A stretch of DNA of 64,000 bases from Candidatus Coprenecus stercorigallinarum (GTDB lineage Bacteria; Bacteroidota; Bacteroidia; Bacteroidales; UBA932). The notes beneath the pieces were generated by a model. That model was not told where the DNA came from. It saw only the letters and a list, made by a program, of their open reading frames with translations, and ran no database searches. The stretch is taken from NCBI GenBank assembly GCA_018711305.1, contig DVIL01000034.1, positions 1 to 64,000 on the forward strand. The letters run 5' to 3'. Each line of letters starts with the position of its first letter. Positions within the stretch are counted from its first letter, which is position 1. A program made the translations under genes and the position numbers. Positions 1 to 64,000 of the stretch are shown piece by piece.

Positions 1-505
1 TTCACCTTTCCCTCACGGTACTGGTTCACTATCGGTCTTCCGGTCGTATTTAGCCTTGCGGGATGGGCCCCGCAGATTCAGACAGGGTTCCTCGTGCCCC
101 GCCCTACTCAGGTGGTCATTTGAACAGTCCATGCCCTACGCGTACGGGCCTGTCACCCTGTGCCGGTCCCCTTTCCAGAAGATTCCGCTTTTGATGGACT
201 GCTCGCGGTATGACTCCTACAACCCCGACACTGCCGTAACAGCGTCGGTTTGGGCTCTTTCCCTTTCGCTCGCCACTACTCGGGAAATCGATCTTTCTTT
301 CTCTTCCTCCAGGTACTAAGATGTTTCAGTTCCCTGGGTTCGCGCTGGCGCGGACGAGCTTCACTCGTCCGGGTTCCCCCATTCGGATACGTGCGGATCA
401 AGTCCTGTTGGCGGATCCCCGCACATTTTCGCAGCTTACTGCGTCCTTCTTCGCCGCCGGAAGCCTAGGCATCCTCCGTTCGCCCTTGTAACTTCTCTCG
501 ATATG
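1..505 (-). rRNA. rrl: 23S ribosomal RNA, 5' portion (rest lies left of the window)
   Basis: Reverse complement contains 23S 5'-domain signatures (gaacggaggatgcctaggc, gagtagtggcgagcgaaaggg, gtaccgtgagggaaaggtgaa). The 5' end near 505 is approximate. Confidence 0.95.
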
Positions 506-643
506 ATTTCGTATTCGTCTCGTATTGGATCATTGTAGTCCCTTAAAATTTTACTCTTAACAGACTTTCTTTAACCTATACTTTTTACCTCGTTATCTCT
601 CTCAGTCTTTTCAATGAACTACCGTTTTTTCTCAAACGGGCTG

Positions 644-675
644 CAAATATATGGGCGATTTTTTAAACCACCAAA
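644..675 (-). promoter_or_regulatory. Bacteroidota-type promoter for the 23S gene (-33 TTTG, 20-bp spacer, -7 TATATTTG)
   Basis: Minus strand reads TTTG (675-672), 20 bp, TATATTTG (651-644), followed by a boxA-like leader (tagttcattgaaaag, 622-608). Confidence 0.6.
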
Positions 676-801
676 TTTTTCTGCAAAAATTTTTGAAAAA
701 ATTTTGAAAATATTTTTCACTTTTTATCTAATCAACTTATTATCAAGAGAATTACTTTTTAAAAAATTTTTCATAGATTTGTACGAATTTTAGAGACAGT
801 C

Positions 802-2565
802 ATGAAAAAAAGAATTACCATCATCATTCTGCTCTCCACCATGAGCAGCCTCATGTCCCTCGGACGGACATTCGATCTCGGCGCATACGGGATACTCCCG
901 GGCGCCGGAGACCTTTCCGGGAAAATAGCCTCCGCCCTCGACATTATCCGCAAGCAATGCAGGGAAGGCGACTCCGTCACATTGAGGCTCATGCCCGGGC
1001 GATACGATTTCCACCCGGACGAAGCCATGCAGCACACCTATTATATATCAAATCATGACCAGACCGGCTCCCAGGCCATAGGAATTGCCCTTGAAGGGTG
1101 GGACAACCTTACCCTGGACGGATGCGGGGCCGAACTGGTTTTCCATGGCGTAATGATTCCGCTGGCCGTCACGGACTCCAGGGGCTGTACCGTAAAAAAC
1201 CTGTCCATAGACTTTGAAAATCCGCAGATTGCCCAGGTCCGCATAGTAGAGAACAGAGGCGGCGGAGGCATTGTATTCAAGCCGGAAAGCTGGGTCAGGT
1301 ACCGGATTACCAGGGACTCGGTGTTTGAGACATACGGAGAGGGCTGGGCTCTAAGACCGTCCACCGGCATTGCCTTCGAGCCGGAGACGCGGCACATCCT
1401 GTGGAACACCGGTGACATTTTCTACGACACGAAAGGTGTAAGGGCAACGGAAGACGGACTGCTGGCCCCCCGCTGGCAGGACAGCCGTCTTGTTCCTGGA
1501 ACCGTAGTGGCCATGCGCACATGGTACCGGCCCGCTCCAGGCATATTCCTGTATGGCAATACCGGAACCACTCTGAAGGATGTAAGGGTACATTACGCAT
1601 TCGGCATGGGACTGATCGCCCAGTTCTGCGACGGGATCACTCTCGACGGATTCAGCGTATGCCTCAAGGGGGAAGACGACCCGAGATATTTCACCACACA
1701 GGCCGATGCGACCCACTTCTCCCAGTGCAAGGGTGTTATACACTCCTCAGGAGGGCTCTATGAGGGGATGATGGACGATGCCGTCAATGTTCACGGAATC
1801 TACCTTAAGATAACAGGCCGGACCGGGGAGCGCACGGTCACCGCCAGATTCATGCACGACCAGGCCTGGGGATTCAGATGGGGAGAAGCCGGTGACTCGG
1901 TCAGGACAATAGACGCAGACGTAATGGAATATACCGGCACTACGCTGCACATCGAATCCATAAGCCCCGATGAAAGCTGTCGCGGACAGAAAGAGCTGAC
2001 CATCACGTTCAGGGAGCCGCTGGACACAGGCATCTTCCACAAAAACATAGGGATAGAGAATCTCAGCCGCACCCCTGAAGTGCTGTTTTCCGACAATATG
2101 GTACGGAACAACAGGGCCAGAGGCGCCCTCTTCAGCTCTCCACGCAGGACCGTAGTGGAGAACAACGTCTTCGACCATACCTCCGGCACAGCCATCCTGC
2201 TCTGCGGAGACTGCAACGGCTGGTACGAATCCGGTGCCTGCCGGGACGTGCTCATACGCGGCAACCGCTTCATCAATGCCCTCACCAGCATGTACCAGTT
2301 CACCATGGCGGTCATATCCATCTATCCCGAGATTCCCGATCTGGAAATGCAGGCCGGGTACTTCCACGGCGGCACCCCGGGAGCAGTCACCATCACCGGC
2401 AACACCTTCGAGACATTCGACATGCCCATACTTTACGCGAAATCCATAGACGGGCTGATTTTCAAAGACAACATCATCACGGTCAACGACAGTTACAGGC
2501 CATTCCACAAAAACCGGAACAGATTTCTGCTCGAAAGGACCGACAATGTCGGGATATCTTATTAA
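802..2565 (+). CDS. GH110-like alpha-1,3-galactosidase / right-handed beta-helix protein
   Basis: Signal peptide; FDLGAYGI...GDSVTLRLMPGRYDFHP and NLSIDF motifs resembling Bacteroides GH110 enzymes; TAGATTTG promoter-like box just upstream. Confidence 0.75.
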   Translation: MKKRITIIILLSTMSSLMSLGRTFDLGAYGILPGAGDLSGKIASALDIIRKQCREGDSVTLRLMPGRYDFHPDEAMQHTYYISNHDQTGSQAIGIALEGWDNLTLDGCGAELVFHGVMIPLAVTDSRGCTVKNLSIDFENPQIAQVRIVENRGGGGIVFKPESWVRYRITRDSVFETYGEGWALRPSTGIAFEPETRHILWNTGDIFYDTKGVRATEDGLLAPRWQDSRLVPGTVVAMRTWYRPAPGIFLYGNTGTTLKDVRVHYAFGMGLIAQFCDGITLDGFSVCLKGEDDPRYFTTQADATHFSQCKGVIHSSGGLYEGMMDDAVNVHGIYLKITGRTGERTVTARFMHDQAWGFRWGEAGDSVRTIDADVMEYTGTTLHIESISPDESCRGQKELTITFREPLDTGIFHKNIGIENLSRTPEVLFSDNMVRNNRARGALFSSPRRTVVENNVFDHTSGTAILLCGDCNGWYESGACRDVLIRGNRFINALTSMYQFTMAVISIYPEIPDLEMQAGYFHGGTPGAVTITGNTFETFDMPILYAKSIDGLIFKDNIITVNDSYRPFHKNRNRFLLERTDNVGISY

Positions 2566-2601
2566 ATTTGCTATCTTAGAACCCAAACCTTCCTGATACT
2601 T

Positions 2602-4605
2602 ATGAATGAAGAAAAGAAAAAAGTAACGCTTCCCGAGAACGCCTTCCGGGAGCTGAAGCCCGGCGAGAAGTACCAGCCCCTTCTCAATCCGGACAAAGTC
2701 TATCCAGAGGTCACCGTATGGTCCGTGACAATCGGCCTTGTGATGACCATAATCTTCTCCGCCGCAGCTGCCTTCCTCGGACTGAAGGTAGGACAGGTAT
2801 TCGAGGCTGCCATCCCCATATCGATTATCGCGGTCGGTCTGTCCAGTGCCTTCAAGCGCAAGAACGCCTTGGGTGAAAATGTCATCATCCAGTCCATCGG
2901 AGCCTGCTCCGGCGTCATCGTGGCAGGCGCCATCTTCACCCTCCCCGCCCTGTACATCCTGCAGGACAGATACCCGGAACTGACAGTGGATTTCTCCAAG
3001 ATATTCCTCAGTTCCCTCATCGGAGGCGTCCTCGGCATCCTGCTGCTCATTCCTTTCCGCAAATACTTCGTAAAGGAGCAGCACGGCAAATACCCCTTCC
3101 CTGAGGCCACTGCCACCACACAGGTGCTCGTCAGCGGCGAATCCGGCGGAAAAGGGGCCAAGACCCTGTTGATCAGCGGTCTGATCGGAGGACTCTACGA
3201 CTTCATCGTCTCCACCTTCGGCTGGTGGTCCGAAGTGTTCACCTCCAGGGTATTGCCTTGGGGCGAACAGGTGGCTACCAACGCCAAGCTCCTGTTCAAG
3301 GTAAATGTCGGAGCGGCTGTCCTCGGCCTCGGCTACATCATCGGCCTCAAGTATTCCTTCATTATATGCTGCGGCTCGTTCCTGGTATGGTTCATCATCA
3401 TTCCGCTGATGAATCTCATCTTCGGGGACAGCGTAGTGGACCTGATGGGCTCAGGCCTGACAGCCACCGTCGGTTCCATGTCGCCTGAGGAGATATTCAC
3501 CAATTACGCCCGCCACATCGGCATCGGAGGCATCGCCACAGCAGGTATCATCGGCATCATCAAGTCCGCCGGCATCATCAAGTCCGCCCTCGGTCTGGCA
3601 GGCAAGGAGTTCCGCGGCAAAAAAGACGGGGCCGGAGCCCAGGAGGCACGTACCCAGAGAGACCTCTCCATGAAGATTATCATCATCGGTCTGGTCATTA
3701 CCCTGGCCCTGATGTTCGTATTCTTCTATTTCGGAGTGCTGGACAACCTCTGGCACGCAGTGATAGCCCTGCTTGTAGTAGCCGTCATAGCATTCCTGTT
3801 CACCACCGTGGCTGCAAACGCCATTGCCATCGTCGGCACCAACCCTGTCAGCGGCATGACCCTGATGACCCTTATCCTGGCATCCATCATCCTCGTGGCC
3901 GCAGGCCTCAAAGGCACTTCAGGCATGGCCGCAGCCCTCATCATCGGAGGCGTGGTCTGCACCGCCCTCTCCATGGCCGGAGGCTTTATCACCGACCTGA
4001 AGATCGGTTACTGGATAGGCTCCACCCCGCGCAAGCAGGAGGGATGGAAATTCTTAGGGACTATAGTGGCAGCCGCCACCGTAGCAGGAGTGATGATGAT
4101 CCTCAACGACACTTTCGGATTCACCGGTGAGGGAGCCCTCGTGGCACCTCAGGCCAATGCCATGGCCGCAGTCATCGAACCCCTGATGCTCGGAGGCAGC
4201 GCACCCTGGCTGATGTACGGCATAGGAGCGGCGATAGCCATCATCCTGACCCTGTTCAAGGTACCTGCCCTGCCATTTGCCCTCGGCATGTTCATCCCCA
4301 TCGAGCTCAACCTTCCCCTTATGATTGGAGGAGCCGTCGCATGGTACGTAGGCTCCCGCAGCAAGGACAAGGCTGTCAATGAGGCCCGTAAGGAGAAAGG
4401 GACCCTCGTGGCATCCGGATTCATCGCCGGCGGAGCCCTCATGGGCGTAGTCTCGGCCATCATGCGTTTTGCGGACGTCAACCTGGTCAACACCGCATGG
4501 CAGTCCTCCACACCTGCCGTATGGGTTGCCCTTGGAGTCTATATCCTGCTGATAGCCTACATGATATGGGCCTGCAAGAAAACAGACGTCGTTGAAGACA
4601 AATAA
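2602..4605 (+). CDS. OPT family oligopeptide transporter
   Basis: Many TM segments; NAFRELKPGEKYQPLLNP N-terminus typical of bacterial OPT proteins. Confidence 0.9.
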   Translation: MNEEKKKVTLPENAFRELKPGEKYQPLLNPDKVYPEVTVWSVTIGLVMTIIFSAAAAFLGLKVGQVFEAAIPISIIAVGLSSAFKRKNALGENVIIQSIGACSGVIVAGAIFTLPALYILQDRYPELTVDFSKIFLSSLIGGVLGILLLIPFRKYFVKEQHGKYPFPEATATTQVLVSGESGGKGAKTLLISGLIGGLYDFIVSTFGWWSEVFTSRVLPWGEQVATNAKLLFKVNVGAAVLGLGYIIGLKYSFIICCGSFLVWFIIIPLMNLIFGDSVVDLMGSGLTATVGSMSPEEIFTNYARHIGIGGIATAGIIGIIKSAGIIKSALGLAGKEFRGKKDGAGAQEARTQRDLSMKIIIIGLVITLALMFVFFYFGVLDNLWHAVIALLVVAVIAFLFTTVAANAIAIVGTNPVSGMTLMTLILASIILVAAGLKGTSGMAAALIIGGVVCTALSMAGGFITDLKIGYWIGSTPRKQEGWKFLGTIVAAATVAGVMMILNDTFGFTGEGALVAPQANAMAAVIEPLMLGGSAPWLMYGIGAAIAIILTLFKVPALPFALGMFIPIELNLPLMIGGAVAWYVGSRSKDKAVNEARKEKGTLVASGFIAGGALMGVVSAIMRFADVNLVNTAWQSSTPAVWVALGVYILLIAYMIWACKKTDVVEDK

Positions 4606-5420
4606 TGATGCTGAGCGACAGTAATTTCCCCATCGCACTGCTTCTGACCCTGATCGCGGGACTTTCCACCGGACTGGGCGGCGTAATCGTGCTTTTCACC
4701 CGTAAGTTCAGCACGAAGACCCTCTCCTTTGCCCTCGGATTCTCGGCCGGAGTGATGCTGTTCATTTCCCTGACGGAGCTGTTTACCGAGGCCTGTTCAA
4801 GCCTCGGCTCCGCCTTCGGGGACAAGACCGGAATGCTGTACACCGTGCTTGCATTCTTCTCGGGGATAGCACTCATCGCCCTCATAGACAACGTCATTCC
4901 CTCAAACGACAACCCTCACGAATATTCCGCCGCCCCCACCCCGGAGGGATGTCTGCCGGAAGCAGACAGTTCGAGGCTAATGCGGCTGGGACTTTTCTCC
5001 GTGATAGCCATTGCCATACACAATTTCCCCGAAGGCATGGCCACCTTCGTAAGCGCGATGGAGAATCCCCAGACCGGCATTTCCATAGCCGCGGCAGTAG
5101 CCATCCACAACATCCCTGAAGGCATAATGGTGGCGATACCCATATACTATGCAACGAGAAAAAAGGGCAAGGCCGTCGGAAACGCATTCCTGTCGGGTCT
5201 TGCCGAGCCTCTCGGGGGTGTCATCGGCTACCTGCTGCTCTCGAACATATTCGACAAGTCCCTGAACGGAGTCGTACTTGCCGCAGTGGCCGGTATCATG
5301 ACCTACATTGCATTAGACGAACTTCTTCCGTCCGCCGAGAGGTTCGGTCATCACCACCTGTCCATCATCGGTGTCATAGCCGGCATGGCGGTAATGGCGG
5401 CAAGCATTATTTTGATTTAA
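4605..5420 (+). CDS. zupT: ZIP family zinc transporter
   Basis: HNFPEGMATF and HNIPEGI motifs; start overlaps the OPT stop codon. Confidence 0.9.
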   Translation: MMLSDSNFPIALLLTLIAGLSTGLGGVIVLFTRKFSTKTLSFALGFSAGVMLFISLTELFTEACSSLGSAFGDKTGMLYTVLAFFSGIALIALIDNVIPSNDNPHEYSAAPTPEGCLPEADSSRLMRLGLFSVIAIAIHNFPEGMATFVSAMENPQTGISIAAAVAIHNIPEGIMVAIPIYYATRKKGKAVGNAFLSGLAEPLGGVIGYLLLSNIFDKSLNGVVLAAVAGIMTYIALDELLPSAERFGHHHLSIIGVIAGMAVMAASIILI

Positions 5421-5439
5421 ACACTAAAACCAAATTGAT

Positions 5440-6666
5440 ATGGAAAAGATTGTTGACAGATTCCTGAGGTACGTGGCTTTCGACACCACTTCGAATCCGG
5501 ACTCGCAGAGCCAGCCCAGTACCAACAAACAGTTCGCCCTCCTGGAACAGCTCCGCAAGGAACTCGTTGCCATGGGGCTGGAGAATGTCGAGCTGGACAA
5601 ATACGGTTACCTGACGGCCTCAATTCCCTCAAATATAGAGGAAGATGTGCCCGCCATAGGCTTCATCGCACATGTGGACACATCCCCCGATGCCCCCGGC
5701 AGCGGCATCAAGCCCCGCTTCGTCGAGAACTACGACGGCAAGCCCATCGTGCTCAATGAACTTAAAGGCATGGAGCTCAACCCGGAGGAATTCCCGGAGC
5801 TGAAGGACTACGTGGGACAGACCCTGATCACCACCGACGGCAACACCCTGCTCGGAGCCGACGACAAGGCCGGAGTGGCCGAGATCATGGCTGCAGCCGA
5901 GTACATCATGGAGCATCCCGAATTCAGGCACGGCCCTGTCAGGATAGGCTTCACTCCCGATGAGGAAATAGGCCGCGGAGTAGACCATTTCGATGTGGCC
6001 AGGTTCGGGGCCAAATACGCCTACACCATGGACGGCGGGGCTATCGGAGAGCTTGAATACGAGAACTTCAACGCCGCCTCCGCCAAACTGCACATCCAGG
6101 GCCGCAACATCCATCCCGGCTACGCCAAGAACAAGATGCTCAATGCCATCCTCATAGCCTCTGAGCTCAACGACATGCTCCCGGTATGGCAGAGACCCGA
6201 ATACACTGACGGATACGAAGGCTTCATCCACATCACCAAGTTCTCCGGAGTAGTCGAAGAGGCTGAGATCCAGTACATCATACGCGACCACGACTTCGAG
6301 CTCTTCGAGCGCAAGAAGAAGATGATTCAGGAATGCGCCGACTTCATCAACGGCAAATACGGTGCAGGCGTCGTGACTGTAGAGATCAAGGACCAGTACT
6401 ACAATATGAGAAAAGAAGTGGAGCCCCACTACCACATCATCGAGAAAGCCGTCAAGGCCATGGAGGATGCGGGAGTGAAACCCAACATCCGCCCCATCCG
6501 CGGCGGCACAGACGGAGCCAGGCTCTCGTTCATGGGACTGCCCTGCCCCAATATTTTCGCCGGCGGACACAACTTCCACGGCAAATACGAGTACCTGCCC
6601 GTACAGAGCATGGAAAAGGCATCCGAGGTCATCCTCAACATCATCAGGAATTTCACTGAAAAATAA
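5440..6666 (+). CDS. pepT: Peptidase T (tripeptidase)
   Basis: [35 protein letters not shown] and [10 protein letters not shown] metallopeptidase motifs. Confidence 0.95.
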
Positions 6667-6688
6667 ACTGCCAGAACTACTCAACATC

Positions 6689-7003
6689 ATGATAGTCTCA
6701 ACAACAAGCACTCTGCAGGACAAGCAGATAACAGCCTACCACGGAATAGTAACCGGTACCTGTATCATGGGAGCCAATGTCTTCCGCGACCTCTTCGCCG
6801 GCATACGCGACATAGTCGGAGGACGCTCGGGGGCATACGAGGAAGTCATCGAGAAAGCCAAGAACGAAGCCATACAGGAGATGGTGGACAAGGCCATGGG
6901 CATGAGGGCCAACGCCATCATCGGAGTGGACATCGACTACGAGACCGTGGGCGGCTCCATGCTTATGGTGGCAGTCAGCGGCACGGCGGTCACAGCCTTG
7001 TAA
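6689..7003 (+). CDS. YbjQ/UPF0145 family protein
   Basis: About 104 aa; [35 protein letters not shown] is characteristic. Confidence 0.85.
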
Positions 7004-7015
7004 AACGTCGGAACA

Positions 7016-7495
7016 ATGGAAGACATCCAGCTCAACGCACACAACAAGGAGGAATATCCCCCGATGCATACGGCCGAACACATCCTGAACCAGACGATGG
7101 TGAGGATGTTCGGCTGTCCCCGTTCGCGCAACGCCCATATAGAGCGCAAGAAGAGCAAGTGCGACTACCTGCTCTCCGAATGCCCGACTCCGGAGCAGGT
7201 GCAGGCCATCGAGGACAAGGTCAACGAGGTCATCGCAGCCGGTCTGCCGGTAAGGGTGGAGTTCGTTCCCCTGGCCGAGGCAGGCGCAATAGTGGATCTG
7301 AGCAAACTGCCTGAAAACGTCTCGGACACTCTCCGCATTGTGCGCATAGGGGACTACGACGCCTGCGCATGCATAGGGGCACACGTGGCAGACACTTCGG
7401 AGATAGGCCGGTTCAGAATCATCTCCCACGACTACGCCGACGGACGCTGGCGGGTACGGTTCAAGCTTGAAGAGCCGGAAGGACTGCATCCGTAA
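7016..7495 (+). CDS. AlaX-like trans-acting alanyl-tRNA editing protein
   Basis: HTAEH (HxxxH) and CACIGAH (CxxxH) metal-binding motifs of the SAD domain. Confidence 0.8.
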   Translation: MEDIQLNAHNKEEYPPMHTAEHILNQTMVRMFGCPRSRNAHIERKKSKCDYLLSECPTPEQVQAIEDKVNEVIAAGLPVRVEFVPLAEAGAIVDLSKLPENVSDTLRIVRIGDYDACACIGAHVADTSEIGRFRIISHDYADGRWRVRFKLEEPEGLHP

Positions 7496-7561
7496 TCCAG
7501 TGTCACAAGTGGCACGGTAATTGACAGCTTTCATATCCAGGAACACTAACAAATCTGAGAT

Positions 7562-8323
7562 ATGAAAGCTTTTTCTTTTTTCACGGCAGCTGCAGCGGCC
7601 GTCATCATGTCCTCAGTCACGCTCATGGCCCAGGACGCACCTTATACTGAGAAATTCCGTTACATCGAGGTCACAGGCACCTCAGAGGTGGAGATAGTCC
7701 CGGACGAGATTCATTTTGTCATAGGCATCAAGGAATATTTCGAGGAAGAGTTCGACGGGGTATCCAAGCCGGAAGACTACAGGACCAAAGTCCGCATCGA
7801 GACCATCGAGTCGCAGATGCGGGATGCCCTGCACTCCATCGGTATCAGTGACAACGATATCCGGACCCAGGAGGTAGGCGACTACTGGAGGGAGCGCGGA
7901 ATGGACTTCCTCATCGGCAAGAACCTGGACATCACCCTGCACGACTTCACCATGATAGACAGCATTATCTCCGTCATCGACACCAAGGGAGTAAGTTCCA
8001 TGCGTATCGGCGACATGAGCCACAAGGACATCCTCAAATACCACGAGCAGGGAAAGAAGGACGCCGTGCTGGCAGCCAGGCATAAGGCCGAATACATGGC
8101 CGGGGCCCTCGGTGAAAAACTCGGCCAGGTACTGAGCATCGTAGAGCACGGCGGCGGTACCGACCACTACACCGTCATACAGAACAGCAAGATGCGTATG
8201 GACGGAGCCGCTTTCGGCTCTGAAGCCGCCCTTGCAGCCCCTGCCGCCTCAGCCTCCGACGCCTTCCGCACCATCAAGTACACCTACTCGGTCACCTGCC
8301 GGTTTGCACTCAGAGGGTTCTAA
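7562..8323 (+). CDS. SIMPL domain (DUF541) protein
   Basis: Signal peptide; YIEVTGTSEVEIVPDEIHFVIGI; C-terminal YSVTCRFALRGF. Confidence 0.8.
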   Translation: MKAFSFFTAAAAAVIMSSVTLMAQDAPYTEKFRYIEVTGTSEVEIVPDEIHFVIGIKEYFEEEFDGVSKPEDYRTKVRIETIESQMRDALHSIGISDNDIRTQEVGDYWRERGMDFLIGKNLDITLHDFTMIDSIISVIDTKGVSSMRIGDMSHKDILKYHEQGKKDAVLAARHKAEYMAGALGEKLGQVLSIVEHGGGTDHYTVIQNSKMRMDGAAFGSEAALAAPAASASDAFRTIKYTYSVTCRFALRGF

Positions 8324-8332
8324 GATTCAATT

Positions 8333-8563
8333 GAGAATTGCACGGTGTTTTCCAAGCAGCTATAAGCCAACACTTTACAAAACGGCCTGCAATTCTCGCT
8401 ACCTCAGAAGCAGTCGAAAATTGCGCACTGTTTTACATACTACTGATAATCAAAGATTTGGAAAAAGCCGTGCAATTCTCGCACTGCTCCGGATGCCTGA
8501 GAATTGCACGGCATTTTCCAAACAATTATAAATCAACACTTTATAAAATAGCCCGCAATTCTC
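8333..8563. repeat. Three 65-bp palindromic RAYT-associated units (orientation A-B-A)
   Basis: Units at 8333-8397, 8416-8480 and 8499-8563. Ends are GAGAATTGCA/TGCAATTCTC with minor variants. Two 18-bp linkers give an exact 83-bp period. Confidence 0.9.
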
Positions 8564-8564
8564 A

Positions 8565-9413
8565 CTACCTGCCGTATATCTTTTTGAGCAAATCCGTACT
8601 CAGGCCGGAGAGCCTGGCCATCTGCTTGATGCTGCAACCGAACTGTTTTCTAAGATATTCGGCCAGGTGGCACCTCTGCTCCACACCCAGACTCCCAGTA
8701 TCCGATGTGCCGAATTCCCGAAGGCATATCTCCCTAACGGAGCCGAGCAATTCCCCGTCGGTATAGGAGACAGTCCCCAGTACCCCCTCGGAAAGAGACA
8801 TTTCCATCCTCATATTGCGCGACAGATAGTGCATAAATCTGGCCGGGGAACCGAAAATCTCCTCTACTTTTTTATGGTTGACATAATTGGCTGGACAGAT
8901 TGTCCCCTCCGGAGTCAGCCGATAGTCATCTGGAAGTGCCAGGTTGGAGTGCAGCATCTTCCTTATCTCCCTGTACCCGAAATCGGATACCCGTCGGTAT
9001 TCCACCGGCAGCAGCAGACTGTCCTTCCTGAAATAGCAAGAGCCCGAACCCCATTCATAAAAAAGCGGCAGCACTTCCGGATCCGAAGAAAGAGAATTAC
9101 GCAGTACGTAGGCGACCGTCCTCATGAAGGTTTCCTTGTCCGGAATCTCCTTCATACCCACAGCGCTGTTTCCTCCCATATCAGCCAGCCGGGACAGCCT
9201 GCGCCTATAATTTCTCATAAAACCGAGACACGAATCCTCACGGCCAGTGACTACGAAATGTACATGATTGGTCATCAGTGTGAAAGACAGAACATCTACA
9301 CCACACATCAGCGCACAGACAGGCACTCCGTTCATTCCGTAAACGAAATCCTCCCTGCTTCGGAATATCAATCCCTTCTCCAGCCCCCTCGTATACGCGT
9401 GCCAGTATTTCAT
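8565..9413 (-). mobile_element. REP-associated tyrosine transposase (Y1 HUH family, RAYT/TnpA_REP)
   Basis: HUH motif TNHVHFVV, candidate catalytic Tyr in FMRNYRRRLSRL, C-terminal HTH-like GCSIKQMARLSGLSTDLLKKIYGR; flanked by palindromic repeat arrays. Confidence 0.85.
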
Positions 9414-9651
9414 ATATCCCCAAAGTTAGCGAACTTTTTGAAAGAGGCAATAGGCCAAATGTAGAATTTTACCAAATGGGGGAATAGGGTAATCCGCTTG
9501 GAATCCGAGCTACATCAATCGGAGATGCTTGACTATGGAAAATATGGTTACGCGCAATAATACCCCTTGGCCGCAAGAAGAAGCCGCCCTAACCTCCACT
9601 ATGAATTTTATTATGTTGAAATTTATCGATACTCAGGATGTCTGTAAAATC

Positions 9652-9882
9652 GAGAAATGCACACCGTTTTACAGACTTCTGATAATCAAAGACTTGCAAA
9701 AGGCCGTGCAATTCTCAGGCACCATGGACAGTGCGAAAATTGCACGGCATTTTCCAAGCAGCTATAAGTCAACACTTTACAAAACGACCTGCTATTCTCA
9801 CTACCTCAGAAGCTGTCGAAAATTGCACAGCTTTTTACACACTCCTGGTAATCAAAGGTTTACAAAACGACCTGCAATTCTC
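9652..9882. repeat. Three 65-bp palindromic RAYT-associated units (orientation B-A-B)
   Basis: Units at 9652-9716, 9735-9799 and 9818-9882, again with 18-bp linkers and an 83-bp period. Confidence 0.9.
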
Positions 9883-9923
9883 AAAAACTCTGAAGCCTCA
9901 GGGTCATTTGGCGGGAAGGACTT

Positions 9924-11327
9924 TCATTCAGCGAGTCGGCAAAGTTGCCGGCGGGCGAGAATCTCGCGGGTACGGAGGGAGTCCTTGTAGGCGTTGTGGG
10001 CGTTGAGCCGGGTGATGTCGAGGGCGGCGTCGGAGTTGCCGGACCAGCGGCGGCAGTTGTACAAAGGTTCGTATATGCGGCAGATGCGGTACTCGCGGGT
10101 CAGACGGAGGGCCACGCCGTAGTCCTCGCCGTAGGAGACGTTCTCGAATCCGCCGACCGAGCGCAGGGTCTGCACATGGAAGGCCCGAGGTGCTCCCAGA
10201 CCGTTGATTCGCAAGGCATTGTTGTGGCCGTTAGTATCGGTCCACTCGCGGTGGTCAATGATTCCGGGTGGAATCGGGCGCAGGTCGAAATCGGTCATCG
10301 CATAGCTGCCGATAACCATGGCGCACCGCTCCCGGCGGAACACGTCCACAATCCGCTGCAGGGTATCCGGTCCGCTGTACATGTCGTCGCTGTCCAGCTG
10401 CACCACATAGCGTCCGCAGAGCGGGTGATTGATTCCCAGATTCCAGCAGCCACCTATACCGAGACCGCTGTCAGGCCCCGGAATAATGTGAACCACACGG
10501 CTGTCCTCCGAGGCCACGGCCTCTATCCGCTCGGAAGTTCCGTCAGTGGAGCGGTTGTCTATCACGAGTACATTGAAAGGGAAATCCGTCCGCTGCGAGA
10601 GAGCCGAGCGGAGCGCATCCCCGATCGTGGCGGCGCGGTTGAGCACCGGAATGATGACAGAGACGCTGTCCGGGCAGCCAGTACCGGAAGCGGCAGCTTT
10701 CTCCGTCACTGCATTCCCATCATCCGCAACCGTCCGGGTCCTCGGCGGCAGCCACGCCCCCATTTTTCTGAGATGATCCGTAAAAATCGCCTCCATTTCT
10801 ATCTGGGCCTCCCGGTTGCGAGGATCCACATAGTCGAACTGTTTCTGTCCCGAAGCCCTGGCATCGACCTCGTCCACACCGTACAGCAGCTCAGGCAGAT
10901 GCAGCAGCTCGCCATGCCGTGAGAGGAAAAGCCGCAACGAGTACCACTGACCGTATCGCAAAGACAGCGCGGACGGACTGGCGGGATTTCCAGACTCAGC
11001 CGTCATATCCTGCCCCGAACCGCCAGCTGGCTGCACCGGAAAGCATTTCACTTCCGTCTCCCATTGCTGCATCAGACCCTCATCGACCGCCACCAGAGCC
11101 CCGAAGTCGAAATCCTCCCGGACACTTCCGAGCTGGCAGTCATTGACGGGGACATCCTTCCGCCCTCCGTCAGGCGTCACGAGCCAGTAGCCGCTGTACA
11201 CCATCGCCGCCCCGGTCCTGACCGCCTCCTCCAGCAGCCTCCGTCCGGCAGCCTCGTTTCCATACATTCCGCGCTCCGGGCCTATCCGCAGCAGCGCGTA
11301 TCCATTGTTTCTATCAATTATTTCCAT
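9924..11327 (-). CDS. Glycosyltransferase family 2 protein
   Basis: [23 protein letters not shown]...[12 protein letters not shown]...QLDSDD. Confidence 0.85.
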
Positions 11328-11330
11328 AGA

Positions 11331-12221
11331 TTATATATAATTGTTCCTATTTATCAGGTTTACAAGCACCTTTACCATCGTATCCTTCTCTTCTGCCCGG
11401 CTTTCAGCGATCATCAGCGTAAGAGCGACAAGAGTGTTGTCAGCTATGCGCTTCGTGCCGTCCGGATTGTAGAGGATGCCGTTTTCCGCCATAAACCACA
11501 GAAAAAGAGTTGCGGCAATGCGCTTGTTACCATCTGTGAACGAATCATCTTTTTCATTTGCAAACCACTTGCTTCCACCGAACTTTGCCTTCAGTTCGCG
11601 GATAACATTCATAGCTCCTTCGTAGGTGGCGTGGAACTTTTCTTCACTGGTGGTTTGTTCTATTGACAACTGCTGATAATCGTACCTGTCCAGAATATCC
11701 AATGCATAAGTGTAGTTGGAAACGACTTCTATCAAGTCCAGTGCATCTTTGGAAGTCAATGCCTCCTGTGATTTGACTGTCCGTCCCAGGACGGCCACCA
11801 ATTGCTTCAATTCTGAATATCGCTGTTCGGTCAAGGCCTTATTTACAGCATAGCCCTTAACCAGATAATCTTTCAGTACCTTATTGGCCCACATACGGAA
11901 CTCGACGCCTTTTTGCGATTTCACGCGATAGCCTACTGATATTATCACATCCAAGTTATAGAAACTCACATCATGTGTCTGAGTTTTTCCAGTCATGGCT
12001 CCGTGCTGAGTGGTTGTCGCAAATTTTGCGACAACCACTTCTCCTGCCAGTTCTTCACGAATGGCATTGTCAATATGCTTTCTTATAGTCTTAGAATCTC
12101 TTCCAAATAATTCTGCCATTTGACTGACATTCAGCCACACCATTTCTTTATCGATCTTTACCTCCAACTGCGTTTCTCCATCAGCAGAACGGTAAATTGC
12201 TATTTTATCACTCAAATCCAT
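11331..12221 (-). CDS. RhuM family protein with a C-terminal Fic/Doc-like domain
   Basis: RhuM N-terminus (VWLNVSQMAELFGRDSKTIRKHI...FATTTQHGAMTGKTQTHDVSFYNLDVIISVGYRVKS) followed by DSFTDGNKRIAATLF. Confidence 0.85.
   Translation of the reverse strand: MDLSDKIAIYRSADGETQLEVKIDKEMVWLNVSQMAELFGRDSKTIRKHIDNAIREELAGEVVVAKFATTTQHGAMTGKTQTHDVSFYNLDVIISVGYRVKSQKGVEFRMWANKVLKDYLVKGYAVNKALTEQRYSELKQLVAVLGRTVKSQEALTSKDALDLIEVVSNYTYALDILDRYDYQQLSIEQTTSEEKFHATYEGAMNVIRELKAKFGGSKWFANEKDDSFTDGNKRIAATLFLWFMAENGILYNPDGTKRIADNTLVALTLMIAESRAEEKDTMVKVLVNLINRNNYI
12009..12039. repeat. Perfect 31-bp palindrome inside the RhuM-Fic coding sequence
   Basis: agtggttgtcgcaaa-t-tttgcgacaaccact (15+1+15). Confidence 0.95.
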
Positions 12222-12255
12222 ATCTAAATCCCTAAACAGATTCTACAAATTCCTT

Positions 12256-14757
12256 TCAGATGAAGCGGCCGGTGACGCTTTCAGGGCAGCGGCGGATGTC
12301 TTCGGGAGTGCCGGTAGCTACGATGAGGCCGCCGTCCTCGCCGCCGCCGGGGCCCATGTCGATGATGTAGTCGGCCGAGCGGATGACATCCAGGTCGTGC
12401 TCGATGACGATGACGGTCGCGCCACGGTCTATCAGCCGCTGGAATACCTGCAGGAGGGTACGTACATCGGCCGGATGCAGGCCGATGGTCGGCTCGTCGA
12501 ACACGAATACCGAATCGTCCTGGCCGCGGCCCATCTCGCTGGCCAGCTTGAGACGCTGGGCCTCACCGCCGGAAAGTCCGGGAGTCTGCTCGCCGAGAGT
12601 AAGATAGCCGAGCCCGAGGTCGTAAAGCACCTGCAGTCTCTGGCGCACGGTCCGCAGGTCTCCGCAGGCCACCATCACATCGTCCACATCCATGGCCATC
12701 AGCTCCGGCAGAGAATGGTACGTTCCCTCGCTGTTTTCCCGTCGGATCCTGTACGCCGCCCTGGAATACCGCGAGCCCCGGCAGTCCGGACAGGGTATGT
12801 CCACATCCGGCAGAAACTGCACATCGAGGCTTATCACGCCCGTACCGTCGCAGACCGGACACCGCAGCCGTCCCGTATTGTAGGAAAAATCCCCGTTCTT
12901 CCAGCCCCCGGCCTTTGCATCCGGAGTCCGGGCATAGACCTTCCGCAGCTCATCGTGGACATCGGCGTATGTGGCTACTGTCGAACGGATATTGATTCCG
13001 ATAGGCGAAGCGTCTATCAGCTTGGCGTGACGGATGCCTTCGGCGCGGATCTCCCGCACGTGGTCCGGCATCTTCCCCCCGGAGACCATAGCCTGCAGGC
13101 CCGGCACCAGACTCTCCAGCACAAGCGTCGTCTTGCCCGAGCCGGAGACTCCCGTCACCACGGTCAGCCGGCCCTTTGGGATATCCACCTCCAGCGCCTT
13201 CACGGTATGCACAGGACCGGTGGACAGGTGAATGCGGCCATTGGCAAACAGTTCTGTCCCGAGTGTACGATTCCTGACATTTACCACAGCAGCCCCGCTC
13301 AGGAACGGGCCTATCTTCGAAGCACTATTCCGCACCACATCCTCCAGCGTTCCCTCGGCTATCACCCGTCCGCCCGAAGAACCGGCCCCGGGCCCCATCT
13401 CTATCAGCCAGTCTGATTCGGAAAGTATCTGTATGTCGTGGTCAACCAGCACAATGGAATTGCCGTCCGCTATCAGGTCCCGCATCACCCCGGCCAGTCC
13501 CACGATGTTGGCCGGATGCAGACCGATGGAAGGCTCGTCCAGAACGTAGAGCACCCCGGTGGTACGGTTGCGCACCGCCCGGGCCAGCTGCATCCGCTGC
13601 CGTTCCCCCGTAGACAGGGTGGAGGCCGCGCGGTCGAGGCTCAGATAGCCCACGCCCAGATCCAGCAGACGCACCGAAGCGTCGAGGAAGGACTCGCAGA
13701 TCCGCTCAGCCATCGGACGCATCTCCTCCGGAAGGGAAGCCGGCACTCCCCGCACCCATTCCACCAGTTCCCGCAGGCTCATACGGCTGGCCTCGTCTAT
13801 GGAAATGCCCCGGACCTTCGGAGCGCGGGCAGCCTCGGAAAAACGCGAGCCTCCGCAGTCCGGGCACGGTCCGGTCTTCAGGAACTTCTCCACCCGCTTC
13901 ATCCCTTTCTCGTCCTTGACCTTGGACAATGCGTTCTGCACGGTGTATACGGCATTGAAATAGGTGAAATCCAGCTCTCCGGCCTGATTGGTATTCTTCG
14001 AATGGTAGAATATATGCTTCTTCTCCGCCGGCCCATGGAAGACGATTTCCCTTTCTTTCGGAGTCAACTGATTGAAAGGCACATCGGTACGCACTCCCAT
14101 CGCCCGGCAGACATCGGTCATCAACGACCACATCAGGGTATTCCACGGAGCCACGGCCCCCTGGTCGATGCTCAGAGTCTCGTCCGGCACGAGGGTGGAT
14201 TCATCCACGGTACGGACAGTCCCGGTACCGTCGCAGGTCGGGCAGGCCCCGCTGCTGTTGAAGGACAATTCCTCCGCCCCCGGGGCATAGAAATGCGCCC
14301 CGCACTCCGGGCAGACCAGCTCCATCCCGGCGGCAACATTCAGCGAAGGCTGGACGTAATGTCCGTTGGGGCAGCGGTGGGAGGCCAGGCGGGAATAGAT
14401 CAGACGCAGCATGTTGAGCAGCTCCGTACCCGTTCCGAAGGTACTTCGTATGCCGGGTATGGCCGGACGCTGATGCATCGCCAAGGCCGCCGGGACGTAC
14501 AGCACCTCGTCCACACTGGCCCGGGCGGCCTGGGTCATTCTCCTGCGGGTATAGGTCGAAAGCGACTCCAGATAGCGGCGCGACCCCTCCGCATACAGCA
14601 CCCCAAGTGCCAGCGAGCTCTTGCCCGAGCCGGACACCCCCGCAATGCCGACGATCTTCCCGAGCGGCACATCCACGTCTATGTTCTTCAGATTGTGTAC
14701 CCTCGCCCCGCGCACTTCGATCCTGTCCGGTCTGTTTTCCTTATTATCCCTTTCCAT
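12256..14757 (-). CDS. UvrA-like excinuclease ABC subunit A (short, 833 aa)
   Basis: Two ABC modules (GVSGSGKSSLA; GVSGSGKTTL), LSTGERQR and LSGGEAQR signatures, CxxC zinc motifs. Confidence 0.85.
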   Translation of the reverse strand: MERDNKENRPDRIEVRGARVHNLKNIDVDVPLGKIVGIAGVSGSGKSSLALGVLYAEGSRRYLESLSTYTRRRMTQAARASVDEVLYVPAALAMHQRPAIPGIRSTFGTGTELLNMLRLIYSRLASHRCPNGHYVQPSLNVAAGMELVCPECGAHFYAPGAEELSFNSSGACPTCDGTGTVRTVDESTLVPDETLSIDQGAVAPWNTLMWSLMTDVCRAMGVRTDVPFNQLTPKEREIVFHGPAEKKHIFYHSKNTNQAGELDFTYFNAVYTVQNALSKVKDEKGMKRVEKFLKTGPCPDCGGSRFSEAARAPKVRGISIDEASRMSLRELVEWVRGVPASLPEEMRPMAERICESFLDASVRLLDLGVGYLSLDRAASTLSTGERQRMQLARAVRNRTTGVLYVLDEPSIGLHPANIVGLAGVMRDLIADGNSIVLVDHDIQILSESDWLIEMGPGAGSSGGRVIAEGTLEDVVRNSASKIGPFLSGAAVVNVRNRTLGTELFANGRIHLSTGPVHTVKALEVDIPKGRLTVVTGVSGSGKTTLVLESLVPGLQAMVSGGKMPDHVREIRAEGIRHAKLIDASPIGINIRSTVATYADVHDELRKVYARTPDAKAGGWKNGDFSYNTGRLRCPVCDGTGVISLDVQFLPDVDIPCPDCRGSRYSRAAYRIRRENSEGTYHSLPELMAMDVDDVMVACGDLRTVRQRLQVLYDLGLGYLTLGEQTPGLSGGEAQRLKLASEMGRGQDDSVFVFDEPTIGLHPADVRTLLQVFQRLIDRGATVIVIEHDLDVIRSADYIIDMGPGGGEDGGLIVATGTPEDIRRCPESVTGRFI

Positions 14758-14803
14758 AATTTTACCGATACTAATGTTCCCGCAAAATTACTATTTTTAC
14801 GGC

Positions 14804-17104
14804 ATGAAAAGACAACTCTGCACAATAGCCATGATGGCAATGACATTGGTCGGGGCGGCTGCGGCAGGCAGCGACAGCCTCTCGAGGTGGGTCAATCCCA
14901 TGATAGGAACCAACGGAATGGGGCATACGTTCCCGGGAGCATGCTACCCTTTCGGGATAGTGCAGCTCAGCCCGGACACGGACACGGTGCCGCACAACAT
15001 CGACGGACGGTACCAGCCCGAGGCGTACCGCTACTGCGCCGGCTACCAGTACGGCGACAGCACGATAGTGGGCTTCAGTCACACGCATTTCAGCGGGACC
15101 GGACACTCGGACCTCGGGGACGTGCTGCTGATGCCGGTCACCGGAGAGCTGAAACTGCGGCCCGGAACAGCAGCAGACCCGGATGCGGGATACCGGTCGA
15201 GGTATTCGCACGAGAGTGAGGTGGCCCGTCCCGGCTACTATGAGGCATTCCTGGAGGACTACGGCATACGGGCCCAGCTGACCGCCACCCCGAGGACCGG
15301 AGTCCACAAGTACACCTACCCCGAGGGAGCCACGGAGCAGCGGGTCATCCTGGATCTGATACACGGCATCTACAACTACGACGGCAAGGTGCTCTGGGCC
15401 CAGATCCGGGTCGAGAACGACACCCTGCTGACCGGCTACCGCATCACCAACGGCTGGGCTAGGACCAACTACACCTATTTCGCGATATCGTTCTCCCGGC
15501 CAATACGCGAGTACGGCTACAAGGAGTTCGGGAAGGTGCTGTACAACGGCTTCTACCGCAAGTTCGACCTGGAGCACAATTTCCCGGAAATCGGGGGCAG
15601 GAAAATCGCGGCCTGGTTCGGGTTCGACCCCTCGGAGGGACGGGAGCTGGAGGTCAAGGTCGCCCTGTCTGGAGTGAGCACCGCCGGTGCGGTGAAGAAC
15701 CTGGAGGCGGAGGCAGTCGGGAAGAATTTCGACATGGTCGCACAGGAGGCTGAGGCGGCCTGGGACAACGCTCTCTCGGTCATCGAGGCGGAGGGCAGCG
15801 ACGACCAGCTGGCCATGCTCTACACCTCCCTCTACCACACGATGATCAACCCCTCGGTCTACTGCGACACGGACGGACTCTACAGAGGTGTGGACGGCAA
15901 CATCCACCGTGCCGAGGGCTTTACCAACTACACCATTTTCTCCACCTGGGACACATTCCGCGCCCTGCATCCGCTCTACAACATCATACAGCGGCAGCGC
16001 AGCCATGACATCATCTCATCCATGATCGCCCACTCCGAGCAGAGTGTCCACGGAGCCCTGCCGGTATGGAGCCACAACGCCAACGAAAACTGGTGCATGA
16101 TAGGCTACCACAGCGTTTCCATCGTAGCCGACGCCATAGCCACGGGCATTCCGACAGACACGGCACGGGCCCTGAAAGCCATGGTGCGCAGCTCCTCGAT
16201 CCCCTACTACGAGGGCACCGGCGAGATGATGCGCCTCGGCTACGTCCCCATGGAGGCATCCGGCAGCTCCGCATCAGTCACCCTCGAATACGCCTACGAT
16301 GACTGGACGGTCTACAGGACGGCCTCAGCTGCCGGAGACAGCGATATAGCCGCAGAGTACCTCAAACGCTCCGGCAACTGGCACAACGTATTCGACCCCG
16401 TCACCCGCCACGCCCGTCCCCGCCACGAGGACGGTAGCTTCAAGGCTGACTTCGACCTGCTTAGCACCCACGGCCAGGGCTTCATCGAGGGCAACTCCCT
16501 CAACTACTCCTTCTACGTGCCCCACGACGTACCCGGCCTCATCGAGGCCATGGGCGGCCCGGAACAGTTCGAGGCCAACCTCGACACCCTCTTCACCATG
16601 CACCTGCCCGACGAGTTCTTCGCAGGCACGGAGGATGTCACCCGCGAGGGCCTGCTCGGCGGCTACGTACACGGCAACGAGCCCAGCCACCACATCCCCT
16701 TCCTCTATGCATGGACCTCCAGCCCCTGGAAGACACAGTACTGGCAGCGGGAGATCATGAACCGGATGTACCGCAACAACATCGACGGTCTCTGCGGCAA
16801 CGACGACTGCGGCCAGATGTCCGCATGGTACATATTCTCGGCAATGGGATTCTACCCCGTATGCCCCGGCAGCGGAGAGTACATCCTCGGAGCCCCCTAC
16901 CTGCCCTACATGAAGATCAACCTTGAAAACGGCCGGACCCTCGAAATCAAGGCCCCCAAGGTATCCGACCGCAACCGCTACGTCCGCTCCGTCAGCCTCA
17001 ACGGCACACGGCTCCAGCCCGGAGAGGACGGAGTCCTGAAACTCACCATCGGCCAGATCCTCGAAGGCGGCACCCTCGAGTTCGAGATGAGCGCCCGGCA
17101 CTGA
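14804..17104 (+). CDS. GH92 family alpha-mannosidase-like glycoside hydrolase
   Basis: VNPMIGTNGMGHTFPGACYPFGIVQLSPDT and GNDDCGQMSAWYIFSAMGFYPVCPGSGEY. Start moved from the ORF-track start to the ATG followed by a signal peptide. Confidence 0.9.
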   Translation: MKRQLCTIAMMAMTLVGAAAAGSDSLSRWVNPMIGTNGMGHTFPGACYPFGIVQLSPDTDTVPHNIDGRYQPEAYRYCAGYQYGDSTIVGFSHTHFSGTGHSDLGDVLLMPVTGELKLRPGTAADPDAGYRSRYSHESEVARPGYYEAFLEDYGIRAQLTATPRTGVHKYTYPEGATEQRVILDLIHGIYNYDGKVLWAQIRVENDTLLTGYRITNGWARTNYTYFAISFSRPIREYGYKEFGKVLYNGFYRKFDLEHNFPEIGGRKIAAWFGFDPSEGRELEVKVALSGVSTAGAVKNLEAEAVGKNFDMVAQEAEAAWDNALSVIEAEGSDDQLAMLYTSLYHTMINPSVYCDTDGLYRGVDGNIHRAEGFTNYTIFSTWDTFRALHPLYNIIQRQRSHDIISSMIAHSEQSVHGALPVWSHNANENWCMIGYHSVSIVADAIATGIPTDTARALKAMVRSSSIPYYEGTGEMMRLGYVPMEASGSSASVTLEYAYDDWTVYRTASAAGDSDIAAEYLKRSGNWHNVFDPVTRHARPRHEDGSFKADFDLLSTHGQGFIEGNSLNYSFYVPHDVPGLIEAMGGPEQFEANLDTLFTMHLPDEFFAGTEDVTREGLLGGYVHGNEPSHHIPFLYAWTSSPWKTQYWQREIMNRMYRNNIDGLCGNDDCGQMSAWYIFSAMGFYPVCPGSGEYILGAPYLPYMKINLENGRTLEIKAPKVSDRNRYVRSVSLNGTRLQPGEDGVLKLTIGQILEGGTLEFEMSARH

Positions 17105-17160
17105 TTTTTATATTGGCAATATAAAAATTTAACCATTTTTATATATCAGCAATATAAATT
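17105..17160. promoter_or_regulatory. Two palindromic operator-like sites upstream of the AAA ATPase
   Basis: tttttatattg-g-caatataaaaa (17105-17127, perfect 11+1+11) and tttttatatatcagcaatataaattt; a tatatttg promoter box follows. Confidence 0.5.
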
Positions 17161-17191
17161 TGCTATATTTGCGGTAGCAAAATATCCGCAC

Positions 17192-18481
17192 ATGGCAATA
17201 ACAATCGATACATTCCGGACACTGATAAGCGAGGGACAGGAACTTCTCAGAGACATTGACCTGTATGACAGGCAGTTCGAATTTGAGGGCAGCGGCCGAT
17301 ACGTCCTTACAGGCGTGCGGCAGGCAGGCAAGTCCTACATGCTGTTCAAACGGGCAAGGCAGCTGATGTCCGAAGGCCGTCTCCCGGAAGAATTCATCTA
17401 CATCGATTTCGACGACGAGCGTCTCATAGGAATGGATGCCGGCGACTTCGACACGATACTCCAGGCATACAGAAGCACCGGCGGGCAAAAGCCGATACTG
17501 ATGTTCGACGAGATACAGAACATAGAGGGCTGGGAGCATTTCGCCCGGAGACTTGCCAACCGGAAGTTTCAGGTATACATCACAGGAAGCAACGCTAAAA
17601 TGCTCAGCCGGGACATACACACGACCCTCGGGGGCAGATACACGGAAGGGACGGTATATCCCTACTCCTTTTCAGAGTATCTTGAGTCACAGGGCATTGT
17701 GCTTAGCCAGGGATGGGAATACAGTTCGGAGAGATTCAAGGTCATGGAAATGCTCTCCCAGTATCTCCTGTGGGGAGGATTCCCTGAGCTCATGCTTTTC
17801 AAGAACAAGAGAAGGTGGCTGAACGACCTGTATGAGAAAATCCTGTTGAACGACATAGTCGTCAGAGGCAGGATCCGCAATGAGACCGCCCTGCGGATGG
17901 TGTTCAAAAGACTCGCCGAGAGCATCGGAAAACCCATAGCCTACAACCGGATAGCCAACCTGATAAAAAGCACCGGAATCAACACTACCCCGGCATCGGT
18001 CATCCAGTATGTCGAAGCCGCCAAAGACGCATACATCCTCCTGCCCATTGAGAACTACGCTACCAAATCTACGGAAAGGGAAACTGTCAAGAAGCATTAT
18101 TTCATTGACAACGGCCTCCTGAGCATATTCCTCAGCAACACTGCCGCCCCTCTGTTCGAGAACCTCTGCGCCGTCCACCTGAGCAGGACCTACGGCGACA
18201 AACTGTACTTCTACCACAAGAATACCGAAGTCGATTTCTACATACCGGAAGCCGGATACGCCGTACAGGCCTGCGTCACGCTCAGCGACCCCGACACAAA
18301 GGAGAGGGAGGCCAATGCGCTTGTCCGGCTGGACAAGACCGAGGGCCTTTCGAGGATGGTAATCGTCACCCGCGACGAAGAAGGCTCCATCCCCCTCCCC
18401 GACGGCAGGGCCATAGAAATACTTCCCGCCTGGAAATGGCTGCTACAGAGCCGGGACCATTCGGAGAGTGTACCGATTTGA
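17192..18481 (+). CDS. ATP-binding protein (AAA_14 + DUF4143)
   Basis: Walker A-like GVRQAGKSYM, Walker B-like LMFDEIQNIEGWE, C-terminal DUF4143-like region (KTTEVDFYIPEAGYAVQACV-type, here KNTEVDFYIPEAGYAVQACV). Confidence 0.85.
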   Translation: MAITIDTFRTLISEGQELLRDIDLYDRQFEFEGSGRYVLTGVRQAGKSYMLFKRARQLMSEGRLPEEFIYIDFDDERLIGMDAGDFDTILQAYRSTGGQKPILMFDEIQNIEGWEHFARRLANRKFQVYITGSNAKMLSRDIHTTLGGRYTEGTVYPYSFSEYLESQGIVLSQGWEYSSERFKVMEMLSQYLLWGGFPELMLFKNKRRWLNDLYEKILLNDIVVRGRIRNETALRMVFKRLAESIGKPIAYNRIANLIKSTGINTTPASVIQYVEAAKDAYILLPIENYATKSTERETVKKHYFIDNGLLSIFLSNTAAPLFENLCAVHLSRTYGDKLYFYHKNTEVDFYIPEAGYAVQACVTLSDPDTKEREANALVRLDKTEGLSRMVIVTRDEEGSIPLPDGRAIEILPAWKWLLQSRDHSESVPI

Positions 18482-18587
18482 CGTATTTAATCATATACCT
18501 GCCGTACAGCACCGTATAAGGCAGGTCACACAAAAAACGCATGGGGAGAGTGCCGCGATTTCCCACATTTCCGGTACACTCTCCGAA
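18460..18587. repeat. Inverted repeats between the ATPase and the DUF4922-SpoIID gene
   Basis: ttcggagagtgtaccg (18460-18475) is the exact reverse complement of cggtacactctccgaa (18572-18587). A third arm, ggagagtg (18545-18552), can pair with cactctcc (18577-18584). Confidence 0.85.
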
Positions 18588-18600
18588 ACGCCACAGAAAG

Positions 18601-21333
18601 ATGACAGAACTACAGAGTCTCCTGAAGAGACAGCTGGCCGGATGGCCGGAAGCGGCACGGAGATACCGTGACCTGCGCGAGGTACAGACCAAGGAAATAA
18701 CCATCGGCGGTATGCCGGTCAGGGTGCAGTACAATCCCGCCCGGGCAGTCTCCACAATGGCCCGCACCGACGCGGCCTCCATCGCGGCCCGGCCCTGCTT
18801 CCTGTGCCGGGGGAACCGTCCGCAACAGCAGGAGGCCCTGCCCTTCGAGGGCTGCAACGGCCGCCGCTACGAGATACTGGTCAACCCCTTCCCCATTTTC
18901 CCCGAGCACTTTACCGTACCGGCCGTGGACCACGTGCCGCAGCGGATAGCGGGCCGCTTTCCCGACATGCTCCGCCTCGCCGAGGCATTTCCCGACATGA
19001 CGGTCTTCTACAACGGCCCGGAGAGCGGAGCCAGCGCGCCGGACCATTTCCATTTCCAGATGGGCTGCAGGGGATTCCTGCCGGTGGAAAAGGATTTCGG
19101 GCTGCTGGGGCCGAGAACAGTCATGCGCCCCGGAGCCGCCGTCATTGCCCTGACGTCCGCCTACATCCCGGGACTGCCGGTCATCACCGCCCCGGACGCC
19201 GAGTCAGCCGAAGCGGCATTTCTCCGTGTACTGCGCTCCCTGCCGGTCAGTCCCAGGACCGGCGAACCGCAACTCAACATCCTCTGCTGGAGGGAACAGG
19301 ACATTTTCCGCATCCTCATCATTCCCCGCAAGGCACACCGCCCGTCCTGCTACTACGCTCCGGAAGGAGAGGCCGTGCGCATCAGCCCCGCGTCCGTGGA
19401 CCTCGGAGGGGTGTTCATCGTACCGGTGGAGGAGGATTTCCGCAGGACCGATGCCGGGGTGCTGCAGAACATCATCCGGGAGACGGTCGACACCTCCTGG
19501 CAGCCGGTCATCGACGTGGGACTGCTCACCGCCCCGGAGCTGAGGGTGCGGTTCAACCAGCCGTTCTCAATCAGCGGCATCCGCGGTCAGGAGGGACTTT
19601 CCGGGGACATGAGCAATATCTCCGGCGAACAGGTCTTCTCCCTTCAGGACGGGATGGTGCGGTGGAACGGGAAATGCTTCGGGAAAATGGAGTTCAGGCC
19701 GGCTTCCGCGGAAAGCACATTTACTCTGCACCGGGTGAAAATAGGCATCAATTTCCACTGGGAGCGGGAGGAGGACCAGATGTTCTCCGGCGGACTGACC
19801 ATCCTGCCCACGGAGGAAGGGCTTACGGCCATAAACAGCGTGCCGGTGGAGGATTACCTGCTGAGCGTGATTTCCTCGGAAATGAACGGGGATGCGCCGG
19901 AGGAATTTCTCAAGGCCCATGCCGTCATCTCGCGGTCGTGGCTGCTGGCCCGGCCTACGCTCGGGGGCGGAGACAGCAGCGGACTTCCGGACCCAGTTGC
20001 CGACAGTTCTGAAGAACACTCAGACAATGGTCCCGAGCGCATCATCCGCTGGTACGACCGGGAAGACCACACCCTCTTCGATGTCTGCGCGGACGACCAT
20101 TGCCAGAGGTACCAGGGTCTGCTGCGGGCCGGCAACGCCAATATCCGGAAGGCCGTGGAAGCCACACGGGGACTGGTGCTGACCGACGGACCTGACGGCA
20201 GCATCTGCGACACCCGTTTCTCCAAGTGCTGCGGAGGAGTGTCAGAACGGTTCTCCGCCTGCTGGGCCGACGAGGATTTTCCCTACCTGCAGGCCATCAG
20301 AGACAATGCTGCCGGGTACAGAATGTCCCGCACGACCTGTTCCGGACCGGCAGAAGATACCGGAATCATGGCCAGCCAACCTGAGAGCGTTCCGACACCG
20401 TGTACCGAGAGCCGGGCTGAATGCCATTCACGCCGCATTGCATCGGAAACTACGGCAAAGACTGCTTCAGAGACATCAGAATTTCAGAAAGATACCACAT
20501 ACCAGCCCGATAAACGCACTGCCATTGTCTCCAAGCTGCCAGATGAAAGCAGTGCCGATGTCCCGGACCTTTCCGACGAGCAGACTGCCCGGGAATGGAT
20601 ACTGTCCTCGCCGGAAGCCTTCTGCAACACCTCCGACCCGGACCTGCTCTCCACAGTCCTGAACTCCTACGACCAGGAGACCTCCGATTTCTACCGCTGG
20701 AAGGTGGAATACACCCAGGCCGGTCTGAGCGACTTGCTCCGCCGCCGTTCAGGCATCGATTTCGGAGACGTGCTGGAACTCCGGCCGCTGAAGCGCGGAG
20801 CCTCCGGACGCATCATCGAGCTGCTCATCCGTGGCACCCTCCGCACCGTCATAGTCGGAAAGGAACTGGAGATCCGCCGCTGGCTGTCCGAATCGCACCT
20901 GTACAGTTCGGCCTTCGTGGTGGACACAGTCAATGGTCAGGGGCCAGACATTTCAGAGACCGTAACTACCGGGGTTAATCCGGTGGGCGGCCCGGTTGGC
21001 GAGCCGGTGACAAAGCAGACATCAGTGCCAAACATAACCGGGGCGGCCAGAACCGATGAAACAGCCGCAGCAGAAACGGGCAGGACATCCGCTTCTTCCG
21101 ACACCGATGGCACACGTACTGATAATACTGAGACTCACACTGTTGACACTCATGCGAGCTCCGAGATTCACCCGACCCCTATCCCCGTCAGATTCATCCT
21201 GCACGGAGCCGGATGGGGGCACGGCGTCGGACTCTGCCAGATCGGAGCCGCAGCCATGAGCGCACAGGGCTGCACATTTGACCGCATCCTCGCCCACTAC
21301 TTCCGGGGCTCATGCCTCACCCGACTGTACTGA
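18601..21333 (+). CDS. DUF4922 (HIT/GalT-like) - SpoIID/LytB fusion protein
   Basis: N-terminal CFLCRGNRP...NPFPIFPEHFTVP...DHFHFQMGCRG; SpoIID-like VPVEDYLLSVISSEM, CCGGVSERFSACWAD and HGAGWGHGVGLCQIGAAAM. Start chosen at MTELQSLLKRQ. Confidence 0.8.
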   Translation: MTELQSLLKRQLAGWPEAARRYRDLREVQTKEITIGGMPVRVQYNPARAVSTMARTDAASIAARPCFLCRGNRPQQQEALPFEGCNGRRYEILVNPFPIFPEHFTVPAVDHVPQRIAGRFPDMLRLAEAFPDMTVFYNGPESGASAPDHFHFQMGCRGFLPVEKDFGLLGPRTVMRPGAAVIALTSAYIPGLPVITAPDAESAEAAFLRVLRSLPVSPRTGEPQLNILCWREQDIFRILIIPRKAHRPSCYYAPEGEAVRISPASVDLGGVFIVPVEEDFRRTDAGVLQNIIRETVDTSWQPVIDVGLLTAPELRVRFNQPFSISGIRGQEGLSGDMSNISGEQVFSLQDGMVRWNGKCFGKMEFRPASAESTFTLHRVKIGINFHWEREEDQMFSGGLTILPTEEGLTAINSVPVEDYLLSVISSEMNGDAPEEFLKAHAVISRSWLLARPTLGGGDSSGLPDPVADSSEEHSDNGPERIIRWYDREDHTLFDVCADDHCQRYQGLLRAGNANIRKAVEATRGLVLTDGPDGSICDTRFSKCCGGVSERFSACWADEDFPYLQAIRDNAAGYRMSRTTCSGPAEDTGIMASQPESVPTPCTESRAECHSRRIASETTAKTASETSEFQKDTTYQPDKRTAIVSKLPDESSADVPDLSDEQTAREWILSSPEAFCNTSDPDLLSTVLNSYDQETSDFYRWKVEYTQAGLSDLLRRRSGIDFGDVLELRPLKRGASGRIIELLIRGTLRTVIVGKELEIRRWLSESHLYSSAFVVDTVNGQGPDISETVTTGVNPVGGPVGEPVTKQTSVPNITGAARTDETAAAETGRTSASSDTDGTRTDNTETHTVDTHASSEIHPTPIPVRFILHGAGWGHGVGLCQIGAAAMSAQGCTFDRILAHYFRGSCLTRLY

Positions 21334-21363
21334 TGCTGAGGCTGAGGCCTACCAGAAGATTGC

Positions 21364-21511
21364 GCGGAACGCACCGCCCCTTACAAGCCGCTTTAAACCA
21401 ACGTATTGCAAATTGCCTTGCAATTCCCGGACTCACTTGACACCACGAGAATTGCACCCTATTTTGCATGTAACTTCAAACAAACACATTACGAACAGCC
21501 CTGCATTTCTC
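21364..21511. repeat. Degenerate pair of 65-bp RAYT-associated palindromic units
   Basis: 21364-21428 and 21447-21511, separated by an 18-bp linker; same unit length and period as the arrays around the RAYT. Confidence 0.7.
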
Positions 21512-21770
21512 ACATGGACAAACTCGGAATCTGCTACAACATAGAATTCCCGACAGAGTGTGCGGACTACCACCACTGCCGCACACTTAACTCCATCGCC
21601 ACAGCATCAAATCTCAAGCACGGAATATGCTACTTGTAAGGATAAACCGAAATCTGTCCCCTACCGCACCGGCAACGATTTCCACGAGTTACTGCCACTG
21701 TTGTATGTCTGTTTTCTTATGGCCACTTCTACAGACCGATCTATCCCCGATTACCACCCAGCCCCTTTCC

Positions 21771-21912
21771 ACAACGGCAGCATTTCCCGCGATCCGGTGC
21801 CGTTGCGGATAGCCGATGGGATAACGATACTTCCCATAGTGCCTGTCAAGAGGCGGTCACGGGCTACTCTTGCCACAACGGCAGTAATTTGCGGGATTCA
21901 ATGCCGTTGCGG
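21771..21912. repeat. Two copies of a ~40-bp palindromic repeat (CAACGGCA...TGCCGTTG)
   Basis: acaacggcagcatttcccgcgatccggtgccgttgcgg (21771-21808) and acaacggcagtaatttgcgggattcaatgccgttgcgg (21875-21912). Confidence 0.8.
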
Positions 21913-21980
21913 TATATGTCGAAAAGAAAAAAGCCTCCCAGATGCGGCTGTCGCAAGGACGTTACGAAAAATGCAAATTC

Positions 21981-22096
21981 TTTGCACTGCTCTCGGCTTC
22001 TGCGCAATTTGGACTACGTCCACATATACTGGGGCGCCTCGGCTGTGCAAATCGAACAAGTTCATTTGCACTGCTCTCGGCTTCTGCGTATATTTA
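21981..22096 (+). promoter_or_regulatory. Two copies of tttgcactgctctcggcttctgcg; the second forms the promoter of the MFS gene
   Basis: Copies at 21981-22004 and 22065-22088 (84 bp apart). The second gives TTTG-N20-TATATTTA (22089-22096), with ATG at 22101. Confidence 0.7.
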
Positions 22097-22100
22097 CGGC

Positions 22101-23438
22101 ATGAAAAACAAAAGAATACTGCCGATGGCCTGGATTCCGACACTCTATGTGGCGGAAGGGCTGCCGTATGTGGCCGTGAATACGCTGTCGGTCATCATGT
22201 ACAAGAATCTGGGTATGTCGAATACCGACATCGCTTTCTATACCGGATGGCTCTACCTGCCCTGGGTCATCAAACCGTTCTGGAGCCCGTTCGTGGACAT
22301 CATACGCACCAAGAGATGGTGGACCGTGACTACACAGTTCATTATAGGAGCGGCTTTCGCGGCCATTGCCCTGACCCTGCCGCTGGACTCCTACGTGGTG
22401 ATGTCGCTGGCGGTGTTCTGGCTGATCGGATTTGCCTCTGCCACGCACGACATAGCGGCAGACGGATACTACATGCTGGCACTGGATTCCTCCGACCAAT
22501 CGCTGTACGTAGGAATACGCAGCGCGTTCTACCGACTGGCGACAATCATCGGACAGGGCGGTGTCGTGATGGCGGCCGGATGGATGGAGACGGCTTTCGG
22601 CAATGTCCCGAGGGCCTGGGCGGTAACCTTCCTCATCCTGTCGGCATTGTTCTTCGCGGTAGCCGTGTACCACTCGCGGATATTGCCCCGGCCCGCAGCT
22701 GACCGGCCCTCGGGAACCGTTCCCGGGACAACAGAGAAAGACGGCAGTTACACAAAGCACGGGGCATCCCGCATCCTACGCGAGTTCATCGGTACATTCG
22801 GCTCCTTTTTCCGGAAAAAGGACGTATGGATAGCTGTCACATTTATCCTCCTGTACCGCTTTCCCGAAGCCCAGCTGGTGAAAATGATCAACCCCTTCCT
22901 GCTCGATCCGGCATCAGAGGGAGGCCTCGGTCTCAGCACCGCCCAGGTCGGTCTGGTCTACGGCACGATCGGCATCATCGGCCTTACCCTCGGCGGCATA
23001 CTCGGCGGAGTACTCGTATCCCGTTACGGCCTCAAACGCTGCCTCTGGCCCATGGCTCTGGCCCTCACCCTGCCCTGCGGAGTATTCTGTTGGATGAGCA
23101 TGGCCCAGCCCGACCCCGCCTCAGCCCTCAATCTCATCCTGATCAATGCCTGCGTCTTCATCGAGCAGTTCGGCTACGGTGTCGGATTCACCTCTTTCAT
23201 GCTGTACATGATGTATTTCGCCGAAGGTCCCAGCAAAACCTCCCACTACGCGATATGTACCGCCTTCATGGCCCTCGGCATGATGATTCCGGGGATGTTC
23301 GCAGGCGCGCTCCAGGAATGGATGGGCTACACCGGCTTCTTCTGGTGGATCATGGGCTGCTGCCTCGTCACCCTCGCCGTCACCGCACTAATCAAGGTTG
23401 ACCCTTCCTTCGGACTGAAAGGCAATGGCGGGCAGTGA
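22101..23438 (+). CDS. MFS transporter (AmpG/SLC33-like)
   Basis: LPMAWIPTLYVAEGLPYVAVNTLSVIMYKNLGMSNTDIAFYTGWLYLPWVIKPFWSP; 12-TM-like hydrophobic profile. Start re-assigned to MKNKRI. Confidence 0.85.
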   Translation: MKNKRILPMAWIPTLYVAEGLPYVAVNTLSVIMYKNLGMSNTDIAFYTGWLYLPWVIKPFWSPFVDIIRTKRWWTVTTQFIIGAAFAAIALTLPLDSYVVMSLAVFWLIGFASATHDIAADGYYMLALDSSDQSLYVGIRSAFYRLATIIGQGGVVMAAGWMETAFGNVPRAWAVTFLILSALFFAVAVYHSRILPRPAADRPSGTVPGTTEKDGSYTKHGASRILREFIGTFGSFFRKKDVWIAVTFILLYRFPEAQLVKMINPFLLDPASEGGLGLSTAQVGLVYGTIGIIGLTLGGILGGVLVSRYGLKRCLWPMALALTLPCGVFCWMSMAQPDPASALNLILINACVFIEQFGYGVGFTSFMLYMMYFAEGPSKTSHYAICTAFMALGMMIPGMFAGALQEWMGYTGFFWWIMGCCLVTLAVTALIKVDPSFGLKGNGGQ

Positions 23439-23463
23439 TGCGGCACACCTCCCTACTCTACCG

Positions 23464-23480
23464 ACTCCTTCGGAAGGAGT
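23464..23480. terminator. Short perfect hairpin downstream of the MFS gene (possible terminator or REP-like element)
   Basis: actccttcggaaggagt palindrome with no strong T-tract. Confidence 0.3.
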
Positions 23481-23549
23481 TAAAGCCGCGGCGGAAGGAT
23501 TGCACCTGCACCCGCACTTCCGAATGATATTTTTTCATAAATTCGCAGA

Positions 23550-25589
23550 ATGAACTGGAGTGAACTGAGCCTGCCAATAACCGACCCGACCTGGATATTC
23601 CTGATCGTGCTGCTGATTATCCTGTTCGCACCGCTGCTGTTCAACCGGCTGCGGATACCGAACATCATCGGCATGATTCTGGCCGGAGTACTCATAGGCG
23701 AGCACGGACTCAACCTGCTGGCCCGCGACAGCAGTTTCGAACTTTTCGGCAATGTCGGTCTGTACTACATCATGCTTCTGGCCGGACTGGACATCAACAT
23801 GGAGGACTTCAAGCACAACCGCAGGAAGGCCGCCTTCCTCGGCCTGCTCACATTCTCCGTCCCGATCGTCCTCGGCATCATAGTCAACACCTCCCTGCTC
23901 AAGTACAGTCTGGCCACGTCCATCCTTCTGGCCAGCATGTACGCCTCCTACACCCTCATCTCCTACCCCATTGTGCTCCGCCTCGGTGTATCCCGGGAGA
24001 GAAGTGTCAGCATAGCCGTAGGAGCCACTGCCGTAACCGACACCCTTACCCTGCTGGTCCTGGCTGTGATGAGCGGCATTTTCGAGGGAGGGACCGGAAA
24101 ATCTTTCTGGATAACCATGGCATTCAAGGTACTGATGTCCGGCGCCCTCATACTCTACTCCTTCCCGAGAATCGCCCGGTGGTTCTTCCGCAAGTACGAG
24201 GATACCGTCATGCAGTTCATCTTCGTGATGGTCCTGCTGTTCGCGGCCGCCGGACTGATGGAGCTGGCCGGACTGGAAGGCATTCTCGGAGCATTCCTCA
24301 CAGGCATACTCCTCAACCGCCTCATCCCGTCCATCTCCCCGCTCAAGAGCCATCTCGAGTTCGTCGGCAACGCCCTCTTCATACCATATTTCCTTATAGG
24401 CGTAGGCATGCTCATCGACCTGGGCGTGATATTCGGCGGCTGGGGAGCCATCAAGGTAGCGCTGGTGATGACAGCAACCGCCCTGACCGGCAAATGGATT
24501 GCCAGCCTGCTCACCCAGAAGACATTCCGCATGGCCGCCACCGAACGCCGCCTGATGTTCGGCCTATCCTCCTCCCAGGCGGCCGCCACCCTCGCCGCAG
24601 CCCTCATCGGCCACGAAATCATCCTTCCGGACGGCAGCCGCCTTCTGAACGAGGACATACTCAACGGCACCATTCTTCTGATACTTTTCACCTGCATTGT
24701 CAGCTCCATTACCACCGACCGGACCGCCCGCAGGATAGCGATGGAAGAGCCCGTCATTGACCGCGACCCCGACAGCCGCCCCGAAAAGATACTGATTCCC
24801 TTGGCCAACCCTGACACCGTCAAGGACCTGGTCTGCCTCTCAATGGCCGTACGCGACCCCATGCTCACGGACAACCTCTACGCCCTGAGCATACTCTACG
24901 ACTCCGACAACTCCAAGGCTGTAAGCACCGCGGGCCGCAACCTCGAGACAGCCGCAAAGATAGCCGCCTCGGCCCATGTGGACCTCAAGACCCTCAGCCG
25001 CTATGACCTCAACATCGCCTCCGGCATCATCCACACAGTCAAGGAGCAGAACATCACCAGCCTCCTCATAGGGCTCAGAAGGGACGCTGACAGTCCCATT
25101 CTCGGCAACCTGGCGGTAAACCTGCTGAAAAGCCTTTCCTGCGAGGTGCTCCTCTCCCGCATGATGGTTCCCATCAACACCCTCAGCCAGATAGTGGTGA
25201 CCGTTCCGCCCAAGGCTGAGTACGAGGCCGGATTCAGCCGCTGGGTGGAGCACCTGTGCCATCTGAGCACCTCCCTGGAGCGCCCCCTGCATTTCCACGC
25301 CAGCCCGGAGACCCTGAAGATACTCCGGAAAATGCTGGAAGAGAATACCCGCCGCCTGGAAGCGCTGTACATCCCGATGGAAGACTACAGCAACCTGACC
25401 GCCCTCGCCTCCGAACTTGACGACGACAGCCTGCTGACAGTAATCAGCTCCAGGCCCGGCTCCATCTCCCACGACAGCTCCTTCGAGAAGCTGCCCCGCC
25501 TCCTCGGCCGCGAGTTCACCAGCTGCAGCCTCATCCTCCTCTACCCCGAGAAATTCGACGACTCCGCTCACAGCCTCAATCTCAGTTAA
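23550..25589 (+). CDS. Cation:proton antiporter (CPA2/Kef-type)
   Basis: RLRIPNIIGMILAGVLIGEHGLNLL...LLAGLDINMEDFKHNR; C-terminal USP-like region. Confidence 0.85.
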   Translation: MNWSELSLPITDPTWIFLIVLLIILFAPLLFNRLRIPNIIGMILAGVLIGEHGLNLLARDSSFELFGNVGLYYIMLLAGLDINMEDFKHNRRKAAFLGLLTFSVPIVLGIIVNTSLLKYSLATSILLASMYASYTLISYPIVLRLGVSRERSVSIAVGATAVTDTLTLLVLAVMSGIFEGGTGKSFWITMAFKVLMSGALILYSFPRIARWFFRKYEDTVMQFIFVMVLLFAAAGLMELAGLEGILGAFLTGILLNRLIPSISPLKSHLEFVGNALFIPYFLIGVGMLIDLGVIFGGWGAIKVALVMTATALTGKWIASLLTQKTFRMAATERRLMFGLSSSQAAATLAAALIGHEIILPDGSRLLNEDILNGTILLILFTCIVSSITTDRTARRIAMEEPVIDRDPDSRPEKILIPLANPDTVKDLVCLSMAVRDPMLTDNLYALSILYDSDNSKAVSTAGRNLETAAKIAASAHVDLKTLSRYDLNIASGIIHTVKEQNITSLLIGLRRDADSPILGNLAVNLLKSLSCEVLLSRMMVPINTLSQIVVTVPPKAEYEAGFSRWVEHLCHLSTSLERPLHFHASPETLKILRKMLEENTRRLEALYIPMEDYSNLTALASELDDDSLLTVISSRPGSISHDSSFEKLPRLLGREFTSCSLILLYPEKFDDSAHSLNLS

Positions 25590-25601
25590 ATACAAACAAA
25601 T

Positions 25602-26873
25602 ATGAGACACCGAATTACCGCCATAATACTGATTTCCCTTCTCACCCTTGTCCGCCCGGCACAGGCACAGCAGGTCCGCACCGGCATCGACGTCCTCGAG
25701 GCCAACGGTTTCGCGCAGCTGCAGGGCAAGCGCATCGGGCTGGTGACCAATCCCACCGGCGTGGACCGCTACCTCAACTCCACCATCGACGTGCTGCACA
25801 GTGCCCCCGGGGTGGAGCTGGTCGCCCTCTTCGGTCCCGAGCACGGGGTCAGGGGCAATGCCCACGCTGGCGAGCACGTCGAAGGACAGGCCGTCGACCC
25901 CCGCACCGGAGTCCCCATCTTCTCCCTCTACGGCAAGACCCGCCTTCCCTCAGCTGAGCAGTTCAAGGGCCTCGACGCCATCGTCTACGACATCCAGGAC
26001 ATCGGCTGCCGCTCCTACACCTACATCAGCACCATGGGCAATGTGATGAAAGTCGCGGCAATGGAAGGTGTGGAAATGATCATCCTCGACCGCCCCAACC
26101 CACTCGGAGGCCTGAAGGTCGAGGGACCGGGGGTGGAGGACTCCCTCATCTCATTCGTAGGACAATACAATATCCCCTATGTCTACGGCCTCACCTGCGG
26201 GGAGCTGGCGACCCTGCTCAACGAGGAGGGGATGCTAAAGGTCAAGGGCCGTGACGGACAGGACTCCACAGTCAGATGCGACCTGACAGTAGTGAAAATG
26301 GAAGGATGGAAACGCAGCATGAACTTCGACGCGACGGGGCTGCTCTGGGTTCCCTCCTCCCCCCACATCCCGACTGTGGAGGCGGCCTACCTCTACCCGG
26401 CGACCGGTATTCTCGGAGAGCTCGGGGTGCTCTCGATCGGAGTGGGTTACACCCTGCCCTTCGGCATGATCGCCTGCCCGGGGATGGACGCAGACCTGCT
26501 GGCCTCGCGGATGAACGCACTCTATCTGCCGGGGGTGCTGTTCCGGCCCGTCTACGCCACTCCGTTCTACGGCTCGCTCAAGGGAGAGGAGATCGGAGGA
26601 GTGCAGATCTACATCACGGACTTCGGGGCGGCACGGCTCTCGGAGATTCAGTTCTACGCTATGCAGGTCATCGCGGACATTCAGCCTAACTTCGATCCGT
26701 TCGGGTCGGCAGGTGCCTCCCGGCTGGAAATGTTCGACAAGGTGACCGGCTCCACGGAGGTCCGCCGGGCCTTCGGAGAGAGGTACAGATATGAGGACAT
26801 TTTCAATATATGGAATGATTTTGCGGATAAATTTCGGAAACTGTCGAAAAAATACTACCTTTACGGTCTATGA
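25602..26873 (+). CDS. DUF1343 family (NamZ-like exo-beta-N-acetylmuramidase)
   Basis: GKRIGLVTNPTGVD, LFGPEHGVRG, YDIQDIGCRSYTYISTM and LDRPNPLGG motifs. Confidence 0.9.
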   Translation: MRHRITAIILISLLTLVRPAQAQQVRTGIDVLEANGFAQLQGKRIGLVTNPTGVDRYLNSTIDVLHSAPGVELVALFGPEHGVRGNAHAGEHVEGQAVDPRTGVPIFSLYGKTRLPSAEQFKGLDAIVYDIQDIGCRSYTYISTMGNVMKVAAMEGVEMIILDRPNPLGGLKVEGPGVEDSLISFVGQYNIPYVYGLTCGELATLLNEEGMLKVKGRDGQDSTVRCDLTVVKMEGWKRSMNFDATGLLWVPSSPHIPTVEAAYLYPATGILGELGVLSIGVGYTLPFGMIACPGMDADLLASRMNALYLPGVLFRPVYATPFYGSLKGEEIGGVQIYITDFGAARLSEIQFYAMQVIADIQPNFDPFGSAGASRLEMFDKVTGSTEVRRAFGERYRYEDIFNIWNDFADKFRKLSKKYYLYGL

Positions 26874-27982
26874 AATCTCTCAGAATCCCATACCTGATAC
26901 TGGCGGCAGCCGCAGTCCTGCTCGCAGCAGCCTCCTGTAAAAAGGAACGCAGTACGGACTATGACATCGTGGCGCTCGATTTTACAGGCGTCTACAACGG
27001 TGCCATCGGCAACAATGGAGAATGCAACTACTACATCTGCCTCTCTGACCAGGGATTCAGCACTTCCGGAGAGCCTGTTCCGGGAGCCTCGTACTACTAC
27101 TTCGATATCTTCTCCTCCGCCCCCTCCGAGCTGTCGCAGATTACCGTTCCTACAGGACTCTATACCCTCGGCGCGAGAGGAGCCACGGCAGTCGGCACAT
27201 TCACTCCGGACTACTCCCGGTTCTATCAGAGCGGCCGCTATGACGTACCTACCGAGCTGGTATTCAGCGACGGATACCTCGAGGTGAACCGCGATGACAG
27301 CGGCAGATACACCTTCGAGGCCGAACTCACCGACGTTGCCGGCATGACCCACCACCTGTTCTATTCCGGCCCGGCCACCCTGACCGACAACTCCCCTGTC
27401 GAATTCAAAGACCTCAATCAAGACCTCAGCATTCCGGCCGTCAACGCAATAGCCAGCAAGACAGATATGCCCGGACTTGACCGGGACATATCCAACGTAA
27501 TCATCTCCCTGACCGACATGTCCAGCAATCAGCAGGGCTACGTAATTCCGCCGGGCAGCATCATAAACATGGACTGCTACATGACACTTACCCAGGACGG
27601 CAGGCTTCAGGAAGGCAGATACACCATATCACCGGACAAATGGGGTGAGGAGCCTCTGACTCTCAGCCCGGGCGAGACATCCACCAACGGATACTACGTC
27701 GGGACTATCGCAGAGCACTACACTGATTCCAAGACCGGCTACCTCGGATTCATCAACGATGGCTTCATGACCGTTCAGAACTCCGGCTCCGAATACACAA
27801 TCAGGTTTGAATTCAAAACCACCACCGGGCACTCTGTCAACGGCCACTACACCGGCCCGATTACAATTCAGTCGGAAAGTGCCACCGCAGCCGGGACCGA
27901 CACCGGCACCGCAGGCCGGCTCCACCGTCCGGTATTCAGGCCCATGACCCATTCCCACTTCCCCATACGCCCTGAGCGCTGA
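26870..27982 (+). CDS. Hypothetical lipoprotein
   Basis: Lipobox LLAAASCKK; 4-bp overlap with the NamZ-like gene. Confidence 0.7.
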   Translation: MKSLRIPYLILAAAAVLLAAASCKKERSTDYDIVALDFTGVYNGAIGNNGECNYYICLSDQGFSTSGEPVPGASYYYFDIFSSAPSELSQITVPTGLYTLGARGATAVGTFTPDYSRFYQSGRYDVPTELVFSDGYLEVNRDDSGRYTFEAELTDVAGMTHHLFYSGPATLTDNSPVEFKDLNQDLSIPAVNAIASKTDMPGLDRDISNVIISLTDMSSNQQGYVIPPGSIINMDCYMTLTQDGRLQEGRYTISPDKWGEEPLTLSPGETSTNGYYVGTIAEHYTDSKTGYLGFINDGFMTVQNSGSEYTIRFEFKTTTGHSVNGHYTGPITIQSESATAAGTDTGTAGRLHRPVFRPMTHSHFPIRPER

Positions 27983-28056
27983 AAAATCACGGTTTTCCGC
28001 GATATGAAAAGTCGCATATTATCACATACTTTGTGCTTTCTTTAAAAGCACAAGAC

Positions 28057-29424
28057 ATGAATACTTTTTCCAGACTATCCCGCATCGCCGGCCTCACCCT
28101 GGCCAGCGTCCTCACGGCCGCACTCCTTCTCAGTTGCCAGGAGCCTGAGCCCGCACCACTGACCATCGACTCACAGCCCTCGCAGATCGCAGCCGAGGGA
28201 GGCAGCACATCATTTACCATCACCGCTACCGGTCCCTGGACCGCGACAGTGCAGCCGGTAGCTGAAAGCACCGATGTCACCTGGCTCACCGTCGATCCCG
28301 CCTCGGGTGAGGCCGGAGAGCACACCATTACTCTCACAGCAAAGGCCAATACAGCCGAGGAAGAGCGCACCGCCAGCGTCTCAATAACCAGCGGCAGCTC
28401 CTCCGCCACCGTCACCGTCTCACAGGCCGGAGCCACCGCACAGGATGAGCCGGAAGAGCCTGAGGTGCCGGATATTCCGGACCATACAGGGCTGGTCAAG
28501 TCCGTGGAATTCTCCCAGAGCGAAGGTGAGTACGGCTGGTCCTATTATTTCAACTTCGGGTACGACGACCTCAACAGAGTATCCTCGGTTCAGGTCATAA
28601 CAGGCGAGTACTCAGATGAGACCGCATACACCGGCACATTCACTTACAATGAGGACGGAAGCGCAACATTTGAGCGCAGCATGTATGGAGAGACTGAGAT
28701 TATGAACATACTTTTCGACTCTGACGGAAAAGCAACGGAAGCTACTTCTGAATCTTACTCATTTAACTTCTCCTACAATGATAAGGGACAACTACAATCC
28801 ATTGAGGACATGCTCGGCATCTATGACTATGACTATGACGCGGAATTTGATTTCGAATGGAATGACGAGGACAACATAAAAGTTATCAGCAGAAATGACA
28901 GGGAAGATGTGTATGACATTCCTTTCTCTGAATATGAGAACACAATCAATATCGATATCAACTGGCTCGCAAGCTGGAAATCTCTAATATACATCCACTC
29001 TCCCATCCAGTTTATGGGAGCTGCCGGCATGCTCGGGCAGAGGGACGCACACTACGTTGTCCCTGCGGACGCATCAGACAACTATACTTCTCCCGATGAT
29101 ATCTCCATGCCAGAGAATTATCCTTATTATCCGGGCTTAGACGAGAGGCCTGATGTTGACGGTAACGTACTGTACTCCCGTACGAGCTATTACTATTTAC
29201 CGGAAGAATCCACTCTGGAATATGACATAGACAGCGACGGCCTACTGCACAGCATCCGCTACGAGATGCCGCTCCATGAAGTTACCATTACCTGCAAGTG
29301 CAGAATAATCGTAACTGACAACAACACCGGAGAAGGATATCTGGAACCTATAGAAGAACCTACACGCACTGACCAGCCTGCTGGATATTCCCACATAACC
29401 ACTGTCAACGTCACCTACTACTAG
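28057..29424 (+). CDS. BACON domain-containing lipoprotein
   Basis: Lipobox LLLSCQ; GPWTATVQPVAESTDVTWLTVDPASGEAGEHTITLTAKAN is BACON-like. Start re-assigned to MNTFSR. Confidence 0.8.
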   Translation: MNTFSRLSRIAGLTLASVLTAALLLSCQEPEPAPLTIDSQPSQIAAEGGSTSFTITATGPWTATVQPVAESTDVTWLTVDPASGEAGEHTITLTAKANTAEEERTASVSITSGSSSATVTVSQAGATAQDEPEEPEVPDIPDHTGLVKSVEFSQSEGEYGWSYYFNFGYDDLNRVSSVQVITGEYSDETAYTGTFTYNEDGSATFERSMYGETEIMNILFDSDGKATEATSESYSFNFSYNDKGQLQSIEDMLGIYDYDYDAEFDFEWNDEDNIKVISRNDREDVYDIPFSEYENTINIDINWLASWKSLIYIHSPIQFMGAAGMLGQRDAHYVVPADASDNYTSPDDISMPENYPYYPGLDERPDVDGNVLYSRTSYYYLPEESTLEYDIDSDGLLHSIRYEMPLHEVTITCKCRIIVTDNNTGEGYLEPIEEPTRTDQPAGYSHITTVNVTYY

Positions 29425-29453
29425 CAGCCAGGCCTGACCCAGCCGCACAACAG

Positions 29454-29498
29454 AAGGCGTATGCCCCGGCTACCGCAGCCGTGCATGCGCCTTTTATT
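29454..29498. terminator. Hairpin between convergent genes (bidirectional terminator candidate)
   Basis: aaggcgtatgc...gcatgcgccttttattttt. Confidence 0.65.
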
Positions 29499-30540
29499 TT
29501 TCCTTCAACCTTTTCTGCTCTTTCTCAAAATTTTCCAGAAAATGGATTTCCACAGGAGAAAGTTCATACTGGGTGCGCTGTCTGAACTTGTCATATTCCT
29601 GATTGGCTTTCTGCCTGGCAAGTTCCGCTGAGACAGTCCCTGCATGGGCCAAAAGTTCTTTGCCGGACAGTTTCAGGAAATCATCCAGCTTCTGAATCCA
29701 GTCCCTCATATACATCGGCCGGTGCGACTGCGCCTGAAGTTCCGCAAAGTCAAGATACAGGCTGACGATGCGGTTCAGTGTGTCCAGTTCATCGGAAGAC
29801 AGGTAGTTTTTGGCTATTTCCGCATCGCTGCGTTTTGGGAATCCTCCTGACCAGGAAGTCAAGCCCATGAAATCCTTACCGGCATCCGCTCTCTGATAGA
29901 TAACTTCCGCCGCCGTATGACCATGAGCCGAATAGTGCATTTTGTTCTGTACGGTCCTGAAAAATTTCTGCGTGGCCTCCGCCCGCGGGTCATAATCTAT
30001 ACTTAGAGCATATATCTCCAACACTTTGCGGTAGAAAACCTTCTCCGACGAGCGTATGTCCCGGATGCGGCTCAGAAGCTCATCGAAATAGTTGCCTCCT
30101 CCTGCCCGCTTCAATAAGTCGTCATTCATGGCAAATCCCTTTACCAGGTACTCCCTCAGCACTTGTGTGGCCCAGATGCGGAACTGGACACCTCGGTGGG
30201 AGTTGACACGGTAGCCTATGCTGATAATCATGTCGAGGCTGTAGTAAGCTGTTGTGTGAGTTTGCGTCTTCCCTTTTACGGCTCCATGCTGCGTGGTTGT
30301 TGCAAAAAATGCAACTACCACTTCCGGTTTAAGTTCTCCCGACTCAAACACATTCCTGATATGTCTCGATATGGTAGATTTGTTGCGCTGGAACAGCTCT
30401 GCCATCTGGTCGGCAGTAAGCCACACATTGTCGTCTGCAAGTGTTACTTCTATCTTTGTCAGCCCGTCCTCGGTCTGGTAGAGAAGTATATTTCCTTTAG
30501 AATCTGTCGTCATTCGGTCTTCTGTTTCACGTCTACGCAA
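29494..30540 (-). CDS. RhuM family protein
   Basis: VWLTADQMAELFQRNKSTISRHIRNVFESGEL...FATTTQHGAVKGKTQTHTTAYYSLDMIISIGYRVNS; C-terminal AEIAKNYLSSDELDTLNRIVSLYLDFAELQA. Confidence 0.9.
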   Translation of the reverse strand: MRRRETEDRMTTDSKGNILLYQTEDGLTKIEVTLADDNVWLTADQMAELFQRNKSTISRHIRNVFESGELKPEVVVAFFATTTQHGAVKGKTQTHTTAYYSLDMIISIGYRVNSHRGVQFRIWATQVLREYLVKGFAMNDDLLKRAGGGNYFDELLSRIRDIRSSEKVFYRKVLEIYALSIDYDPRAEATQKFFRTVQNKMHYSAHGHTAAEVIYQRADAGKDFMGLTSWSGGFPKRSDAEIAKNYLSSDELDTLNRIVSLYLDFAELQAQSHRPMYMRDWIQKLDDFLKLSGKELLAHAGTVSAELARQKANQEYDKFRQRTQYELSPVEIHFLENFEKEQKRLKEK

Positions 30541-30597
30541 AGATAGGAAATATCATGCAGCCACGAGCCTCATCACGATAAAAAGCATATAAAAGAA

Positions 30598-30646
30598 AAC
30601 GGGAGAGAGAGCCGTCCCTTGCAGGTTTACGGTTCTCTTTCCCGTT
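30598..30646 (-). terminator. Strong hairpin terminator downstream of the susA-like gene
   Basis: Near-perfect ~18-bp stem (aacgggagagagagccgt / acggttctctttcccgtt), T-rich on the minus strand. Confidence 0.75.
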
Positions 30647-30666
30647 GTCGATGAAGCAGTCCGGGG

Positions 30667-32616
30667 TTAGAACTGGAGGATGAGGGAGGTCATGCCGGGC
30701 ACGGCTAAAGGCTCGGTGCTGCGGGACACAGTCGCTCCGGAAAGGATGTCGGTGGCCTTAAAGCTGTCGGTGCCGAGGGCCGCCGCTGCAGCATCGAAGA
30801 TCTCGGCGTAGTGTGCCCAGTCGAGGGAGACAGGCTCCACTCCGTTGTTGATGACCACCATCACCAGATCCTTGAAGTCGGGAGTATAGCGGAAATACAC
30901 GTAGGTATTCACCAGGTCGCCGAACGGCATGAAGTGCTTCAGCTTGCCGGCGGTGACTGCCGGTGAGGTCTTCCTCCACTGCATCAGGGTGCGGGCGTGG
31001 TCGAACATCTCATTCTGCAGTGCGGTGCGTCCGGCAGATGTGAAGGCATTGACCTTGTCACCGGGCCAGCCGCCGGGGAAGTCGGTCCTCCACCAGGCAT
31101 CGCCCTTGCCCACCATTTCCTCGGGTCCGTGCATCAGAATCTCATCTCCGTAGTACCACTGGGGCACTCCGCGCATGGTCAGCAGCAGGGTCGTGGCATT
31201 CTTCATCCTCGCCAGCACGGTCTCGTCCGGATCCTTGTAGGTGCCGAAGCGGATGGCCGGACGCTCCATATCGTGATTGGTTATGAAGGTAAGGAGGTTG
31301 TAGGGATTGTAGTAGGCAAAATCGAGGGACACCGAGTTGTACACGCGCTTGATGCCGTCATCGTAACCTAAATTGTCATTCTGCACGAAAGCCTCTGTCA
31401 GCGCGTCTGTCAGGGCGAAGTCCATCACCATGGGCAGGTGCGAGGTGTAGCCGTCGGCATTGGTCTTGAAGCCTCCGTCAGCGGTGCGGCAGCCCTCCCA
31501 GTAGGCTATCTGCTGGGTATTGTGGAACCAGCACTCGCCCACGAGGGTGAAATTAGGGAATTCCTTCAGAATACCCTCAGTCCAGGCGGATATATCCTCC
31601 TTGCGGGTGTAGGGATAGGTGTCCACGCGGATACCGTCCAGGTCGGCGTATTCTATCCACCACACGGCCAGCTGGATGTAGTACTGGAGACAATAGGGGT
31701 TGCCCAGGTTCATGTCCGGCATCGAGGTGTCGAACCAGCCGGTCACGCATGCATCCAGATCAGTCTGAGCCGCATGAGGGTCGGAATGTCCGGACATGGC
31801 ATAGTTGGAGCGTGTAAACGTAGGATGCTGGTGGATCCAGTCCTGGAAAGGCAGGTCGTTGTACCACCAGTGGGCGGTGCCGCTGTGGTTGGGCACGATG
31901 TCCTGGATGAACTTGATGCCCTTCTCATGGGCGGCTGCCACGAGGGAGCGGTAAAGCTCGTTGGAGCCGTAACGGGGGTCTATCTGATAATAGTCCGCGC
32001 AGGCGTAGCCGTGGTAGGAATAGGTCGGTTCGTTGTCGAGGGTAATGGGAGTGGGCCAGATGGCTGTGATACCGAGGTCGGCCAGATAGTCCAGATGGTC
32101 CATGATACCCTGCAGGTCACCGCCGTGACGCCCGCCCGGCAGCTTGCGGTTGCCTTTCTCGGCGGTCAGGGGCGAAGAATCGTTCTTCTTGTCCCCGTTG
32201 GCGAAACGGTCCGGCATGAGCAGGTACACCACGTCGGAAGGGCCGAAGCCCACCCTCTCGCGGGAGCCTTCCCTGCGTTCGCCTATGCTGTAGGCAAATG
32301 TCTCGGTCTTCCCGTCGGGGTAGTTGATGGTAAATGTGTACTCGCCCGGAGCTAAGTTATCGGCAATCTCGAGATCCACGAACACGTAGTTCGGGCTCTC
32401 GGCATAATGCACGGCTTTCACCGTAATCCCGTCAGAGTCCACGGACACACCCGCGCCCGAAAGTCCGGGAGCGTGCAGCATCAGCGTCAGCGGGGTCTCC
32501 ATCCCGGTCCACCAGCAGGGCGGCTCCACGCGCAGTCCCTCCTGGCCCACAGCTGCGGAAGCCATGGACGACAGCCCCATCGCAGCCAGAATCGTAGTCA
32601 GTAAATTTTTCTTCAT
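30667..32616 (-). CDS. susA: GH13 neopullulanase/cyclomaltodextrinase (SusA-like)
   Basis: N-terminal cyclomaltodextrinase-type domain, YLLMPDRFANGD, GGDLQGIMDHLDYLADLGITAIWPTP, DGIRVDTYPY, TFITNHDMERP. Confidence 0.85.
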   Translation of the reverse strand: MKKNLLTTILAAMGLSSMASAAVGQEGLRVEPPCWWTGMETPLTLMLHAPGLSGAGVSVDSDGITVKAVHYAESPNYVFVDLEIADNLAPGEYTFTINYPDGKTETFAYSIGERREGSRERVGFGPSDVVYLLMPDRFANGDKKNDSSPLTAEKGNRKLPGGRHGGDLQGIMDHLDYLADLGITAIWPTPITLDNEPTYSYHGYACADYYQIDPRYGSNELYRSLVAAAHEKGIKFIQDIVPNHSGTAHWWYNDLPFQDWIHQHPTFTRSNYAMSGHSDPHAAQTDLDACVTGWFDTSMPDMNLGNPYCLQYYIQLAVWWIEYADLDGIRVDTYPYTRKEDISAWTEGILKEFPNFTLVGECWFHNTQQIAYWEGCRTADGGFKTNADGYTSHLPMVMDFALTDALTEAFVQNDNLGYDDGIKRVYNSVSLDFAYYNPYNLLTFITNHDMERPAIRFGTYKDPDETVLARMKNATTLLLTMRGVPQWYYGDEILMHGPEEMVGKGDAWWRTDFPGGWPGDKVNAFTSAGRTALQNEMFDHARTLMQWRKTSPAVTAGKLKHFMPFGDLVNTYVYFRYTPDFKDLVMVVINNGVEPVSLDWAHYAEIFDAAAAALGTDSFKATDILSGATVSRSTEPLAVPGMTSLILQF

Positions 32617-32671
32617 AAATTATTGCTATTTGCTATTTGGCTATTTGGTTTTAAATATCGTTACACTTTAT

Positions 32672-32766
32672 CCACCTTCCGAAGGTGGGACGTTTTCGGT
32701 CTCTCTCCGCCCACCTTCCGAAGGTGAGGCATTTCCGGCCGTTTTCTGCACACCTTCCGAAGGTGG
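32672..32766. repeat. Three tandem palindromes CCACCTTCCGAAGGTGG at 39-bp spacing
   Basis: Copies start at about 32672, 32711 and 32750, between two GH13 genes. Confidence 0.95.
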
Positions 32767-32798
32767 GAAAATGGGAACGCGGAAAACGCAGAGCGGCA

Positions 32799-34127
32799 TC
32801 AGAACACGAACTGATATCCGTGAGCGGGAAGGGTGTAGCTCTGTCCTGCGATGCTGCCCTCGGAGACGGTCACTGTCACCTCCTCAGCGGAGAAGTTGAA
32901 CACGGCCGCAAAGCCGTCGCTGCCGTCAGAGAGCCTGCGCTCGAAGGAGAATACCTGCTCCGGCTTGTCGTTGGCCAGGATGACCATCGGTGCACCCTCG
33001 CGGGGAGCATACATCGACGGATGTGCATCCCGCATGGCGATAAGGTCCTTGTAGAACTGCGTATAGCCTCCGCGGTCCTCCCAGACGATAGGGTCGCGCA
33101 TGAAAAACTCCAGCGAGTTATCAGAACCCATCTCCTGACCGCTGTAGATGAGCGGCATACCCGGCTCGGCAAATGTCAGGGCGGCGAACTGGCGGGCAGC
33201 CTCCCCCATCCTCTCGAACTCGGTGCCGTTCCAGGAGTTCTCGTCATGGTTGGAAGTGAAGTTCATCTCGATGCTCTCCACCGGCAGCTTGCCCTCGTGC
33301 TCCACACGGTAGGCGGCGTACTCGGCGGCAGTGGCCTTGCCCTGAGCGAGCCTGTTCATAAACGCATGGTTGGACCAGCCGTAGTAGGCGTCGAAGGCGT
33401 CGGTCATCAGAGCGGGCTCCTCGGACTCGGCCAGCATGAAGAGGTCGGGACGGATCTCCCGGAGCGCCGCCACGGCGTCATTCCAGAAGTCCACCGGCAC
33501 CTCGTGGGCCACGTCGCAGCGGAAGCCGTCTACGCCTACCTCGGATACCCAGTAAGTCATGGCGTCGAGCATGGCGGCACGCATATCGGCATTGTCGTAG
33601 TTCAGCTCGGCCACATCGGTCCAGTCGAAAGGAGCCACAGGCGTACCGGTACTGTCATCCATCACGTACCACTCGGGATGCTCGGCGATCCAGCCGTGGT
33701 CGCGGGAGGTATGGTTGGCCACCCAGTCGAGAATCACCTTGAAGCCCAGCTCATGAGCCTTGTCAACCACGGACTGGAAGTCCTCGATGTCTCCGAACTC
33801 GGGATTGATGGCCTTGTAGTCGCGGATTGAGTAGTAACTGCCCAACTCACCCTTGCGTTCCACCTCTCCGATGGGATACACGGGCATGAACCAGAGGATG
33901 TCCACCCCGAGTTCCTTGAGCCGGGGCAGATGCTTTTCGAAGGCCTCGAAGGTGCCCTCCTTGGTGTACTGGCGGACATTGACCTCATAGAGGACTGCGG
34001 AGGCCGTCCAGTCGGGATGGCTCACGTTGCTCACAGGAGACTGCACCTCCTGTCCTGATTTGCCGGCGCATCCTGCAAGCAGAAGCAGGGCTACGGCCGC
34101 AAAAAAGATTGTCTTGATCATCTTCAT
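32799..34127 (-). CDS. GH13 alpha-amylase-family lipoprotein
   Basis: Lipobox LLLLAGCAG; VDGFRCDVA, FMLAESEEP and SNHDENSW catalytic motifs. Confidence 0.85.
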   Translation of the reverse strand: MKMIKTIFFAAVALLLLAGCAGKSGQEVQSPVSNVSHPDWTASAVLYEVNVRQYTKEGTFEAFEKHLPRLKELGVDILWFMPVYPIGEVERKGELGSYYSIRDYKAINPEFGDIEDFQSVVDKAHELGFKVILDWVANHTSRDHGWIAEHPEWYVMDDSTGTPVAPFDWTDVAELNYDNADMRAAMLDAMTYWVSEVGVDGFRCDVAHEVPVDFWNDAVAALREIRPDLFMLAESEEPALMTDAFDAYYGWSNHAFMNRLAQGKATAAEYAAYRVEHEGKLPVESIEMNFTSNHDENSWNGTEFERMGEAARQFAALTFAEPGMPLIYSGQEMGSDNSLEFFMRDPIVWEDRGGYTQFYKDLIAMRDAHPSMYAPREGAPMVILANDKPEQVFSFERRLSDGSDGFAAVFNFSAEEVTVTVSEGSIAGQSYTLPAHGYQFVF

Positions 34128-34194
34128 AATACAATGTTATTTTAGGAAAACAAAATTACTTTCTTCTCACAGTCCCGATGCTTCAACTGCGCTC

Positions 34195-34233
34195 CACAAC
34201 GGCAGCGATTTCCGCGATTCGGTGCCGTTGCGG
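34195..34233. repeat. Third copy of the CAACGGCA...TGCCGTTG palindromic repeat
   Basis: cacaacggcagcgatttccgcgattcggtgccgttgcgg. Confidence 0.8.
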
Positions 34234-34273
34234 ATGTCAGTGCAAAGCCAGTGGTATGTTCGCGGACGTTCAT

Positions 34274-36403
34274 TTACTTCTCAACGGGCCGGATTACTAC
34301 TGCCGCACCACCGCCCGGCGCCAAGGGAATACGGAGGGTCGCGGATGGCTTCACCTTCTTGGTATAGATCCGGTAGCTCTGGGGATTGTCCTTCCAGTCG
34401 GCATCCTCCCCGTCGGCATAGACGGTGGCCTCGTATTTCTGTCCCTCCGGGAGGAATGACAGGGGAATCACTGCCTCGCGGGCATTCTCGTCGGTAACGG
34501 CTCCCACGAACCACTCCTGCGCGTCACGGGCCTTGCGGGCTACGGTGATGTAGTCGCCCGGCTCTGCCTCCAGGTACCAGGAGTTCTCCCAGTTGAGGGC
34601 GACGTCCTTGATGAACTGGAATGCGTCCATAAACCGCTCGTAGTTCTCGGGCAGGTCGCAGGCCATCTGCAGGGGCGAGGGCATGGTCACATAGAGGGCC
34701 AGCTGCCGGGCCAGTGTGGTACCGGCCTGCTCCCCGGGCTTACTGCCGCCCTCGTAGTAGTCCAGTTTGGTCTGGAAGAGGCCGGGAGTGTAGTCCATCG
34801 GACCTCCCTTGAGACGGGTGAAGGGCAGGATGCAGGTGTGGTCGGGGTCGTTGCCGCCCATCGACTCGAACTCTCCGCCGCGGGCCGACTCCTGGGCCAC
34901 CCAGTTGGGCCAGGTACGCATCAGTCCGGTCGGACGTACGGCCTCGTGGCTGTCTACCATGATCTCATATTCGGCGGCAGTACGCGCCACGTGGATATAG
35001 TGGTCGTTCATCCACTGCGAGGAGTGATACTCGCTGCGGGGGATGATGTAGCCCACATATCCGGTCTTGACGGAGTGGTAGCCGTGGTCAACCATATACT
35101 GGAAGGCGTCCTCGAGCTGGCGTTCATAGTCTGCGGCGTTGGAGGCCGTCTCGTGGTGCATGATCATGTTCACGCCTTTCTCCGCAGCGTATGCGGACAC
35201 TGCGTCTATGTCGAAATCCGGATACGGCTTCGTAAACAGGAAATGACGGTCCTTGCGGTAGGAGGCCCAGTCCTCCCAGCCCTCGTTCCATCCCTCGACA
35301 AGCACTGCATCGATACCGTGCTCCGCCGCGAAATCTATGTACCTCTTCACGTTCTCGGTATTGGCCGCATGCCTTCCGTTGGGTTTCAGGGCCGAATAGT
35401 CAGTAACCCCGGGACGCGCCTTCCAGTAGTCGCTGTAGGCCCAGGTAGCACCGGCCCCGGTAAACATCTCCCACCACACTCCCACGAATTTCTGGGGCTT
35501 CACCCACGAGGGGTCCTCGATGGCGCAGGGCTCGTTCAGATTGTAGATCAGCTGCGAGGCCAGGATGTCCCGGGCATCGTCACTCACGATGACCGTCCTC
35601 CAGGGCGAATTGAACGGAGCCTGGAGATAGCCGCGCACCCCGTTCTTGTCCGGCACCAGATGGGCCTTCAGCCGGAAATTCACATCATCCACATCGAGGA
35701 GCATGGCGGCATAGTGCACCAGTGCGGCCTCGTGGATGTTGATGTACAGCCCGTCATCGGAGCGCAGCATCAGCGGAGTCTGCACGGACAGCCCGCCCTC
35801 TGCCTTCGTCTCGTAGGTCTTCAGAGCCAGCCGCCGCTCTATCTCATCCTCCAGCCCGGAGATACGGGCCGTGGAATAGGCAAACTCGTTGGAATCGTAG
35901 TCTCCGGGGATGCAGTAGGCCAGATGGTCGCCGGAGAGGTTGAACTCGGTCCGTTCTCCGCGCAGGGTCAGATAGTTCAGATGCTCCTGCTCGGGCACCT
36001 CATAACGGAAGCCCAGTCCGTCGTCGAAGAGGCGGAAGCGCACGGTCACCACACGGCCGGTCTCCTCCTGCTCAAGAGTCAGGGCCATCTCATGGAAATG
36101 GTCCCTCACCTCGGCATACTCACCCCACACCGGACTCCAGCTCCTGTCCACGGTATCCCGGCTCACGGCCACAACCGAGAAGCCGCCGGTCAGGTCCGCC
36201 TCGTCGCTCACCAGTCCCAGGCGGCTGGGGATAATGACGGGCAGTCCCTTGTAGGTCAATTCATAAGTCACCGTCCCTCCGGCGCACCCGACATTGAGGG
36301 ACAATTCCCCGGAGGGAGAGTTCATCTGCTGCGCTCCCGCCTCCGAAGGCAGGACGGCCGTCAGGAGGAGAAGGGCAGCGGTTGTTATCAGATTCTTCTT
36401 CAT
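34274..36403 (-). CDS. susB: GH97 alpha-glucosidase (SusB-like)
   Basis: SPSGELSLNV start, KFVGVWWEMFTG, MHHETASN, VLVEGWNEGWEDW. Confidence 0.9.
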   Translation of the reverse strand: MKKNLITTAALLLLTAVLPSEAGAQQMNSPSGELSLNVGCAGGTVTYELTYKGLPVIIPSRLGLVSDEADLTGGFSVVAVSRDTVDRSWSPVWGEYAEVRDHFHEMALTLEQEETGRVVTVRFRLFDDGLGFRYEVPEQEHLNYLTLRGERTEFNLSGDHLAYCIPGDYDSNEFAYSTARISGLEDEIERRLALKTYETKAEGGLSVQTPLMLRSDDGLYINIHEAALVHYAAMLLDVDDVNFRLKAHLVPDKNGVRGYLQAPFNSPWRTVIVSDDARDILASQLIYNLNEPCAIEDPSWVKPQKFVGVWWEMFTGAGATWAYSDYWKARPGVTDYSALKPNGRHAANTENVKRYIDFAAEHGIDAVLVEGWNEGWEDWASYRKDRHFLFTKPYPDFDIDAVSAYAAEKGVNMIMHHETASNAADYERQLEDAFQYMVDHGYHSVKTGYVGYIIPRSEYHSSQWMNDHYIHVARTAAEYEIMVDSHEAVRPTGLMRTWPNWVAQESARGGEFESMGGNDPDHTCILPFTRLKGGPMDYTPGLFQTKLDYYEGGSKPGEQAGTTLARQLALYVTMPSPLQMACDLPENYERFMDAFQFIKDVALNWENSWYLEAEPGDYITVARKARDAQEWFVGAVTDENAREAVIPLSFLPEGQKYEATVYADGEDADWKDNPQSYRIYTKKVKPSATLRIPLAPGGGAAVVIRPVEK

Positions 36404-36418
36404 ATTGTATTGTTTAGA

Positions 36419-37060
36419 TTAAAATTCCGTTCTGCCGGAGAGCATCACACGTCCTCTGAACACCGGTACGGTGATATCGCCGCCGGCTCCAGCCGCATTG
36501 TGCGAGAATATGCGGATGAAGGAGGTATCAACATCCAGGGCATTGTACGGGACATGAACTGTAAACACACCGTTCTTGCGGTACGACAGGCAGTTACGGT
36601 CAAGCAGGGTATTCTGCCACAGGACCAGATAGCTGGCCGGGGTATTCTTGACCTCGGCCGTAAACTCCCGGCCTCCCATCGTACTGCCCGCTGTCGATAC
36701 TACGGGCGTACCGGGTGCCTCCGCCACCTGACGTTTGAGCACTATAGCCCCTTTTTCAGACCCGGAGCTGACAGTCAGGATGGAAATAAAACGGGAGGCC
36801 GGCCTGGCCACAACCAGCACAGTATCCATCCCTTCCCTGGAGACCGGCACCACCTCATAATCACCGCAGGTAACGGTGTCCACCCTCCCTATCCCGGGGA
36901 AATAGTCCCGCACTATCACGACTGTGGTATCAGAGGACACAATGCATGGCGCAGCCGGTACAGACTCCTTGTCGAAAAAAGGATTGTCCGGCACCCGGTA
37001 GGTGCAGGACTGCAGCATAACTGCGGCAGCCAGTGACAATGCTGTACAGATACGTTTCAT
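36419..37060 (-). CDS. Hypothetical lipoprotein in the Sus-like locus
   Basis: Lipobox VMLQSC. The ORF-track start is a TTG; the ATG at 37060 (MKRICTALSL) is preferred. Confidence 0.7.
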   Translation of the reverse strand: MKRICTALSLAAAVMLQSCTYRVPDNPFFDKESVPAAPCIVSSDTTVVIVRDYFPGIGRVDTVTCGDYEVVPVSREGMDTVLVVARPASRFISILTVSSGSEKGAIVLKRQVAEAPGTPVVSTAGSTMGGREFTAEVKNTPASYLVLWQNTLLDRNCLSYRKNGVFTVHVPYNALDVDTSFIRIFSHNAAGAGGDITVPVFRGRVMLSGRTEF

Positions 37061-37081
37061 TTTTTGCAAATATAAAGAAAA

Positions 37082-37107
37082 AGGGCGGGTACATCACGTC
37101 CCGCCCT
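37082..37107 (-). terminator. Hairpin terminator after the SusE-like gene
   Basis: agggcgggtacatcacgtcccgccct followed by a T-run on the minus strand. Confidence 0.7.
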
Positions 37108-37124
37108 CCATTCATTATCCTCTG

Positions 37125-38264
37125 TTACTTTCCAGCCGCAGGGACCTTTGTTACAGTGATAGTCTCGTTTTTCTCGTTATATACGATATTGAATTTGCCG
37201 GCTTCCGTAACCTTGATGTTCGAGCCTCCCTTCTTCACCTTCATGGGGGTATTCAGGGCAAATTTCACGTTATCATCAAGACCGCGGTCGTCATCCCAGG
37301 CTTTCTTCATTCTGATCTTGAACTCACCGTCCTTGTTGAACTCCAGGTTCTGGGCTGTCCAGGTTCCGGCAGTCTCGTCATAGAGCATGGGAGCATCGTT
37401 CGCCCAACCGTCACCGGATACCTGTCCGATAACGCCCCAGCCGAGGAAGTACATCTTCTTAGCCGCAGAGTCGAGCACGATAACCTGACTTCCGGCCTGT
37501 CCTTCACCGACTCCGAAATTGACGGCATTGGGATCGTCAATCGTTATGTCGACAGGCACACCGACCTTCAGTTTTGTATCTCCGTCCTTGCCTGTTCCTC
37601 CGATAATGCCGTACTCAGCATTATTGTTGAAGTGCAGGATGAACTGGCCGCCCTCAGCCATGGTGATGGCAGGGGTCGTGTAGATCTTGCTCTTGGGAGG
37701 GAATTCGGAAAGATAGCTGTACAGCTTCCAGTTGCGGGCTTCCGTAAAGTCACCTGTCGCACCCCACATATTCTCCTGAATCAGAGACTGAGGAACAAAA
37801 GCCGCAACCTTTGTCTCGAGGCTGCCTGTAACGAGGGTCTCCATTCCCTCTACAGGGTTGGACTCACTCATCATCTCGGCCTCAACCCTCAAATATACCG
37901 TCACCAGCTCATCAAAGGGGCAGTTCAGAGTCATGAGTGCATTGTTGATGGTGTTGGCATCAACGGTTATTCCTTCGGAGCAGTCTGTCACGCTCGTAAG
38001 GTTCTGCTTGCTGGAGAAGTCCTGCTTTACATCGGCAACAGCCGTATACCTGATGCTGGTAGCCACACCGTAGCTGGCTTCCGAGATCTTCAGAGTCACA
38101 AATTCGCCGCCTTCCTTGATATCATAGCTGGCCGCAAGATTCTCCGTGAACTGAGGAGCCACCATATCCTCAGGATGGTATACCGTAAGGGTCTTCTCCT
38201 GGCACGATGTAAGCACAAGGGCAGACATCGAGGCGGCCAAGAGTATATTGAAAATCTTTTTCAT
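37125..38264 (-). CDS. SusE/SusF-like outer-membrane starch-binding lipoprotein
   Basis: Lipobox VLTSCQ; position next to SusD; SusE-type N-terminus and terminal repeat-like domains. Confidence 0.8.
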   Translation of the reverse strand: MKKIFNILLAASMSALVLTSCQEKTLTVYHPEDMVAPQFTENLAASYDIKEGGEFVTLKISEASYGVATSIRYTAVADVKQDFSSKQNLTSVTDCSEGITVDANTINNALMTLNCPFDELVTVYLRVEAEMMSESNPVEGMETLVTGSLETKVAAFVPQSLIQENMWGATGDFTEARNWKLYSYLSEFPPKSKIYTTPAITMAEGGQFILHFNNNAEYGIIGGTGKDGDTKLKVGVPVDITIDDPNAVNFGVGEGQAGSQVIVLDSAAKKMYFLGWGVIGQVSGDGWANDAPMLYDETAGTWTAQNLEFNKDGEFKIRMKKAWDDDRGLDDNVKFALNTPMKVKKGGSNIKVTEAGKFNIVYNEKNETITVTKVPAAGK

Positions 38265-38291
38265 ATTGGTTTCTGTGTTTTTGTTGTTCTG

Positions 38292-39911
38292 TTAATAGCC
38301 TGGATTCTGCTTCAGCTTGCTGTTGGAGTTGATCTCATTGGCAGGAATGGGGAAGATGTTGTAGCGTTCGTCTACAGACCTTCCGTTGAGATCACCGCCC
38401 TTCCAGTCCCAGAGATAGCTTCCGGTAGTGAGGAGGTTGAAGCGTACAAGGTCCTGACGGCGCAGGTTCTCCCAGTAGAGCTCGCGGCCGCGCTCGCTGA
38501 TGATATCGTCGAGAGTAATATTGCTGATCGATGAGACACCGGCCCTGGCACGTACCGCATTGAAGGCATCCCTTCCGTCCTGCTCGAGAGAACCGTTGCG
38601 GATCTGGGCCTCAGCCAGCATCAGATAAGCGTCGGCTGCCCTGAAGATAGGATAGTCGGTGTTGGGCCATGCGGCTCCGGATGTGGGACGCGAACCGTCT
38701 GCATTGCGGTTTGTGAACTTGAGGGCGCACATACCGCTGCCGAAATCGGAATTGTTGATAATATAGTAGTCATGCTTGTCCTCTCCGGTAAAATCTGTAC
38801 CGTCTGTAAACAGATACCTGCTGTCATTCTCCTTATCATCAAACCTGTCAAGGAACTTTCCGGTTACGACCACACCGCCCCATCCGTCATCGACTCCGAG
38901 TGAATCGGCCCAATCCTTGTTTCCTGCTACGAGGGAGGACTTGATGACGAAATTGGAACCGCCGTAGGTCTGGATATTCTCGGCATCACTCTGGACGGCA
39001 AAGATAATCTCGTTGGTAAACTGATGGTTGTCGGCAGAGAAGAGTCCGTGATAGTTGGCCTCCAGTGCAGGATAGGACTTCAGGAGGCTGCGGCACTCGT
39101 TGATGCACTCGCTCCATGCGGTGACGGGAGCACGGCCTTCAGCATCGTTGGAGGTGTAGACCTCGGCATTGAGGTATATTTTGGCCAGCAGCATGGTAGC
39201 GAATTCCTGGCTTGTACGGCCGTACTCGGTGGAAGCCGCGGGACGCAGATCGGAGCGGAATCCGTTCTCGCCTGCTATCTCCTCGATGAGCCACTCATAG
39301 AGGTCGTAGCGGGAAATCTGGTCGGGACCGGTGGATCCTACTGAGTTCTCCTCTGTAGAGAAGGGCACGTTTCCGAACATATCCATGGCGTGCCAGTAGC
39401 TGAGAGCTCTTAAAGCCCTGGCCTGGGCAATCATGTAGTTCATCTCCTCGCCCTTAAGATCATCTGAAGCCAGGTTGGCACGGCGGATGAACTCATTGCA
39501 GATACCTATCTGATAATACAGACGGGAGAACATGGCTGTCACGAACACGTCCGAATTGGTCCAGCTGAGTCCGTGAAGGGACTTGATGGTCTGGTCGTTC
39601 CAGCATGTGCTGGCCTCGTCGGTAGGAAGCTCGTTGAGGTAGAAGAGGGCACGCATATACTGTCCGAAACCGCCGTCGACACCGCTGATGTCGGGGTCAC
39701 CGTTAGGACCGAGAGAGGAGCTGACGGACAGACCGCCGTAGCACTTGGCCAGCAGCTGCTGGTATGCTCCGACACTGTTGAGCACATCCTCGGGCATGTC
39801 GATATTGGGGTCGATAGGACGGACATTGAGGTCGTTCACGCAGGATGTTGCAGTGAAGAGCATCGCTGCGGAAACCATTACCGATGTCAATATTGTTGTA
39901 ATTTTTTTCAT
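38292..39911 (-). CDS. RagB/SusD family nutrient-binding lipoprotein
   Basis: Lipobox TATSC; ARALRALSYWHAMDMFGNVPF; C-terminal NIFPIPANEINSNSKLKQNPGY. Confidence 0.95.
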   Translation of the reverse strand: MKKITTILTSVMVSAAMLFTATSCVNDLNVRPIDPNIDMPEDVLNSVGAYQQLLAKCYGGLSVSSSLGPNGDPDISGVDGGFGQYMRALFYLNELPTDEASTCWNDQTIKSLHGLSWTNSDVFVTAMFSRLYYQIGICNEFIRRANLASDDLKGEEMNYMIAQARALRALSYWHAMDMFGNVPFSTEENSVGSTGPDQISRYDLYEWLIEEIAGENGFRSDLRPAASTEYGRTSQEFATMLLAKIYLNAEVYTSNDAEGRAPVTAWSECINECRSLLKSYPALEANYHGLFSADNHQFTNEIIFAVQSDAENIQTYGGSNFVIKSSLVAGNKDWADSLGVDDGWGGVVVTGKFLDRFDDKENDSRYLFTDGTDFTGEDKHDYYIINNSDFGSGMCALKFTNRNADGSRPTSGAAWPNTDYPIFRAADAYLMLAEAQIRNGSLEQDGRDAFNAVRARAGVSSISNITLDDIISERGRELYWENLRRQDLVRFNLLTTGSYLWDWKGGDLNGRSVDERYNIFPIPANEINSNSKLKQNPGY

Positions 39912-39932
39912 GATATTCAGATCCCTTTAAGA

Positions 39933-42905
39933 TTAGAAGTTGTATTTAAGACCGATGATGTAGGTGGTAGGACGGGGATACAGGTTGTTGTCGATACCGT
40001 TGAACACCTCAGGGTCGATACCGGAGTACTTGGTGATGGTGGCCACGTTCTGGACTGTTCCGAAGAGGTTCAGGCTACCGCCCTTACCGAGGTCGAAGAG
40101 ATAGCTGAGGGTGATGCGGTCGATCTTGAAGAAGGAACCGTCCTCAAGCCAGTAATCGGACAGATAAGCGGCATTGTTGAAGCCGAGACCGATGGCGTTG
40201 CTCATACAGTTGCGCACAAAAGTGTTTGTCCACAGGTCGGAGAGCAGGGACAGACGGGATGCGTTGTTGTTGTACACCGTGTTGCCGAGGTTACCGTGAC
40301 CGGAGATGGCCAGGGTCAGATTCTTCCAGGATACAGAGGTATTGAAACCGATGGTCCACTTGGGAGCGGCCTGTCCGGTATAGTAGAGGTCGTCCGCGTC
40401 GATAACACCGTCATTGTTCCGGTCAACGTAAGCGTCGGGGATGGGAGCACCGCTCTCGTCGTAGATCTGCTCATACACATAGAAAGTGTTGGCTGGATAG
40501 CCGACCATGTGCCTCTGGATGTTGTTGCCGATACCGCCGCTGATACCGCCGGTCTCCACACCCTTGTAGCCGTCACCGTCGTTTGTGGTCAGCTTGGTGA
40601 TGCGGTTCTGGTTGTATGCGAAGTTGGCTCCTACTGTCCAGTTCCAGTCCCTGGTCTGTACGGGAATACCGGTAATCTCGAACTCAACTCCCTTGTTGAC
40701 GAGAGAACCGATGTTGGCGGTCAGATAGTTGGTCAGGTTGGCTCCGGCAGCTACAGGAGTGTAGTTGAGCAGGTCTGTAGTCTCCCTGTAGTAAACATCC
40801 AGGGTACCGAACAGACGGTCGTTGAAGAAGCCGTAATCAATACCGACGTTGTAGGTGGTGGTGGTCTCCCACTTCAGGTCTGCATTGTAACCGTCAGCCG
40901 TGATGGGGATGATGGGCACACCGTTGAACATATAGTAGCTTCCGATCAGGTTGGTCTGATATGTAGGAAGTGTAGGATAGTCACCGGCATTGAGGTCCTG
41001 CTGACCGGTCTGGCCCCAGCTCAGGCGGAGCTTGAGGTCGGATACTGCCTGAGCGTCCTTCAGGAAGCTCTCACCCTTGATGTTCCATCCGAGAGCCACG
41101 GAAGGGAAGAAACCCCATTTGTTGTTGGAGAAACGGGATGTACCGTCCCAACGGACTGTGGCTGTCACCATGTAACGGTTGTCGTAGTTGTAGTTGGCAC
41201 GTCCGAAGAAGGATACGAGGAAGTACTCGGACTTGTTGTGCACGTCAGCGAGGACTACAGGCTCGGCCGTAGGATTCTCGGGGTCAACCTGAGTACGGGA
41301 TACGCTGTTGCTCTCAGTGTAGAAGTGCTGCCAGGAGTAACCGGCCATGATTCCGAAGTTGTGCTTGCCGATTTCCTTGGTATAGTCGGCGTAGGCCTCG
41401 AGGGTCATGTCCTGCTTGGTCTGGTCATAGGGATTGTCGAGACCGCGGCCGTTCTGGGTCTGGTCGTGGGCACTCTGCTCAGCTCCGTAGGGAATGGTCA
41501 CCTGACCTTCCGAATGGGAGTAGTCGAGACCGAGGTTGAGGTTCAGTCTCAGGTCCTCGAATCCGTGAATCTTGTAGTCGAACTGGGCGTTGCCTATGAA
41601 ACGGGAAGCCTTGGAACGGTCATCTTTCTGATAGAGAGCCGCCACAGGGTTGAGGGTTGACTGGGTATTGAAGGCGTCCGCACCCATCCATGCCCTGTAG
41701 GATCCGTCCTCGTTGTACACGGGCTGAGTAGGATCGTACTCAACTGCAGCCGAGATGGCTCCGGTGTTGGCGAAGCGGTTGTTCTGGAACATACCCTTAC
41801 CGTTGAGGGAGATGGTCAGATGGTCGTCGAAGAGGGTGGGAGTCAGGTTGAGGGAGACTGTTCCTCTCTCCATTCCTGAGGTCTTCAGAGTACCTTTCTC
41901 ATTGAGATAGCCTCCGGACACACGGTAAGGCATATAGCCGGCCTTGCCAAGCTTGAAGTTGCCCTGGAGACCGATATTGGCCTCATGGCTCATTCCGAGC
42001 TGGAATATCTCTTTCTGCCAGTCGGTATTCGCATCTCCGAGAACATCGAGGGCGGGAGCGAATGTAGGATACTTGGCTGCATACTCTGCCAGACCTGCCC
42101 TCATCTCATCGGCCGTCATCACGTCCAGATACTTGGTATTCTGAGACACTGAGAAGGTATAGTCCGCGCTGATTTTAGGCACTGCGGAGTCATTCTTGCT
42201 GCCCTTCTTGGTGGTGATGATGATCACACCGTTCGACGCACGCGAACCGTAGATGGCGGTCGCCGAGGCGTCCTTGAGGACGGTGAAGGTCTCGATATCG
42301 TTGGGGTTGATGGAGGAGAGCTGGTCAGCCACACCGCTGATACCGGTGTTGGTGATGGGCAGACCGTCGATCACGATCAGAGGGTCATTCACTGCAGACA
42401 GGGACGAACCTCCACGGATACGGATGGTGGATCCGGAACCGGGGGCACCGTCGCCCTCTGTAATAACGACACCGGCCGACTTGCCTTTCAGCAGCTCTGC
42501 GGGAGAGGTAACGACACCCTTGTTCAGCTGGTCGGCACGGACTGTAGCTACCGAACCGGTCAGGTCTTCTTTCTTCACTGTACCGTAACCGATGACCACA
42601 ACCTCTTCGAGCATCTGTGTATCATCCTCGAGGGTAATGACTGCAGGCACCTGGTCGGCCTGGAATACGAGTGTCTTGTAACCGATGAGCGTGATTTCGA
42701 TCATCGAGGAAGCAGAGGGAACGACCAGTTCGAAATAACCGTCCAGGTCTGTTTCCGTACCGTTGAGTGTCCCCTGTTCGAGGACTGCAGCTCCGATTAC
42801 GGGTCCAATCGCATCCACAACCTGGCCCTTCACAGTGTACTGTGCCCAGGCCGTACTGAGCGAGAGGAGTGTAATCGAGATTAACGCTGTCATCAATCTT
42901 TTCAT
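39933..42905 (-). CDS. SusC/RagA family TonB-dependent outer-membrane transporter
   Basis: Carboxypeptidase-D-like plug start, VVVIGYGTVKKEDLTGSVATV, C-terminal YPRPTTYIIGLKYNF. Confidence 0.97.
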   Translation of the reverse strand: MKRLMTALISITLLSLSTAWAQYTVKGQVVDAIGPVIGAAVLEQGTLNGTETDLDGYFELVVPSASSMIEITLIGYKTLVFQADQVPAVITLEDDTQMLEEVVVIGYGTVKKEDLTGSVATVRADQLNKGVVTSPAELLKGKSAGVVITEGDGAPGSGSTIRIRGGSSLSAVNDPLIVIDGLPITNTGISGVADQLSSINPNDIETFTVLKDASATAIYGSRASNGVIIITTKKGSKNDSAVPKISADYTFSVSQNTKYLDVMTADEMRAGLAEYAAKYPTFAPALDVLGDANTDWQKEIFQLGMSHEANIGLQGNFKLGKAGYMPYRVSGGYLNEKGTLKTSGMERGTVSLNLTPTLFDDHLTISLNGKGMFQNNRFANTGAISAAVEYDPTQPVYNEDGSYRAWMGADAFNTQSTLNPVAALYQKDDRSKASRFIGNAQFDYKIHGFEDLRLNLNLGLDYSHSEGQVTIPYGAEQSAHDQTQNGRGLDNPYDQTKQDMTLEAYADYTKEIGKHNFGIMAGYSWQHFYTESNSVSRTQVDPENPTAEPVVLADVHNKSEYFLVSFFGRANYNYDNRYMVTATVRWDGTSRFSNNKWGFFPSVALGWNIKGESFLKDAQAVSDLKLRLSWGQTGQQDLNAGDYPTLPTYQTNLIGSYYMFNGVPIIPITADGYNADLKWETTTTYNVGIDYGFFNDRLFGTLDVYYRETTDLLNYTPVAAGANLTNYLTANIGSLVNKGVEFEITGIPVQTRDWNWTVGANFAYNQNRITKLTTNDGDGYKGVETGGISGGIGNNIQRHMVGYPANTFYVYEQIYDESGAPIPDAYVDRNNDGVIDADDLYYTGQAAPKWTIGFNTSVSWKNLTLAISGHGNLGNTVYNNNASRLSLLSDLWTNTFVRNCMSNAIGLGFNNAAYLSDYWLEDGSFFKIDRITLSYLFDLGKGGSLNLFGTVQNVATITKYSGIDPEVFNGIDNNLYPRPTTYIIGLKYNF

Positions 42906-42940
42906 ACGTTAAATGTTTAATAATTTTACTTTTGTATAAA

Positions 42941-44287
42941 TTAGTTTAATTGTTGTTTCTTCTTGCCGAAAAGCCGCAGCTGCACAGGGTCGTCCTTGTC
43001 CTCCACGAAGATGACCGAGATGGAGGCTATCAGCAGACAGAGCCCTGAGAATACCATGGCGTAGATAGTGTGGCCGCCGTACACATGATTGACGAGAACC
43101 CCGCCGAGAAGGCCGTTGCATACCTGCGGTATAGTGATGAAAAAGTTGAAAATCCCCATGAATACCCCCATCTTGGCGGGAGGCAGGGAACCTGCAAGGA
43201 TAGAATACGGCATTGCGAGGATGCTGCCCCAGGCTATGCCGACTCCGATCATGGAGACAATCAGCAGATTCGGATTCTTGAAAAGGAAGAAGGAGGCGAA
43301 ACCGAGAGCTCCAAGGAGGAGGGAAAGGGAATGGGTGGCCTTACGTCCTATCTTCGAGGCTATCCAGGGCAGGAGGAAGGCATAGACTGCAGCCACACCA
43401 TTATATATGCCCTGCAGTACCCCGACCCAGTCTCCGGCATTGCCGAATGCCACAGAGTTACGGTCGACTGTATTGTAGCAGTGCTCTGCCACGGCGGGAG
43501 TCATGTACACCCACATCGAGAAAAGTGCGAACCAGGAGAAGAACTGCACTACGCCTAACTGCACCATTGTCTTGGGCATACGGCCGAAATCCTTGAATAT
43601 CTCGAGGAATCCTCCGTCCTTTTCTTTCTTCTTCCCCTGCTCCGGAGGGTATTCGTTTGTGCTGATGACTGTCCAGAGGACACAGATCAACAGCACGGCC
43701 GAGCCGATGTAGAAAGCTGTCCTGACATTGGGGGCGACACCGCCATCTACGGCAGGGGTATTGGACATTCCGAACCAGTTGGTAAGTACATAAGGAAGGA
43801 CGGCTCCGACAACGGCGCCGATGCCGATAAGGGATGTCTGCATGGAAAAGCCGAGGGTCCTCTGCTCAGAAGGCAGCTTGTCGGCGACCAGGGCACGGAA
43901 AGGTTCCATTGCAACATTGATGGAGGCATCCATAATCATAAGAATACCGGCACCTATCAGCAGAGGAGACAGGAAACCGGCAAGGGATGGCGAGTTGGGC
44001 ATCAGGAAAAGCATGATGGAGGCGAGTATGGCGCCTGTGAGAAAATAAGGACGCCTCCTTCCGAGCCTGCACCATGTACGGTCGCTGTAATGTCCTATGA
44101 TGGGCTGGACAATCATGCCAGTAATGGGTGCCGCCAGCCAGAAATATGACAGATGTTCCACGTCTGCGCCGAATGACTGCAGAATCCTGCTCACATTTGC
44201 ATTCTGCAGGGCAAGGCCGAACTGAATTCCGAGAAACCCGAAACTCATGTTGAATATCTGCCAGAATGTCATTTTCCTTTTTTCCAT
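42941..44287 (-). CDS. MFS sugar (maltose/sucrose-type) transporter
   Basis: FWQIFNMSFGFLGIQFGLALQNANVSRIL...IVQPIIGHYSDRTWCRLGRRRPYFL. Confidence 0.9.
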   Translation of the reverse strand: MEKRKMTFWQIFNMSFGFLGIQFGLALQNANVSRILQSFGADVEHLSYFWLAAPITGMIVQPIIGHYSDRTWCRLGRRRPYFLTGAILASIMLFLMPNSPSLAGFLSPLLIGAGILMIMDASINVAMEPFRALVADKLPSEQRTLGFSMQTSLIGIGAVVGAVLPYVLTNWFGMSNTPAVDGGVAPNVRTAFYIGSAVLLICVLWTVISTNEYPPEQGKKKEKDGGFLEIFKDFGRMPKTMVQLGVVQFFSWFALFSMWVYMTPAVAEHCYNTVDRNSVAFGNAGDWVGVLQGIYNGVAAVYAFLLPWIASKIGRKATHSLSLLLGALGFASFFLFKNPNLLIVSMIGVGIAWGSILAMPYSILAGSLPPAKMGVFMGIFNFFITIPQVCNGLLGGVLVNHVYGGHTIYAMVFSGLCLLIASISVIFVEDKDDPVQLRLFGKKKQQLN

Positions 44288-44436
44288 ATAGGTCTTAGCA
44301 TGGTTTTAAGCGGTGACAAAAATAGAAAGCCGTACCTTTTTAAACATTATAGTTTTCGACGAGGTGTTAAATTTTCATGACGAATTGTAACATTATTTTA
44401 ACAAACGGGAAATAAGTCTTAACTTTGCGGCCGAGT

Positions 44437-45198
44437 ATGAAAGTCCTTATCATAGAAGACGAGATACCTGCACAGCAGATTCTGATAAAGCTGATCGGAA
44501 AGTACTTCCCCGACTTTACAGTATCGGGGACGATAGACTCCGTAGAGGAAGCGGTCAAGTATTTGAAGCATCACTCTCCGGATCTCATCTTCATGGACGT
44601 GGAGCTGTCTGACGGCAAATGCTTCGAGATTTTCAGGCAGACGGAAATATCCTGTCCGGTCATCATCACCACCGCATACGCTGACTATGCCTTGGACGCC
44701 TTCAAGGCCAAGTGCATCGACTATCTGATGAAACCCATAGAGGCGGAAGCCTTCAGGGAATCCGTAGACAGATGCATGCAGTTATGCGGGGTAACTGCCG
44801 CCGCGCCTCCCCCGGCCAAACCGGTCCCGAGCGTAACATCCTATGCCAAGACTGCGTACAAACATCACTTTACCATCAAGTTAGGAAGCCAGATTCTGGT
44901 TATTGACGTCAACGACATAGCTTATTTCTATTCCACGGACAAGTCCACATGGCTTGTCACCCGCGACGGGAAACAGTATATGACCGACGAATCCCTGGTG
45001 ACTGTGGAGGGCGAAGTGGATCCCGCCAGATTCTACAAGATATCGCGCAAGTGCATAGTCGGCATCAATTCCATATACACCATCTCCAAATACTTCAACT
45101 CCAGGCTGAAAGTCACTCTGTCACCCAAGAACATCGAACCGGTAATCGTTCCACGCGACAGGGTGCAGTCCTTCATGGAGTGGCTCGAGGGGGCATAG
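44437..45198 (+). CDS. LytTR family response regulator
   Basis: MKVLIIEDEIPAQQIL receiver, LIFMDVELSDG, KPIEAEAF, LytTR C-terminus; taactttg promoter box just upstream. Confidence 0.9.
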   Translation: MKVLIIEDEIPAQQILIKLIGKYFPDFTVSGTIDSVEEAVKYLKHHSPDLIFMDVELSDGKCFEIFRQTEISCPVIITTAYADYALDAFKAKCIDYLMKPIEAEAFRESVDRCMQLCGVTAAAPPPAKPVPSVTSYAKTAYKHHFTIKLGSQILVIDVNDIAYFYSTDKSTWLVTRDGKQYMTDESLVTVEGEVDPARFYKISRKCIVGINSIYTISKYFNSRLKVTLSPKNIEPVIVPRDRVQSFMEWLEGA

Positions 45199-45205
45199 CC
45201 GTCAA

Positions 45206-46255
45206 CTATTGTATAAGAGGTATACGCACAATGAACTCGGAATCCGTCTTCCGGGCCTCCACCCGGCGTGAAAACAGGATTTCGTACTGCCGGCTGATAT
45301 TCTGCAGTCCGGTACCGGATGGGATGCCTTCTTCGGATTTCTTCGGATTGAGATTGTTGCGGACCACGACGCACCTGTCCTCCACCGTAATGCCGATATG
45401 CAGGATGCTGGTGGAGTTCACCACATTGTGCTTGACAGCGTTCTCGACCATCATCTGGAGTGTACAGGGGACAATCATGGACTGGTAATATTTTTCGGGA
45501 ATATCAATTACGGTCACAAAACCGCAGCCGAATCTTTCCTTGAGCAGGTCACTGTACTTGCCTACAAACTCCAGTTCTTCCTCCAGCATGACGAGGGTGT
45601 GTTTCTCGAGATTCAGGAAATAGCGGTAGACTCCCGCCAGTTTCCCCGCATAATCACTGGCCCTATCTGCATCCTCATGTATCAGATACTGAAGGACATT
45701 GAGACAGTTGAAAAGAAAATGAGGATTGGTCTCGCTCTTCAGCAGCTGATACTGGTAGTTGGCCCTGGCCTGCTTTTCGGCCTCCACGGCCACTGCCCTG
45801 CGGTTCGTCCAGCGGTAATAGAAAACCAGATCCATGGTCAGGATAACCACCGCGTTGAATACGAAATTGCTCACATAGGTAAAGAGGAAAAGACGGCTGA
45901 AGAATCCTACCCCGTCCTGCACATGCGGATACTGCCACGCCCGTACCAGCACCGAGACCACAAAGGCCATCAGCAGGATCAGCACCACCTCTGCCGCAGA
46001 CCTTACAATGGTCCTGCCTCCATAGGGGAACTTACTGACCAGCAGGCGTACCAGAAAGAAATCAGCTATCACTGCCCCGATCGTCAGGGGATAGTTGGAG
46101 AGTGTCTGAAAAAGGAAGTCCCCGAAATATAGGCCGAAACTTTCATAGAACATGGGCATGACCTTTTCTATCACCACCCTCACGAAGAGGACCACTACAG
46201 TGATGATCAAGAGGTCTACTGCCGAAACCTTTCCGCTGCTATCTGCCTTTGACAT
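45206..46255 (-). CDS. LytS/YehU-type sensor histidine kinase
   Basis: NYQYQLLKSETNPHFLFNCLNVLQYLIHED; TM segments in the N-terminal half. Confidence 0.9.
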   Translation of the reverse strand: MSKADSSGKVSAVDLLIITVVVLFVRVVIEKVMPMFYESFGLYFGDFLFQTLSNYPLTIGAVIADFFLVRLLVSKFPYGGRTIVRSAAEVVLILLMAFVVSVLVRAWQYPHVQDGVGFFSRLFLFTYVSNFVFNAVVILTMDLVFYYRWTNRRAVAVEAEKQARANYQYQLLKSETNPHFLFNCLNVLQYLIHEDADRASDYAGKLAGVYRYFLNLEKHTLVMLEEELEFVGKYSDLLKERFGCGFVTVIDIPEKYYQSMIVPCTLQMMVENAVKHNVVNSTSILHIGITVEDRCVVVRNNLNPKKSEEGIPSGTGLQNISRQYEILFSRRVEARKTDSEFIVRIPLIQ

Positions 46256-46634
46256 GCCAGTTCCTGCGTACTAACAGAATGATGATCTCGCCGAGCACTC
46301 CGGTAGTCACCATCGTGACTATCACATTGATCCACACACCCCACGACGGCACGGCCCTCTCGAGAAGCCCCGCACCTTCCGTCCCTATGTAGAATCCGGC
46401 GAAACAGGAAAGGAACGCCAGTCCGAGGAACACGTCGAAAGTGGCTCCATAAAACTTGATAAGGGCAAACACCATGGCTATCGTCAGGCATGTCAGGAAT
46501 ATCCCGTCCCCCACTTTTGTGTCATGCAGAACAAGACAGGTAAGGGCATGGGCAAGGACGAAAAGCAGAACTATGAAATTGGAGGTGAGAAGATCCCTCC
46601 GGGCATTGTCTGATCGTGAGAAAAACCGCTTCAT
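46239..46634 (-). CDS. Small membrane protein overlapping the histidine kinase
   Basis: Hydrophobic, about 131 aa, 17-bp overlap with the kinase start. Confidence 0.6.
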   Translation of the reverse strand: MKRFFSRSDNARRDLLTSNFIVLLFVLAHALTCLVLHDTKVGDGIFLTCLTIAMVFALIKFYGATFDVFLGLAFLSCFAGFYIGTEGAGLLERAVPSWGVWINVIVTMVTTGVLGEIIILLVRRNWHVKGR

Positions 46635-46699
46635 AGTGTCTTGAGAGATATTTCTGTAAAATTAAGGATTTTTCCATAAATTTGCAAAAAATCCAAAAG

Positions 46700-49366
46700 A
46701 TGATCATTCATTTTTCTATAAACTTCCGCACTGTCTGGGGCCAGAACCTTTATGTCACAGGTTCTCTCCCGGAGCTTGGAGGCGGGGACCCGGCACGTGC
46801 GGTGCCGATGAACTACTCACCTGACAATTACTGGAAATGCGATATCAAGATATCCGCTTTAGAAGAAAGGGTCCTGTCTTATAAATACTTCGTGAAGTCA
46901 GAAGACGGCAGTTCCTTTTACGAGGCCGGATCGGAAAGGGTACTGGGACTGAACAGCGCGTCCCGGGAGCTCTTCCTCAACGACGAGTGGCAGGGCAACT
47001 CGGAGGCGGCACCCTTCCTGACCGCCCCTTTCTCGGAGATATTCTACTCCCACGCCCATCAGGAGTCCACCCAGATCCACATACACTCCCGTGAAATAAT
47101 CATCCGCGTCACCGCACCGGCTGTCGAACCGGACTGTGTCATCTGCCTCTGCGGAAGCTCTCCCCTGCTCGGAAACTGGAATCCCGAGGAGGCCATCGAA
47201 ATGACTCCCGTACACGGTTCCCGCTGGGTAGCCCACCTGTCTGCCGCCCAAACCGGCCGCCGTCTGGAATTCAAGTTCATCAAACGCAACCGTTCCAATG
47301 GCATGACTGTCTGGGAGAACAGGTACAACCGTATCCTCGAAGTCCCCGGGGACATCACTCCGCACAGGACATGGTCGGTGGAATATTCCCAGGCCGCATT
47401 CCCGGTCGGAAGGCCCCGCTTCTCCGGCACCGCCGTGCCCGTATTCGCCCTCAGGACAGAGAACAGCTGCGGTATCGGTGACTTCACGGACCTGAAGACG
47501 TTCGGGGACTGGATCCACCTGATCGGGCAGAACGTCATTCAGATTCTGCCCGTCAACGATACCACATCCACCGGGACATGGACAGACTCCTATCCGTACG
47601 GCGGCATCACCGTGATGGCCCTGCATCCCATCTTCATCAATATCACAGCCATCGGCCCCATCAAAAACCCGGGGCAACGGTCCGCATACACCATGGAACG
47701 GCTCGCACTGGAGAAACTCCCCGCAATCGATTACGAGAAAGTCCTGGCCCTGAAAAACAAATACCTCAGAATACAGTTCAACACATACAGGGAAGACACC
47801 TTCGCGGAGCCGAAGTTCCTCTCATTCTACCGCAGCAACAAATCCTGGCTCCTGCCCTACTGCGCATTCTGCGCCCTGAGAGACAGCCACGGCACCGCCG
47901 ATTTCTCCCGATGGGGAGAAGACTCCCGCTGCACGCCGGAACTGCTCGCCCGCATCAATTCGGAAGACAGCCCGCTCTATCCTGAGATATCCTTCCATAT
48001 TTTCACCCAGTACCACCTGCACAGACAGCTGCAGAGTGCTGTGCAATATCTTCATTCTTTAGGAATCGCACTGAAAGGGGATATCCCCATCGGCATCACC
48101 CGCAACAGCGCCGACGCATGGGCCACTCCCGATCTCTTCCACATGGATTCCCAGGCCGGAGCACCGCCCGACGACTTCGCCGCAGACGGACAGAACTGGG
48201 GATTCCCCACCTACGACTGGGACCGTATGGCTGCCGACGGGTACAGCTGGTGGAAAGAACGCTTCCGCCACATGTCGGAATATTTCGATGCATACAGAAT
48301 AGACCACGTCTTAGGTTTCTTCCGGATATGGGAAATACCCCAGGACCAGACAAAGGGGCTGATGGGACATTTCTCGCCTGCCCTGCCGATGAGCTATGAG
48401 GAACTCTGCTCGTACGGGTTCAGCTTCGACTTCGCCCGCCATGCCACGCCCTATATCCGGTACTGGCAGCTGAAGGAGATGTTCGGCGGACGCACCGGCG
48501 AGGTAATGGACAAATACCTGGACAGCAATGAATACGAAGTGTTTACCCTCAAGCCGGAATTCAACACCCAAAGAAAGATAGAAGAATATTTCGGACCGGG
48601 ACAGAACGATGTGAAAGACGGGCTGCAGGCCCTTGTCAGCGAAGTGCTCTTCCTCGAAGACTGCAAACGGCCGGGCCTGTTCCATCCCAGGATATCGGCC
48701 CAGTTCACATACTCCTACCGCGATCTGCCGGAGGATCAGAAAGAAGCCTACAACCGGCTCTACGACCATTTCTTCTACAAGAGACACAACGGTTTCTGGA
48801 GGGACTCCGCCCTGCGCAAGCTGCCTGAGGTGACAGCCGCAACCAACATGCTCACCTGCGCCGAAGACCTCGGCATGATTCCCGACTGTGTCCCGGAAGT
48901 CATCAGAGACCTGAGAATCCTGTCATTGGAGATATTCCGCATGTCCAAGGACCCTAAGGAAGCCTTCGGCAACCCGGCCCGTTACCCCTACATGAGCGTA
49001 TGCACCACAGGTACCCACGATACCAGCACCCTCAGGCAGTGGTGGGAAGAGGACCGCACGGTATCCTCAGCCTTCTGGCACAACGTGCTCCACGAAGGAG
49101 GGGAACCCCCGTATTTCTGCGAGCCCTGGCTCTGCGAACGCATCATACGCATGCACACAGCATCTCCGGCAATGCTGACTATCCTGCCGCTGCAGGACTG
49201 GCTGTCCGTGGACGGACGGGTAAGGGCGCAGGACCCGGCCTCGGAACGTATCAACATACCGTCCATACCCAAGCACTACTGGAGATACCGCATGCACCTG
49301 ACTATCGAACGGCTGACAGCCGACACAGAACTCAACTCAAAACTTAAAGACCTATCAAGACGATGA
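46700..49366 (+). CDS. malQ: 4-alpha-glucanotransferase with N-terminal CBM20-like domains
   Basis: CBM20-like VRGQNLYVTGSLPELG-type repeats (here VWGQNLYVTGSLPELG and VICLCGSSPLLGNWNPEEA), DYEKV, FDAYRIDHVLGFFRIWEIP, AEDLGMIPDCVPEV. Confidence 0.9.
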   Translation: MIIHFSINFRTVWGQNLYVTGSLPELGGGDPARAVPMNYSPDNYWKCDIKISALEERVLSYKYFVKSEDGSSFYEAGSERVLGLNSASRELFLNDEWQGNSEAAPFLTAPFSEIFYSHAHQESTQIHIHSREIIIRVTAPAVEPDCVICLCGSSPLLGNWNPEEAIEMTPVHGSRWVAHLSAAQTGRRLEFKFIKRNRSNGMTVWENRYNRILEVPGDITPHRTWSVEYSQAAFPVGRPRFSGTAVPVFALRTENSCGIGDFTDLKTFGDWIHLIGQNVIQILPVNDTTSTGTWTDSYPYGGITVMALHPIFINITAIGPIKNPGQRSAYTMERLALEKLPAIDYEKVLALKNKYLRIQFNTYREDTFAEPKFLSFYRSNKSWLLPYCAFCALRDSHGTADFSRWGEDSRCTPELLARINSEDSPLYPEISFHIFTQYHLHRQLQSAVQYLHSLGIALKGDIPIGITRNSADAWATPDLFHMDSQAGAPPDDFAADGQNWGFPTYDWDRMAADGYSWWKERFRHMSEYFDAYRIDHVLGFFRIWEIPQDQTKGLMGHFSPALPMSYEELCSYGFSFDFARHATPYIRYWQLKEMFGGRTGEVMDKYLDSNEYEVFTLKPEFNTQRKIEEYFGPGQNDVKDGLQALVSEVLFLEDCKRPGLFHPRISAQFTYSYRDLPEDQKEAYNRLYDHFFYKRHNGFWRDSALRKLPEVTAATNMLTCAEDLGMIPDCVPEVIRDLRILSLEIFRMSKDPKEAFGNPARYPYMSVCTTGTHDTSTLRQWWEEDRTVSSAFWHNVLHEGGEPPYFCEPWLCERIIRMHTASPAMLTILPLQDWLSVDGRVRAQDPASERINIPSIPKHYWRYRMHLTIERLTADTELNSKLKDLSRR

Positions 49367-50628
49367 CCTCCGACAACACAGAAGCGGGTACGCCCCGCCC
49401 CCGCAGGAAACTGCGCTTTGCTCTGCACTGGCAAATACTCACAGGAATCGCTCTCGGAGCAGTATTCGGCATATTCCTGCCCCAGTGGACCGGATACATT
49501 GAATGGATCGGCGACCTGTTTCTGAACGCCCTCAACATGATTGTCATTCCGCTGATCGCATCCTCGATCTTCATCGGAGTGGCAGGCATGGCCGGAGGCA
49601 ATCTCGGACGCGTACTCGGCAAGACACTCACCTACTATCTCTGCACCACTATCACAGCCATTGTCATCGGACTGGCTCTGGTTTCGCTGGTCAAGCCCGG
49701 CGTAGGCCGCGAAGTGGTACTCCACGGAGACGCCAGCGGAATCACCGCACAGGACGTAAACATGGTGGACCAGCTTACGGGGATAATACCATCCAACGTG
49801 TTTTCCGCCATGGCTGACGGCAACATCCTGCCTATCATATTCTTCATGATCGTACTCGGAATTTTCTCGACCAAGCTGGACAAGAAACACTACACCGTTC
49901 TCCTGGACTTCTTCACCGCCGTGTACGAGCTTATCATGAAAGTCACGATGTTCATCATCAAGCTGACCCCCATCGGAATATTCTCCGTAATGGCCTGCAT
50001 GATGGGAGCACAGGCAGGCAACCCGGAATCACTCGTGGACATTGTCAAGGGACTCGGGCTGTTCGTCCTTACCGTATGGGCCGGATGCCTGATTCACGGC
50101 GGTCTGGTTCTGCCGGGAACCGTATGGGGACTTGCAAGGGTCAATCCATACCGCCACATGCGCAAAGTCTCCACCCCGCTTCTGACGGCCTTCACCACTT
50201 GCTCGTCCAGCGCCACTCTGCCGCTTTCCATCCGCTACACCCAGGAGCAGTGCGGAGTATCCGAGCGTCTGGCAGGACTGACACTGTCACTCGGCAGCAC
50301 TGTCAACATGAACGGAACGGCCCTGTTCGAATGCGTCTCGGCCATATTCATCGCCCAGCTTTACGGTATTGAACTTACTCTCGGACAGGAGATAACCATC
50401 GTGCTGACCTCCCTGCTTGCAGCGGTAGGCTCGGCTGGCATACCGATGGCCGGGATAGTGATGATGGCAATAGTATTCAACGCTGTCGGGCTGCCTATGG
50501 AAGGAGTCGGTATAATTCTTGCAGTACAGCAGATCTGCGAGATGCCCCGCACCTGCCTCAACGTTTACGGAGACCTCTGCGGAGCGGTCATTGTAGCCCG
50601 TTCAGAAGGAGAGAAACTCACTATATGA
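49363..50628 (+). CDS. Dicarboxylate/amino acid:cation symporter (DAACS)
   Basis: LNMIVIPLIASSIFIGV, FTTCSSSATLPLSIR, GSTVNMNGTALFE. Confidence 0.9.
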   Translation: MTSDNTEAGTPRPRRKLRFALHWQILTGIALGAVFGIFLPQWTGYIEWIGDLFLNALNMIVIPLIASSIFIGVAGMAGGNLGRVLGKTLTYYLCTTITAIVIGLALVSLVKPGVGREVVLHGDASGITAQDVNMVDQLTGIIPSNVFSAMADGNILPIIFFMIVLGIFSTKLDKKHYTVLLDFFTAVYELIMKVTMFIIKLTPIGIFSVMACMMGAQAGNPESLVDIVKGLGLFVLTVWAGCLIHGGLVLPGTVWGLARVNPYRHMRKVSTPLLTAFTTCSSSATLPLSIRYTQEQCGVSERLAGLTLSLGSTVNMNGTALFECVSAIFIAQLYGIELTLGQEITIVLTSLLAAVGSAGIPMAGIVMMAIVFNAVGLPMEGVGIILAVQQICEMPRTCLNVYGDLCGAVIVARSEGEKLTI

Positions 50629-51659
50629 AACGATTTGCCAAATACCCGTACATAGCGGCAGCAGCATTGGCGGCACTTGCCTCCGGCTGCAGCACTTCCC
50701 CGTCCGCATCCATCGAAGGGGAATATGAACTGAATTCCCAAAGCGTCCAGATCAACGGAGTGATAGTCAACCTCGCTGACTGGCCCGGCAGTTCGGTCAG
50801 CGTCACGTCCATGGACGAAGACCGGGTGCTCGTAAGCATCGACAGCCTTCTGCCCGGCTTCGACACCCTCTCCATAGACGCCAAGGCGGTAAAGGAAGGG
50901 AAAGACAAGTACTCCTTTTCATCCTACGACCCGTACTACCTGAAAGACAGGGAAATTCAGATATCCGGCACTGTAGACAAAGGGGAACTGTCCCTGAGTG
51001 TCACCGACATCTACCAGTCTGAAATCACAGGCAGATGGAAGCCCGCCTTCGACAGTGACGGGCTGGCCGACATGAGCATCGTGTTCTCCAGTCCGGTGCT
51101 GACTGAGATCGACATCAACGGACAGACGATCTCCATGGATGTGGCAGTGACATTGATCAATGTCCTCGCGAAATCCGCCCTCACCGGCTACCTCGGAGAC
51201 CTGCGAAGGATAGAACTGGACAACACCGGTTACGTCAACATATCATGGAACGGAGACATCTCCCCGGAACTGGAACCGGCACTGACAGGTGTCGTCCAGT
51301 ACTGGAGCGAACCGGAAGACTCCTGCTTCCATCTTTATCTGCGCAGGACCATCTGTGACGGACTGGGCCTGCCTGTATCACCTCTCGACTTGACTTTGAG
51401 ATACTTCACAGAAGAAAACGGAGACACCATCGGCATCGGGCTGGACCGGGCGACAGCTCTTCCGCTCTTACTCAGTCTGTCTGAGTCCCTCAACACCCTG
51501 ACCTATGCGGACTACACTGCGGCCGGCGCCCCTCTCGGAGACATCGGGGAAGAATCCTTCGACCGGCTGAAAGCCACAGTCGCCCTGCTGCCGGCTGCCA
51601 TGGCCATGCCTTCCACTGAGTTCCGTATCGAGTTCCACTTGTCAAGAGAAACAATATGA
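50625..51659 (+). CDS. DUF4925-like lipoprotein
   Basis: Lipobox LASGC; SIEGEYELNSQSVQINGVIVNLADWPGSSV. Confidence 0.65.
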   Translation: MKRFAKYPYIAAAALAALASGCSTSPSASIEGEYELNSQSVQINGVIVNLADWPGSSVSVTSMDEDRVLVSIDSLLPGFDTLSIDAKAVKEGKDKYSFSSYDPYYLKDREIQISGTVDKGELSLSVTDIYQSEITGRWKPAFDSDGLADMSIVFSSPVLTEIDINGQTISMDVAVTLINVLAKSALTGYLGDLRRIELDNTGYVNISWNGDISPELEPALTGVVQYWSEPEDSCFHLYLRRTICDGLGLPVSPLDLTLRYFTEENGDTIGIGLDRATALPLLLSLSESLNTLTYADYTAAGAPLGDIGEESFDRLKATVALLPAAMAMPSTEFRIEFHLSRETI

Positions 51660-52771
51660 AAATGAGAAAAACGATTATCCTTGCAGCTTCAGTGCTGCTG
51701 TTCTCCTGCAACACAAAGGAGAATGACATGAGCGTGTATGATGGAGAATATACTGTGGACAACGCTACAGTCATTACAATGAACGGCAATCAGGTATCCA
51801 TCCCGGACTACTCCGGCGCTGCAATAAGGATCGCCGTCACAGCTGGCAACGACTGCGACATTACCCTTATCAACTTGATTACCGGACAAACGGAAGTGGA
51901 TATACCCGGCACCCTATCATCCACTGCTGAAGGGAGCGACGGAACCGTATTCTCGGGCGAGACCGTGAGCGGCGACCGTTCCGTCACTGTCGAAGGAACG
52001 ACATCCGGCACGACCCTGGCCTCAGTAAAGATCACAGAGAAGATCAACGTCCAGGGCATACCGGGAAAATGGACCTTGGGCAGCATCTCCCTGGAGTTTT
52101 CCCATCCTGACATGAACACACTGGATCTGAGCGGTCTGGTTCCCGGAGCATCTGTCCCGGTATCCGATCTGGTCACATCTGTCAATGAACGGCTGAATTC
52201 GCTGATCTCCGCAAATCCTTCGATAAAGGAGAACTACGTGGAGCTGACCGAAGACGGATATGTCAACACCGGAGATGCCGTAAACGGCACGGATTCGCCT
52301 GAGGACATCATATCATACTATATCCGGCAGGGAGACAAGACACTCAACATACATCTGCCCAAGTCAGTGGTAGAGGCCATCTTTCTCAGTCTGCTCGAAG
52401 ACCCCGAGTCCGAAGCCATCATAGAGGCATTCGAATTGGGCAGTCTCATATCCAATCCCCAGAGCATAGTCATCCCATTTGACTACAACATAGAGAACGA
52501 CATTCTCTCCGTTACCGCAGACCAGGAAATCGTGTCTCCGTACCTAAGCTCCCTTTCAGGTGCCATAGACCGTATAAAGGAAGCTATTCTTCTCCTGCCC
52601 GCAGATTATTCCAAGATCATCGCCGAGCTGATAATGCCGGAGTCCGGCCAGCTTATCAACGATACCAACTACACAGTGATAAACAATCTGCTGATCGACA
52701 TCATCGATGCCCTCATAAGCCCCGACGCCACATACTCCGTCACTTTCGGCCTGACAGCCGTAGAGATATAA
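51656..52771 (+). CDS. DUF4925-like lipoprotein (paralog of the upstream gene)
   Basis: Lipobox VLLFSC; same architecture, 4-bp overlap. Confidence 0.6.
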   Translation: MKMRKTIILAASVLLFSCNTKENDMSVYDGEYTVDNATVITMNGNQVSIPDYSGAAIRIAVTAGNDCDITLINLITGQTEVDIPGTLSSTAEGSDGTVFSGETVSGDRSVTVEGTTSGTTLASVKITEKINVQGIPGKWTLGSISLEFSHPDMNTLDLSGLVPGASVPVSDLVTSVNERLNSLISANPSIKENYVELTEDGYVNTGDAVNGTDSPEDIISYYIRQGDKTLNIHLPKSVVEAIFLSLLEDPESEAIIEAFELGSLISNPQSIVIPFDYNIENDILSVTADQEIVSPYLSSLSGAIDRIKEAILLLPADYSKIIAELIMPESGQLINDTNYTVINNLLIDIIDALISPDATYSVTFGLTAVEI

Positions 52772-52775
52772 CGCC

Positions 52776-54179
52776 ATGCCTTCCAAAGCCAAGACAGTAT
52801 GGTACTGCACTTCCTGCGGGAATGAGACCGGCAAGTGGATGGGCCGCTGCCCGGCCTGCGGAGAATGGAATACTATAAAGGAAGGTCCTTCGAGGGACAA
52901 GACATCCCGTTCCCGCGACAGGGTCCTCGTAAATGTATCCGATTCCGAACCTATCCCACTGAAAGACATTTCGGTAGAAGAAGACTGCCGTATCACCGTA
53001 GGATCTCCGGAAGTGGAAAGGGTATTGGGGGGCGGCATCGTCCCCGGGTCGATGATTCTGCTCGCAGGAGAGCCGGGCATAGGCAAGTCCACTCTCGCCC
53101 TGCAGATACCGCTCAGGAGCCGCGGCCTGCACACCCTCTACGTCTCCGGAGAGGAATCCCCCAGGCAGATCAAACTCAGGTCAATGAGGCTGCTGCGCAA
53201 GGAGGAAGGCGACACGGAAGAGGGCTGCACCGTCCTTGGCGAGACGGTCGTCGAGAACATCATCCGCTATGCACGGGAATGCTCACCCGATCTTCTCGTG
53301 GTGGATTCCATCCAGACAGTCTACTCCGAGAACATCGATTCAGCTGCCAGTTCCGTGTCCCAGATACGTGAATGTGCCGCGGAACTGCTGCGCCTGGCAA
53401 AGGAAAGCGGCATACCGGTAATCCTCATAGGCCACATTACGAAAGACGGCTCGATTGCAGGTCCCAAGGTGCTCGAGCACATAGTGGACGTAGTGCTGCA
53501 GTTCGAGGGGGACACAAGGCACTCCCACCGTATTCTGCGCAGCATAAAGAACCGTTTCGGTTCCACTGACGAGATAGCCATATTCGAGATGACCGGCAGC
53601 GGCCTGAGGGAAGTGGAAAACCCTTCCGAAATCCTCACGCCCCTGCACGGAGAAAGCCTGAGCGGAGTGGCTGTAGGCAGCATGGTGGACGGCTCGCGCC
53701 CTTTCCTGATCGAAATACAGGCTCTGGTCTCTACGGCCGCATACGGAATGCCCCAACGCTCTGCCACGGGCTACGATGCAAGAAGGCTCAACATGCTGCT
53801 GGCCGTACTGGAGAAAAGAGCCGGTTTCAAGCTCTCGGCCAAGGATGTTTTCCTGAATGTGGCCGGAGGAATGAGGGTCAGCGACACGGCCTGTGACCTT
53901 GCAGTGGTAGTCGCTGTCCTATCTTCCAACTTCGACCTTCCTGTCAGTCCCGGCATCTGCTTTGCCGCAGAAGTAGGTCTGAGCGGGGAAATCCGCCCGG
54001 TAGGCCGGATAGAGGCCCGCATCTCCGAAGCCGCACGCCTCGGTTACAGACAGATCTACATTTCTTCCTACAATCTGTCCGAGGAACTTCGCCGGAGCAT
54101 TCCACGCACCGGAATACAGATTGTAGAAGTTTCCGACATAGCCGCACTCTGCCGCCGGCTGTTCAGGGCAGAGGAATAA
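52776..54179 (+). CDS. radA: DNA repair protein RadA
   Basis: N-terminal zinc finger (CTSCGNETGKWMGRCPACGEWNT), GEPGIGKST, KNRFGSTDEIAIFEM. Confidence 0.97.
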   Translation: MPSKAKTVWYCTSCGNETGKWMGRCPACGEWNTIKEGPSRDKTSRSRDRVLVNVSDSEPIPLKDISVEEDCRITVGSPEVERVLGGGIVPGSMILLAGEPGIGKSTLALQIPLRSRGLHTLYVSGEESPRQIKLRSMRLLRKEEGDTEEGCTVLGETVVENIIRYARECSPDLLVVDSIQTVYSENIDSAASSVSQIRECAAELLRLAKESGIPVILIGHITKDGSIAGPKVLEHIVDVVLQFEGDTRHSHRILRSIKNRFGSTDEIAIFEMTGSGLREVENPSEILTPLHGESLSGVAVGSMVDGSRPFLIEIQALVSTAAYGMPQRSATGYDARRLNMLLAVLEKRAGFKLSAKDVFLNVAGGMRVSDTACDLAVVVAVLSSNFDLPVSPGICFAAEVGLSGEIRPVGRIEARISEAARLGYRQIYISSYNLSEELRRSIPRTGIQIVEVSDIAALCRRLFRAEE

Positions 54180-54192
54180 AACCAGTTCAGCA

Positions 54193-55887
54193 ATGAAGAG
54201 ACTATCCGTATTACTGTCATTCCTGCTTATCATCAGCACTGCCCCGGGGCTGGCCCGCAACAGCGAAGAAATTCGCAAGGACATAGCCAGTTACGCAGAG
54301 CAGGTGCGTACCCAATGGAAAATCCCGGGCCTGTCACTCTCTGTGGTGCAGGGAGACTCGGTGATATTCTCCGGAGGGTTCGGAGTCAGGGAAAAGGGAA
54401 AATCCGTGGAAAAGGACGGGCAGCAGGTGGCCGTGACTCCGTCCACACTTTTCCACATAGGATCCATGACAAAGGCGTTCACGGCGACAGTCATCGCTTC
54501 CCTTGTGGACGAGGGGCTGCTGCATTGGGAAGATACCGTAAAGGACATTCTGCCGGACTTCGACTGGTACGATGACAGCGTTGAAAACATCATGCAGGTA
54601 AAAGACCTGCTTACACACACCACAGGGCTGGTAGCCCAGGCAGGGACCTATATCCCCAACCTCGGATACAACAGGGATGACGTCTACCGCATGTTCCGGT
54701 ACATCGAGCCGGTCTACCCGTTCCGCACCAAATTTGCATACAACAACATCACATTCATCATCGCAGCCCGCATAATCGAAAAGATCACCGGAAAAACATG
54801 GGAGGACAATATCCGCGAGAGGATTTTCATTCCCCTCGGCATGAGTTCCTCGGTTCCAGGCACTGAAGGCTATCTCAATGCCGGCAGGAACGCCTCGGTA
54901 GCCCATTACTTCGGTTATTCAAGGGGGAAAGGGGGAAGCCGCGGCTCCATCTATGTCACTCCCCTGTACGGAGAAGAGAGGGCCCTGCACTGGGTCGATG
55001 TCATCGGTCCGGCCGGCAGCATAAGCTCGACGGCGGAGGATATGGCCAAATGGGTAAGTCTGCATCTGCACAACGGATTGATCGTCAAGGAAATCACTCC
55101 GGACAGCACATGGCTGTCCTCCTTCCCTGCCGACTCATCTGCCCTGGCCGCATTCTTTCCGGAAACGAGCCTTTCCTACGCAAACGGATTCAGGTTCTAT
55201 CCCTACTGCGATACTGTGCGGCTCATCTCCAGCCGGCAGATGGAATTCCTGCATACAGGGACGGTAAACGTACGGCGGGACTCCACAATGACCAGAGACT
55301 ACGGATACTGCTGGTATGTCGAGCAGAATGAGCGCTACCGGGTCATCTATCATACCGGCACCACCTGGGGATTCACAGGAGTCTGCGGGTTCGTTCCCGA
55401 GCTGGACCTGGGCATAGCCATCCTCTGCAACTCGGAGGTGTCGGAATACGCCCGCCTCGGCCTCATGCGACACATCATCGACCTCTATCTTCCGGGTGAC
55501 ACCCTCAGAGACTGGAGTACAGAGGGGCTGGAACAGTGGTTCGCGGACAGGCAGAAGCCACGGCGCCGTGCAGTCCCCTGCATCATAGAGCGCAGCAGCG
55601 TGACTCCGGATTTCAGCAGACTGACCGGCAGATATACCAAACCGGCACCCTTCGGGGATGCAGAAGTGAGCCTCAAGGACGGAAGACTGTACCTGACCAT
55701 AGGACGGTACGGATGGACCCACAGGCTGGACCACCATAAAGGCAATGAATTCTGGCTCCGTTCAGACGGCCACACATTCCCCGTATTCTTCCACAACTAC
55801 ACTGACGGAGCGGAAGCGCCGGTCGACTTCGAGATAGATTTCAACTACAACGAAAATTTCGGCCCGTGGATAAAGTCTGAAGATTAA
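54193..55887 (+). CDS. Serine hydrolase (beta-lactamase/PBP4-like)
   Basis: HIGSMTKAFTA (SxxK), YNN, HTGTTWGFTG. Confidence 0.9.
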   Translation: MKRLSVLLSFLLIISTAPGLARNSEEIRKDIASYAEQVRTQWKIPGLSLSVVQGDSVIFSGGFGVREKGKSVEKDGQQVAVTPSTLFHIGSMTKAFTATVIASLVDEGLLHWEDTVKDILPDFDWYDDSVENIMQVKDLLTHTTGLVAQAGTYIPNLGYNRDDVYRMFRYIEPVYPFRTKFAYNNITFIIAARIIEKITGKTWEDNIRERIFIPLGMSSSVPGTEGYLNAGRNASVAHYFGYSRGKGGSRGSIYVTPLYGEERALHWVDVIGPAGSISSTAEDMAKWVSLHLHNGLIVKEITPDSTWLSSFPADSSALAAFFPETSLSYANGFRFYPYCDTVRLISSRQMEFLHTGTVNVRRDSTMTRDYGYCWYVEQNERYRVIYHTGTTWGFTGVCGFVPELDLGIAILCNSEVSEYARLGLMRHIIDLYLPGDTLRDWSTEGLEQWFADRQKPRRRAVPCIIERSSVTPDFSRLTGRYTKPAPFGDAEVSLKDGRLYLTIGRYGWTHRLDHHKGNEFWLRSDGHTFPVFFHNYTDGAEAPVDFEIDFNYNENFGPWIKSED

Positions 55888-56366
55888 TCCCTTACGGGCA
55901 CGTCATCCACCCACACCTGACGTTCTATCGCCTGATCGAGCGAAATCATAGTGTCCGTGCCGGCAATGTAGGGGATGTTCTGGATAGTGTGCACCAGTAT
56001 ACTCATAAGATGATCGTGGTCCGTACAGTAAATTTTCAGCAGCAAGGCATGCTTGCCGGTCACGAAATGGCACTCCACTACCTCCGGAATCCTGCGGAGA
56101 TTGTTGATGACTTCGTTGTACTTGCTTGTCTCGGACAGGGATACGCCCACGAAGGCGCACACGTTCAGGCCCAGGGCCTGCGGCTTGACGAGAAGACGGG
56201 AACCGGTGATAATTCCCATATTCTCCATCTTTTTGACTCTCTGATGGATGGCTGCTCCAGACACCCCGCACTCACGGGCTATCTCGAGAAAAGGCATCCT
56301 GGCGTTCTTGACTAAGTAGGACAGTATCTTCTGGTCAATTCTGTCCAATTGGTATTTTGTACTCAT
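55884..56366 (-). CDS. Lrp/AsnC family transcriptional regulator
   Basis: LDRIDQKILSYLVKNARMPFLEIARECGVSGAAIHQRVKKMENMGII. Confidence 0.9.
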   Translation of the reverse strand: MSTKYQLDRIDQKILSYLVKNARMPFLEIARECGVSGAAIHQRVKKMENMGIITGSRLLVKPQALGLNVCAFVGVSLSETSKYNEVINNLRRIPEVVECHFVTGKHALLLKIYCTDHDHLMSILVHTIQNIPYIAGTDTMISLDQAIERQVWVDDVPVRD

Positions 56367-56368
56367 AA

Positions 56369-58702
56369 CTATTGCTTTTTCCTGGCCGGGAATTTCCGTT
56401 TTCCGCTGCTGCCTCCCGCACTGATGATGGCACGGCATTCCTCCTCCGTCAATGCCGCCGGGTCGGTTCCCTTAGGTATTTTGTAATTTTCACCCGCATG
56501 CTTGATGTAGGGACCGTAACGTCCGTTGAGGATATAGATGTCCGCATCCGGGAATGACTTGATATCCCTGTTCTTCTGCCGGGCCTCATGATCCTGGATA
56601 AGGGATACCGCAGTCTCCAGCGTCACCGTATAGGGATCCTGCCCGCGCTTCAGCGACACATAGGTGTTTCCGTACTTGACATAAGGCCCGAACTTGCCCT
56701 TTGAACATGTCACCGTCTGTCCTTCGTACTCGCCCAATGTCCGGGGAAGCACGAAAAGCCTGAGGGCATCTTCCAAAGTCAAAGTCTCTATAAGCTGCCC
56801 CTTTTCCAGTCCGGTAATACGCTTTTCGGGGTCATCGTCCTCTCCTATCTGCACGATGGAGCCGTAGCGGCCCATTCTCGCTATCACTGTCTTGCCTGTC
56901 GCCGGATCCTGACCGAGCACCTTGCGGGATTTCATGGGAGCGCTCTCTTTCATGGTCTCCTCCACCCTTTCATGGAAGGGCTTGTAAAAATCCGCCACAG
57001 TCTTGTTCCACACCAACTTGCCAGCCGCTATCTGGTCGAAATCCGCCTCGACTCTGGCTGTGAATCCATAATCCATGATCGAGGGGAATGTCTTCTCGAG
57101 GAAATCCGTCACTAAAATACCGATATCCTCAGGACAGAGACGGGCCTTCTCGGAGCCTGCCACTTCCTTCTTTCCGGTACGGGCGATACTGTCTCCCTTG
57201 AGAGTCAGTACAGCCACTGTCCTTTCTTCGCCTTTGCGGTCCTGCCTGGTGATGTATCCCCGCTGCTGCAGGGTGGAAATGGTCGGGGCATAGGTCGAAG
57301 GACGCCCGATGCCGAGTTCCTCCATTTTCTTGACGAGAGACGGCTCGGAATAGCGCGGGGGATGCATGGTATATTTCTCGGATGCAGTAACAGTATCACG
57401 CAGCATCACATCTCCCTTTTTGAGAGGCGGAAGGATCATCTCCTCCTCACTGCCGTGAGCCTCATCATCCGTAGATTCTATGTAGACTTTGAGGAATCCG
57501 TCGAAGAGTACAGTGGTACCGGTCACATCGAAACGCTCTCCGATACCGTCTCCCGCGATCCTTATATCCGTCTTCCCAAGGCGGGCATCCGCCATCTGGG
57601 ACGCCACCGTGCGCTTCCAGATCAGGTTGTAAAGCCTCTTCTCGGCCGCCGTCCCGGGTATGTCTGTCCTGAATATATCCGTAGGGCGGATGGCCTCATG
57701 GGCCTCCTGTGCGCCCTTGACTCTGGTCTTATACTGGCGGGCCTTGTGATACTGGGCCCCGAAATTTTCTGTAATCCAGCCTTTCGCCGCACCGATTGCC
57801 AGTTTTGAGATAGTAGTCGAATCGGTTCGCATGTAGGTAATGAATCCGGACTCGTACAGATGCTGGGCGATGGACATGGTCTGGCTCACGGACAATCCGC
57901 ACTTGCGGGCAGCCTCCTGCTGGAGGGATGAGGTCGTGAAGGGAGGCGCGGGGCTCTTGACCACTTCCTTCTCCTCCACCGATTCCACCGTGAAGCGGCA
58001 TCCCTTGCATTTCTCTAAAAAGGCCTCGGCCTCGGCGGCACTGTCGAAACGTCTGTCGAGGACTCCGGTCACCTTCTGGGCCTTTTCTCCGGAAGCTGAC
58101 TTCTCCGGCACAAACACTCCTTCCACACGGAAATAGGCCTTGGGGCGGAACTCATTGATCTCCCTCTCCCGCTCTACCACCAGCCTCAGGGCTACCGACT
58201 GCACGCGCCCCGCCGACAGGGACGGCTTTATCTTTTTCCACAGAATCGGCGAAAGCTCGAATCCCACAAGACGGTCCAGCACCCTGCGGGCCTGCTGTGC
58301 CATGACGAGATTCATGTCCACATCACGGGGAGTCTCAATGGCATGAAGTATGGCATCCTTGGTTATCTCATGGAATACGATGCGCCTGGTCTTGGCCGGA
58401 TCGAGTCCGAGTGTCTCCCTGAGATGCCATGCTATCGCCTCCCCCTCACGGTCTTCATCGGATGCGAGCCAGACAGTGGCCGCCTTGTCAGAAGCCGTCT
58501 TCAGATCGGACACAACTTTCTTTTTATCAGGAGATATCTCGTATTGAGGGATAAATCCGTGGTCTATATCTATACCGAGATTTTTCTTGGCCAGATCCCT
58601 GATATGGCCGTAACTCGAGCGCACGGTATAATCCTTGCCCAATATCTGCTCAATGGTCTTTGCCTTCGCCGGCGACTCAACGATTACTAAATTCTCTACC
58701 AT
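56369..58702 (-). CDS. topA: DNA topoisomerase I
   Basis: LVIVESPAKAKTIEQILG, SDEDREGEAIAWHL, TYMRTDST, GIGRPSTYAPTISTL. Confidence 0.97.
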   Translation of the reverse strand: MVENLVIVESPAKAKTIEQILGKDYTVRSSYGHIRDLAKKNLGIDIDHGFIPQYEISPDKKKVVSDLKTASDKAATVWLASDEDREGEAIAWHLRETLGLDPAKTRRIVFHEITKDAILHAIETPRDVDMNLVMAQQARRVLDRLVGFELSPILWKKIKPSLSAGRVQSVALRLVVEREREINEFRPKAYFRVEGVFVPEKSASGEKAQKVTGVLDRRFDSAAEAEAFLEKCKGCRFTVESVEEKEVVKSPAPPFTTSSLQQEAARKCGLSVSQTMSIAQHLYESGFITYMRTDSTTISKLAIGAAKGWITENFGAQYHKARQYKTRVKGAQEAHEAIRPTDIFRTDIPGTAAEKRLYNLIWKRTVASQMADARLGKTDIRIAGDGIGERFDVTGTTVLFDGFLKVYIESTDDEAHGSEEEMILPPLKKGDVMLRDTVTASEKYTMHPPRYSEPSLVKKMEELGIGRPSTYAPTISTLQQRGYITRQDRKGEERTVAVLTLKGDSIARTGKKEVAGSEKARLCPEDIGILVTDFLEKTFPSIMDYGFTARVEADFDQIAAGKLVWNKTVADFYKPFHERVEETMKESAPMKSRKVLGQDPATGKTVIARMGRYGSIVQIGEDDDPEKRITGLEKGQLIETLTLEDALRLFVLPRTLGEYEGQTVTCSKGKFGPYVKYGNTYVSLKRGQDPYTVTLETAVSLIQDHEARQKNRDIKSFPDADIYILNGRYGPYIKHAGENYKIPKGTDPAALTEEECRAIISAGGSSGKRKFPARKKQ

Positions 58703-58770
58703 ATTCCCGTTAAATGAAGGTGCAAAGTAAAGGATATTTTTCTAACTTCGCACGAATTTATTTTACAAAA

Positions 58771-61131
58771 ATGAAAGAAAAAGTCAAGAAAAGAATCATA
58801 ATTGCAATCTGGTGCATAGTATTCATCCCCATTGCAGTCCTGCTGCTTTTCATAACCGGGGTAGGCCTCTTCGCGGAGATCCCGTCCTTTGAGGAGCTCG
58901 AGAATCCCAGGACATATCTGGCGACTGAACTCATTTCCGAAGACGGAGCCGTGATAGGGACATACCACATAGAGAACCGCTCGCATGTAAACTACAAAGA
59001 CCTGTCGCCCAGCATAGTGGCTGCTGCAGTAGCTACTGAGGACGTACGTTTCTACAAACACTGCGGCATCGATTTCAGAAGTCTGGCAAGGGTGGGTGTA
59101 AAGACTTTCCTTCTCGGAAACGTGCGTTCGGGAGGCGGAGGCAGCACCATCACCCAGCAGCTGGCCAAGACCCTCTTCCCGAGGGAGGAGGCGACCGGCA
59201 AATTCCCGGGAGAAGCCATCTTCAGACTGGCAGTAAGCAAATTCAAGGAATGGATCACAGCCGTCAAGCTCGAGCGCAACTACACCAAGGACGAGATAAT
59301 GGCGATGTACATGAACGCCATCTTCTTCGGAAGCAACGCATACGGAATCAAGGCTGCGGCCAACACCTTTTTTAATAAGGAACCTTCAGAACTGGACATT
59401 TTGGAAAGTGCGGTACTCGTCGGAGCCGTCAACAAGCCCACCCGCTTCAACCCGGTGCTGAACTACGACAACTCCCTGGCCCGCCGCAACCACGTCATCA
59501 GCCAGATGAGCAAGTACGGATTCATCTCGGAGATGCAGGCAGATTATCTGATGGAACAGCCCATCATTCTGGATTACAGACAGCAGGACCACAACGCCAG
59601 TCTCGCGCCCTATTTCCGTGACATGCTGCGCAAGTACATGAGCGCTTCAGAGCCGGAGAGAAAAAACTACTATTTCGCAGACGACTACAAGGCAGACCTT
59701 GACCTTTGGGAGAACGACCCGCTCTACGGCTGGCTCAACAAGAACTTCAAGCCGGACGGCAGCCGCTACAGCCTCGACAAGGACGGCCTTACCATCTACA
59801 CCACCATCAACTCGACCATGCAGCGCTATGCCGAAGAGGCAGTGGTACAGCATCTCAGCACAGACCTGCAGCCGGCTTTCTTCGAAGACCTGGCAGACAA
59901 CCCCAACCGTCCTTTCGCCAACGGAGTACCGGTAGAACTTACAGAGACAGTCATGTCGCAGGCCCGCCGCTGGAGCGACCGTTACCGCGACATGAAGTCC
60001 GCCGGAGCCTCTGAGAAGGAGATCGACCGGGTATTCAGGGAAGAGAAAACCAACATGAGGGTATTCTCCTGGAAAGCCCCCGGATACATCGACACCGTAA
60101 TGACCCCTGACGATTCCATCCGCTATTACAAATCCTTCCTCAGAGCCTCATTCATAGCCATGGAACCCTCGACCGGCCATATCAAGGCATATATCGGAGG
60201 TCCGGAATACCGCTATTTCAAATACGACAACGCCCGACAGGGAAAACGCCAGGTAGGCTCCACCATAAAGCCGTTCCTCTACACCTTGGCCATGCAGGAG
60301 GGCTACTACCCCTGCGACAAGGTCCTGAACGTGCCGCAGACATTCGTACTGGCCGACACCACCTGGACCCCCGAAAGCGAGGACCGCATAGAATTCATCG
60401 GCAAGAGCGTCACCCTGAAATGGGGGCTTACGCGAAGCAGCAACAATATCTCGGCATATCTCATGCGCCAGTTCGGCCCTACCGCCATGGTGGAGATGTG
60501 CCGTAAACTCGGCATCACTTCATACCTGCCGCCATATCCCTCCCTCTGCCTCGGACCGGCAGACATCACCCTGCTGGAAATGGTAGGCGCCTACAACACC
60601 TATCCAAGCCGCGGAGTCCACATCGACCCGATGTTCGTGACACGCATCGAGGACAGCGAAGGCAATGTGCTCGGCACATTCAGCCCCAGAAAACGTGAGG
60701 CCATCAGCGAAGCGACTGCATACCTGATGGTCGACCTGATGGAAGGAGTGGTCAACGAAGGCTCGGGAGCAAGGCTTCGCTGGCGCTATGCCCTCGAAGG
60801 CCCTGTGGCCGGCAAGACAGGCACCACCAACGACAAGTCCGACGGATGGTTCATCGGGTACACACCTCACCTTACCGCCGGAGTATGGGTCGGAGCCGAA
60901 GACAGACAGGTCCATTTCGAAAAGATGTCCCAGGGCCAGGGAGCCAACACCGCACTGCCCATTTGGGGTCTGTTCATGCAGAAAGTCCTGCAGGACGGCA
61001 CTCTCGGAGTGACATCCATGGACAGTTTCATCGCCCCTCCGGGAGTACATTTCGACACGGACTGCGACGGCAGCGACAATGACACCGCTTCCGGCGAGAC
61101 AGAAGAAGAAAACTCATTTTTCAATATGTAG
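58771..61131 (+). CDS. Penicillin-binding protein 1A
   Basis: Transglycosylase ATEDVRFYKHCGIDFRS and GGSTITQQLAKTLF; transpeptidase GSTIKPFLYTLA, SSN, GKTGTTNDKSDGWF. Confidence 0.95.
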   Translation: MKEKVKKRIIIAIWCIVFIPIAVLLLFITGVGLFAEIPSFEELENPRTYLATELISEDGAVIGTYHIENRSHVNYKDLSPSIVAAAVATEDVRFYKHCGIDFRSLARVGVKTFLLGNVRSGGGGSTITQQLAKTLFPREEATGKFPGEAIFRLAVSKFKEWITAVKLERNYTKDEIMAMYMNAIFFGSNAYGIKAAANTFFNKEPSELDILESAVLVGAVNKPTRFNPVLNYDNSLARRNHVISQMSKYGFISEMQADYLMEQPIILDYRQQDHNASLAPYFRDMLRKYMSASEPERKNYYFADDYKADLDLWENDPLYGWLNKNFKPDGSRYSLDKDGLTIYTTINSTMQRYAEEAVVQHLSTDLQPAFFEDLADNPNRPFANGVPVELTETVMSQARRWSDRYRDMKSAGASEKEIDRVFREEKTNMRVFSWKAPGYIDTVMTPDDSIRYYKSFLRASFIAMEPSTGHIKAYIGGPEYRYFKYDNARQGKRQVGSTIKPFLYTLAMQEGYYPCDKVLNVPQTFVLADTTWTPESEDRIEFIGKSVTLKWGLTRSSNNISAYLMRQFGPTAMVEMCRKLGITSYLPPYPSLCLGPADITLLEMVGAYNTYPSRGVHIDPMFVTRIEDSEGNVLGTFSPRKREAISEATAYLMVDLMEGVVNEGSGARLRWRYALEGPVAGKTGTTNDKSDGWFIGYTPHLTAGVWVGAEDRQVHFEKMSQGQGANTALPIWGLFMQKVLQDGTLGVTSMDSFIAPPGVHFDTDCDGSDNDTASGETEEENSFFNM

Positions 61132-61137
61132 ACGACC

Positions 61138-62154
61138 ATGAAAAGAGACATTAAAGACCAGATTTTAGCAGTAGTTTACGGAGGTTTCACATCAGAGTAC
61201 CACATCTCTATCCAAAGCGGTGAATCCGTGGCCGGATGGCTGCGCAACGCCGGACGCAGGGTCTACGGGATACTCATCAGCCGTGACGGATGGTGGGTCG
61301 TCATCCCTGGAGGAGAGAACGGGCAGGAGACCCGCATTCCAGTGAACAAGAATGATTTCTCGGCCGAAATCAACGGGGAGCACGTCCTCTTCGACAAGGT
61401 CTACATCGCCATCCACGGAGATCCGGGAGAAAACGGGAAGCTGCAGGCATATTTCGACATGATCGGCGTTCCCTACGTCGGCTGCTCCGCCGTTTGTGCC
61501 GCCATAGCTTTCGACAAATACGCCTGCAAGAGCTATCTCAGAAGCTCGGGAGTGCCCCTGTCCAAGGATATGCTGCTGCGTCTGGATGACGACTATGACC
61601 CGGACGACCTGGCCCTCGCGGTAGGCATGCCCATGTTCGTCAAGCCCTGTGACGGAGGCTCCAGTTTCGGAGTATCCAAGGTCAGGAAAGTCCAGGACCT
61701 GCCTGAGGCCATCGACAAGGCTTTCGAGGACAGCGATTCCATAATACTCGAGAAATATATCGTGGGCCGGGAAATCGACTGCGGTGTCTACGACGACGAG
61801 AACGGAGTCCATGCCCTGCCGCTTATAGAGATTATCTCGGACAACGATTTCTTCGACTACGACGCGAAATACAACGGTGCCAGCCGCGAGCTATGTCCCG
61901 CCCCCATACCCCCGCTCCAGAAAGCATTGGTGCAGGACACTGCAATGAAGATATACAGCCGGCTCGGCTGCAGGGGGCTGGTCCGCATGGATTTCATCCT
62001 CGGACTGGACGACAAGCCCTACTTCCTGGAGCTCAATCCCAACCCGGGCATGACCAGCTCCAGTCTCGTTCCGCAGATGGTACGCGAGGCCGGCATGACC
62101 ATGGAAAAGTTTATGACAGGCCTTATGGACCGCACTGACAGCCGCGAGTTATGA
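61138..62154 (+). CDS. ddl: D-alanine--D-alanine ligase
   Basis: HGDPGENGKLQAYFDMIGVPYVG, GSSFGVSKV, FLELNPNPGMT. Confidence 0.95.
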   Translation: MKRDIKDQILAVVYGGFTSEYHISIQSGESVAGWLRNAGRRVYGILISRDGWWVVIPGGENGQETRIPVNKNDFSAEINGEHVLFDKVYIAIHGDPGENGKLQAYFDMIGVPYVGCSAVCAAIAFDKYACKSYLRSSGVPLSKDMLLRLDDDYDPDDLALAVGMPMFVKPCDGGSSFGVSKVRKVQDLPEAIDKAFEDSDSIILEKYIVGREIDCGVYDDENGVHALPLIEIISDNDFFDYDAKYNGASRELCPAPIPPLQKALVQDTAMKIYSRLGCRGLVRMDFILGLDDKPYFLELNPNPGMTSSSLVPQMVREAGMTMEKFMTGLMDRTDSREL

Positions 62155-63065
62155 CCAGAAAGGAATTTGTAACCAAAGCTACGGAGAGCCTTGCCGGACA
62201 CTATTCCCCAGGTGAGGCCAAAGCTGTCTCGGTTCGGATCCTCTCGCATTTTCTCGGACTCTCCGAATACGAATACTCGGTAGAGCCGAATGTTCCCATT
62301 CCAAAACCTGATCTCGTACGCATTCAGGAAGCGCTCGACGAGCTTGCCGCCGACAGGCCGGTACAGTATGTCACCGGACAGGAGACATTCGAAGGCCATA
62401 CCTTCAATGTGTCGGAAGCCGTTCTGATACCCAGACCGGAGACTGCCCAGCTCTGCCGGATGATCATAGAGGATCTGCACTCCTCCGGAATCCGCGAGCC
62501 GAGGATACTCGATGCCGGCACCGGCTCCGGCTGCATAGCATGGACTCTCGCAGCCGCTTTCCCCAATGCCGACATATTTGCATGCGACATAGACGAAGAG
62601 GCCCTCGCGGTGGCCGGAAGCCAGAAAATCTACCTCGATGAAGGCTGCCGCCAGAAGGTCCCCTGCCCTCCTGCATTCTTCAAGGCCGACATCCTCGAAG
62701 GCCCCCCTGCCCCGGGAGACCGGTCCAGCGACCTGATGCCCAATCTTGAAGACCTCGACCTGCTGGTTTCCAACCCCCCCTACGTATGCGAGAGCGAGAA
62801 GGACTTCATGGCCCCGAATGTCCTGGACTACGAGCCGGACAAAGCCCTTTTCGTCCCCGACAACGACCCGCTAAGATTTTACAAGGCACTTGCAGGATGG
62901 GCGGAGTCAACGGTAAGGATGGGCGGGAAATGCTGGATGGAGATCAACGAGGCGTTCGGATCCCGTGTCCGCGAACTGTTCGAAAGCCGCGGCTTCAGCG
63001 ATGTGGAGATCCTTCAGGACTTTCACGGCAAAGACAGGTTTGTAACTTTCACAAAATGGTTTTAA
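62151..63065 (+). CDS. prmC: Peptide chain release factor N(5)-glutamine methyltransferase
   Basis: LIPRPETAQL, LDAGTGSGCIAW, LLVSNPPYV. Confidence 0.95.
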   Translation: MTRKEFVTKATESLAGHYSPGEAKAVSVRILSHFLGLSEYEYSVEPNVPIPKPDLVRIQEALDELAADRPVQYVTGQETFEGHTFNVSEAVLIPRPETAQLCRMIIEDLHSSGIREPRILDAGTGSGCIAWTLAAAFPNADIFACDIDEEALAVAGSQKIYLDEGCRQKVPCPPAFFKADILEGPPAPGDRSSDLMPNLEDLDLLVSNPPYVCESEKDFMAPNVLDYEPDKALFVPDNDPLRFYKALAGWAESTVRMGGKCWMEINEAFGSRVRELFESRGFSDVEILQDFHGKDRFVTFTKWF

Positions 63066-63075
63066 TTTTGTGTAC

Positions 63076-64000
63076 ATGAGAAGACTCTGCAAGATATTGC
63101 TCTCTGCGCTGCTGCTCGCATGCACGTCCGTATCCACGTCAAGGGCCCAGACGGACACTGTCAAGGTCATGCTGCAATGGCTGCCCCAGTGTCAGTTCGC
63201 CGGAATGATAATGGCGTACAACAACGGCTTCTACAGTGATGCCGGACTTGAGGTCATATTGGGATACGGATACGAGTCATACCCCAGCACCAGGGCACTG
63301 CATGACGGAGTCGCGGACATCATTACCTCAATGCTTGTGGATGCCCTGATTGCACGGGACCTCGGCACACCGCTGGTCAACATACTCCAGACTTCGGAGA
63401 CCAGCTCCACAATGATTATCTCAAACAGACCTTTGAAAGGTCTCAAAGACCTCAACGGCAAACGTATAGGACGATGGACCAACGGCTTCTTCGAGGCAGC
63501 GATATGCTTTACCACCTACAATTCCCTCGATGTGGAATGGGTTCCTATCCTCTCCAACATCTATCCCTTCAGCGCAGGGGCCGTGGACGCCATGGTAGCC
63601 ACAGAGTACAACGAGTATTTCCAGATCCGGATGGCCGGCATAGAGGTGGGCAGGGACAACATCGTCTATCTCAGGGATGAAGGATATGATATTCCCGAAG
63701 ACGGCGTCTACACCACGGAGGAATATTACAACACCCACAGGGACGTAATAGAGCGTTTCACAGAGGCCACGCGCCGCGGCTGGGAATGGGTCCGCAGACC
63801 GGAGAATTTCGACACCACCGTCGACACCATAGTCAGCACCATGAGGGAGCTCAGGATATCGTCGAGCAGGGCCAACCAGGAACACATGCTGCGTACTGTC
63901 CTGAAACTTCAGGAAGACAGCACAGGGGCGGTTCCCTTCCACCTCGACAGATCCCGTTTTGACTTTACCGTCAGGATGCTGCAGGACAACAACCTGATTC
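63076..64000 (+). CDS. ABC-type NMT1/THI5-like substrate-binding protein (partial, runs off the window)
   Basis: Signal peptide, VKVMLQWLPQCQFAGMIMAYNNGFYSDAGLEV; no stop before 64000. Confidence 0.8.
   Translation, partial: MRRLCKILLSALLLACTSVSTSRAQTDTVKVMLQWLPQCQFAGMIMAYNNGFYSDAGLEVILGYGYESYPSTRALHDGVADIITSMLVDALIARDLGTPLVNILQTSETSSTMIISNRPLKGLKDLNGKRIGRWTNGFFEAAICFTTYNSLDVEWVPILSNIYPFSAGAVDAMVATEYNEYFQIRMAGIEVGRDNIVYLRDEGYDIPEDGVYTTEEYYNTHRDVIERFTEATRRGWEWVRRPENFDTTVDTIVSTMRELRISSSRANQEHMLRTVLKLQEDSTGAVPFHLDRSRFDFTVRMLQDNNLI

Follow-up and report, generated by a model that had tools for sequence, protein, structure and literature searches.

A RAYT transposase and its probable partner repeats: families of 65-bp palindromic units in fixed-distance pairs in a genus of Bacteroidales

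Why does a transposase-like gene sit in the middle of a strictly regular array of long palindromic repeats in a Bacteroidales genome, and are gene and repeats partners? The locus lies in the first 64,000 nucleotides of contig DVIL01000034.1 (hereafter the window), part of the 2.1-Mb draft genome of Candidatus Coprenecus stercorigallinarum (the source genome, G000), whose group consists of uncultured bacteria of the gut, and it bears on the open question of the long-term retention of RAYTs, which are domesticated transposases, by bacteria, over millions of years. A prediction made from the letters of the window, without database searches, had proposed a REPIN-like system built around a RAYT (TnpA_REP-like Y1 HUH protein); here we follow up that prediction by computation.

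The original prediction described six palindromic units of 65 bp, joined by 18-bp linkers in an 83-bp register and ordered A-B-A, RAYT, B-A-B. Every start and length proved exact (Table 1): the unit starts step by 83, 83, 1153, 83 and 83, which sets the window linkers at exactly 18 bp, and the six true units score 62–87 bits with a position weight matrix (PWM) under which the best unrelated site in the window falls below 0. The alternation is real, as the number of bases in common out of 65 is 54–59 between A units and 52–56 between B units, compared with just 42–50 between A and B in direct orientation; A and B are divergent variants. Unit orientation had been thought readable; the orientation of A relative to B is in fact difficult to tell, every unit being a palindrome in its own right. 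The RAYT stop codon lies, as stated, in the linker after unit 3 (TAG, reading CTA at 8565–8567). The placing of the RAYT in an A-to-B linker of a hexamer describes the window locus correctly but fails as a general rule, for sister RAYTs with repeats detected on both flanks sit between two complete pairs: the hexamer with a RAYT in its linker is one local state, and pairs are the commonest form. A CRISPR-like array was rejected because the linkers are fixed 18-mers and the units divergent; integron/attC-like cassettes seem unlikely, there being no cassette ORFs between the units. The window also holds a RhuM-family protein (PF13310) close to the locus, at 11331–12221, and a perfect short palindrome, ACTCCTTCGGAAGGAGT, at 23464–23480, which recurs at several genome loci and near the arrays in L104, L109 and L111 and may be a separate small repeat family.

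Table 1. Repeat units, linkers and RAYT features in the window (plain numbers), with copies of two further repeat families elsewhere (contig or locus: position).
Feature	Location	Strand	Basis
Unit A1, palindromic, 65 bp	8333..8397	.	coordinates and A/B comparison
A-to-B linker gctacctcagaagcagtc, 18 bp, contains TCAGAAG	8398..8415	.	
Unit B2, palindromic, 65 bp	8416..8480	.	
B-to-A linker gcactgctccggatgcct, 18 bp	8481..8498	.	
Unit A3, palindromic, 65 bp	8499..8563	.	
RAYT (TnpA_REP-like Y1 HUH protein), 282 aa	8565..9413	minus	ORF, alignments, NCBIfam, AF2 model, Foldseek
RAYT HUH motif N49-H-V-H52; presumed catalytic Tyr Y102 (consensus YVLRNP); Y119-x-W121			
RAYT C-terminal four-helix HTH-like domain (predicted), residues 216-282	8568..8768		predicted model
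Unit B4, palindromic, 65 bp	9652..9716	.	
B-to-A linker aggcaccatggacagtgc, 18 bp	9717..9734	.	
Unit A5, palindromic, 65 bp	9735..9799	.	
A-to-B linker actacctcagaagctgtc, 18 bp	9800..9817	.	
Unit B6, palindromic, 65 bp	9818..9882	.	
Second family-1 array, 2 units (21364-21428, 21447-21511), 83-bp register	21364..21511	.	PWM scan
TCCAGCA pairs in G000	C1:33501/33606, C14:37349/37464, C37:8566/8671, C84:2690/2805		
TCCAGCA pairs flanking RAYT-like ORF C78:1020-1430	C78:407/522 and 2032/2137		
TCGTGGTGCAC...GCTGCACATTTG copies	L109:1744-1891, L107:6560, L102:1535, L106:165, near L112:2394 and L113:2343		

The gene was rightly called a RAYT. Its HUH motif and tyrosine are intact, and both (N49-H-V-H52 and Y102) vary little if at all across 45 aligned proteins, 43 of which match the NCBIfam model REP_Tyr_transpos at E ≤ 0.01 (best 1.3e-10). 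The window protein itself falls short (REP_Tyr_transpos E 0.093, Pfam Y1_Tnp E 0.21) and is a divergent copy that is missed at the thresholds of both databases. An AlphaFold (AF2) model of pLDDT 85 gave as its top PDB match in Foldseek 4er8, the Escherichia coli TnpA_REP bound to a REP hairpin (E 7.7e-4), and a PDB profile search with the RAYT alignment returned a weak IS200-type match only. The C-terminal four-helix domain is predicted at pLDDT 89; its assignment as helix-turn-helix (HTH) is tentative, resting on weak HTH matches, with no Bac_DnaA_C among the families listed and no significant fold match. The idea that the TTTTnYAA core of the units is a DnaA box, by analogy with the DnaA_C-like tail reported for related RAYTs, is attractive but speculative, as the C-terminal domain has no significant DnaA similarity.

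Copies of the window's unit (family 1) were counted from searches with a sequence-only model, since RNAalifold gave no pairs from which to build a covariance model. The source genome has 138 matches at E ≤ 1 (both strands counted) and approximately 21 arrays, and matches at E ≤ 0.01 occur in 31 of 60 genomes. Strong matches (about E ≤ 1e-10) are restricted to the genus, in many though not all of its genomes; the weaker ones outside it reflect the common core or chance. The expectation of REPIN-like repeats beyond the window is thus borne out by dispersed arrays in the source genome and by a family that is spread genus-wide. Of 49 unique adjacent pairs across the genus, 47 are spaced 83 bp and two 82 bp, and this constant spacing persists despite a median identity among units of just 62%. 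Pairs, the inverted-dimer feature of REPINs, make up 25 of 50 distinct arrays, alongside eight triples, three quadruples and 14 singles, a few of which belong to a related family. Unit ends are sharp: beyond them, conservation is limited to a purine at +1, and no other conserved cleavage motif was found outside the units. The palindromes could in principle act only once transcribed, by terminating transcripts or stabilising mRNA where genes end, and have no role at the DNA level; several arrays do begin a short way past a stop codon (the array at 8333 by 10 bp, that at 21364 by 31 bp). However, array position relative to genes is mixed (five lie between two 3′ ends and three between two 5′ ends, the others being mixed or at contig ends), neither an RNA consensus structure nor covariation is seen and RNA hairpins need no strict 83-bp spacing, and we regard this explanation as very improbable.

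Are other RAYTs accompanied by repeats of the same design? Each unit consists of two inverted half-sites (a family-specific arm of ~10 bp, N5 and a TTTTnYAA-type core) around a TGAnnnTCA-like centre. Because a free search for units of any length or spacing near RAYTs returned noise, flanks were scored on the core motif only, ignoring the arms, for two units 82–86 bp apart within 700 bp, with a threshold at the 99th percentile of 137 control segments. A scored pair was found within 700 bp at 25 of 49 family-level RAYT loci, on both sides in 14 of them, although detection in family 1 and in one related family is not independent, the core model having been built from these two; about half of the 49 loci gave no significant pair with this core-motif detector, and among more distant RAYT loci only three of 31 exceeded the threshold. 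The arms differ between RAYT clades and are common within a clade (Mantel r 0.86, reached by none of 5,000 permutations), a signal to which one orthologous group contributes most. Below 60% RAYT protein identity, arm similarity stays level at 0.38–0.46; above 80% it stands at 0.85.

Pattern searches recovered several of these families. In the source genome the TCCAGCA...TGCTGGA family comprises 12 units in six pairs against a control count of zero; 11 units are 65 bp long and one is 67 bp, under a pattern that allowed 59–74 bp, and the pair spacing is 105 or 115 bp (linkers of about 40 or 50). The difference of 10 bp between these spacings is close to one helical turn. All four exact copies of CTAAACA...TGTTTAG are 65 bp long, as are all matches to TCGGTGTG...GCACATTTG across 19 genomes, and those to TGACGCAC...ATGATCTTT, a pattern that begins and ends within the 65-bp unit, have a single length of 62 bp. 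Units are thus 65 bp almost without exception in searches that permitted other lengths and, as the arms of these four families are unrelated, the length is a property common to families, as is the TTTTnYAA core. Pair spacing is 82–86 bp across families and 105 or 115 bp in one. Several RAYT paralogues each carry their own unit family with unrelated arms in a shared 65-bp frame, so that the tie between repeats and RAYTs holds for the paralogues, through family-specific arms.

Repeat presence had also been expected to follow RAYT presence. It does so for the TGACGCAC family, which occurs in 10 of 19 genomes, each time beside an ORF of that RAYT clade, plus one extra copy, but not strictly for family 1: in G017, G003, G014 and G018, all metagenome-assembled genomes (MAGs) of 83–95% completeness, family-1 units are present and no RAYT of the window's exact type was found.

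Several further observations concern RAYTs and repeats. The TCGGTGTGC clade is one sister RAYT clade, and the isolate Muribaculum sp. An289 also carries RAYTs of this kind together with pairs (L210, L233). In G014 (C26:26157-26989) a TGACGCAC-clade RAYT is split into two adjacent matches, possibly a pseudogene, with its cognate unit still alongside. The inverted pairs of a second family, TCGTGGTGCAC...GCTGCACATTTG, are framed by a further inverted repeat of ~20 bp, TTGAACGAATTTACTTCG, forming a longer MITE-like element, and in another species (L197) a RAYT is flanked by this family. A dispersed inverted repeat of ~110 bp (GAAAATCCAGCAGTCGAAAAGACCAGGCCC... / ...AGTCTTTTCTCGTTGCTGGATTTTC) occurs in G000 and G014, in the array flanks of L011, L108, L115, L116 and L185. 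A palindromic family with AAAATGTAAG-type ends and another internal geometry is multi-copy in G000 (L104:10134-10251, L107:6159-6276, L110:2541, L109:2022).

Taken with the flanking repeats that mark a REPtron (three units on either side of the window RAYT, and scored pairs on both sides at 14 sister loci) and with its dispersed copies (~21 arrays in the source genome, 12 units of the TCCAGCA family), these results make a partnership of the REPtron/TIRtron kind the probable explanation: short non-autonomous repeats of a family of its own would lie around the RAYT, which would be specific for them. Alternatively, the units could be miniature elements of an unrelated transposase or recombinase acting on double strands, into which a RAYT was inserted by chance. 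The sharp unit ends, with nothing conserved beyond the +1 purine, would suit such elements, but no other transposase is seen tied to the units and the arrangement is met again on either side of many different RAYTs, and we think this the least probable of the explanations considered.

Dispersed copies are under constraint. Among orthologous family-1 units, picked by their flanks, changes fall at 10 of 450 motif positions and, elsewhere in the unit, at 36 of 465 (odds ratio 0.27, P = 1e-4, an approximate value since the motif was derived from this very family and certain pairs have a genome or site in common). Divergence at the motif is thus some 3.5 times slower than outside it; a larger automatic ortholog set, which includes some related-family units, gave the same ratio. 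Constraint on half-sites, like the TTTTnYAA core common to families, would be expected if selection kept the repeats as places on the chromosome where a host DNA-binding or nucleoid protein binds, and RAYTs merely adjoined them. This we consider unlikely, given that the arms vary by RAYT clade and are common within a clade, that one unit family (TGACGCAC) is confined to genomes with its RAYT clade and that a single genome can hold several paralogues, each with a separate family. The partnership of RAYT and repeats remains the preferred reading.

Array sites are polymorphic between genomes. Site C93 carries an array in G000, G003 and G013 but is empty in G011 and G012; at site C1, G000 and G002 have the array and G018 and G011 the empty site. 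The flanks of the empty sites are just about 77–81% identical, and loss would look the same as gain. Where arrays differ in length between species, they do so in steps of 83 bp (three units compared with two) or 167 bp (four compared with two). At the place of the 21364 array, G014 has four units, and in G017, G011, G012 and G013 no array can be aligned past the stop codon of the gene. In G002, an insertion of 2.7 kb next to the C93 array carries another gene (599 aa), not a RAYT. The window locus itself exists in a close relative, G017, as A-B-A without a RAYT (L118:3732-3962), its left flank and array being 98.4% identical over 3,963 bp; this genome has five clear family-1 units, compared with roughly 45 in G000. 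The last 24 bp of B6 are identical to those that close the final unit of this RAYT-less locus. Once reverse-complemented, the B4-A5 linker of the window agrees with the B-to-A linker of G017 at 17 of 18 bases, which suggests that the linker has been inverted between palindromic units. With a last unit that ends like B6 and a linker that matches when inverted, the two states are linked by more than one rearrangement.

How might the RAYT recognise its units? The original prediction placed them in a BIME/REPIN-like system, and this part of it needs change, as two features that define REPs fail. There is no GT[AG]G foot (the motif stands at 19 of 200 ends, compared with 13.8 in shuffles, 95% range 8–21), RNAalifold found no consensus pair in 22 family-1 units and, across 80 family-1 units, variable arm positions pair at about the rate expected by chance (observed and chance values 0.65 and 0.65 at 2/64, 0.40 and 0.50 at 3/63, 0.51 and 0.48 at 6/60), with no covariation either within these units or between the units of a pair. 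Since both the tetranucleotide foot and the family-1 arm covariation fail, we do not file the units as REPs. Variable family-1 positions are restricted in kind (A/T at 6 and 60, A/G at 3), as would be expected of a protein motif and not of decay. The lack of covariation in family-1 arms implies that each half-site is conserved on its own.

These features count against canonical REPIN behaviour, in which the RAYT would recognise the single-strand hairpin of a unit or a whole pair and the palindrome would be kept because it must fold. They are joined by the folding of the six window units, which for three of them is not clearly superior to that of shuffles (z −1.0 to −1.9). Yet the RAYT fold and HUH core match TnpA_REP, arms change across RAYT clades while staying largely complementary, and most RAYT-adjacent pairs fold as single strands better than shuffles (z −2 to −8), four of six much better (z −4.8, −6.4, −8.2 and −5.3). 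In several other families outer arms match outer and inner match inner, as in a REPIN; in family 1 the palindromic nature of the units makes this inversion harder to see. We lean against hairpin recognition while granting it a serious chance; it competes with duplex reading as a step and not with the partnership of RAYT and repeats.

On balance, the RAYT seems to read each half-site separately, for which duplex DNA would be the simplest form; recognition of duplex in preference to hairpin comes, in our estimate, slightly short of an even chance. Linkers of 17–20, 40 and 50 bp lie close to whole helical turns apart and would fit units facing one side of a duplex, offered here as a suggestion only, from few independent families. 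A broader proposal, which we advance tentatively and think somewhat doubtful, is that the RAYT is a duplex-DNA reader that assembles on four phased half-sites with a 65-bp ruler, the dispersed copies being selected binding sites of a domesticated genome-wide DNA-binding system and not of a parasite. If this were so, the dispersed copies would be functional sites and the linker lengths would reflect whole helical turns.

A working mechanism can be drawn by analogy, its binding, cutting and movement steps being inferred from work on TnpA_REP and REPINs (PMC3116915, PMC8049555, PMC6006769). The commonest form in the genome is a REPIN-like pair, 65 bp, short linker and 65 bp, with a linker length fixed within a family. 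RAYT protomers would bind the four half-sites on duplex DNA, binding itself being likely. The arm would make binding specific to the family, and two units would be kept in register by their constant length and by the phasing of the linker. The HUH/Tyr centre would nick and rejoin a strand when it is single-stranded, for instance at the replication fork, and such strand cutting and joining would spread pairs at a low rate; movement of the repeats by the RAYT has, we judge, a good probability. Recombination or slippage between neighbouring units would alter array length in 83-bp steps.

The finding extends REPIN-like systems, in well-defined form, to Bacteroidales, for which the open-access literature, in the portions cited below, notes only 'atypical' structures. 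With several RAYT paralogues in one small genus, each with a separate family, the same 65-bp frame and constrained half-sites, it also offers a natural test series, which could test whether a RAYT targets hairpin or duplex, where specificity comes from and whether the host gains anything from the repeats.

Among known systems, the nearest relatives are the REPIN-RAYT and TIRtron-TIRYT systems. In Pseudomonas fluorescens SBW25, REPINs are inverted pairs with group-specific spacings of 71 and 110 bp (Bertels & Rainey, 2011; PMC3116915). Our repeats resemble these in having inverted pairs as the main unit, spacing fixed within a group, tandem clusters and a RAYT beside its own repeat group. They differ in their 65-bp unit, compared with much shorter REPs, in having no GT[AG]G foot and no hairpin covariation in family-1 arms, and in a copy number of tens and not hundreds.

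TIRtrons comprise Y1 HUH RAYT-like proteins (TIRYTs) with inverted repeats on their flanks that bear no relation to GTAG REPs and in part form moderate families in dimers or clusters; the proteins have C-terminal HTH-like tails (PMC3733652). TIRYTs are probably subclass 2.1 of TnpA_Y1, going by the portion of Quentin et al. (2018; PMC6006769) used here, and the tail of TIRYTs and subclass 2.1 is DnaA_C-like, HTH_23 or HTH_28. Non-GTAG inverted repeats are common to TIRtrons and our system, and so may be an HTH-like C-terminal tail. However, TIRs either share GGGGWSAS (most, not all) or are unrelated to each other (PMC3733652), whereas our units have a constant 65-bp length, a common core and fixed-spacing pairs; GGGGWSAS is not in the unit consensus. 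In the same portion of Quentin et al. (2018; PMC6006769), no REP-like sequences are described near HTH-tailed subclass 2.1 proteins.

That portion also assigns 'atypical secondary structures' to Bacteroidetes subclass 2.6 (RAYT group 5 of Bertels), which resembles our system in its phylum and in non-canonical palindromes that flank the gene and have copies elsewhere in the genome. There, however, the median protein length is 179 aa, compared with ~280 here, the tyrosine motif is YIH[QN]NP and not YVLRNP, and the text description gives no common geometry (PMC6006769). The original prediction had not recognised the fixed 65/18 geometry as described, and no account of it appears in the open-access papers covered here. 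The partnership of a transposase with repeats is of a known kind; what is new is its form, 65-bp units in fixed-distance pairs.
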